Positions 1 to 32,397 of a stretch of DNA of 32,397 nucleotides are shown piece after piece. The stretch is from a virus. Made by a program: the position numbers and the translations under genes. How positions within the stretch are numbered: the stretch's first letter is position 1; the number at the start of each line of letters is the position of its first letter. The stretch is from positions 1-32,397 of IMG/VR virus record IMGVR_UViG_3300035523_000149; one strand, given 5' to 3'. Under the pieces are notes generated by a model. It was not told where the DNA came from, made no database searches, and was given only the letters and a program-made list of their open reading frames with translations.

Positions 1-228
1 CTACTTGAAATAAGGCCCGCACATCCACGGTTCCACCCAACAGATCGGTGTAGTTTTTCCCTCTGCCGGTTTCCGTGCGATGATTGGCGCAAACTTATGC
101 CTGGGTGCATCGCTCACCCGCTCCGCCTTGCACATCCACGGCTCAATCTGGCAGCCGGTCGGCTGTTTCAACCCGGGTCCAAACAACAACCCAAGCGCGA
201 GCATTGTGATTACAAATTTGATTTTCAT
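1..228 (-). CDS. Small exported protein with duplicated EPWMC motif
   Basis: This 75-residue protein has an N-terminal signal or anchor segment (residues about 4-18, hydrophobic after MKIK). The rest holds two copies of an eight-residue motif, CQIEPWMC and CWVEPWMC, separated by about 34 residues. Each copy brackets EPWM with a cysteine pair, so intramolecular disulphides or metal binding are possible in an exported protein. GGAGAG lies just upstream of the ATG, and the gene follows the fibre-like gene by 8 bases, so it is probably the last late gene seen here. I do not recognise a family. Secreted host-interaction protein or superinfection-exclusion factor are guesses; the repeat and signal-like N-terminus are observed. 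Confidence 0.65.
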   Translation of the reverse strand: MKIKFVITMLALGLLFGPGLKQPTGCQIEPWMCKAERVSDAPRHKFAPIIARKPAEGKTTPICWVEPWMCGPYFK

Positions 229-236
229 TTTCTCTC

Positions 237-992
237 CTATATCTGGTAGAACATCTCAAAATCGGCAGACTTCGTCCCCGTTCCGGTCCAGACCGCCCCG
301 GTGGACTTCGTCAGCGTGGCCACCGCACTACCCACCGTCAAAGCACCCTGACCCAATGCCGCCGCCACACCGTTATCCATTGTCCGCGCCAGGCCGAAGC
401 GCGTCACCTCCGCCGAGTTCACCGGCAGCGTCACCGTGAAGCTGGTCGCATTGCTGGTCCCAGGACTTTGCTCCACATGCACCACGTAACAGGTCGTACC
501 CCGGATGTTGTACTTGGCGATCACCCCGCCCGGGTTGGCCGAAAAGCCCGCGAAGGTCGGAGTGTAGTTGAACCAGCCCGGCCACCCGCGCGGGTCCGTC
601 AGGTACGAATAGCCGTTCTCCGTGATGGCCGCATTGGCGATTGTGAAATCTGTGTTCACCACGATCGTCACGGTCGTCACGCTCGTAAAGGCCGACGAAA
701 GCACCACCGCATACTTGAAGCCCGCCCCCTGCTTGAAGCGCAGCCTTAGCCCCTTGGTGAATATCGCCGTCTTATCGCCCGGCAAGGTGAACGTGCTGGC
801 CGATAAATACGTCCAGGTATTCGAGTCCAGGCTCCACCCGCCGCTCGTATAGTCCGAATACATCGGCAGCAGAGCGGTTTCCACCGCCACCACCTCCGCC
901 CGCAGGTCGTTCGTATCCGCCGCCGGGATGTAATCCCCGTTGACGCGGTCCGCCCCAAAACTCTTTACACTTGCAGGAAAACTCGCTGGCAT
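237..992 (-). CDS. Tail fibre-like structural protein
   Basis: The protein has 251 residues. The N-terminus (SFPASVKSFGADRVNGDYI, then an AADTNDLRAEVVAVE helix) is the kind of anchor seen at the start of many phage tail fibre or distal tail proteins. The remainder is rich in Thr, Val, Ser and Gly and looks like beta-sandwich structure, which fits a receptor-contacting domain. The start is supported by AGGAG six bases before the ATG. It follows the large tail protein gene with a 9-base gap, at the distal end of the tail module where fibres are usually encoded. The role in adsorption is inferred from position and composition; no enzymatic motif is seen. Confidence 0.65.
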   Translation of the reverse strand: MPASFPASVKSFGADRVNGDYIPAADTNDLRAEVVAVETALLPMYSDYTSGGWSLDSNTWTYLSASTFTLPGDKTAIFTKGLRLRFKQGAGFKYAVVLSSAFTSVTTVTIVVNTDFTIANAAITENGYSYLTDPRGWPGWFNYTPTFAGFSANPGGVIAKYNIRGTTCYVVHVEQSPGTSNATSFTVTLPVNSAEVTRFGLARTMDNGVAAALGQGALTVGSAVATLTKSTGAVWTGTGTKSADFEMFYQI

Positions 993-1001
993 CTATCGCT
1001 C

Positions 1002-3350
1002 CTATTCTGCCTTTTTCACAGCCGCGCCGATTTGCGCAAACCCGCCCGCTGGAATGGTCCAGCTCATGTTCACCACCGGCGCGCCCGGTTTGGTGGAGCA
1101 TCCGCCCCGCCACAGTCCGTCGCTGCTTCCGAGCATCCTCACCAGTTGCCCCACGCCCGCGGCTCCGCCCGCCGCCCCGCGATAACACACCGCATCCAGC
1201 ACCAGGTCCCCCGCCTCCGCCGTCACGTTGATCCCGGCAGGCCCCGCCCCTCCCGACGCCCCCACTACCGTGCTCGGGCTGCCGAACGGGAAGGTCTGGT
1301 GCGCGTTCACCAGCCCCAGCGCGCATATCTCCACGAAATCGAGCACGCTGAAGGTCGCCTGTAGGTTTCCCGTCCCGCTCGCCGGGTTCACCAGGTACCA
1401 CAGCTCCACCCGCGGAAAATCCCCCGCCGCCTCCGATCGGGTCGCCAGTTGCGAGAGTGCCACCCCCTGCCAGGTCACGCTGGTCACGCTGCCGCCTGTA
1501 TCCCTCTTGGCGATCGCCACCACCAGCAGCCGGTTCAGCCCGTCAGGCAACGTATGCGCCCAGGTCACGCTGGTCACGCTGCTGCCTGTGATAATGCTCG
1601 TGCTCGTCACCTGCACCGAGAGCAACGGCGGTTTTTCGAACGTCAGCTTCACCAGCGCATCCTGCCCGTCCGCGCTCATCCACTGCATCTCCTGCCCCAC
1701 GATCAACCACCGCCCGTAAATCCCAAAATTCGCCAGCGCGTCCGCCCCGCCGTCCACCCCAAAATCCACATGGCTGCCCACGTCGTAGCTCAACAGGTTG
1801 TTATACAGCGTCTCCCCGCTCCATTGGTAGGTGATCGTCGCCGGGCTCGACCTCTCCCGCGTGCTCAGCGCATCCAGGAACGATTGCCCGATGCTATCCG
1901 CCATCAGCGGAGTCTGGATCCAGCGCGAATCGATGGAGAGCCTCCTCATCCCGTTCAGCGCCTGGCTGGCTGTGTCGTCCACAACCTTTGTCATTGCCGC
2001 GCCCGTCTCCCTCAGCCCCACCACCTGCACCTGCAGGTCGAAGAAATACGCCGTCCTCACCGCGCTCCAGTTCCGCAGCCGCGCCACGCAAAAGCTCTGG
2101 TTGTTCCCGCTCTGCACGTAGGTCAGCCCGTACTGGTTCGCTCCGAGCAGTTGCAGTTGGATGCTGAACTCCCCTTCCGCGTTTCCGGTCACCGGCCCCA
2201 TGTTGATCCCGGTCCTGTCCGCCTTGCTCCAAACCGCCATCTTGTGTATCTCGCTCAACGCGTCCGAGTTCGCCCGCACAAAATTCCCCTGCAAAACGCT
2301 CCCGCTGTACTTGATCGGGATGTCCACGTAGCTCGATGGCGCCACCTCGATTGGCCCCCCGTTGCTCCACGCATCCAGGTAATAACTATCCGCGATTGGG
2401 TTGTTGAACGGCATCACGCTGTGCGGGCGAACCTTCACTTCCGCCCGGTTCCTCAGCGTCTCGAACGGGCTGATCCTCTCCAGCCCGTGCGCCTCCTGTG
2501 CCCTGGTCGGAGCCGCCAGCCCATAAGCCAGCCCGTTCCTGTCCAGCCGGTCCATCGCGAACAGCCGCCCATCCCGCAGGAAGAACAGCCGCGCCGCGAA
2601 CCCGTCCGCTAGGTCCGTCAGCGTGTCCCAGGCGCTCGACCCGTCCAGGTAGAAATAATCCGGCTGGTCGTTGTTGTACCCTCCCGCCCCGTAATAACTC
2701 CCCAGCCCCCACCCGGCCCGCTCCAGTGTGATCCCCACGCACTCCCTCAGCGTCAGCCCGTTCGGTCGCCCCTTCCAGTAATTGATCGGGAATGGCGTGC
2801 TCCCGTCCCACACGAAATACGGGTCCCAGGCCGAAAGGCTGGCGCTCTGGCAGGGCGCGTACACGCTCGCCGCCGCGCCGATCTCCAGGTACTTTGCCAG
2901 CCCCTCGCCCTTCAGGGTCGCGATCCCCGTCTTACTGTCGTACTCCACGCTCGTCAGCGTCCCCACGAACACCGGCTGGGCCGCCGCCCTCGTCGTCGTC
3001 GAAACCGCCATGATCCTCACCAGCAGCCCCGGCGCCCCCATCGAGCCGTACAGCGGGCTGGCCGTGTTGAAACTGTCATAGCGCCTCGCCCCGTCCAGCA
3101 GCTCCACCTCGAAGCTCTCGTTCCCCGGCTGCGCCTGGGAACGCCCGTCCGCGTTCATCCGCTGCCCGCGCCCGCGCCTGATCTTCAACTTCCGGATCGT
3201 CTGCGGCTCGATCTCGCTCCCGATCGCCCCGTCCCGGTCCCAATCCACCTGCACCATCCACATCACCTTCCCGGCTGTCAGCGTGTATGGATGCTCCGCC
3301 GTTGACCCGTACAGATTGCTGCCATAGACCGCCGTCCCGTACTGTGACAT
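1002..3350 (-). CDS. Large distal tail (hub/baseplate) protein
   Basis: The protein has 782 residues and directly follows the tape measure gene with TAATG stop-start overlap, suggesting translational coupling. The first half (KVMWMVQVDWDRDGAIGSEI near residues 28-47, then ELLDGARRYDSFN) resembles tail hub proteins that cap the tail tube. The C-terminal 200 residues are a Thr/Ser/Gly-rich beta region with two VTSVTW segments, probably a carbohydrate-binding or decoration domain. A near-identical 30-base direct repeat underlies those two segments. The hub role is inferred from gene order (tape measure, hub, fibre) and size; I cannot assign it to a named family with certainty. Confidence 0.65.
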   Translation of the reverse strand: MSQYGTAVYGSNLYGSTAEHPYTLTAGKVMWMVQVDWDRDGAIGSEIEPQTIRKLKIRRGRGQRMNADGRSQAQPGNESFEVELLDGARRYDSFNTASPLYGSMGAPGLLVRIMAVSTTTRAAAQPVFVGTLTSVEYDSKTGIATLKGEGLAKYLEIGAAASVYAPCQSASLSAWDPYFVWDGSTPFPINYWKGRPNGLTLRECVGITLERAGWGLGSYYGAGGYNNDQPDYFYLDGSSAWDTLTDLADGFAARLFFLRDGRLFAMDRLDRNGLAYGLAAPTRAQEAHGLERISPFETLRNRAEVKVRPHSVMPFNNPIADSYYLDAWSNGGPIEVAPSSYVDIPIKYSGSVLQGNFVRANSDALSEIHKMAVWSKADRTGINMGPVTGNAEGEFSIQLQLLGANQYGLTYVQSGNNQSFCVARLRNWSAVRTAYFFDLQVQVVGLRETGAAMTKVVDDTASQALNGMRRLSIDSRWIQTPLMADSIGQSFLDALSTRERSSPATITYQWSGETLYNNLLSYDVGSHVDFGVDGGADALANFGIYGRWLIVGQEMQWMSADGQDALVKLTFEKPPLLSVQVTSTSIITGSSVTSVTWAHTLPDGLNRLLVVAIAKRDTGGSVTSVTWQGVALSQLATRSEAAGDFPRVELWYLVNPASGTGNLQATFSVLDFVEICALGLVNAHQTFPFGSPSTVVGASGGAGPAGINVTAEAGDLVLDAVCYRGAAGGAAGVGQLVRMLGSSDGLWRGGCSTKPGAPVVNMSWTIPAGGFAQIGAAVKKAE
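1470..1589. repeat. Direct repeat pair inside the tail hub gene
   Basis: CCAGGTCACGCTGGTCACGC starts at 1470 and again at 1560. The match runs for about 30 bases with one difference (GCCGCC versus GCTGCC). The copies are exactly 90 bases apart, so they are in frame and encode the two VTSVTW segments of the C-terminal beta domain. This looks like a short internal duplication rather than a mobile element. Confidence 0.75.
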
Positions 3351-5155
3351 TACAGCCCCCTCCGTGCAAGTTTGCGCTCCACCTCAACTCCAACGATGTT
3401 CGAAATGATCGGCCCCAGCCTTTTCGCCATTTCCTGTTCGTCCGAAACGCTCAGCATCGAATTGTCGGTGTAATAAACGTTATACACAGGCGCTGATCCG
3501 CCAGCCTCGATACCCCCACCCCCCACCCTGACATTTGACCTGCCAGCCCCGGAAATCGCCGGAACGAGTTTTCCCATGGATCGTGGCATCAACCCCGCCA
3601 TCTGATTGACGCTTGCATTCCAACCTTCCATCATCCCCGCCCCCATCATCCAGCCAACTTCCTCCTTCATCACCACCGATGGCGAACTGATCCCCAAAAA
3701 TCCCTTGATCACATCCAGCACATTCCCCAGCGCGGACTTCCACGATTCGATCAGCCATCCGATTGCCCCTGTGAACCCCGCCCCGATTCCCTGGATGATT
3801 GCCAGCCCGATCTCCCCCCAGCTCATTCCGGCGAACTTATTTTTTATCCCATCGAACCAGCCTGTGAACAGGTTTTTCACAAAATCTAGCCCTGCCTGAA
3901 TTCGATCGCCCAGCGCCGACCAGGTGTTATCCCAGATTTTTCGCAGATCCTCGCCAAATTTTCGCCAATTGCCTGTAAACACATCTTGCACCAGCGCCCA
4001 GATCAATTGCAAATTCGTCCACCAGGCTTCCACCACCTTCTGGATGCCCCCCCAGTTCTGTTCCCAGGCTGTATACAGAATGTATGCTGCCCCCCCGACG
4101 GCTGCGACCACCGCGATCACTGGCCACGCCGCCGCCAGGAACGCCCCCAACGCCGTAATAGCCGCCCCCAGGCTCGTCACCGCGAACGCCACTAAGCTCG
4201 CCCCAATGATGGCCAGCGCCGCTGCGATAATTCCCTTATTGTCCATCAGCCAGGTAAATCCCTGTTGGAACCAGCCCGCCACTTGTGGCAGCCAGATCGC
4301 GGCCTGCATGGAGAAATTGCCAATCCCCACTGCTAAACCGTCCAGGAACTGTTTTACCTCTGGCTTATTGGCAATATTATTCAGTGTCGTGATTAACAAC
4401 ATCAGCGCCGGGAATAAAGCATTGCCGAGCGTTTCCTTGAAGTTCCCTACCTTGTTCTCCAGGATCGTCCAGCTTCCGGCGAACGTTTTTCCCGCTGCCT
4501 CGGCGCTTCCTCCAAATTCCTTCTGCAATTCCGCCAGAATGAACCTTTGCGCGCCCATCACATCACCGCTCTTCACCATCTCCTCTATCATCGTTTTTTG
4601 ATCTTCGGTAAAGCTCACCCCCACCCGCTGCAATGCCGTCACACCCTTGACCGGGTCATTTAACGCCTTGCCGAGCTGGATTGCGCTGGATTTCAAGTCC
4701 TGCCCTAGGGCTTGGCTCATATCCAGCATTGTCTTTGTCGCGGTTGGAAACACATCCTTGCCGATGCCGGTGAACGTCAACAGCATATTCTCACCGCTCT
4801 GGATGGCGTCATCCTCAAAGGTGGTCACCTCTGCTAGTGACCCCGCCAGGCTGGCGATTGCCTCGGCTGTCATCCCCGCTGCTGATCCCGTGCTTTGAAT
4901 GACTGCGTCTGTCTGCGCTCCCACACCTTGCGCCGCTGATGCTTCCTCCACCCAGTCATGCATTGCCAGTCCCAGGGCTGTTACTCCAACTCCCGCCGCA
5001 GCGATCCCGCCTGCCACAATCCCACCGCCAATCGCGGATAACCCTCCCACCGCCTTGCTCGAAAATGAATCGGTATTCTCCCTGGCTTTATCCAGGCTGC
5101 CCAGGTACTTCGAAATATCTCCAACGATCTCAACCACCAGCGTAGATAAAATCAT
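3350..5155 (-). CDS. Tail tape measure protein
   Basis: This 601-residue protein sets siphovirus tail length and is threaded through the tail tube. It has a Gly/Ala-rich hydrophobic stretch near residues 41-65, a tape-measure-type motif DPVKGVTALQRVGVSFT (168-184), a long hydrophobic region (about 305-362), and a C-terminal FLGISSPSVVMKEEVGWMMG segment common near the end of tape measure proteins. It overlaps the gpT-like stop by four bases (ATGA). Using the usual 1.5 angstrom per residue rule, the tail would be roughly 90 nm. That length is inference and assumes no processing. Confidence 0.93.
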   Translation of the reverse strand: MILSTLVVEIVGDISKYLGSLDKARENTDSFSSKAVGGLSAIGGGIVAGGIAAAGVGVTALGLAMHDWVEEASAAQGVGAQTDAVIQSTGSAAGMTAEAIASLAGSLAEVTTFEDDAIQSGENMLLTFTGIGKDVFPTATKTMLDMSQALGQDLKSSAIQLGKALNDPVKGVTALQRVGVSFTEDQKTMIEEMVKSGDVMGAQRFILAELQKEFGGSAEAAGKTFAGSWTILENKVGNFKETLGNALFPALMLLITTLNNIANKPEVKQFLDGLAVGIGNFSMQAAIWLPQVAGWFQQGFTWLMDNKGIIAAALAIIGASLVAFAVTSLGAAITALGAFLAAAWPVIAVVAAVGGAAYILYTAWEQNWGGIQKVVEAWWTNLQLIWALVQDVFTGNWRKFGEDLRKIWDNTWSALGDRIQAGLDFVKNLFTGWFDGIKNKFAGMSWGEIGLAIIQGIGAGFTGAIGWLIESWKSALGNVLDVIKGFLGISSPSVVMKEEVGWMMGAGMMEGWNASVNQMAGLMPRSMGKLVPAISGAGRSNVRVGGGGIEAGGSAPVYNVYYTDNSMLSVSDEQEMAKRLGPIISNIVGVEVERKLARRGL

Positions 5156-5508
5156 GCGTCCCTTTTCCCTTCATCCGCCATCAGTTGGAACAGGCTCTTC
5201 CATGCCTTCCACGGCTCGTTTAATACAGCTTCTTCGCCCGTTTCAAACTCTTCTTCCTCGCTGTCCGACCATTTAGGCATGAAATCCTCGATCTCGAATG
5301 GCTCAGCTTTTTTCTCCGGGTCCCTGTTCGCATTTGCGAATAACTCTGCCAATATTGCCGTTCTTAACCATTCGTCCCCCCACGGTTCAAGCATGTAGTA
5401 GGCTTGCCATTCGGCAATTTCCGCTGACGATAGTTCCCTCAAAACCTCGTCGACATGCAGCCTGCCCGCCGCCAGCGCTAATCGATGGGCGAAGCGGCGG
5501 GTGGGTCG
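5152..5508 (-). CDS. gpT-like tail chaperone extension, made by -1 frameshift
   Basis: This frame has no good start of its own. It is open upstream of the first possible initiator (TTG at 5442) up to the slippery site. The stretch before that TTG reads RRFAHRLALAAGRLHVDEVL and continues into LRELSSAEIAEWQAYYMLEP, which is the beginning of gpT/DUF4035-type tail chaperone domains. Starting at the TTG would cut this domain. The segment is therefore translated as the C-terminal 118 residues of a gpG-gpT fusion after a -1 shift at 5508-5514. The C-terminus is acidic (SDSEEEEFETGEE). The product normally binds the tape measure protein during tail assembly and is absent from the virion. Confidence 0.85.
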   Translation of the reverse strand, partial: RPTRRFAHRLALAAGRLHVDEVLRELSSAEIAEWQAYYMLEPWGDEWLRTAILAELFANANRDPEKKAEPFEIEDFMPKWSDSEEEEFETGEEAVLNEPWKAWKSLFQLMADEGKRDA

Positions 5509-5514
5509 TTTTTT
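5465..5514 (-). promoter_or_regulatory. Programmed -1 frameshift site with stimulatory stem
   Basis: The mRNA reads TTA AAA AAC in the gpG frame, giving the canonical heptamer A AAA AAC at 5514-5508. Six bases later comes a perfect 8-bp stem, CCCGCCGC (5501-5494) pairing with GCGGCGGG (5472-5465), enclosing 21 bases. Slipping back one base reads CGA CCC ACC and enters the gpT frame. Heptamer, 6-base spacer, GC-rich stem and correct frame are all seen in the sequence. Confidence 0.9.
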
Positions 5515-5888
5515 AAGGACTCGCTCAGCTCCTTGATGTCGGCTTCTTTCAATCGGCTCAGTCTGCTTGCAACCTCCACCACCCTGTCTAACGCCATCGC
5601 CGATTTTCTTCCCAGTCTGACTACATCCTCCTCGGAGAAGATTAACTCGCCCGACTCATCCACGATTGACCGCGCCACCAGCTTGGCTCTCACATTTTGG
5701 TTGTTCGGCAGCCTCGTGATTGTGTTCCCCTTCTGCCGCGTGATCACCAGCGATGCCTCGAAGCTATCCTTCTCCTCGCCGCTCATCGCCTTCACCCGCA
5801 CCCGCCCGCCCCACTCCGGAACTTCCACATCCTCCGTTTGAATGTCATCCGAACTTAAGATATCTTGCTTGCGGAGCAATATGCTCAT
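5478..5888 (-). CDS. Tail assembly chaperone gpG-like
   Basis: This is the unshifted chaperone product, 136 residues from the ATG at 5888, which has AGAGGG six bases upstream. An in-frame ATG at 5912 is less well placed. The N-terminal part (LLRKQDILSSDDI, then VEVPEWGGRVRVKAMSGEEK) is typical of tail assembly chaperones encoded between the major tail protein and the tape measure protein. The frame ends in KNDPPAASPID, nine codons after the slippery heptamer. Most ribosomes should make this product and a minority the 245-residue fusion, the ratio controlling tail assembly as in lambda gpG/gpGT. Confidence 0.88.
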   Translation of the reverse strand: MSILLRKQDILSSDDIQTEDVEVPEWGGRVRVKAMSGEEKDSFEASLVITRQKGNTITRLPNNQNVRAKLVARSIVDESGELIFSEEDVVRLGRKSAMALDRVVEVASRLSRLKEADIKELSESLKNDPPAASPID

Positions 5889-5942
5889 GGTTAACCCTCT
5901 TTTCTTTAACATTGGGGCGAGCCGATGACTCGCCCCTTTTGA

Positions 5943-6362
5943 TTACAACGCCGTTACTGCGCCGGTGATTTCCAGGTCGAGCGAAGCTGTCAACTTCCCT
6001 TTCACCTTCGCTTCCATGTCGAAATCTGCGTATGCCCAGAACTCGAACCCGCTCGCATCTGGAAATACGATCTGGAACTTCTCTCTGGTTTGTTGGATCG
6101 CCGCGGCCAGCAGGCCGGTTGTCTTATTGTGGGTGGCATCCCCTGATATGAAATTTACATCAAAGGAGACCTTTCCCCCCGACTTGATCGTTCTGATCTT
6201 CTCTTCCCACCCGCCCGAACTGTGACTAGTTGCATCCTCGCTTGTGCCTTTGATCTGTGGCCCTTTGATATCGTTCACCTCGGCCACAGTCGCCGGTGTC
6301 AGGTGGGTGGCTCGGTCGTACATTTTTATTAGCGTCCCATGGGACGAAATCGCGTTGGTCAT
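5943..6362 (-). CDS. Major tail (tube) protein
   Basis: The protein has 139 residues, preceded by a strong AAGGAGG. It lies immediately upstream of the chaperone genes, the near-invariant position of the tail tube subunit. The sequence has the beta-rich pattern of tube proteins: KGPQIKGTSEDATSHSSGG resembles the variable loop after the first strands, and TASLDLEITGAV closes the fold. It should form hexameric rings around the tape measure protein. The short length suggests a single-domain subunit without an added Ig-like domain. Identification rests on order, size and overall pattern. Confidence 0.85.
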   Translation of the reverse strand: MTNAISSHGTLIKMYDRATHLTPATVAEVNDIKGPQIKGTSEDATSHSSGGWEEKIRTIKSGGKVSFDVNFISGDATHNKTTGLLAAAIQQTREKFQIVFPDASGFEFWAYADFDMEAKVKGKLTASLDLEITGAVTAL

Positions 6363-6374
6363 CGATACACCTCC

Positions 6375-6731
6375 TTAAAGTGCCACAATCCCAAATTTGA
6401 CGGCCGCGTTGCTGGCCTCCAGGTAAACGTTCCCATCCCCCTGCACCCACCCGTTGCCCTTCACCAAAAATGTGCACACATCGTTCGGATCCAGGCTGTA
6501 GGTCGTGACATCCCCGGTTCGGTTCTGCGCGTCCGGAGCGCTCGTGAGCGTCACCGTATACGGGCTTGCCCCGCTGTTTTGCATGATTACCAGGTCATTT
6601 CCGCTCGGCACAAACTGGTTTTTGTTAGCCACATCTGCCGCCGTCATCACCACATCCAGGCCTCCCGCTGCCACCGGCAGAGTTGGGAAAGGCCCCTTTA
6701 CGGTTGTCTTCGTCAATGTCGTTCTAGGCAT
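6375..6731 (-). CDS. Small beta-rich virion-module protein
   Basis: The protein has 118 residues, with AAAGGAG ahead of its ATG, set between the zinc-finger gene and the major tail protein gene. The sequence is rich in Val, Thr, Gly and Asn with alternating polar and hydrophobic residues (DLVIMQNSGASPYTVTLTSA), which suggests a small all-beta domain. No catalytic motif is visible. Its position among structural genes suggests a minor virion component, for example a decoration domain or a tail accessory protein. I do not recognise a specific family. Confidence 0.6.
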   Translation of the reverse strand: MPRTTLTKTTVKGPFPTLPVAAGGLDVVMTAADVANKNQFVPSGNDLVIMQNSGASPYTVTLTSAPDAQNRTGDVTTYSLDPNDVCTFLVKGNGWVQGDGNVYLEASNAAVKFGIVAL

Positions 6732-6734
6732 CCT

Positions 6735-7001
6735 TTACTCCTTTTGCTCAGTCCACATCTTCACATCTTCCTCGGTGATCTCTACCAGCCCGCTCGCCGG
6801 TGCTGGCTCCTCATGCACCGTATGGGCCTGGTCGATATGCGCCAGAATCAATTCTTCGCTTCCAACATCCACTGCGCACAGGCCGCACTGATATCGCACC
6901 GTTCCACCCCAGCCAAACGTTGTGTAAAGGCATGGTGCTGACTCCCCTTCCCCCCCGGCCACCTTTGGTTCTTTCAAAAAAACGCTCTTGCTTTTCGTCA
7001 T
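6735..7001 (-). CDS. Small protein with C2H2 zinc-finger motif
   Basis: The start chosen is the ATG at 7001, preceded by AAGGAG, giving 88 residues; an upstream in-frame start at 7049 lacks this signal and would overlap the previous gene. Residues 39-60 have the spacing C-x2-C-x12-H-x4-H (C39, C42, H55, H60) with hydrophobic residues between, matching the classical C2H2 zinc-finger pattern. The C-terminus is acidic. It sits between the tail terminator and tail tube genes, an unexpected place for a finger protein. It could be a structural zinc domain in a tail protein or a regulator; the sequence does not decide. Confidence 0.7.
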   Translation of the reverse strand: MTKSKSVFLKEPKVAGGEGESAPCLYTTFGWGGTVRYQCGLCAVDVGSEELILAHIDQAHTVHEEPAPASGLVEITEEDVKMWTEQKE

Positions 7002-7009
7002 ATCGCTCC

Positions 7010-7384
7010 TTACAGGTGATGGATCACTACATCCAGCCTCACCAGGCACCGTTCCGTGTTCGGATCATCGTCGTCCTGCTCGTCCTCAATGAACGCTGCC
7101 GTGACTGTTTCCGTGCCCATCAAGCCCCGATAACCGCTCAAAACCGCCTTCAGCTCTTCCGCCAGCGTCTTCGCCTCCAACTCCGTGTTTCCCCAGCAGT
7201 TGATCTGGTATCTTGGTGTCTTCAGCCCGCTTCCCCCTGAGCTGTGATAACTGATCCCGCCGCTCACCTTGAAGTACACCAGCGCAGGCAGTGTCGCGCC
7301 TTGTTTCAGTCGCCTCGGATAAACCCGGTTTCCCGCGCTCGATCCGATTGAGCTCAAAAACGTATACAACCCGGTTTCAAACAT
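7010..7384 (-). CDS. Tail terminator/completion protein (DUF3168-like)
   Basis: The protein has 124 residues. The N-terminal helix (MFETGLYTFLSSIGS), the VYPRRLKQGATLPALVYFKVSGG segment, and the later pattern of a helix (LEAKTLAEELKAVL) followed by a strand match the DUF3168/lambda gpU-type tail terminator fold. These proteins form a ring that stops tail tube growth and joins the head connector. The order connector, adaptor, gp10-like, this gene, then tube protein agrees. Three bases separate it from the upstream gene. Confidence 0.8.
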   Translation of the reverse strand: MFETGLYTFLSSIGSSAGNRVYPRRLKQGATLPALVYFKVSGGISYHSSGGSGLKTPRYQINCWGNTELEAKTLAEELKAVLSGYRGLMGTETVTAAFIEDEQDDDDPNTERCLVRLDVVIHHL

Positions 7385-7386
7385 GC

Positions 7387-7935
7387 TTAACCTGCCGCCT
7401 GTTCAACCAATTTTTTGATCGCCTTTCCGATGGTTCCGCTGACATTTTCCTGCTCGGCATCCCATGCCGGTCGCATATATGGCCTCGCCGGGATTTCCAC
7501 GCTCTTTCTCAGCACATACTGTATCGTTCCGCCCGGCGACCTCAACAACAGCGTCCCACCGGCCGTCTTGCTCAGCTTCAACTGAGGGTGATTTCTTGGG
7601 CTGTCTTTATACGTCCCCACCGGGATTGCCAGGTACTTGCTCTTTTTCGCCCTGATCACTCCGCCATATTCGTGGATCGCGGCATAAGGCGCATCCGTCC
7701 CGGCTTCGCTGGTCACCCGGGTGGCGGTCTTTTCCTTGATCTCCTGGTGCAGCGACCGGCTCAGGGTTCTTGTGCGGATCAACTGCTGATCTTTGATATT
7801 TCCCTTGGCGGCGTTCAGGAACACCGTTCCGCCAGCCAGTACCGCCGTCTCAAGCGTGTCAGCTTTCACCGCCTCTCCCAGCGCCTTGAACTTTGCGAAC
7901 AACTCCTCCGAACCCAATAACCGGCCTGCCGCCAT
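7387..7935 (-). CDS. HK97 gp10-like head-tail/tail protein
   Basis: The protein has 182 residues. The segment DAPYAAIHEYGGVIRAKKSK and the C-terminal pattern PARPYMRPAWDAEQENV are hallmarks of the HK97 gp10-like family, encoded between head-tail connectors and the tail terminator. The N-terminal half is helical. The family takes part in neck or tail assembly. It is 182 residues against a usual 120-180, the extra length lying in a central region (TYKDSPRNHPQLKL). It is packed tightly with both neighbours. Confidence 0.83.
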   Translation of the reverse strand: MAAGRLLGSEELFAKFKALGEAVKADTLETAVLAGGTVFLNAAKGNIKDQQLIRTRTLSRSLHQEIKEKTATRVTSEAGTDAPYAAIHEYGGVIRAKKSKYLAIPVGTYKDSPRNHPQLKLSKTAGGTLLLRSPGGTIQYVLRKSVEIPARPYMRPAWDAEQENVSGTIGKAIKKLVEQAAG

Positions 7936-7938
7936 GCT

Positions 7939-8295
7939 TTACCTCACCACTCGCGCCATCAACTGTGTTGTTGCCATTTCCGCGCTGACGTTCACCTTCG
8001 CGATCTCATACACCTGCCCGTCCACCTTTGCCCGCATGGTCTCGTTCAATCCGTTATACGTTCCCGTCATCAGGATCACGTGCGTTGCGTCCAGGTACTT
8101 CATTTCGTTGGTGCGGATTTCGCTCCCATATCCCGCCGACACCCGGCAGGGGATGCCCGTGTACCGCTCAACCCACGATGGCACGTCCTCGCCCAGACTA
8201 TTTCGGCTGCTGACTGGTTGCATGATGGTGCAAAACTGTGGCAGGAAATCGCGTTCCAGGGATTCCATTAGGCGAGGATGCGCCAACCGGCTCAT
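7939..8295 (-). CDS. Head-tail adaptor/stopper protein
   Basis: The protein has 118 residues and overlaps the connector gene by four bases (ATGA). The pattern FCTIMQPVSSRNSLGEDVPSW, followed by IPCRVSAGYGSEIR and DATHVILMTGTYNGL, fits the SPP1 gp16/lambda FII-type small beta-barrel that attaches to the connector and receives the tail. Its place directly after the connector supports this. The assignment is by recalled family pattern, not by alignment. Confidence 0.78.
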   Translation of the reverse strand: MSRLAHPRLMESLERDFLPQFCTIMQPVSSRNSLGEDVPSWVERYTGIPCRVSAGYGSEIRTNEMKYLDATHVILMTGTYNGLNETMRAKVDGQVYEIAKVNVSAEMATTQLMARVVR

Positions 8296-8672
8296 AACCT
8301 CATGCTCCTGTTCCTGAGGATTTCCCGCGCCGTGAATGCGTTCACATCCAGTTCCGCCACCTCAAACAGTGACCCCGATGCCGCGTCTGCCTGGTCGGCC
8401 TGCTCGCGCAGCGATTTGGCATGTTCCCGCAGGGATCGTGCTGTAGCCGCCCCATCCGTGGATAGATCAAGCGTCCTGATCACCTTCAGCACCATCGTCT
8501 GGTTGCTCGCCATCGTATCCAGTGCCTCTGCCGCCGCCCGCCTCACATCCCCGGCCAGCGTTAGGAACGCCTGTATATCCTCGTCCTGAAAGACTGGATA
8601 TCGCTCATCCTGGTCGCTGATGATCAGCCGCACTTTCCCGACATCCGTTGCCACATCCGCCGTAAAACTCAT
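8292..8672 (-). CDS. Head-tail connector (gp6-like)
   Basis: The protein has 126 residues. VGKVRLIISDQDERYPVFQD followed by a helical LAGDVRRAAAEALDTMASNQ pattern is typical of HK97 gp6/SPP1 gp15-like connectors that sit below the portal. A coiled-coil-like stretch rich in Arg, Glu and Ala (SLREHAKSLREQADQADAAS) lies near residues 80-100. The ATG has GGAGG four bases upstream. It follows the capsid gene by about 50 bases; that gap (8673-8723) contains GC-rich inverted bases flanking GGGATGGGG but no convincing terminator. Confidence 0.82.
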   Translation of the reverse strand: MSFTADVATDVGKVRLIISDQDERYPVFQDEDIQAFLTLAGDVRRAAAEALDTMASNQTMVLKVIRTLDLSTDGAATARSLREHAKSLREQADQADAASGSLFEVAELDVNAFTAREILRNRSMRL

Positions 8673-8723
8673 CCTGCCTCCATCCGGGATGGGGGCACGG
8701 CATTGCCGTGCCCCTCACCGCAC

Positions 8724-9887
8724 TTACACGCCGCTGCCGTTGCTGGCCACCGTCACCTTCGGGTCCATCCTCGCTCCGCCGAACACATGCCGCACCTTGA
8801 ATTCGGTCGTGTCCGTGTCGAAGTCGAACTCTTCCGCCCCGCCGCCCACCCTCACTGCGTTGGGAGCCTTCTGGAAGATTTCTGGTTCCTCATGCCCGCG
8901 CAAATGCCCCAGTTCCAGCGCCGGTCGCCCGTTGTCCGGGTTCCCGAACAGGAACCAGCTTGTGTTCCCGTTGGCTGTCCCCGCCACGATCGGAATATAC
9001 GGATCGACGTTCAGCCGCACCCGGTTCTTCATCCAGTTCAGGGTCGCCACGTTCGTCTTCTTGGTTCCCAGCGCGGCATTGTCGTCCAGCACCAGCTGGG
9101 TCGCGTTCAGGATGTTCAGCGCCGTGATTTCCAGCGCCGGTGGCACCACCAGTTCCACCAGATCAAGCACGATCGGCTCGCCCTCTTCCGATTTCTGTGC
9201 CGCCAGCACGGTGAAGGCGGTCTGAAGCGCGGTAATGCTCAACACGGGGTTGCTTGTAACCTTGTTGGCGTTTCCAACTGTGTAGAGCGAAGCATGCGGC
9301 CCGTTTGCGTCCACGTAGAGCTGGGTCACAAACTTCTGCTCACTGCGCCTCGCGGCCCGTCCCAGGCGCTGTGGGGCGTCGGTCAGGGTTTCCATGTCGT
9401 CGTTGACGATTGCTTCCCAGCTGAAGCCCAGCTTGCGGCCGTACTTCTTCACCGCGTAGGTGTAGGGGCTGTTCTCCACGATTTTGTCGGTCGGATATTC
9501 CCCGTGCTCCGTCACCTCGCCTAGCACCTGGTCGGCTCCGTGTACCCCAAAGCGCTTCACGCTGCGGAAATCCCGCACGGTCCCGATTCTGGTGAAGCTC
9601 TGGAACACAGCGGGTGCCTCGCGATAGCTTGCCAGCACCTGCCGATCCAGGATGTCCCCGAACAGATTCGGGAAATCACTGGTCGTCATTGCTTCCTGAA
9701 GTTGGCGCATTGGGCGTCGCCCCTTCACCACCTCGGCCACGAACTTTGCGGCCTCGGCCAGCTTCTTGGCATAATCCGGGCGGTTGCGCAGCGCGTTATG
9801 CCGCATCCCGGTTCCCTCGGCTCCGAAGAGCTTCTGCGGAGTGGCTTCCTCCGCGCGGATGGTTTCGATCAAATCCAGCAGTTCCAT
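8724..9887 (-). CDS. Major capsid protein (HK97 fold, Mu gpT-like)
   Basis: The protein has 387 residues, preceded by GGGAGGG. After a helical N-terminal arm (residues 1-65, probably trimmed or scaffold-interacting), the core runs DFPNLFGDILDRQVLASYRE, TVRDFRSVKRFGV, YAVKKYGRKLGFSWEAIVND and LGRAARRSEQKFV. This series resembles the Mu gpT-like major capsid family. The late part (NWMKNRVRLNVDPYIPIVAG) matches the A-domain end. It assembles the icosahedral shell with the protease-scaffold product encoded just upstream and the DUF2190-like decoration protein. Confidence 0.9.
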   Translation of the reverse strand: MELLDLIETIRAEEATPQKLFGAEGTGMRHNALRNRPDYAKKLAEAAKFVAEVVKGRRPMRQLQEAMTTSDFPNLFGDILDRQVLASYREAPAVFQSFTRIGTVRDFRSVKRFGVHGADQVLGEVTEHGEYPTDKIVENSPYTYAVKKYGRKLGFSWEAIVNDDMETLTDAPQRLGRAARRSEQKFVTQLYVDANGPHASLYTVGNANKVTSNPVLSITALQTAFTVLAAQKSEEGEPIVLDLVELVVPPALEITALNILNATQLVLDDNAALGTKKTNVATLNWMKNRVRLNVDPYIPIVAGTANGNTSWFLFGNPDNGRPALELGHLRGHEEPEIFQKAPNAVRVGGGAEEFDFDTDTTEFKVRHVFGGARMDPKVTVASNGSGV

Positions 9888-9905
9888 TTCATTCCCTCCC
9901 CTGGC

Positions 9906-10262
9906 CTATGCCAGCATAACGTTGATGGTATCGGTGGCGCCTGCGTTGATGACTTCCATCGCATACCCAAAAACCCGGCCGGTGTTCTTCTTGCTGATCT
10001 TGGGAGTGTCAGCGTCCACATAGTAGAGCTTGTCACCCAGAGCCACAGCCGAGTTGCCAACCCCGTCCACGCCCTTCACCGACAGGTCGTAAACATGACC
10101 CGCCTCGAAATCCACGGTCGTCAGACCGTCAGCCCGCTCGGCGATCAGTGCCACTCCGCACTTCTCGCCGAACCGCACCGGGTCCCCGCTCGCCGGTGTG
10201 GCCGGGTCGCTGCAAATCACTGCCAGACCCTCAGCGCCGTTGTAAATCAGGTTTGTTGCCAT
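9906..10262 (-). CDS. Capsid decoration/cement protein (DUF2190-like)
   Basis: The protein has 118 residues, preceded by AGGAGG. ASGDPVRFGEKCGVALIAE, then VDFEAGHVYDLSVKG and ALGDKLYYVDADTPKISKK, is the characteristic pattern of the DUF2190 family. Members are often mislabelled as recombinases in databases but are small beta-barrel capsid cement proteins encoded beside the major capsid gene. The place between protease-scaffold and capsid genes agrees. A protruding or three-fold cement role is inferred from the family. Confidence 0.85.
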   Translation of the reverse strand: MATNLIYNGAEGLAVICSDPATPASGDPVRFGEKCGVALIAERADGLTTVDFEAGHVYDLSVKGVDGVGNSAVALGDKLYYVDADTPKISKKNTGRVFGYAMEVINAGATDTINVMLA

Positions 10263-10278
10263 TGCTCATCCTCCTTGC

Positions 10279-11724
10279 CTAAATGCGGCCCTGAGCGGCG
10301 TTCTTTGCGCCCTTTTCGCTCAGACCCAAAATCCGAAAAGACTCCACCAGCGATTTCTCCGCCTCTTCTGCGTCGATTACCTCTGTCTGGTCTTCATCGC
10401 TTGCCCCCATCCCGCTGATCCGGCCTAGCCCGGCCGCCTCGCTCAGGTACTTCACCTCGGCCTTCACCGCCTCGTCGATCTGGGTCTTGAACGCCTCTTT
10501 GTCCAGCGCTCCATCCTTGACCGGTGCAACCTTCACCAGCCCTTCGACAAGGCGTGCCTTGGTTGCGGCATGCAAACTGACCTTCGCCAGCGCAGCGTTT
10601 ACCTGGTCGCCTGCCTCGCGCAGTAGGGCAGCTTCCTTCATCCGAGCGGCCTCCGCCTTTGCCTCGTCCAGTTGTTTCTGGAGCCCGGCGTTGGCTTCCT
10701 GCAATTCCTTTTCTCCCATCTCTGCCTCCTGAATAGGTTTGTGTTCCACACCGGCTCCTTGTCCAGTTGTGGTGATTTTCTTATCGGCTCCATACTTCGC
10801 CGCCTCGAACATTGTGATTATCTCCCCCCCGGCCCCTGCCGCCGTCACGTAATCCACGCTCCTCCCGGCGCTCAACTCCGTGATGATTGGCCCGCTCTTT
10901 CCCTCCACCTCGCCCGCCTGGGCCTTCCCCATCGCCCGGATGCTCAATCCGATATGCGGTGCCAGCGCTTCCACCTTGTCCGCATAGAACGGCATCACCT
11001 TCGCATCCGCATAAAGCCCCGCGCCTGCTGGGCCGCTTGGGTTCCAGCGGGCATCGCTGGTCAGCACACCCGCCAGCGAGTTCAAATCGCGTTCAGGCCT
11101 CTGCGCCTCTTCCTGCTGGGTTGGATGGTTCCAGTACATGTGCATCCCCTTTGTGAAGACTTTTGGGCCATCCCGTTCCAACACCTCAGCCGGGTAATAC
11201 CCTGAGCTACCCCACCCCGGCTGGATGATCTTCACCGGGATCGTCCCATCCCGCCGCACAACCGACTCCACCAGCGCTGTCGCATCCCCCATGAATTCTT
11301 CGGCCTCGCTCGCTGCTAACGTCTCTTCCGGATAATCAAACGGCCTGCGCTTGAACATTCCCGGCGCATCCGCCATTAGCGCGCCTCTGAAAGTTGCCAG
11401 GCACAGTTCCACCGCGCCCAACGCCCCGCCATACTCCTCTTCCGTGATGTATCCCTCCCCAAAGCGATAATCGACGGAACTTACCATTGAAGAGTGCATC
11501 ATTGCGCACATGGCATCGCCCATGTTCGCCCCGCTCTCATTCGTGGTCTCCGTCTCCGCTTCGAGGTCTTTCCACGTTTTTGCCAGCGCTGCCTGCAATT
11601 CCTCCACCGCCTTCCGGATATTCTCTGGCAGCGTCTTTTCCGCCAGCAGCCCCTTCAATGCTTTTGCCGCCCCCCTCGCTCGAGCCTTGATTGTTGCCGC
11701 CTCATCCATTTTTTTTACAGTCAT
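10279..11724 (-). CDS. Capsid maturation protease with C-terminal scaffold
   Basis: The start is placed at the second ATG of ATGATGA (11724, TGATG overlap with the upstream stop); the ATG at 11727 is nearly as good, and the longer reading to 11763 ignores the strong GGAGG. The product is about 481 residues. The central domain has PVKIIQPGWGSSGYYPAEVL, MHMYWNHPT (probable catalytic His) and PHIGLSIRAMG (probable catalytic Ser), the layout of phage prohead proteases. The C-terminal third (ELQEANAGLQKQLDEAKAEA) is a coiled coil typical of a fused scaffold. It should build the procapsid, cut capsid N-termini and degrade itself. Catalytic residues are inferred from pattern. Confidence 0.83.
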   Translation of the reverse strand: MTVKKMDEAATIKARARGAAKALKGLLAEKTLPENIRKAVEELQAALAKTWKDLEAETETTNESGANMGDAMCAMMHSSMVSSVDYRFGEGYITEEEYGGALGAVELCLATFRGALMADAPGMFKRRPFDYPEETLAASEAEEFMGDATALVESVVRRDGTIPVKIIQPGWGSSGYYPAEVLERDGPKVFTKGMHMYWNHPTQQEEAQRPERDLNSLAGVLTSDARWNPSGPAGAGLYADAKVMPFYADKVEALAPHIGLSIRAMGKAQAGEVEGKSGPIITELSAGRSVDYVTAAGAGGEIITMFEAAKYGADKKITTTGQGAGVEHKPIQEAEMGEKELQEANAGLQKQLDEAKAEAARMKEAALLREAGDQVNAALAKVSLHAATKARLVEGLVKVAPVKDGALDKEAFKTQIDEAVKAEVKYLSEAAGLGRISGMGASDEDQTEVIDAEEAEKSLVESFRILGLSEKGAKNAAQGRI

Positions 11725-12581
11725 CATGCCTCCTTCAACCTTGTCAATAAATCGCACCTGCACCCCGGAAACCTCAACGGCCTCTGGTGTCCGCTCGGGA
11801 ACTCCTCATCCAGCCCGATCCAACCCGCCGCCTCGTTCTCCAGACATCCCTCGCTCACCTTGTCGTCCCCCACCGTGCTCCAGCTCTTCTCCATCAGTAA
11901 TCCGGCATCCTGCAAGTCCCTCGCCATGATCAGGTTCCCCTCAGCGTAGGCGTTACCCATCTCTGTCACCGCGATTAGATGTGCCCGGCTGTCGATGTGC
12001 GCCTGCGGCCTGCCTACCGCGAATTCCTCAAACCGCTCGATGATGGCCTCTGCCACCTGCTTGTAAGACCACCCCTCCCCGATTGCATCCGCCAGCAGCG
12101 TGTGCAGATATTCCCTGGTCGTCTCATTGATCTCCTTCACCAGCTTCGCGCCGTAGTTGTCCAGGTATTTTTTCGCCCGCGGGTTCTTCAGCCTGAAGTT
12201 GATGTTCACTCCCAGCTCTGCCGCCATCGCCTTCGCGCCGATTTCCAGTGCCGCTGTGACCGTCTTCTCTATCGGCTTGATGAAATCATCCTCTGTCTCG
12301 TCTACTACCTCGTACCACAGCACTTCCCAATCTCTGGCGGTCATCACCTCTGTCAATGGTTTCTCCAACTTTGCCGCCAGCGCCAGGAATGGATTGCTCT
12401 CTGCCACTGGGAATTTCTCGGCGATTTTCCTCAGTTTCCTTACGAATAGCCCCCCCTGCCACCTGAACGCTTTTCTCATCGCCAGCGCCAGTGGACTTAC
12501 CAGCCTCTCGGCATCTTTCCGCCTGGCGCCTCGCTTTACAGCTTCCGCCAGTCCCAGGATCGCCACGTCGATCTCATCCAT
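11724..12581 (-). CDS. Mu F-like head morphogenesis protein
   Basis: The protein has 285 residues. The C-terminal portion contains the Mu F/SPP1 gp7 signature: a helix with AHLIAVTEMGNAYAEGNL, then WSTVGDDKVSEGC, and a terminal cluster FPGCRCDLLTRL with conserved Cys and nearby His (SGHQRPLRF). The N-terminal half is helical. These minor head proteins bind the portal and enter the procapsid in small numbers. The gene overlaps the portal stop by eight bases and is coupled to the protease start by TGATG. Confidence 0.85.
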   Translation of the reverse strand: MDEIDVAILGLAEAVKRGARRKDAERLVSPLALAMRKAFRWQGGLFVRKLRKIAEKFPVAESNPFLALAAKLEKPLTEVMTARDWEVLWYEVVDETEDDFIKPIEKTVTAALEIGAKAMAAELGVNINFRLKNPRAKKYLDNYGAKLVKEINETTREYLHTLLADAIGEGWSYKQVAEAIIERFEEFAVGRPQAHIDSRAHLIAVTEMGNAYAEGNLIMARDLQDAGLLMEKSWSTVGDDKVSEGCLENEAAGWIGLDEEFPSGHQRPLRFPGCRCDLLTRLKEA

Positions 12582-14193
12582 TCACGCCTCTTGAAATTGC
12601 TTCCTTCAGTTTTGCAAATGCCGCCGCCACCCTCGTGACACTGCTCGCCTCATCTGCGACGCTCGCCGTTTCGTCCGGGAACAACTGCGTCATGATTTCA
12701 TCCACGTCATCTTCCGCCAGCGCGTTCAGGATCATCCTTGTCGCGGTGGGTTCGTCCAGTAGTGTGATTTGCTGCCCGTTCAGCGTCAAAGCTGTCACCA
12801 CCGCCTGCACCGCCGCCTGTACGTCATGTTCCAGGATGGGCGGAAAGTCCAGGTCGAGCGATGGCTTTACGCCTTTGTTCCATATCAATCTCTCGTCTCC
12901 GTCCTCGTCCTTCTCGATGCTCCCTAGTTCTTTGAGTGGTCCGTCCACTGCTTTTACCGCCCAGAACAACACGTAACCGATGATGTCCCTCAGCACATCC
13001 ACCCAGAATGTCTGTCGTTCCTTCATCATCAGCTCGGTTGGTCTGTCCATGGTTTTCGCCGTTGCCAGCGTTCCCACGCTCACATCTCCAAAATACGTCT
13101 CCGGCAGGCCTGCGCTAGCCGCCACCATCAGCAGCATCCGGCGACCGTCCTCCGCCGCCACATTCGCCCCCCTCAGCTGCATCGGTTGCATGTCCACGCC
13201 TTCCCCGCCGATGAACGTTGACCCGGTCGCCGGTGCCGGGTTTGTCTCTGTTCCCGTCCCGGCGTTTCCCAGTGTGCTGTTCAGCTTCAGCTTCGCCGCT
13301 GCCACTCCCTTGGCCCCGCCCTTGGTCGTTAGCCGCCACGCGAACCGGCTGTAACTGCGTGTCAGGCTCGCCCAGTCTTCCAGGAATTCCTTGTAAGCCC
13401 GCGCCCAATCGATGCTCGCATAGATTTCACTTACACCGAACTTCCACCCGCTGAATCCGCCTGTCTTCACGTGGTATACCGGGCTGTTCCACATCACTGG
13501 CCAGTTGCCGATCTTTTCTGGTTGAGTATCCGGGTTCAACTCCCAGTCCGGATAATATGCCGTCTTGTTGACCTTGTTCATCCTCCCGCTTGCCGGGTTC
13601 AGCTTGGATTCCCTCCATGACCGTTTGTAAAACCACGGGCTTTTCGCGTCCTCCGGGTTGCAGATGATCTCTGCGATCTCTCCTTCCGGGATTGTCCGTA
13701 TCCGCACCCGCCCGTCCGATGGTCTCGGGAAAAACACAAAGAACAGGTTCCCGCTCACCTCCAGGTCGATCTCCTTCAAGAACCGCGCCCTGTGACCGGT
13801 CAACTCCGCCCGGTTCTTCTTGTCGTCCCAAAAATCCTGCAACACCTGGTTGATCTCCGTGTGCTTCGCCCTCACCGTGATTCCCTGCGCCCACACATAC
13901 AGCGCTTTCACCAGCACGCTTCGCTTCACCAGTGGGTTCTTCATGTACATCATCCGCGCCAGTTCGGTGATCTTCCTCAGACCTTCCCGGCTGAATTCGT
14001 TGTTCCCTTCGCTGGTCAGTCGCATCCAGTTCACATCCTCCAGCGCCAGTTCCAGGTCGGCCACGCTCTCCTGCATCAGTTCCAGGCTCGCGTCCCTTTG
14101 TTGCACCTGTTCCTGCAAAACGCTGATTTCACCGCGCAGCTCGTCCCTGCCGGTCAACCACTCGCCGATCCTGCCCATCCATCCGTTTGCCAT
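12574..14193 (-). CDS. Portal protein
   Basis: The protein has 539 residues, with GAGGAG six bases before the ATG. It starts with a coiled coil (residues about 18-50). The core includes MYMKNPLVKRSVLVKALYVW, DLEVSGNLFFVFFPRPSDGR, a CNPEDAKSPWFYKRSW wing region, and the stem/clip region ending in the crown helix near TATRMILNALAEDDVDEIM. It forms the dodecameric ring at the capsid vertex through which DNA is packaged by the terminase encoded immediately upstream. Order (TerS, TerL, portal, Mu F-like) and length agree with siphovirus portals. Confidence 0.92.
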   Translation of the reverse strand: MANGWMGRIGEWLTGRDELRGEISVLQEQVQQRDASLELMQESVADLELALEDVNWMRLTSEGNNEFSREGLRKITELARMMYMKNPLVKRSVLVKALYVWAQGITVRAKHTEINQVLQDFWDDKKNRAELTGHRARFLKEIDLEVSGNLFFVFFPRPSDGRVRIRTIPEGEIAEIICNPEDAKSPWFYKRSWRESKLNPASGRMNKVNKTAYYPDWELNPDTQPEKIGNWPVMWNSPVYHVKTGGFSGWKFGVSEIYASIDWARAYKEFLEDWASLTRSYSRFAWRLTTKGGAKGVAAAKLKLNSTLGNAGTGTETNPAPATGSTFIGGEGVDMQPMQLRGANVAAEDGRRMLLMVAASAGLPETYFGDVSVGTLATAKTMDRPTELMMKERQTFWVDVLRDIIGYVLFWAVKAVDGPLKELGSIEKDEDGDERLIWNKGVKPSLDLDFPPILEHDVQAAVQAVVTALTLNGQQITLLDEPTATRMILNALAEDDVDEIMTQLFPDETASVADEASSVTRVAAAFAKLKEAISRGVNG

Positions 14194-14203
14194 CCGCTTC
14201 TCC

Positions 14204-15835
14204 TCAAACCGGGCTGATCCTCACCCGCTCCTCGTACACCACCACATCGTCCAACTCTTCCCTCTCCCTGATCGCTTCCTGAATTTCCAGTAGCTTGTTG
14301 CATCCTGAAGATGCCGTGTCCACCTGGTCGTCATTGCGTCCTGCCGGGAACGCTACGCACTCCTCGATGAACGCCTGGTTCCATGCCCCCCTCACCAGTC
14401 GCACCTTCCCGCTCTGTGCCTTGCTAGCCAGCGGCCCTGCCCGCACCGTCTTGTCTCCGCTCACCGTTTCGAAGTCCCCATGCAGCCCTCTGTCTGCCAG
14501 CTGGCTGTTGGTGGCGAACGCCGAGTCCAACCCTGCGCTTCCTGGGTCTTGCTGGTGCCAGATTTTGAAAGGCCCGTGCGCCGTGTAATCCTCCACGCCG
14601 ATTTGCCCCATCATCTGGTCCCGTTCCCCTGGCGCCATCTGTCCTCGCGCCATGTGCTCAATGTAAATATTTCCGTCCTCGCCCAGGCTCATCAGTGCCC
14701 CGGCCGTAAAGTCGCCGCTTTTCGAAGCTGCCTTGTCCCAGAACCGCACTCTGGCCACCAGCCGTTCCCCGTTCTGGTAAGTCCTCGCCATGACCTTCTG
14801 CCCCGGCCCGCTGTCCACCACTGTGAACCACTCCCGCTTGAAGAACCCGCCCTCCCGCGAGTATGGGTTCTGCTGGTATTGGCTCTCAAACTCGTACATA
14901 TCGATGTTGGCCTTTTTCGCCTCCAGCCATTCCGCGCTGAACCTGTCCGGCCACAGAGCTTCGCCCGGCTTCCTGCCCATCGGGTCTTCCAGCGGCATAT
15001 AAATTCCATCCAGCATCAACTGCCGTTGCTCCTCCGCTGTTGCTGGGTAGTTGTCCTGTGCGATTGCTGGCAGAAACACCACCTCCCACTGGTCTGCCCT
15101 GCCGTCCTGCGCCATCCTGCGGATCAACCGCCCCGCCAGGTCGTCCGGGTGCCACCGCGTGTGGAACACCACGATTGCCCCGTGTGCCTCCAGACGGTTG
15201 TATGCCACCGACCGGTACCACTCATCCACGTCGTCCCGTCTGCCCTGGCTCTCCGCTTCCTGGCGTCCCTTCAGCGGATCGTCCACCACCAGCAGCGTTG
15301 CCCCCATGCCGGTGATTGACCCGCCGATGCCAGCCGCGATTACCCCGCCCCTGTGCGGCTGTGCCAGGTCCCAGGTCGCCACGCTCCGGCTGTCCGCGCT
15401 CAGGATTACCGGCGCTTCCAGGCTGCTCCTTGCCCCGAACACCCCCTGATACCTGTCGCCGATCACCAGCTCGCGCATTTGTCTGCTGTTTCTGCTCGCC
15501 AGGTCTGCTGAATAGGATGTCAGGATCACCCGGCTGTCGGGAGCCCTTCCCAACAGCCACGCCGGAAACTTGATGCTTGCCTGTTCGGTTTTCCCATGTC
15601 GTGGCGGCATCAGGATCATCAACCGGTTGATCCCTTCTTTCCCTCCGCTTTCGATGAACCTCGCCACCTTTTCTAGCTTTGCTGCCACGTGCTTGGCATG
15701 CGGCACTGCCAGGAACTTTGGATCGACATACCGGCAAAAGTCCAGGAAACGCAATTTCGCCAGCTCGCGCCGTGCCAGTTCCTGCCGCGCCTGCTTTGGC
15801 GATACCCTCGTCCTGGTGGATCCGTCAGTGCTCAT
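14204..15835 (-). CDS. Terminase large subunit
   Basis: This is the packaging motor, 543 residues. Walker A is PPRHGKTE (77-84), Walker B is LLVVDDP (181-187), and the coupling motif lies in FHTRWHPDDLAG (224-235). The C-terminal nuclease domain begins at VRFWDKAASKSGDFTAG with the first acidic residue of the RNase H-like site. The start overlaps the small-subunit stop by ATGA. It pumps DNA through the portal using ATP and cuts concatemers. Length and domain order are complete. Confidence 0.95.
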   Translation of the reverse strand: MSTDGSTRTRVSPKQARQELARRELAKLRFLDFCRYVDPKFLAVPHAKHVAAKLEKVARFIESGGKEGINRLMILMPPRHGKTEQASIKFPAWLLGRAPDSRVILTSYSADLASRNSRQMRELVIGDRYQGVFGARSSLEAPVILSADSRSVATWDLAQPHRGGVIAAGIGGSITGMGATLLVVDDPLKGRQEAESQGRRDDVDEWYRSVAYNRLEAHGAIVVFHTRWHPDDLAGRLIRRMAQDGRADQWEVVFLPAIAQDNYPATAEEQRQLMLDGIYMPLEDPMGRKPGEALWPDRFSAEWLEAKKANIDMYEFESQYQQNPYSREGGFFKREWFTVVDSGPGQKVMARTYQNGERLVARVRFWDKAASKSGDFTAGALMSLGEDGNIYIEHMARGQMAPGERDQMMGQIGVEDYTAHGPFKIWHQQDPGSAGLDSAFATNSQLADRGLHGDFETVSGDKTVRAGPLASKAQSGKVRLVRGAWNQAFIEECVAFPAGRNDDQVDTASSGCNKLLEIQEAIREREELDDVVVYEERVRISPV

Positions 15836-16464
15836 CCTTCGCCGTCCTCCTCGTCCTCATACCCGGCTAATGCTTCCAGCTCCTCCACGCTCTTCGTCTC
15901 TGCCCCTGCTCCCGCCTTCCGTTTCAGCAGGGCTTCCAGTTCGCTCTTCGGCACGTAATCTCCGCGCATCTCCAGTTTTAGCTTCAGATGATTGAAGAAT
16001 TTGTAATCCTCTCCCGCCTTCGCCGCGCCTTCCTCCAGCGCCGCGAAATCGTCCGCTCGGCTGTCCCACAATGGTGCGCTCTGCAACAACCCGATCACCG
16101 TGTCGATCTCCGGGTTGCGCTTCCGCCAGGTCGAGATCACCCTGTCGCTCGTCAGCCCCAGGTATTTCTTTGCCAGCTCGTCCTGCGTCTTTGGGCTTCG
16201 GTCGATCCTCGGCGAGCTTGCCCATGCAATGAACGTTGCCTGCCGCCACGGCCATCCGCCATCGATCAACCGGAACACATCATCCAGCCATCCTGGAGCG
16301 CCGGTTTCACCGCGCAGCCCTTCCAACGCGTGTCGCGCCACTGCGCTCCTTCGCGCCGCCTCCTCCGGAGAAACGCCCTCAAACTCCACCTCTGGCAGGT
16401 CGAGTTCAAAGGCCTTCTGCTGGTATTGCGCTTCCAATGTGTAATCCGGTTTATTGATCGGCAT
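15832..16464 (-). CDS. Terminase small subunit (late-operon copy)
   Basis: The protein has 210 residues, with GAAGGA six bases ahead of the ATG. A DNA-binding helix-turn-helix is likely at TQDELAKKYLGLTSDRVIST (about 108-127), followed by WRKRNPEIDTVIG. The middle helices would make the oligomer core and the acidic C-terminus (GYEDEEDGEG) could contact the large subunit. Its stop overlaps the large-subunit start. A clear paralogue lies at 23921-24532 sharing GGWPW, ISTWRKRNP and MRGDY/MGDYIP. The assignment depends on the partner gene and HTH pattern. Confidence 0.78.
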   Translation of the reverse strand: MPINKPDYTLEAQYQQKAFELDLPEVEFEGVSPEEAARRSAVARHALEGLRGETGAPGWLDDVFRLIDGGWPWRQATFIAWASSPRIDRSPKTQDELAKKYLGLTSDRVISTWRKRNPEIDTVIGLLQSAPLWDSRADDFAALEEGAAKAGEDYKFFNHLKLKLEMRGDYVPKSELEALLKRKAGAGAETKSVEELEALAGYEDEEDGEG

Positions 16465-16467
16465 TCT

Positions 16468-17898
16468 TTATCCTTCAACCTTCACCAGGTCGCGCAGATC
16501 CATCCACAGCTCCTCCCCCTCGTTCGCGATGGGGAACAACCGCGCAAATCTCCCATCGGTGCTCATATCTGTCCAACCATTGGGGTGGTTGGCACTCGGC
16601 CGATACCCGATGGAAAAATTGTGAATGAGCGTATCCGTGCCATGGCCGTCCACCGGCATTGGCAGCCGCGCCGCCGGTGGCCGTTGATTGACGGTATAAC
16701 AATCGATCAGCGCCGCCTGAACCGTTTGGCGTTTCCCATCGATCACCAGCTCACGTTTTTCGATCCGCTTCACCCGCACACGGTTCCCCGCCATTGTTAG
16801 GCATTCCACCCGCCTGGCTCCGGCTCGGTTATGCCAGCCGACTTCGTCATTGAATTCAGTTGGAGTGTTGAATTGGTACTTGAATGCCCGTCCGGGGTTG
16901 ATCTCCACCGCGAAAGCCATCCAATCAGCCGGGAGCGTTACCCCGCCCTCGCCGTATTTTCCACTGGCTGTGATGATCGGGTGGAACCGGACGGTTTCCG
17001 GAAGACCGTTCCTCACATATGGCCGGAACGCCCCGGTTGCCATGGCCTTCGAATCGTCCAGGATTTCCCAGATGCCTTCATCGATCGGAGGTGTTACAGG
17101 CGGAGGGGGTGGCACCACTGGCCGCTGGTCAATCGTCCGGTTGTAACTGCTGCCGTTTACTTCCACCCGCACCGTCATCAACTTCTGAAGCTTTACCCCT
17201 TCTTCTTCAACGCTGGTCACCTTCACCGCCACTGGCGCTGGAGTCTCCGCTGTCAGATCCAACCCAAACTCCGCCTCAAATAATGCCTGATCGCCGTTAT
17301 ATAAGTCGAGATCGACAAATCCGGCTTCATTGATCCCGTACTTTGCTGCCGGGCCTTGTTCGGTATGTTGCCAGAATGTCCACCGCCCCCATGGCTTGAT
17401 GTCAGGCTTATCCACCTCATAATTCGCGATCCACAGCTTCCTCATGAGTAGTGGAGACCCTGTCAGGTTTTTCAGTCCCATGTAATACTGGATGATGTTC
17501 GGACTGGTATATAAAATTGCTGATCGTCCGAATGCCGCATCGATGGCGCTTAACATCTCCACCACCTTATTGACCAGCTCCAGACCCTTTGGCAGCTCCT
17601 TGTACCAATCCTCCACATCGAGAACTGGTGGAAGTTCCAGACCTCTCGCCACCGAATAGTAGAATTTTGCCTGCGCGGTCGCGGAATTCTGCGGCCGCCA
17701 ATAGTGGAATGTCCCTCTCGGCAGCAACCCCGCCAGCGCCTTGCTGTGCAGGTCGAACACCGGGTCTTTCCAGCTGATCCCCTCCGTCGTCTTCATAATG
17801 ACGAAACGCACTCCGGCGCTTTTCGCTTTTTGCCAGTCGATCGTCACCGGCGTTGCTGGGTTGTCTTTCCACCTGCTCGTATCCATTCCCAGGATCAT
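16468..17898 (-). CDS. Endolysin: GH25 lysozyme with unknown C-terminal region
   Basis: The protein has 476 residues. The first 215 residues are a GH25 muramidase: MILGMDTSRW with D6, the catalytic pair in PVLDVEDW (D94, E96), KLWIANYEV, and WTFWQHTEQGPAAKY. It cleaves the glycan bond between N-acetylmuramic acid and N-acetylglucosamine. No signal peptide is present, so release needs a holin, which fits the two membrane genes just upstream. A linker with a proline run (VVPPPPPVTPPIDEG, near residue 265) leads to about 200 residues I do not recognise, possibly a wall-binding region. Confidence 0.9.
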   Translation of the reverse strand: MILGMDTSRWKDNPATPVTIDWQKAKSAGVRFVIMKTTEGISWKDPVFDLHSKALAGLLPRGTFHYWRPQNSATAQAKFYYSVARGLELPPVLDVEDWYKELPKGLELVNKVVEMLSAIDAAFGRSAILYTSPNIIQYYMGLKNLTGSPLLMRKLWIANYEVDKPDIKPWGRWTFWQHTEQGPAAKYGINEAGFVDLDLYNGDQALFEAEFGLDLTAETPAPVAVKVTSVEEEGVKLQKLMTVRVEVNGSSYNRTIDQRPVVPPPPPVTPPIDEGIWEILDDSKAMATGAFRPYVRNGLPETVRFHPIITASGKYGEGGVTLPADWMAFAVEINPGRAFKYQFNTPTEFNDEVGWHNRAGARRVECLTMAGNRVRVKRIEKRELVIDGKRQTVQAALIDCYTVNQRPPAARLPMPVDGHGTDTLIHNFSIGYRPSANHPNGWTDMSTDGRFARLFPIANEGEELWMDLRDLVKVEG

Positions 17899-17915
17899 GG
17901 TTTCCTCGCCTCTCT

Positions 17916-18287
17916 CTATCTGGCTGACCGCTCGTTCCGCGCCTTGGATGCCGCATCGTGGCTCAGCACCACTCCCGCCAGCTTCGAGAGCTCCGATGTG
18001 TTGCTCTTGATCTCATCCGCCAGCCGCCCCAGCGCGTTGTTGTTCTGCTCCCGCATTTCCCTGAACATCAGGTTGGTCTGTTCGCGCTGTTCCCGCAGGA
18101 ACTCGCGCATCTCCCGGCTTTCCTCGGCTCTCGCCTTCCGTTCCTCGTTCGCTTCGGTTGCCCGGGCTTCACGCTCCGCCTTGGCCCATTCCCGCAGGAA
18201 CCACAGGAAAATGCTCACCACCAGGACGACCACCCCTGCCAGCGGGATCTGCGCCAGTAAAGAAACTTGTGAATCTGTCAGTGGCAT
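17916..18287 (-). CDS. Single-helix membrane protein with coiled coil (holin-like)
   Basis: The protein has 123 residues: one membrane helix (about 10-31), then a long charged coiled coil rich in Arg, Glu and Ala (32-100, for example AEESREMREFLREQREQTN) and a basic end. The topology resembles BhlA/UviB-type or accessory holins: N-terminal helix, cytoplasmic or external charged tail. It lies between a multi-helix holin-like gene and the endolysin. It could also be a spanin-like or anti-holin factor; the sequence cannot separate these. Confidence 0.6.
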   Translation of the reverse strand: MPLTDSQVSLLAQIPLAGVVVLVVSIFLWFLREWAKAEREARATEANEERKARAEESREMREFLREQREQTNLMFREMREQNNNALGRLADEIKSNTSELSKLAGVVLSHDAASKARNERSAR

Positions 18288-18305
18288 CGCTGGCCGTCCC
18301 TGGCA

Positions 18306-18719
18306 TTATCTGGCGTAGTTCGGTAAAAGCTTCTTCAGGGTTCCCTGCACGCCATACGCGGCCAGCAGAGTCCCAGCGAAGGTGAATAATGCGGTCACCC
18401 CCGCGTGGTACGTAGCCGGAATCATCGCCAGCAATCCATTTGCGAACACCACCACGAACGCCACCAGCGCCCCAGTCAGTGCCGTTGCCGGGCCTTCCAG
18501 GGTAGGCACCCAGGGCAATGCCTTCGAAAGCGATTTCAGCCCGTTCGTGATCAACCAGGTCACCCCTGTGTTCAGCAGCGCCACCGCCCAGCCCGGCAGC
18601 TCCGGAGCCTGCGCAGCCTCCTGTCCGGCCCTCATCGCCATTGCCTGGCCAGTTGCCGCCACCAGGCTTACCAAAACTACCAATCCCACCAATGTCAAAA
18701 TTACATGCGTCCTTTTCAT
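18306..18719 (-). CDS. Holin-like multi-helix membrane protein
   Basis: The protein has 137 residues and is the first gene of the late operon, with AAGGAG eight bases before the ATG. Hydrophobic segments lie at about 6-24 (possibly a cleaved signal), 42-60, 77-100 and 104-124. The protein ends in a short basic tail (LKKLLPNYAR). Size and topology fit a holin controlling endolysin release, and the endolysin is two genes downstream. No named holin family is recognised. Confidence 0.68.
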   Translation of the reverse strand: MKRTHVILTLVGLVVLVSLVAATGQAMAMRAGQEAAQAPELPGWAVALLNTGVTWLITNGLKSLSKALPWVPTLEGPATALTGALVAFVVVFANGLLAMIPATYHAGVTALFTFAGTLLAAYGVQGTLKKLLPNYAR

Positions 18720-18743
18720 ACCTTGATCTCCTTTTTGAATGGG

Positions 18744-18784
18744 AAAACAAAAAAGCCCCGCCGCGCTCTATGCGCGACGGGGCT
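18744..18784 (-). terminator. Intrinsic terminator in the late leader
   Basis: The minus-strand RNA has a GC-rich stem of 12-13 bp (GCCCCGTCGCGC with GCGCGGCGGGGC, one G-U pair) and a 5-base loop, followed at once by six U, a G and four more U. It lies 25 bases before the holin-like start codon, downstream of the promoter, so it would stop late transcripts unless overridden. Confidence 0.88.
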
Positions 18785-18846
18785 CATCCGTCCAACTTTC
18801 TGCCCGCGCCATATTCTGCCGGGCTTGCTTTCGATTGTTTCCCCGT

Positions 18847-18883
18847 ATGGTGACTGGCATTAGGGGGGAATGCCAGTCACCAT
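18847..18883 (-). repeat. Perfect 15-bp inverted repeat in the late leader
   Basis: ATGGTGACTGGCATT (18847-18861) and AATGCCAGTCACCAT (18869-18883) form a perfect 15-bp stem around a 7-base loop. No T tract follows on either strand, so it is not itself a terminator. It lies in the transcribed leader between the promoter and the terminator and could be an operator or an RNA control hairpin. Confidence 0.85.
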
Positions 18884-18915
18884 TGGGAAGCAAGGGTATT
18901 ACCCCTTACACATCC

Positions 18916-18944
18916 ATCTTAAAACATTATTATTACTTTGTCAA
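18916..18944 (-). promoter_or_regulatory. Late promoter (sigma70-like)
   Basis: On the minus strand a perfect TTGACA box (18944-18939) is followed by 17 bases and TAAGAT (18921-18916, four of six matches to TATAAT). Transcription would start near 18909 and give a leader of about 190 bases before the holin-like gene. AAGGGTATTACCCCTT at 18892-18907, just past the start, is a short palindrome that could be an operator. Confidence 0.72.
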
Positions 18945-19017
18945 TATTCCATATATGAATAATTGTGTATTAATTCTATCGATTTTCCTTTCCCCTTTCA
19001 AAACCTGCTTCTCGGAA

Positions 19018-19048
19018 TTGATATACAATTATCCTACCGAACAATAAT
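19018..19048 (+). promoter_or_regulatory. Possible weak rightward promoter
   Basis: TTGATA (19018-19023) and AATAAT (19043-19048) are separated by 19 bases, longer than ideal. It lies 26 bases before the plus-strand membrane gene, which must have some promoter nearby. This is a weak call. Confidence 0.35.
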
Positions 19049-19074
19049 TTTCTATCTTACGGGAGGAATGAAAC

Positions 19075-19290
19075 TTGAATGAATTTTGGAAATCTTACTT
19101 TCGCAGGCTGTTAATCCTCATTTTGGGACCTGCACTCATAATTCTGGTTTACGCATTCTTCTACCCCGACTTAATCCCCTTCTTCGGCACGATGGTCCAA
19201 TTTTTGGGTGCTTTAGGCCTTGGCCCGGCATTCATTATCTTTTTTGTCGGCATCCTCCTCATCTCGGCCATCCCCAAAAATCGTCTCTAA
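19075..19290 (+). CDS. Small two-helix membrane protein
   Basis: The protein has 71 residues and is the only convincing plus-strand gene in the window. GGGAGG (19061-19066) lies eight bases before a TTG start. An ATG at 19068 opens only a four-codon frame. Two hydrophobic segments span about 11-30 and 42-64, with a basic start (KSYFRRL) and end (IPKNRL). A strong terminator follows at 19314-19346. It diverges from the late operon and faces the toxin-antitoxin genes. Function is unknown; lysogenic conversion or superinfection exclusion are possible for a small independent membrane gene. Confidence 0.65.
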   Translation: MNEFWKSYFRRLLILILGPALIILVYAFFYPDLIPFFGTMVQFLGALGLGPAFIIFFVGILLISAIPKNRL

Positions 19291-19313
19291 ACAACCACAT
19301 CCCCAGCACCATC

Positions 19314-19346
19314 AAGAAAGTCCGGTGAAACCGGACTTTCTTTTTT
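19314..19346 (+). terminator. Bidirectional intrinsic terminator between convergent genes
   Basis: AAGAAAGTCCGG (19314-19325) and CCGGACTTTCTT (19331-19342) form a perfect 12-bp stem with loop TGAAA, followed by four more T on the plus strand. The arm itself supplies a partial U tract on the minus strand, so it can serve both the membrane gene and the convergent toxin-antitoxin operon. Confidence 0.88.
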
Positions 19347-19353
19347 GAAATGC

Positions 19354-19773
19354 TTATTCCTTCTTGAAACTCACTTTTACTGGCAAGGCAGCAACTTTTC
19401 GCCATTCTTGTTTAACATTATCACGGTACTCAACATTGAAATAATATTGACCTGCTTCTGATAATTTTAGCCCGGAGAAATAACTGCGAGTTCGCAACCG
19501 CTCATAATTTTTAAGATCTAGCTCCTGTTCGAGAGATTGAAGCTCTTCCCCATTTGGTGATGTGAACACAGATCGGCCAAAACCAGAGATTGGTATATTG
19601 ATGTCAGAACGAATCCATAATGTGACTAGGCTTACAGTTATTGGATAAACCTTATTTGGTGCTGGCTCGTCCGGCAAGGTTAATTCTTCAATCGAATTTA
19701 TCAGGCTGACCAGATTTGAATCTTGATCAATTATTGAATTTTGGCAAAGAACGCTCCATACATGGGTAATCAT
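19354..19773 (-). CDS. Third gene of the toxin-antitoxin operon (possibly DUF6941-like)
   Basis: The protein has 139 residues and overlaps the antitoxin stop by four bases (ATGA), so translation is coupled. It has an N-terminal pattern SVLCQNSIIDQDSNLVSLIN, alternating strands in the middle, and a C-terminal FSGLKLSEAGQYYFNVEYRD segment ending in LPVKVSFKKE, all consistent with a beta-sandwich. From memory this resembles the DUF6941 family, unverified. Base composition is AT-rich like the other two genes of the operon. It could be a chaperone, a third toxin-antitoxin component or an unrelated cargo gene. Confidence 0.7.
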   Translation of the reverse strand: MITHVWSVLCQNSIIDQDSNLVSLINSIEELTLPDEPAPNKVYPITVSLVTLWIRSDINIPISGFGRSVFTSPNGEELQSLEQELDLKNYERLRTRSYFSGLKLSEAGQYYFNVEYRDNVKQEWRKVAALPVKVSFKKE

Positions 19774-20420
19774 TGAACTGTCCTTTCAGTAGCACCCACA
19801 ATGCTGAAAATTGATTTTAGTTGAGGAGAAATATCTGATCCAACAATTTTGAAGTCTGGCTTATCAAATAGATTCACTAATATATTTTTATCTGGAAGAG
19901 CTTCTATTGATGCTTCGCCACTTAGATTTGCTTTTAGATTTGCTTTTGAAGTTAACAACAATTCTATGAAATATGGGGTGAAGACAGCTCGAGATTTGAA
20001 TACATTCTCCATCAATAAATTGATTATTAGTTCAGCTTCCAGATGAGAATCAGGCCCATTTAATTCATAGGCTTGTCCCAATACATCCATCGAGATCCCC
20101 AAGCCTTCACTTAGACTTCTAATCATCTTGATAGATAAACTTCTTTTTCGATTTAAAATCTCAGACACGCGTGAAGGTCCACCGATAAAAGGTTCTAAAT
20201 CTTTACGAGTCATTCCGAGCCGTTCCATGTGATATTCAATAGCTTCTATTGGATCAGGCGCAGGAATTGGATAATGTTCGTCTTCATAAACGTTTACCAG
20301 GATGGACAATACTTCCAATTTATCTCCTTCAGAAGTTCCTGGTTCGGCAGAAAACAAACTCTCAATTTCTTTCAATGCTTCTTCGTATTCTTCGTTGGTT
20401 CGAATCGGCTTTAGTTCCAT
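19770..20420 (-). CDS. higA: HigA-type antitoxin with extra C-terminal region
   Basis: The start is the ATG at 20420, giving MELKPIRTNEEYEEAL, the usual opening of this family; a GTG three codons earlier (20429) is also open. After the family segment LFSAEPGTSEGDKLEVL and HYPIPAPDPIEAIEY comes a helix-turn-helix (GMTRKDLEPFIGGPSRVSEI, then NRKRSLSIKMIRSLSEGLGI). This binds the operon operator and neutralises the toxin. Typical relatives end near residue 130-145; this one is 216 long, adding about 85-90 residues with no family I recognise. It follows the toxin gene by 22 bases, the toxin-first order usual for HigBA. Confidence 0.88.
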   Translation of the reverse strand: MELKPIRTNEEYEEALKEIESLFSAEPGTSEGDKLEVLSILVNVYEDEHYPIPAPDPIEAIEYHMERLGMTRKDLEPFIGGPSRVSEILNRKRSLSIKMIRSLSEGLGISMDVLGQAYELNGPDSHLEAELIINLLMENVFKSRAVFTPYFIELLLTSKANLKANLSGEASIEALPDKNILVNLFDKPDFKIVGSDISPQLKSIFSIVGATERTVQ

Positions 20421-20442
20421 AAAATTCACCGCTTTCTTTGCC

Positions 20443-20736
20443 TTAAATATTTAATGCATCAATCCGATCATATTCAGCATGTGTTCCAATAAATCTGATG
20501 AAAATTATCGTTGATTTATAATGTATTGCAACTACTAATCGATAATCATTCCCCTTAATATTGAATACGGCCCGGTTATTTCCTAAGATGGTGTCATCAC
20601 CATATTCATTTTTAATATCTTCAGGGCGAGTCCATCTGGACTTTTTAGCATGGTCATACCAAGACTCCAGCGAGCCACGCGAATCGGCATGATTCTCCAA
20701 AAAATTTTCTAATATTTTCCTAGAAATGACCCGCAT
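20443..20736 (-). CDS. higB: HigB-type mRNA interferase toxin
   Basis: The protein has 97 residues. It matches the HigB family from end to end: MRVISRKILENFLENH, SLESWYDHAKKSRW, NNRAVFNIKGNDYRLVVAIHY, and the ending IRFIGTHAEYDRID. These ribosome-dependent endoribonucleases cut mRNA during translation. The His in GTHAEYD and the Arg/Lys-rich face are the expected functional residues. The family-fixed start (MRVISRK) lies only 6-7 bases from the promoter -10 box, so the transcript may be nearly leaderless. The gene is complete with no disruption. Confidence 0.92.
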   Translation of the reverse strand: MRVISRKILENFLENHADSRGSLESWYDHAKKSRWTRPEDIKNEYGDDTILGNNRAVFNIKGNDYRLVVAIHYKSTIIFIRFIGTHAEYDRIDALNI

Positions 20737-20742
20737 GCATAT

Positions 20743-20771
20743 ATTATACCAAATTGTCCCATTTTGGGAAC
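20743..20771 (-). promoter_or_regulatory. HigBA promoter and operator-like palindrome
   Basis: The minus strand carries TGGTATAAT, a perfect extended -10 box (20751-20743), with no good -35. Just upstream, TCCCAAAATGGGA (20769-20757) is a perfect 5-bp inverted repeat around three bases, placed where a bound HigA would block polymerase. The predicted start of transcription falls on or beside the HigB ATG at 20736. Confidence 0.75.
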
Positions 20772-20825
20772 TTTTTACACATTTCTCTTGATTCTCTTAA
20801 TAACCTTTAATCTTTTTGAAACAAC

Positions 20826-20855
20826 AAAAGAGCCCAGTTTTACCCGGGCTCTTTT
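20826..20855 (-). terminator. Intrinsic terminator after the methyltransferase operon
   Basis: AAAAGAGCCC (20826-20835) and GGGCTCTTTT (20846-20855) form a perfect 10-bp stem with a 10-base loop. On the minus strand the U-rich arm continues into GTTGTTTC. It closes the leftward early transcript about 20 bases past the last gene and shields the HigBA promoter; the symmetric arms could also act rightward. Confidence 0.83.
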
Positions 20856-20874
20856 CGCTTCTCCGTTCTTCCCT

Positions 20875-21090
20875 CTAAAACTCGATCTCCAGCGCCTCAT
20901 TCAAAATCAGCCGCATTCTGTTGGCTGCCCCCACATCCGCCCAGCTGATGTTATCCGGTGCGATCTTCTCCTCGAGTACTTCCGCCAGTTTTCCGTTCAG
21001 TTCATCCAGCTTTCCCTGAATCAACTCGATCTCTCTTGAGTAAACTCTTCGCGGATCGACCGTATAACTTGCTCTTCGTGTTGGTTTCAT
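20875..21090 (-). CDS. Small helical protein of unknown function
   Basis: The protein has 71 residues and overlaps the preceding gene by ATGA. The N-terminus is basic (MKPTRRASYTVDPRRVYSR), followed by a predicted helix (EIELIQGKLDELNGKLAEVL) and DNISWADVGAANRMRL. The helix plus ISW-x2-V arrangement echoes the upstream neighbour (ITWGSV), so the two may be diverged paralogues or partners in a helical complex. It is the last gene before the operon terminator. No family is recognised. Confidence 0.65.
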   Translation of the reverse strand: MKPTRRASYTVDPRRVYSREIELIQGKLDELNGKLAEVLEEKIAPDNISWADVGAANRMRLILNEALEIEF

Positions 21091-21311
21091 TTCGCGTACT
21101 CCCCGGTCCCGTGCAAACTGTCCTTGATGTCTCTCAGCTCGCTGGCGATGTGCGCCAGGTACTCAACACTCCCCCAGGTGATTCCCTCGCTTCGGTTCCT
21201 GTCGTTCTTCTCCAACCCGTACTCGATCTGTGCCAGCAGCTTCCTGATCTCCGCCTGCTTCTCATCATATTTCTGGACTGCGTCTTCCCGGCCTGCTTGA
21301 TTGTTTTTCAT
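21087..21311 (-). CDS. Small helical protein of unknown function
   Basis: The start chosen is the ATG at 21311 with AAGGAG upstream, giving 74 residues; an earlier in-frame start at 21368 has no such signal. The protein is charged and helical (QKYDEKQAEIRKLLAQIEYG), then EGITWGSVEYLAHIASELRD. The second part is weakly similar to the following 71-residue protein. It sits 63 bases after the second methyltransferase gene. A small regulatory or accessory subunit for the methyltransferases is possible but unsupported by motifs. Confidence 0.65.
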   Translation of the reverse strand: MKNNQAGREDAVQKYDEKQAEIRKLLAQIEYGLEKNDRNRSEGITWGSVEYLAHIASELRDIKDSLHGTGEYAK

Positions 21312-21374
21312 CCTGATCTCCTTTTGATTTGTTGTCATCATTAGGCCGCGAGGTTGGCACATAGTCAAGCATCA

Positions 21375-22598
21375 TTACTGATCTGCAAGCTCTGGCACTT
21401 TCCCTGTCATCACGCTCCACCGCTCCAGCGCCACTGCCACATACACTGGATCATTGTCCATCGCCCTGCATCGCCTTCCCTTCTTTTCACATGCAATGAT
21501 CGTCGTCCCGCTACCGCAAAACGGCTCGAGCACCAGGTCTCCCGGCAGGCTCGAATTCTCAAGCGAGCGTTCCACCAGTTCCACCGGCTTCATCGTTGGG
21601 TGTTCTTCCGATACTTTCGGCCTGTCAATCAGCCATACATCCGACTGCTTCCGGTCTACCACCTCCCGCACCCTGGCCGAGTCTGACTTCCACCCGTACC
21701 ACAACGGTTCATATTGCGTGTGGTAATCCTTCCTGGAAAGCACCAGTTGATCCTTCACCCAGATGATTGTGCTCGACCAGTGGAATTTCTTCTGCCTTAA
21801 AATGCCGTCCACCACCGGCCATTCCTGTGCACTCATTACCAGGTACAGCACCGCCCCTGCGATGCAATAATCCCAGATGTTCTGCACCGCTGCCGCCACA
21901 AACTCCGGAAACTTCTCTCCTAGGTTGTCATTATTCATCGACCTTTTCCGCCAGCTTGGATGCTCGCTCCCCCCATAGTTCACGTTCCACGGTGGGTCAG
22001 TCCAGCACAACGTTGCCCGCTCGCTGCCCACCAGGTGCCCCACGTGCCCCGCATTTGTGCTGTCCCCGCACATCAACCGGTGATTTCCCAATTTCCAAAC
22101 CTGGCCCACCTCAACCCGCCATTTTTCCCATAACTCCTGCGCCCGGTCCAGCTCAGGCCCCGGATCGACCAACTCGTTCTCTCCCTCCTCCAGCTCTAAC
22201 AACAGCTTCATCAATTCCTTGTCGGTGAACCCCAGCCCTTCCAGGTTCAGTCCCGCCTCCACATCCTCGGCCACCTGGCTGACATTCCAGGCCAGGTCCA
22301 GTTCACTGACCCGGTTATCCAGGTATGCCAGCCTTCGCGCCTCACCGGTGGGATCGTTCAAGTCCAGGTCGTCCCGCTGGACCATGATCAGCTCGTCCTT
22401 CCCGCCTTGGATAACCCGCACCTTCAGCCCCAGCCTTTGCGCCATTCTCAAGGTTTTATTCCCGGCGATTACATTCCCATCCTTGTCGATCAGCCCGCTT
22501 CTCCCTGCCCCCAGCTCCTGAAGTGATTGTTCCAGCAGCTCCTGCCCTCGTTCCGTGCCCGCGTTCGCGTTGTGTGGGTCAAATTTCAGCTCGGTCAT
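21375..22598 (-). CDS. ParB-like/DNA methyltransferase fusion, TDPPW type
   Basis: The protein has 407 residues. Residues 1-110 are a ParB/Srx-like domain (SGLIDKDGNVIAGNKTLRMA, then PTGEARRLAYLDNRVSELDL). Motif IV is TDPPW (200-204) and motif I is EPFCGSGTT (358-366), with HPTMKPVEL before it. This IV-before-I order is the beta class. DPPW most often marks N6-adenine enzymes acting on amino groups using S-adenosylmethionine. Its 5' end overlaps the upstream paralogue by 20 bases. It probably modifies phage DNA against host restriction; no restriction endonuclease is adjacent. Confidence 0.9.
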   Translation of the reverse strand: MTELKFDPHNANAGTERGQELLEQSLQELGAGRSGLIDKDGNVIAGNKTLRMAQRLGLKVRVIQGGKDELIMVQRDDLDLNDPTGEARRLAYLDNRVSELDLAWNVSQVAEDVEAGLNLEGLGFTDKELMKLLLELEEGENELVDPGPELDRAQELWEKWRVEVGQVWKLGNHRLMCGDSTNAGHVGHLVGSERATLCWTDPPWNVNYGGSEHPSWRKRSMNNDNLGEKFPEFVAAAVQNIWDYCIAGAVLYLVMSAQEWPVVDGILRQKKFHWSSTIIWVKDQLVLSRKDYHTQYEPLWYGWKSDSARVREVVDRKQSDVWLIDRPKVSEEHPTMKPVELVERSLENSSLPGDLVLEPFCGSGTTIIACEKKGRRCRAMDNDPVYVAVALERWSVMTGKVPELADQ

Positions 22599-23937
22599 TT
22601 TTGCTCTCCAGAACCGGTTCTCTACCGGTCATGATCGCCCATCTCTCCAATGTCGCTGCCACATGGGCCGGGTTGATTTCGATTGCCCGGCATTTCCTCT
22701 TCATGGCCTCGCAACCGATCAGGGTTGTCCCGCTCCCGCAAAATGGTTCGAAGACGACCTCTCCCCGCTTTGTGTACAGCATCAGGTGTCTCAAAGGCAG
22801 CTCAACCGGAAAAGCCGCTTCATGCCCGTTTGCCCTGGCCGTGCCCCTGATGTCATCCCAGTAAGATCGCAGCGCCCACTTTGCACCTGTCCATTCCTGC
22901 CCTCGCTGCTTTCCGCTCCGGTTATAAAAGGTCATCAGCATTTCGATGTCTCCGTCATTGAAGGTGTCGTCGAAGTGCATTTCTTTTCCTTCCTGGTGTT
23001 CATAAGTGCCCAGGAATTCGTTATGCTGGTCTATCACATCCGTCCTCGGTGATGTGGACATCAACTGGCCTTCCTTCAGCCAGTGCCGCACATGCCGCAA
23101 GTTCCAGCCTTTTTTCCTTAGCGCGTTTGACCATTTATCTATTAGCAGCAACACTTGCCGTTTCGATTTCTTGTCGAATGCGGTCGTGAACCCCGTTCCG
23201 GTGTTGATCACGATCCTGCTTAGGTCTTGCTTCACCCGCGCAGCCAGCCTGCTTGCCACCTGCTCGATAAAAAGATCGATTTCCGTTTCCGTAGTCTGGG
23301 TCTCATAAGATTTCCCCACCCAGTACGGTGGGCTTGTAAAAGCCAGTGCCGCCATTTCTTCTTCGCTTTCGAATACATTGTCCACTACATTCTGATCGGT
23401 GCAATCGCCACACACGAGTCGGTGTTCACCCAATCCCCACACCTGACCATTCTCCGTCTTCCATTTTCTCAGCAGCTCATCCGCCTTGTCCGTCTGATCC
23501 CCCGGATCCGCGCTCGTTTCCTCCCCATAATCCATCTGATCCAGCACCTCGCGCAATTCCCCTTCCATGAATCCCATCGCCTCAAAATCCATCCCCGCCT
23601 TTGCATCTTCTGCAACTTGCTCCGGATCCCATTCCAGGTCTATCTCAGCAACCCGATTGTCCAGATATGCCAGCCGCCTGGCTTCGCCGGTGGGCACTGT
23701 CAGATCCAGGTCATTCCGTTGGACCACTACGAGCTCGTCGCCACTCGTTTCCACCAGCCTCAGCTTTAGTCCAAGCTTCTGCGCTTTGGCATAGGTCTTG
23801 TTACCGGCGATGATGTTCCCATCCTTATCTGTCAGGATCGATCGCCCGGCGCCCAGTTCCTGCAACGACTGTTCCAGCAGTTCTTGGCCTCGTTTCGTGC
23901 CTTTGTTCGAGTTTTTGTTATCAGGCTTCAGGTTCAT
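22579..23937 (-). CDS. ParB-like/DNA methyltransferase fusion, TSPPY type
   Basis: The protein has 452 residues and is a clear paralogue of the next gene: the N-terminal ParB-like domain is shared almost word for word (GQELLEQSLQELGAGRS, then GNIIAGNKT and GEARRLAYLDNRV). Motif IV is TSPPY (201-205) and motif I is EPFCGSGTT (397-405). SPPY is usually linked to N4-cytosine methylation, in contrast to DPPW of the paralogue. The insert between motifs is about 40 residues longer and differs, as expected for another target-recognition region. The gene overlaps the stop of the terminase-like gene by 17 bases. Confidence 0.9.
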   Translation of the reverse strand: MNLKPDNKNSNKGTKRGQELLEQSLQELGAGRSILTDKDGNIIAGNKTYAKAQKLGLKLRLVETSGDELVVVQRNDLDLTVPTGEARRLAYLDNRVAEIDLEWDPEQVAEDAKAGMDFEAMGFMEGELREVLDQMDYGEETSADPGDQTDKADELLRKWKTENGQVWGLGEHRLVCGDCTDQNVVDNVFESEEEMAALAFTSPPYWVGKSYETQTTETEIDLFIEQVASRLAARVKQDLSRIVINTGTGFTTAFDKKSKRQVLLLIDKWSNALRKKGWNLRHVRHWLKEGQLMSTSPRTDVIDQHNEFLGTYEHQEGKEMHFDDTFNDGDIEMLMTFYNRSGKQRGQEWTGAKWALRSYWDDIRGTARANGHEAAFPVELPLRHLMLYTKRGEVVFEPFCGSGTTLIGCEAMKRKCRAIEINPAHVAATLERWAIMTGREPVLESKNDRAEI

Positions 23938-24532
23938 CGTCTTGCTCTTCCTCCGCTGATGCTGCCAGTTCCATCAATTCTTCCATGCTCAGTTTGCTCA
24001 TATCCTTCCCTTTCATCTTTCCTGTTACCGCGAGCAGCGCCTTGCTTGCCGGGATGTAATCACCCATCAACTCGAACGCCAGCTTCCGGTCATTGTGGCT
24101 CTTATATTCCGGCTTCACTGCCACTGCCACCAGCGCTGTGAAGATTTCCGCCCGGTGTTTGAACAGCGGCCCCGCTTGCATCTGCCTGATCATCTCTTCG
24201 ATTGCCGGGTTGCGCTTTCTCCATGTGGAAATTGCTCTGTCGCTGTTCAGCCCTAGGTACTCCCGCGCCAGCAGCTCCTGCGTCTTTGGTTCTCTCATCA
24301 CCCTGGGGATTGATGCCCATGCAATATATGCCGCCACCTTCCATGGCCAGCCTCCTCGCACCAACTCCTGATAATCATCCAGCCACCTCGGTGCCCCTGC
24401 TTTGCCAAACATCCCTTCGATTGCCTTTCGCGCCGCCTCACTCCTGATCCTGTCATTTTCTGTGATATTCGGCTCCTCATCCTGCAAATCCAACGCCAGC
24501 AATAGCTGGTAGGAAGGTCTCGGAATTGGCAT
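23921..24532 (-). CDS. Second terminase-small-subunit-like protein
   Basis: The protein has 203 residues with AAGGAGG eight bases before the ATG. It parallels the 210-residue protein next to the large terminase: MPI at the start, GAP-WLDD, GGWPW, AWAS-PR, a helix-turn-helix at TQELLAREYLGLNSDRAIST, WRKRNPAI, and GDYIPASKAL, ending in an acidic tail. It probably binds DNA through the HTH. It heads the methyltransferase operon rather than neighbouring a large terminase. It may be a packaging paralogue, a regulator, or a targeting factor for the methyltransferases. Confidence 0.75.
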   Translation of the reverse strand: MPIPRPSYQLLLALDLQDEEPNITENDRIRSEAARKAIEGMFGKAGAPRWLDDYQELVRGGWPWKVAAYIAWASIPRVMREPKTQELLAREYLGLNSDRAISTWRKRNPAIEEMIRQMQAGPLFKHRAEIFTALVAVAVKPEYKSHNDRKLAFELMGDYIPASKALLAVTGKMKGKDMSKLSMEELMELAASAEEEQDDEPEA

Positions 24533-24553
24533 ATCAATTTCCTCCTTTTTCTT

Positions 24554-24598
24554 TAAATAAAGAAACGCCCGCCACTCCCTTTTAGGGAATGACAGGCG
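24554..24598 (-). terminator. Strand-specific intrinsic terminator
   Basis: The minus-strand RNA folds CGCCTGTCATTCCC (24598-24585) with GGGAGTGGCGGGCG (24579-24566): 14 continuous pairs including three G-U, loop TAAAA, followed by UUUCUUUAUUU. On the plus strand those wobbles become A-C mismatches, so the element works mainly leftward. It separates the early accessory genes from the methyltransferase operon. Confidence 0.82.
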
Positions 24599-24630
24599 CC
24601 TGCGATTTATTTATAGCACACCTATTCTAT

Positions 24631-24966
24631 TTATACAACCCCTTTTTCTCTCTCCCTCATCTTCCCCACCAGATGCTCCATCGCCTCCTGCCCGATGAAC
24701 CACGCCCGGCTTGCCCCGCACCCCGGCACGTCGCAGCGCACGTTCAGCGTCGTCCCCTCCAGCACCGCGATCACATCCACCTCCTCCGGTGTCTCTGCCT
24801 GCATATCGATCGCGTGCCGGTACAGGTTCAACCGTGTGACATAATGCTTGCGCCCGTTGTTGTTCACCTCTACCCTCACCACTTGCCCCAGCTGATGCCC
24901 GTTTCCGCACTTCCAGCTCTTAGTAAGACCGTCCACATTCACCTCCATCCAATAAAATTCATTCAA
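24631..24966 (-). CDS. Putative zinc-ribbon protein
   Basis: The protein has 111 residues and overlaps the preceding gene by ATGA. C20 and H24 (KCGNGHQLGQ) near the start and C78 and C83 (VRCDVPGCGASRAWF) near the end could form a split zinc-ribbon site; between them lie beta strands and a YVTRLNLYRHAI segment. The last 20 residues are a charged helix. It is the last gene before a terminator. Function is unknown; a nucleic-acid-binding or small regulatory role is guessed from the metal motif. Confidence 0.65.
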   Translation of the reverse strand: MNEFYWMEVNVDGLTKSWKCGNGHQLGQVVRVEVNNNGRKHYVTRLNLYRHAIDMQAETPEEVDVIAVLEGTTLNVRCDVPGCGASRAWFIGQEAMEHLVGKMREREKGVV

Positions 24967-25472
24967 ACGCTCTCAGCCTCGCGCTGGCTCTCCTCACACT
25001 CTGCGCTCCGCTCCCAGCCTTTTAATCCTCTCGTCATCCCGCCGCTCGTCACCGCAATAAAACCATCTGGCACCCAGTTTGCCTGCACCAGGCAAATTCC
25101 TTTTACTTCCACGAACTCTTCCGCCCCGGCCGGGATGCTCCTGATGAACGCATAACTCGGGTCTTTTCCGAATGCGAGAGCAAGGACCGCCCCCGCCTCC
25201 ACCATCGCCGCACTGACCTTCCCATCCCCGATCCACCACGCCACCACCAGCAGATATGCGCCAGCCGCCTCCATCACCGGCACCCGCACCAGCTCCCGAG
25301 CTGGCCAGCTCGCCTCCAGGTGATGCAGATGGATCTCATCTTCATAACGTTTCAATGCGGCATGCTCGGGCACGCTGAATTGATCCAGATCCTTCACCTT
25401 TCCCGCCATCACCTTCACCCGGTGGATCCATTTCGCATCGATCTCATCTTCCGCCACCATTGCCCTGCTCAT
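24963..25472 (-). CDS. Unknown protein
   Basis: The protein has 169 residues. No family is recognised. Visible features are a charged N-terminal region with several His (DEIHLHHLEASWPARELV), a hydrophobic middle (EAAGAYLLVVAWWIGDGKVS, then AMVEAGAVLALAFGK) that may be buried rather than membrane, and a segment with GICLVQANWVPDGFIAV. The ATG overlaps the stop of a 19-codon frame (25469-25528). It lies in a tightly packed run of small early genes. Confidence 0.65.
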   Translation of the reverse strand: MSRAMVAEDEIDAKWIHRVKVMAGKVKDLDQFSVPEHAALKRYEDEIHLHHLEASWPARELVRVPVMEAAGAYLLVVAWWIGDGKVSAAMVEAGAVLALAFGKDPSYAFIRSIPAGAEEFVEVKGICLVQANWVPDGFIAVTSGGMTRGLKGWERSAECEESQREAESV

Positions 25473-25528
25473 TTCTCCACCGCCTCCACGCTGCCCTTCA
25501 AGATCACCCCATGCGCCAATTCAGTCAT
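25469..25528 (-). CDS. Possible 19-residue coupling ORF
   Basis: The ATG at 25528 lies inside the end of the upstream gene (GATGACTGA), and the frame closes with TGA overlapping the next ATG (ATGA). It encodes MTELAHGVILKGSVEAVEK. It fills the only gap between two coupled genes, so it may be a real microprotein or simply a relay for translational coupling. No strong ribosome site is seen. Confidence 0.35.
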   Translation of the reverse strand: MTELAHGVILKGSVEAVEK

Positions 25529-25709
25529 CTGAATAATCCTCGCCTGTCGGCTCTATGCTGGATGTTATCGTCAGCCCGCATCCGGGTTTTGCCACTTCCT
25601 CCGCAAATTCCTCTGACATAAGCAGTTCATGGATTTTATCGACCACGTATTGCTTGAACTTCTTGTGTCCCTGGAAGGAAATTTCGATCTTTTCGCGTTT
25701 TGGGCTCAT
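25521..25709 (-). CDS. Small charged protein
   Basis: The protein has 62 residues. It begins MSPKREKIEISFQGHKKF and continues with a helix (VVDKIHELLMSEEFAEEV), then an acidic C-terminus (EPTGEDYSDD). It overlaps the upstream gene by ATGA (25706-25709). No family is recognised. It is part of the early run of overlapping small genes. Confidence 0.6.
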   Translation of the reverse strand: MSPKREKIEISFQGHKKFKQYVVDKIHELLMSEEFAEEVAKPGCGLTITSSIEPTGEDYSDD

Positions 25710-25912
25710 GGCTTCACCTCCTGCTTAACCTCACCCTCCGTGCTGTTGACCACCGCCACGATCTCATCGGCAGCGATGAAGGCCAGATGCCTTGGCCCGG
25801 TTCCGTTGAACCAAATAAAGGCCAGTGGGGCGCCGGTCCCGCTTGTTTCCATCTTTCCGTTCACGTCATCGGTGTTGATTACGGCTCCGTTGCGTAAGTA
25901 AATGGTCATCAT
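25706..25912 (-). CDS. Small beta-strand protein
   Basis: The start is taken at the ATG of ATGATGA (25912), eight bases after GGAGG; the next ATG (25909) is also possible. The 68-residue product begins MMTIYLRNGAVINTDDVNG, has LAFIWFNGTG and HLAFIAADEIVAVVNST, and looks like a small beta barrel of the kind that repeats a strand-turn pattern. The start overlaps the stop of the Gp37/Gp68-like gene. Function is unknown. Confidence 0.6.
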   Translation of the reverse strand: MMTIYLRNGAVINTDDVNGKMETSGTGAPLAFIWFNGTGPRHLAFIAADEIVAVVNSTEGEVKQEVKP

Positions 25913-26808
25913 GGCACCTGCCTCCATTCCTCCCCATCCAGTTCATGCCCCGCTAGCCCCTTACCGACCCAAACCATATACTGGTTTTCTCCCATAAACA
26001 CAGGCTTTCTCTTGAAAGTCTTGATCCCCAATTTCATCAAATTTTCAACCGGTGACCACTCCCCCCACTGTTTGAAAAAATAAGGGATTCCGTACTCAAC
26101 CGCAAAATCCCGCGCCAGCCTGGCCCATAATGGGTTCATCGGCCTCGCCCCCGGCCCGCTCTCCCCGCCGCAGATCAACCAGTTCACGAAGGAAAAGGGC
26201 TCCCAGTCCACCGGCCCCAATGCGGGCTCGTAACTGATCCCGGTTTTCCATCCCCTCAGGTGCAATTGCCTCATTGCATCCCAGCGCGCTAGTGCCCGCT
26301 GCTCGTTTTCGATGCTCGTTCCCAGGATCACATTTCTTAGCGGAGCCGACCCCGCCACAAAATCGAGCATCAGCTTTGGCCGTTTCGTTAGCACCATGAA
26401 ATCCATCTGCGGCGTTTCCGCCATGGCATTGAACACCCGCTTGATGCTCTCCTCGCTCAGCCATGACCCGAAAAGATCGGTCATGTCGCACGGAAACACC
26501 AGCGCCCTGTCCCTGCCGTTCTTGTACGGCCCTTTCGGGTTGATCTTCTTCAGCCGCTCCAGCTCGCCCTCATCCACGTACACCTGTACCTTTTCGAGGT
26601 TTGGCAGCGAATAAGCCAGCCCCGTTCCCAGCCGCACATTGAATGTGCTCGCCCAGCAGTTCGCGCACCCCTCCGAGATTTTCACGCACGCCCACCCGCG
26701 CTTGATCACCTGATGGCCACCGTTCAAAGGGTATGGCTCGCTCTCATACTTCGCTTTCAGCGGGTTCGTCACATAATCGCACCACTCGATCTTGGTTTTT
26801 GTAGGCAT
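25909..26808 (-). CDS. Phage Gp37/Gp68-like protein (DUF5131)
   Basis: The start is the ATG at 26808, preceded by GAGGAG and joined to the upstream stop by TGATG, giving 299 residues; a longer reading to 26856 is less likely. The N-terminus TKIEWCDYVTNPL and the cluster ACVKISEGCANCWA (C41, C48, C51) are the DUF5131 signature. Later segments FPCDMTDLFGSWL, MDFMVLTKRP, ILGTSIENEQRA and LICGGESGPGARPM also fit. The family is common in phages. Its biochemistry is not settled to my knowledge; the cysteine cluster suggests a metal or iron-sulphur site. Confidence 0.85.
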   Translation of the reverse strand: MPTKTKIEWCDYVTNPLKAKYESEPYPLNGGHQVIKRGWACVKISEGCANCWASTFNVRLGTGLAYSLPNLEKVQVYVDEGELERLKKINPKGPYKNGRDRALVFPCDMTDLFGSWLSEESIKRVFNAMAETPQMDFMVLTKRPKLMLDFVAGSAPLRNVILGTSIENEQRALARWDAMRQLHLRGWKTGISYEPALGPVDWEPFSFVNWLICGGESGPGARPMNPLWARLARDFAVEYGIPYFFKQWGEWSPVENLMKLGIKTFKRKPVFMGENQYMVWVGKGLAGHELDGEEWRQVP

Positions 26809-27167
26809 CAGCTTTTCTCCTCGTTCGCCATTTTCAAAAGCACATCCGCATGGCATGCCTCATCCAGCCCGCACCAGCACGCCAGATCAAACCCCCTCAA
26901 TTGCTCCCTCGCCTGGAACGCGATATAGAACGGCCCTGCGGCTCCCGCCTTGTGGTTTTTCCTCCACACCGCCAGCATCTCCTCCGTCAGCTGGTTGCGC
27001 CTGGCCGCCTCCAGATCCCGCTCGAAGAACTTCACCGCTTCGGCATTGTTCTTCGCCTCGAACCCCACCCGGTAAGGGTTTGACCACATCGACGGCCTCG
27101 ATACCACGATCATCCCTGTGGGCGCCCGCCAGCCCTTGATCCGTTTACGCTGGATTCGCATCGCCAT
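26808..27167 (-). CDS. DUF4326-like protein
   Basis: The start is the ATG at 27167 with GAGGAG seven bases upstream, giving 119 residues; the longer reading to 27248 would run across the repeats of the preceding gene. RIQRKRIKGWRAPTGMIVV, RPSMWSNPYRVG, a helical middle, and the ending RGFDLACWCGLDEACHADVL (C97, C99, C105, H106) match DUF4326, a family frequent in phages. The conserved Cys/His group may bind metal. It is coupled to the following Gp37/Gp68-like gene. Function is not known. Confidence 0.8.
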   Translation of the reverse strand: MAMRIQRKRIKGWRAPTGMIVVSRPSMWSNPYRVGFEAKNNAEAVKFFERDLEAARRNQLTEEMLAVWRKNHKAGAAGPFYIAFQAREQLRGFDLACWCGLDEACHADVLLKMANEEKS

Positions 27168-27405
27168 GCTGGCTCTCCTCTCTGCCGATCCACAAATGCC
27201 CCAGCAGCACTTCTCGCATCGCCTCCACCCGTATGGGTGGGTCTCCAACCGTAGGGGTGGGTCTAAGACCCACCTGCTTCGGGTTCACCAGGCACACATC
27301 CGGCTCCTGACCATACTTCCGCTTGTAATACTCAGCCGCCTTGCCGATCTTCGCCTCCAGGCTTGTTTTTGGATCATTATCGAACCACAACATCCCAGTG
27401 ATCAC
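27145..27405 (-). CDS. Small unknown protein disrupted or extended by repeat
   Basis: The protein has 86 residues and overlaps the upstream membrane gene by ATGA. MLWFDNDPKTSLEAKIGKAA, then EYYKRKYGQEPDVCLVNP, is a compact domain pattern I have seen in environmental genomes but cannot name. Residues 44-59 (about QVGLRPTPTVGDPPIR) are encoded by a tandem CCGTAKGGGTGGGTCT repeat with a palindrome, so the C-terminal part looks like repeat-derived sequence added after the conserved domain. The stop lies inside the next gene. Confidence 0.6.
   Translation of the reverse strand: MITGMLWFDNDPKTSLEAKIGKAAEYYKRKYGQEPDVCLVNPKQVGLRPTPTVGDPPIRVEAMREVLLGHLWIGREESQHGDANPA
27229..27274. repeat. REP-like tandem element with palindrome
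   Basis: CCGTATGGGTGGGTCT (27229-27244) is repeated as CCGTAGGGGTGGGTCT (27249-27264), 20 bases apart. The second copy continues into the palindrome GGTGGGTCT-A-AGACCCACC (27256-27274). It lies in frame inside a coding gene and shares its core with the element at 27603. Confidence 0.75.
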
Positions 27406-28088
27406 ATTGCCTCCTTGCTCGTCAAATCCACTGCGATCAACTTCCCGCCCTGGTGGGCCTGCTTATGGATCGGGCACTTGCCCGCATGCCCGCTGTACTG
27501 GTTGCGGTTCAGCGTCTCAAATCCGCACTCGCAGTGCCAGATCGTCGCTGGTTTCGCTGCCAGCGTCGCTTCCACCGCCTTCGAGCGTCGCTTCACCGCC
27601 GCCCGTAGGGGCAGGTCACCGACCTGCCCGCTCTTTTCCTTGCCCAGCGACATCAGCGACCGGTCTACGATCCCCACCAGCGCGATTGACACATCCATCG
27701 CGCTTGCCCACAGGATCGCCAGCGCCATCCGCAGCGGCCACCAGCCCGCCAGCACCCGCTCATCCAGCAGCACATAATTCACCGGCCCAATCAGCAGCGG
27801 CGACATCACCAGCAGCCCGATAAAGCCCGCTTTTGCGTACTGCTCCCGGTGCTTCCCGCTGATGCTCGGCAGCCGCGTGGCTGTGTACGCCAGGCTCAGG
27901 TTCACCACCATCCCCGCGAACAGCCCGCCGATCTGCCCCAGCGGCACCCGGAACGCTCCGAAATCCAGCACCCCCGCGCCGCCGTCCATCAACGCCCCCG
28001 CCCGCATGTACTGCGTCGCCTGGTAGATCGCCGCCATGTACAACAGCACGCTCCCGATCCTCAACTGGGGGTTGCTCTTAGGCGTCAT
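27402..28088 (-). CDS. Four-helix membrane protein with C2HC finger
   Basis: The protein has 228 residues. Hydrophobic segments lie at about 11-27, 48-68, 88-108 and 117-141. A basic linker (RAAVKRRSKAVEATLAAK) contains nine residues encoded by a REP-like element (154-162). Then comes WHCECGFETLNRNQYSGHAGKC with C186, C188, H201 and C205, spacing C-x-C-x12-H-x3-C, a finger-like site that would face the cytoplasm. It overlaps its two neighbours by 11 and 4 bases. It may tether DNA or RNA to the membrane; this is inference. Confidence 0.7.
   Translation of the reverse strand: MTPKSNPQLRIGSVLLYMAAIYQATQYMRAGALMDGGAGVLDFGAFRVPLGQIGGLFAGMVVNLSLAYTATRLPSISGKHREQYAKAGFIGLLVMSPLLIGPVNYVLLDERVLAGWWPLRMALAILWASAMDVSIALVGIVDRSLMSLGKEKSGQVGDLPLRAAVKRRSKAVEATLAAKPATIWHCECGFETLNRNQYSGHAGKCPIHKQAHQGGKLIAVDLTSKEAM
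27603..27629. repeat. REP-like palindromic element
   Basis: CCGTAGGGGCAGGTC (27603-27617) followed by ACC and GACCTGCCC (27621-27629) gives a 9-bp perfect hairpin. It has the same CCGTAGGGG-x-x-GGTC core as the elements at 27229 and 27249. It lies in frame in the linker of a membrane protein and encodes GQVGDLPLR. Confidence 0.75.
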
Positions 28089-28785
28089 ATTCCTCCACCT
28101 TGTAATCCATCATTTGCGATTGCAGCATCTCCATCAGATCGCTTGGCAGCAGCCAGTTATCCAGGATGCGCTGCGGATTCCATGGGGGCAGCCACATCGG
28201 AGGCGTGTTCACCGTCGCCCCCGGCACATACCGCTGGCAAATCCCTTCCTGCGACCATACCCAGTTGAGCTGCACCCACTGTTTGCGGTCCGGCATTTCC
28301 CGGTTGGCATCATACAGATAGGTCGCGTCCGAAAACTGCCGCTGGGCCACCATTGCTATATCGTTCGAGAGCTGCAAAACCTTGATCGCAAACTGCAGCG
28401 TCACGTCACTCCCCGCGATCTTGATCTGCGCATGCTTGCCCGCCCGGTTAGGGAACAGGATCATGTCCGGCCTGCCGATCCTCCGCGCCAGCTCGCCCGC
28501 CAGCTCCGGGCTTTGCACCGCCAGCATCCTTGATTCCCGCATCAAAAGCGCATCCGGTGTCATCGTCAAGATGGACTGGCGCAGCTCGATTGCCTGGTCT
28601 TTTCGCTCCTGGAGATATTCCACCAGGTTGACCACCGCCACCGCCATCAGCACCACCGCCATGATCACGATCACCAGCTCCCACACCTGCCGCCCGAAAA
28701 ACTCCACCGCGTACCACAGCCCGATCCAGGCGCACCCCGCCCAGAACCCCGGCCACGCCCAATCCCTCACCGATCTCTCATTCAT
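28078..28785 (-). CDS. Two-helix membrane-anchored protein
   Basis: The protein has 235 residues with GGAGG four bases before the ATG. It has two N-terminal membrane segments (about 9-30 and 35-58), then a long soluble domain with helical heptads (LQERKDQAIELRQSIL), IGRPDMILFPNRAGKHAQI, and a C-terminal region rich in Pro and Trp (NTPPMWLPPWNPQRILDNWL) ending in an acidic tail. No family is recognised. It overlaps the next membrane gene by 11 bases, so the two are probably co-translated partners. Confidence 0.65.
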   Translation of the reverse strand: MNERSVRDWAWPGFWAGCAWIGLWYAVEFFGRQVWELVIVIMAVVLMAVAVVNLVEYLQERKDQAIELRQSILTMTPDALLMRESRMLAVQSPELAGELARRIGRPDMILFPNRAGKHAQIKIAGSDVTLQFAIKVLQLSNDIAMVAQRQFSDATYLYDANREMPDRKQWVQLNWVWSQEGICQRYVPGATVNTPPMWLPPWNPQRILDNWLLPSDLMEMLQSQMMDYKVEEYDA

Positions 28786-28882
28786 CTTTCCTCCAATCCT
28801 TCCAACCTACCCCCTCCCCTGCCATCCATACCGGCCTTTTTGAGTCGCCAACGCGCCGCACGGCCCCTGGGGAGGTGGTTGA

Positions 28883-29140
28883 TTACCATTGTTCTTTCGC
28901 GCCCGTATACTGTCCATCAGCAAAACTGATGGACAGCCGGTCTCCGCTATGGATTTCCACCGATCCATCCTGCCGCGTCAACTCCACCGGCCCCATTCGC
29001 TCATGCCACGGTCGCCCCATCTCCAGCTTCCGCTCCTGCCTGGCTGGCCTCCCGATCCACCAGCACCCGACCGCCACGATTACGACCCACGCCACGATCA
29101 CCACCAGGCAAACCGCCAGCTTCCACAGATAATCACTCAC
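28883..29140 (-). CDS. Small single-helix membrane protein
   Basis: The start chosen is GTG at 29140, five bases after GGAGGT, giving 85 residues; the longer reading to 29215 would run into the iteron region. One membrane helix spans about 6-27 (KLAVCLVVIVAWVVIVAVG), then a basic stretch (GRPARQERK) and a soluble part (VELTRQDGSVEIHSGDRLSI) that looks beta. It is the first gene after the candidate origin. The 97-base gap to the next gene (28786-28882) shows nothing convincing. No family is recognised. Confidence 0.62.
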   Translation of the reverse strand: MSDYLWKLAVCLVVIVAWVVIVAVGCWWIGRPARQERKLEMGRPWHERMGPVELTRQDGSVEIHSGDRLSISFADGQYTGAKEQW

Positions 29141-29454
29141 CTTGCACCTCCCGACTATTTTTAATGAACCAAATGAACCTTGATGTAGTTTGTCCCCTGA
29201 CAACCGCCTTTCCACCCCATTTATTACTCGGCAGGACTAGCATTTTTAGCCTTAAGAAACAATGAAGTTCATTAAGGTTCATTTGGTTCATCGATTGACC
29301 CATGAAAACCGCTGTTTTCGCCATCATCCTGCCCTGTTGTGCTTCTTTTTGCCTTCCGATGAACCTTATGAACCCTGATGAACCCCGTAGAGCCCATTCA
29401 GGGGTGAATAAAAAATATTTTTTAAAATTTGCCGTATGTGCCTGTAGAGGTTCA
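29141..29454. other. Iteron-rich intergenic region, candidate replication origin
   Basis: No gene is supported in this 314-base stretch. It holds about a dozen GGTTCAT/ATGAACC heptamers in both orientations, mostly as pairs with a 9-base period, and an AT-only run (about 29407-29430, AATAAAAAATATTTTTTAAAA) between iteron groups. Iterons next to an AT-rich unwinding tract and directly after the primase gene is a common layout for a phage origin. It could instead be a repressor-controlled switch. Confidence 0.65.
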
Positions 29455-29474
29455 TTAAGCTTCATTTGGTTCAT
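29164..29474. repeat. GGTTCAT iterons
   Basis: Copies of ATGAACC are at 29164, 29173, 29359, 29368 and 29378; copies of GGTTCAT are at 29276, 29285, 29449 and 29468, with variants GTTCAT at 29267 and GCTTCAT at 29459. Within clusters the period is 9 bases, once 10. The 18-base unit ATGAACCAAATGAACCTT at 29164-29181 is exactly inverted at 29274-29291. The last copies run into the 3' end of the primase gene. Confidence 0.85.
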
Positions 29475-32397
29475 CGCTTCCCTCGAATAGATCGATTTGG
29501 CTCGGCTCAGCGCTTGGTTTGGGTTGTTCGATTGTCCGCACCTGATCCAATCCCCACGCCACTTTCATGATTTCAATCCTTTCAGGCAGCAGCACCACCA
29601 CGAATCCCTTCCCCATTCGCCTGGTGGGGAATTGCAGATCGTCCCGGCTGATTGCCCCGATCGTGTTCGGCTTGATCCCGCGCGTTTTCTTTTCCTCCGA
29701 CTCTGCCGCATCCTCCAATAGGTTCATTTCATCCATGATTGCATTCGAGATCTGCGCCAGGTGCTTGTAAAAGATGTATTTCTGCGTCCCATATTCGCCA
29801 ACCGTCCCGGTCAGCACCAGGCTGGCATATTTGGGATCCTCAACCGCTGCCACGATCGCATCCGCCACCCGTGCCACCAGACTTTGCGCCTTCTTTTCCA
29901 TTTGCTCTGCGTAGCTTGCCTGCATGAATAGGTCGATGTCCTTGAGCATTTCCTCGTCATCCTGCGCGATCACCTTGATTGGTTTCATCACCTGGTTGAT
30001 GCGTGGGCTGACCCGGTAATCCTTCAGCTTTTCCTTGTTTTCCGGTTTGGCTGTGATGTGTTTCTCCCAACGCCACAGCCTCCAGGCGATGCACATATTC
30101 CTGATCTTGTCGGCTTCCTCATACATCTCCATTGGGATTTCATCTGCCACGATCCCCGCATCCTCGATTTCTTTCATCGTCTTTTTGCGCAGATCGATGG
30201 TGATGCACCGGTTCTCTGTCGCTTCATCCTTGAAGCTCTTGTACATCGTCAGGATTTTTGGCCCGAACACGCTCATCGATGTCGGCTTGAACGATCTTGT
30301 GTTGGTAACCGGGTTGAAAACCTCCACCATGTTGGCGACCTTGCCCTGTCGTCTCATCGCACCTACATTGAGCATTACCAGCCGGTCGTCTGTCTCATCG
30401 TTTGCAAACTTGTCACACTCGTCGATCCACAGGCTGCCCCGGTAAACATGGGTGAAGCTTTTCACGCTGGCCACTGTTCCGATACCTGATGAAATGATCA
30501 ACCTGTAGCTCACCAGCCCGATCCGTTGTGCCAGCTCGCTCTTGCCCGTTCCTGATGGCCCCCGCAGCCGCATATAGGCCAGCGCATCGAAGCAGTCATA
30601 TACCCAGGTGAACAGGGCATAGAATGCCGCGATCTTGTATTCGATTGCGTTGTCCAGCAGAAAATATCTCCTTAGGAACATTTCGATGATGAACACCAGC
30701 TCCCTGGTCGTCTTCAACGGCCCTAGGTCGCTTGGCAGGATCACCGTTGGTTCCGAATCGCAAATGATCTCGTCGAGCTGTGGCACATACCGGTTCCCAT
30801 TGATATCCACAAATGGCGCAGTGGCCCGGTTTCCATCTGCGTCCCGGTAGGCAAACTGCGCCTTGCGTGTCTTCGGGTTGTAAAGCATCTCCAGCAGATA
30901 GCCCTTTTCCCCATCCTCGCTGGTCGGGTACCAACCGCCCAGGGTTTCCACCATCGGCAGTCGTTCCCCTTCCTCTCCATCCTTGCCCTTCTCCCCCCTG
31001 AATTCCTTCATGTTCCGGTTGATCTCGGCCACGCCCATTCCGGTCGCTCTCACGAACTCTGGCAGCATCTGCCCGAATTTTCGCCGTTCGATCATCGCCA
31101 TGATCTCGAATGCCCGCTCCATGGCCTTCAGCCGGTCTTGCTTGCCCTTGCGCTTTGCTGCATCCCGCGCCGCCACCTCTGCGATAGTAGCAGCCACCCC
31201 CAGCCGGTAATTCACCCTGGCAATTTGAACCGGTGCTTCCTTTCCGTGCTTCACGTACGCTTGCAGCAGGTCGTTTGCGTCCTTCGCAGGCCACCGCACC
31301 ACCCGCACCATTGGCCCCAGGATGTCAGCCAGTGGATAATTCCCGTTCTTGCCCTTAATGACCGTTTGTCCGGCCTTGTCCGCGTCTGTGGCGATGTATA
31401 CCGAATCATGGTCTTTGCTCAGCCCCTTTAGGAATATTTCATGATCCTGCCAGGCTGTTCCACCGCTCGCGATCGCCGGTATACCCCATTGCCCAAGCGT
31501 ATCCGCATCCCCTGGGCCTTCCACCAAAACGACCTCTTCCACCTTTCGCCCGTAAAGCCAGTTGAAATACAACTTCCGCCCGCCGATCAATGTGCCGTTC
31601 AGGTTGTAACTCTTCGGCTCATCGCTTCCGGCCAGTCTTCCGTCATCCTTTAGTAGCAGATTTCGCCCGAATAAATACACAACTCGCCCGGCATGCTGGC
31701 TCGCGTATACCAGCCTGGGTGTCTTCTTGCTCATCATCCCCGGGATCATTCCCCAGCTCAACCAGTCCCCGCTTGGCTCAATCCCATGCTGCTTACACCA
31801 GGCCGTGACGCCCTCCACCCCATCCTTTGGCCTGTACCCTGTAATGGCCACAGCAGCAGCGCTCGCCGGGTCCACCCCATGCGCCGCAAATTCTCCGCGC
31901 ATTTCCTCAAACTCGGCAGCAGTAGCAGAACCGCTGAACCCCATCTTGGCCTTCTCGATGGTTTCATCTGTCCAGCCCCGGCCCCGGGCGTATGTCATGG
32001 CAGCTTCACTTTTGATCAGCCATTGGTGGAACACTCGCGCTGCCACCTGAAAAGCGTCTTCCTGCACCCGTGCAGCCAACCGCGCCTGTAAATCCTTCTC
32101 GCCATGCGCCGGGATCGTCACCCCTGCCTTCCTGGCCAGGAATTCCAGCGCTGCCTTGAAGTCGTACCCCTTGTGCATGTGGGTCATCACCCAGTTGAAA
32201 ATGTCTCCGTGATCGTCCTGACCATTGTCATGGTAAGAATTGTTGAACGTATCCAGCACCAGGCTGTGCAGCCCCTGCCCCCTCGGCCCGCTCGCCCGCA
32301 GATACCTCCCGTGCCGCCGTTCGAGGCTGATCCCGCTCTCCTCGACCAGGTCTTCAATCCTGACCTTTTCTTTGATCTCTTCGATGAAATTATCCAT
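29455..32397 (-). CDS. DNA primase fused to AAA+/helicase-like ATPase
   Basis: The protein has 980 residues from an ATG at the window edge; a start farther upstream cannot be excluded. Residues 1-95 resemble a CHC2 primase finger (GRYLRASGP, YHDNGQDDHGDIFNWV) but lack the cysteines that hold zinc. The Toprim domain has EGPGDADT (293-300), DADKAG (338-343) and KDANDLL (372-378). After a linker, the ATPase has Walker A RGPSGTGKS (612-620) and Walker B SLWIDECDK (655-663), with FKDEATENRCITIDL later. It should prime and probably unwind DNA during phage replication. The stop overlaps an iteron. Confidence 0.92.
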   Translation of the reverse strand: MDNFIEEIKEKVRIEDLVEESGISLERRHGRYLRASGPRGQGLHSLVLDTFNNSYHDNGQDDHGDIFNWVMTHMHKGYDFKAALEFLARKAGVTIPAHGEKDLQARLAARVQEDAFQVAARVFHQWLIKSEAAMTYARGRGWTDETIEKAKMGFSGSATAAEFEEMRGEFAAHGVDPASAAAVAITGYRPKDGVEGVTAWCKQHGIEPSGDWLSWGMIPGMMSKKTPRLVYASQHAGRVVYLFGRNLLLKDDGRLAGSDEPKSYNLNGTLIGGRKLYFNWLYGRKVEEVVLVEGPGDADTLGQWGIPAIASGGTAWQDHEIFLKGLSKDHDSVYIATDADKAGQTVIKGKNGNYPLADILGPMVRVVRWPAKDANDLLQAYVKHGKEAPVQIARVNYRLGVAATIAEVAARDAAKRKGKQDRLKAMERAFEIMAMIERRKFGQMLPEFVRATGMGVAEINRNMKEFRGEKGKDGEEGERLPMVETLGGWYPTSEDGEKGYLLEMLYNPKTRKAQFAYRDADGNRATAPFVDINGNRYVPQLDEIICDSEPTVILPSDLGPLKTTRELVFIIEMFLRRYFLLDNAIEYKIAAFYALFTWVYDCFDALAYMRLRGPSGTGKSELAQRIGLVSYRLIISSGIGTVASVKSFTHVYRGSLWIDECDKFANDETDDRLVMLNVGAMRRQGKVANMVEVFNPVTNTRSFKPTSMSVFGPKILTMYKSFKDEATENRCITIDLRKKTMKEIEDAGIVADEIPMEMYEEADKIRNMCIAWRLWRWEKHITAKPENKEKLKDYRVSPRINQVMKPIKVIAQDDEEMLKDIDLFMQASYAEQMEKKAQSLVARVADAIVAAVEDPKYASLVLTGTVGEYGTQKYIFYKHLAQISNAIMDEMNLLEDAAESEEKKTRGIKPNTIGAISRDDLQFPTRRMGKGFVVVLLPERIEIMKVAWGLDQVRTIEQPKPSAEPSQIDLFEGSDEPNEA

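Follow-up and report, generated by a model that had tools for sequence, protein, structure and literature searches.

A conserved late-operon leader with the features of a transcription attenuator in phages of probable Chloroflexota hosts, and a zinc-ribbon protein as candidate antiterminator

In the virus record analysed here (32.4 kb in its full length, hereafter the window), the late genes are headed by a leader which we interpret, with a probability of roughly 0.7, as a late-operon attenuator whose antiterminator hairpin would be stabilized by a trans-acting factor, most likely a small zinc-ribbon protein that we call zn99. This reading is built on the observed layout of the leader, its conservation among relatives, two mutually exclusive and covarying RNA helices, a conserved loop, the presence of multiple copies in some phages, a restriction to phages and predicted energies that favor termination by default. 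A broader proposal is made more tentatively, since we place it slightly below an even chance: an undescribed family of RNA attenuators and a new family of zinc-ribbon antiterminators would together constitute a late-gene switch, sometimes governing a late regulon of several operons, in a large group of Chloroflexota (Anaerolineae) phages.

The late operon and its leader

From position 18719 down to position 1, the window encodes a holin-like protein, a GH25-type endolysin, TerL, portal, capsid and tail proteins (Table 1), which supports the assignment of this block as the late operon and of the leader as its starting point. A first-pass annotation of the same DNA had already proposed such an operon, led on the minus strand by a promoter, a perfect 15-bp repeat and a GC-rich terminator with a U6 run, all of them located before the first late gene. 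Each of these elements is present, the terminator stem measuring 14 bp, and the late genes now identified from 18719 to 1 agree with the proposed operon. Transcription from the late promoter is expected to start at about 18908 on the minus strand, and the terminator is followed by a ribosome-binding site and an ATG at 18719.

Table 1. Coordinates of the late leader, of neighboring genes and of the candidate factor in the window
Feature	Position	Strand	Evidence or remark
Late promoter, TTGACA-N17-TAAGAT	18944-18916	minus	10 of 12 consensus matches; same site in L003, L004, L008, L009 and others
C6-loop hairpin (module A), exact 15-bp inverted repeat with 7-nt CCCCCCT spacer	18883-18847 (arms 18847-18861 and 18869-18883)	minus	
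Hairpin B1, GCCCG...CGGGC	18824-18802	minus	Precedes the attenuator; visible in L003 and L004
Antiterminator hairpin (module B), X = GACGG, loop ATGAGCC, X' = CCGTC	18792-18776	minus	Own pairing; covariation in relatives
Intrinsic terminator, GC-rich 14-bp stem (18785-18753) and T6 (TTTTTT)	18785-18748	minus	Fold; covariation of the arms in relatives
Bidirectional terminator, 13-bp perfect stem	19314-19342	both	-19 kcal/mol on each strand; T/A runs
First late gene, holin-like small membrane protein (137 aa)	18306-18719	minus	Position ahead of the endolysin gene
Endolysin, second recognizable late function	16468-17898	minus	PHROG endolysin, E 2e-23
TerL	14204-15835	minus	
zn99, zinc-ribbon protein of about 100 aa, probable GTG start at 24936	24631-24936	minus	Previously unannotated

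The terminator region folds at -36.1 kcal/mol (z = -6.1) and the whole leader at -92 kcal/mol (z = -8.4), a value that none of 200 shuffled sequences equalled. The number of terminators found in the region (8 for 6.8 expected) and that of promoter-like sequences are both close to chance when compared with shuffled sequences, so that the case is built on the strength and conservation of these elements and not on their mere presence.

Upstream of the leader lies the bidirectional terminator, which should insulate it from leftward transcription arriving from further upstream. A small gene on the plus strand (19075-19290; 71 aa, hydrophobic, with a TTG start and a GGAGG site) ends at this terminator. 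Given the opposite-strand gene and the terminator, leftward early transcripts should stop before they reach the late promoter and the late genes would need a promoter of their own; the context therefore supports a separate late transcript.

Related phages and their probable host

Searches with TerL identified two close relatives, L003 (83%) and L004 (80%), and, in both viral contigs and genome assemblies, numerous more remote ones. Of the genome contigs, the closest belongs to the Chloroflexota MAG HGW-Chloroflexi-6 and others to Anaerolineae; the host of the phage is probably a Chloroflexota bacterium. At the DNA level, the window has no similarity to annotated phages beyond chance. More than 20 related loci share the succession of promoter, short leader, strong terminator, ribosome-binding site and first late gene, located 1-3.3 kb before TerL. 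This conservation of the leader is the decisive support for the layout observed in the window.

In many of the late promoters of L003, L004, L134, L154, L157, L163, L164 and L171, the pentamer GACTC is found directly 5' of the -35 hexamer, as GACTCTTGACA or GACTCTTGTTA. It is a possible DNA site for a regulator.

Two mutually exclusive helices in the leader RNA

The comparison of about 50 relatives uncovered a segment of 4-6 nt, X, lying just 5' of the terminator and able to pair with X', a segment of the terminator 5' arm. The loop separating X from X' has the consensus AGAUGAGCGC, i.e. AG(A/U)UGAGCGC, and is nearly invariant, including in the members derived from TerL searches. When 34 members are aligned, 93.5% of the cells of the X:X' helix are paired, against 53.8% after shuffling, with a covariation of 0.954 against 0.183; for the terminator helix, which shares X', 99.7% of the cells are paired and covariation amounts to 0.669 against 0.180. 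Sliding the partner abolishes the signal of both helices in this alignment. Its rows were partly selected for X, and the unbiased check is provided by a set obtained with a pattern that does not demand X (GAGATGAGCGCC...GGCGCTTTT), which returned 31 viral contigs. There, 23 of the 25 distinct members carry at least three contiguous X:X' pairs beyond the fixed closing pair, the same pairing is reached in 6% of swapped partners and none of 20,000 permutations matched the set.

Both helices occupy the X' columns and are therefore mutually exclusive, one of them being an intrinsic terminator, an arrangement which characterizes attenuators in general. Among the members, the predicted energy of the antiterminator lies between 0 and -7.7 kcal/mol and that of the terminator between -21 and -39 kcal/mol; with a weak antiterminator facing a strong terminator, the default state is predicted to be termination (OFF), as in the attenuator class. 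We consider it likely that the leader is a transcription attenuator terminating by default. The earlier view that most transcripts would stop at this point unless antitermination or refolding occurs is upheld by these predicted energies and by the conserved leader, and its core, the control of the late operon by antitermination, is well supported. The comparison of relatives nevertheless designates as the conserved regulatory element the short antiterminator hairpin on the terminator 5' arm, which the first-pass annotation had missed.

A covariance model made from the alignment finds the attenuator in the TerL relatives of the window's group and, in the same search, in none of the acetic-acid-bacterial, acidobacterial or Firmicutes TerL relatives. 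The sole labelled exception to this group restriction is L177/L213, a contig binned as Clostridiales. Among 298 genomes from the class of the host MAG, the pattern occurred in 13, a figure similar to that of a reversed-pattern control, and none of these occurrences resembles the attenuator. L141, L334 and L342 each have two attenuators on one contig, located ahead of genes of the holin type and ahead of portal or scaffold/capsid genes, and second copies placed before different late blocks imply a shared trans-acting factor.

Covariance models of Rfam 15 gave no match above the gathering score in the window or in the leaders of 12 relative loci; a riboswitch or another known RNA family was ruled out, as these scans returned chance matches only. 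Attenuation by translation of a leader peptide was rejected since many loops are devoid of ATG (AGTTGAGC, AGTGAGC, TAGAGCG) and no start codon is conserved. A pattern of the form GGCGCGGGC...TGAGC, run over viral contigs, proved too loose and was dropped because chance matches predominated.

The copy carried by the window itself is divergent. When set against the family definition (X, a loop of the AG(A/U)UGAGCGC type, X'), its X and X' do pair, X' lying within the 5' arm of the terminator, but the loop is shortened (ATGAGCC, or GATGAGCCC with a 4-bp stem) and covariance model R1 gives it no score at E <= 0.5. The loops of L003 (CATGAGCAC) and L004 (ATTGAGCCC) are akin to it. The window is thus attached to the family by DNA similarity and alignment to the L003 and L004 leaders, by position and by its own GACGG/CCGTC pairing.

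Conservation of the upstream hairpin B1 is modest, with a mean z of -1.8 over 51 members. In the leaders of L210, L290, L296 and L311, segments preceding B1 (TTCCGC, CTACGC, CTTCGC) are complementary to segments following the terminator (GCGGAA, GCGTAG, GCGAAG). These segments seem to covary and could possibly form a long-range helix in the read-through RNA.

The 15-bp palindrome as a separate module

No other perfect inverted repeat in the window is as long as the 15-bp one, whose hairpin folds at -24.9 kcal/mol (z = -6.2); second in length comes the 13-bp terminator at 19314-19342. A pattern scan recovered 28 viral contigs, about 26 of them distinct, in which a C6 loop is found 19-25 nt after a TATAAT box. 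Their stems differ between contigs, yet complementarity extends to 11.7 of the 13 flanking positions, compared with 6.7 when partners are swapped. In the relatives bearing this module (L289-L316), a promoter precedes a stem of 13-20 bp with the loop CCCCCC(T); the stem is closed by TG..CA in most of them and is AT-rich in the window. Sequences 3' of the hairpin are rich in T, with a T7 run in L301, and in many phages the hairpin is served by a separate promoter situated a short way upstream of the late one. Judged by the complementarity maintained between its arms, the C6-loop hairpin is a second conserved module; it is possibly a short structured phage RNA of about 45 nt, which is a guess.

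Most members of the attenuator family have no C6 run within 330 nt. The palindrome is therefore not required and is unlikely to serve as the antitermination signal. The role of put/qut-like element attributed to it by the first-pass annotation is probably wrong, both for this reason and because the hairpin often belongs to its own promoter. The comparison of related phages advocated at that stage thus gave a divided result: the terminator is conserved, while the palindrome forms a separate module in about 26 contigs and is absent near most attenuators.

A candidate trans-acting factor

The near-invariant residues of zn99 follow the arrangement C-x3-H ... C-x2-C in most relatives, a few residues longer in some, and C-x3-H ... 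C-x4-C in the window. Of 50 whole records bearing an attenuator, 30 were found to encode the protein, among them 20 of the 26 that reach at least 20 kb. It went undetected in the long attenuator records L134, L141, L304, L319, L322 and L341, L141 carrying an apparently broken copy. In L139, L165, L331, L344 and one copy of L342, its gene is the immediate upstream neighbor of the leader. Among TerL-bearing loci that span 9 kb or more, 25 have both zn99 and the attenuator, 8 the attenuator only, 2 zn99 only and 95 neither, an association that is confounded by shared ancestry. The two loci with zn99 only carry divergent attenuators when read directly: GCAGC-AGTAAAAAGCGC-GCTGC with a terminator in L156, and a shortened terminator in L144.

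An independent check is offered by 50,697 annotated phage records, in which the sole homologue of zn99 is encoded by Virus Rctr41k. This phage possesses at 15,647 (15.65 kb) an intergenic attenuator, GACG-AGATAAGCGC-CGTC with a terminator, before the late genes, as predicted if zn99 and the attenuator go together. Neither Rctr41k nor the control of late genes in such phages was the subject of any paper found in a literature search.

No Pfam, PHROG or NCBIfam family matches zn99. Its AlphaFold model (pLDDT 88) has no fold match in the PDB, so that RNA binding is without structural support, and its lone confident match in a viral fold library is an unnamed viral protein. By association, zn99 is most likely the antiterminator and the best candidate for this function. 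Families of primases and methyltransferases were considered as well and rejected, being too rare or tied to other functions. The earlier statement that the window has no Q-like gene is confirmed by the absence of PF06530 and PF03589 from 11 records in searches where positive controls matched; a candidate antiterminator gene can nevertheless be named.

Comparison with known systems and alternative explanations

Protein-controlled attenuation is known as such; we rate the RNA family and the candidate protein family as undescribed. In the Bgl/Sac systems (LicT/SacY), a protein stabilizes a small RAT hairpin overlapping the 5' part of a terminator, the two helices being mutually exclusive (PMC4347634). 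By analogy, the element of the window would operate in the same manner, through protein-stabilized refolding. It differs by its conserved 10-nt apical loop, its short closed stem, its location in phage late operons and an unrelated zinc-ribbon candidate. The attenuator is not a member of the Bgl/Sac RAT system, as CAT_RBD (PF03123) is absent from 11 records including the window, with controls matching in 4 genomes. ANTAR regulators such as NasR and EutV act on a pair of hairpins placed in tandem ahead of an intrinsic terminator (PMC4347634), a disposition also encountered here. The ANTAR domain had no match in 11 records, in a search where the control matched nowhere either. In ANTAR systems, the second hairpin overlaps the terminator; the apical loop of the targets is a hexaloop, whereas that of the present family has 10 nt. 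The conAn system, which heads the long conjugation operons of pLS20, also combines an RNA element with a small protein (PMC8955417); the likeness is one of description only and concerns a different genetic element.

The same attenuator might be operated by a stabilizing factor other than zn99, either a host RNA-binding protein, the TerS-like paralogue at 23921-24532 or a 71-aa helical protein at 20875-21090. We regard this as possible though not probable: zn99 went undetected in 6 of the 26 records that reach 20 kb or more, some phages carry TerS-like paralogues a short distance upstream of their leader and several have a member of the 71-aa family upstream, but zn99 co-occurs with the attenuator far more often (in 26 of 50 partial loci, compared with 8 for the 71-aa family), it adjoins the leader in at least five phages and the Rctr41k check turned out as predicted. 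The TerS-like family is moreover already accounted for by its TerS function. A different, unlikely alternative dispenses with RNA refolding and supposes that a protein loads on promoter-paused polymerase to render it terminator-resistant, as does lambda Q, the folds of the leader RNA being incidental. The window shares with the lambda Q/pR'-tR' region (and with Q82, Q21 and AlpA) its genome position, a strong promoter, a strong promoter-proximal terminator before lysis and late genes, lysis genes in first place and the need for antitermination, so that the order Q - pR' - tR' - holin/lysin is reproduced. The lambda Q gene lies immediately upstream of the late leader, a place mimicked by that of zn99, which in L139, L331 and L344 immediately precedes the promoter, and the GACTC box recurs 5' of the -35 hexamer in many relatives. 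However, such a mechanism leaves unexplained an invariant RNA loop in a covarying stem that overlaps the terminator, and no protein of the Q families was found. For its loading, lambda Q depends on a DNA element and on a pause that is sigma-dependent (PMC7171158), whereas a covarying RNA refolding element is found here.

It is quite improbable that termination yields the functional product, the leader acting as a small regulatory RNA comparable to lambda 6S RNA whose active part would be the C6-loop hairpin. C6-loop hairpins indeed follow strong promoters of their own in many relatives, with a conserved loop, variable stems and, in L301, the T7 run, but most attenuators have no such hairpin nearby and a pure small RNA needs no X segment; this reading could nonetheless hold for module A alone. 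We consider very improbable a protein-free mechanism in which the nascent RNA of B1 and of the X hairpin would bind the polymerase directly. The model for it is HK022 put, an element of about 70 nt acting without dedicated proteins and without terminator overlap (PMC9378689). Two tandem hairpins right after a phage promoter and the lack of a Q gene are common to both, but here the 3' arm of the second hairpin belongs to the terminator as well, and a conserved terminator would serve no purpose if antitermination were constitutive. Taken by itself, the X hairpin is also too weak, and the modest conservation of B1 argues in the same direction.

Proposed mechanism and implications

According to the preferred reading, a late-operon attenuator with a factor-stabilized antiterminator, RNA polymerase would start constitutively at the sigma-70-type promoter and stop by default at the terminator about 160 nt further on. 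The X-loop-X' hairpin, which borrows the terminator's 5' arm, would form first, although it is much weaker than the terminator (in the window, about -2 against -32 kcal/mol). A factor acting in trans, most likely zn99, would have been produced at an earlier stage of infection; it would bind the conserved loop, perhaps together with hairpin B1, and hold the antiterminator in place, allowing the polymerase to proceed into the genes for lysis, packaging and structural proteins.

Such a mechanism would amount to a late switch distinct from Q, N and put, relying on the refolding of a leader RNA like the antiterminators of sugar operons, and used by phages of a phylum from which few phages have been characterized. 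It would account for the silence of the late operon behind a constitutive promoter, and the leader and zn99 would constitute an RNA-protein pair open to direct testing. With the covariance model and the loop motif, late operons and this group of phages could be spotted in metagenomes, and the C6-loop hairpin would represent a further undescribed phage RNA.

Other features of the window

Between the early and late blocks, the window encodes a HigB-type toxin (20443-20736; Pfam HigB_toxin, E 2e-30) and an HTH antitoxin (19770-20429), the pair being preceded by a terminator at 20855-20826. Two tandem genes at 21375-22598 and 22579-23937 encode ParB-methyltransferase fusions which are mutual paralogues and are kept in relatives. 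TerS-like proteins are also present as two paralogues, one early (23921-24532) and one before TerL (15832-16464), with up to three copies in relatives (L132). Finally, a terminator-like GC hairpin following a TATAAA box is located on the minus strand at 24553-24605, between zn99 and the early TerS-like gene, and may be another regulated leader.
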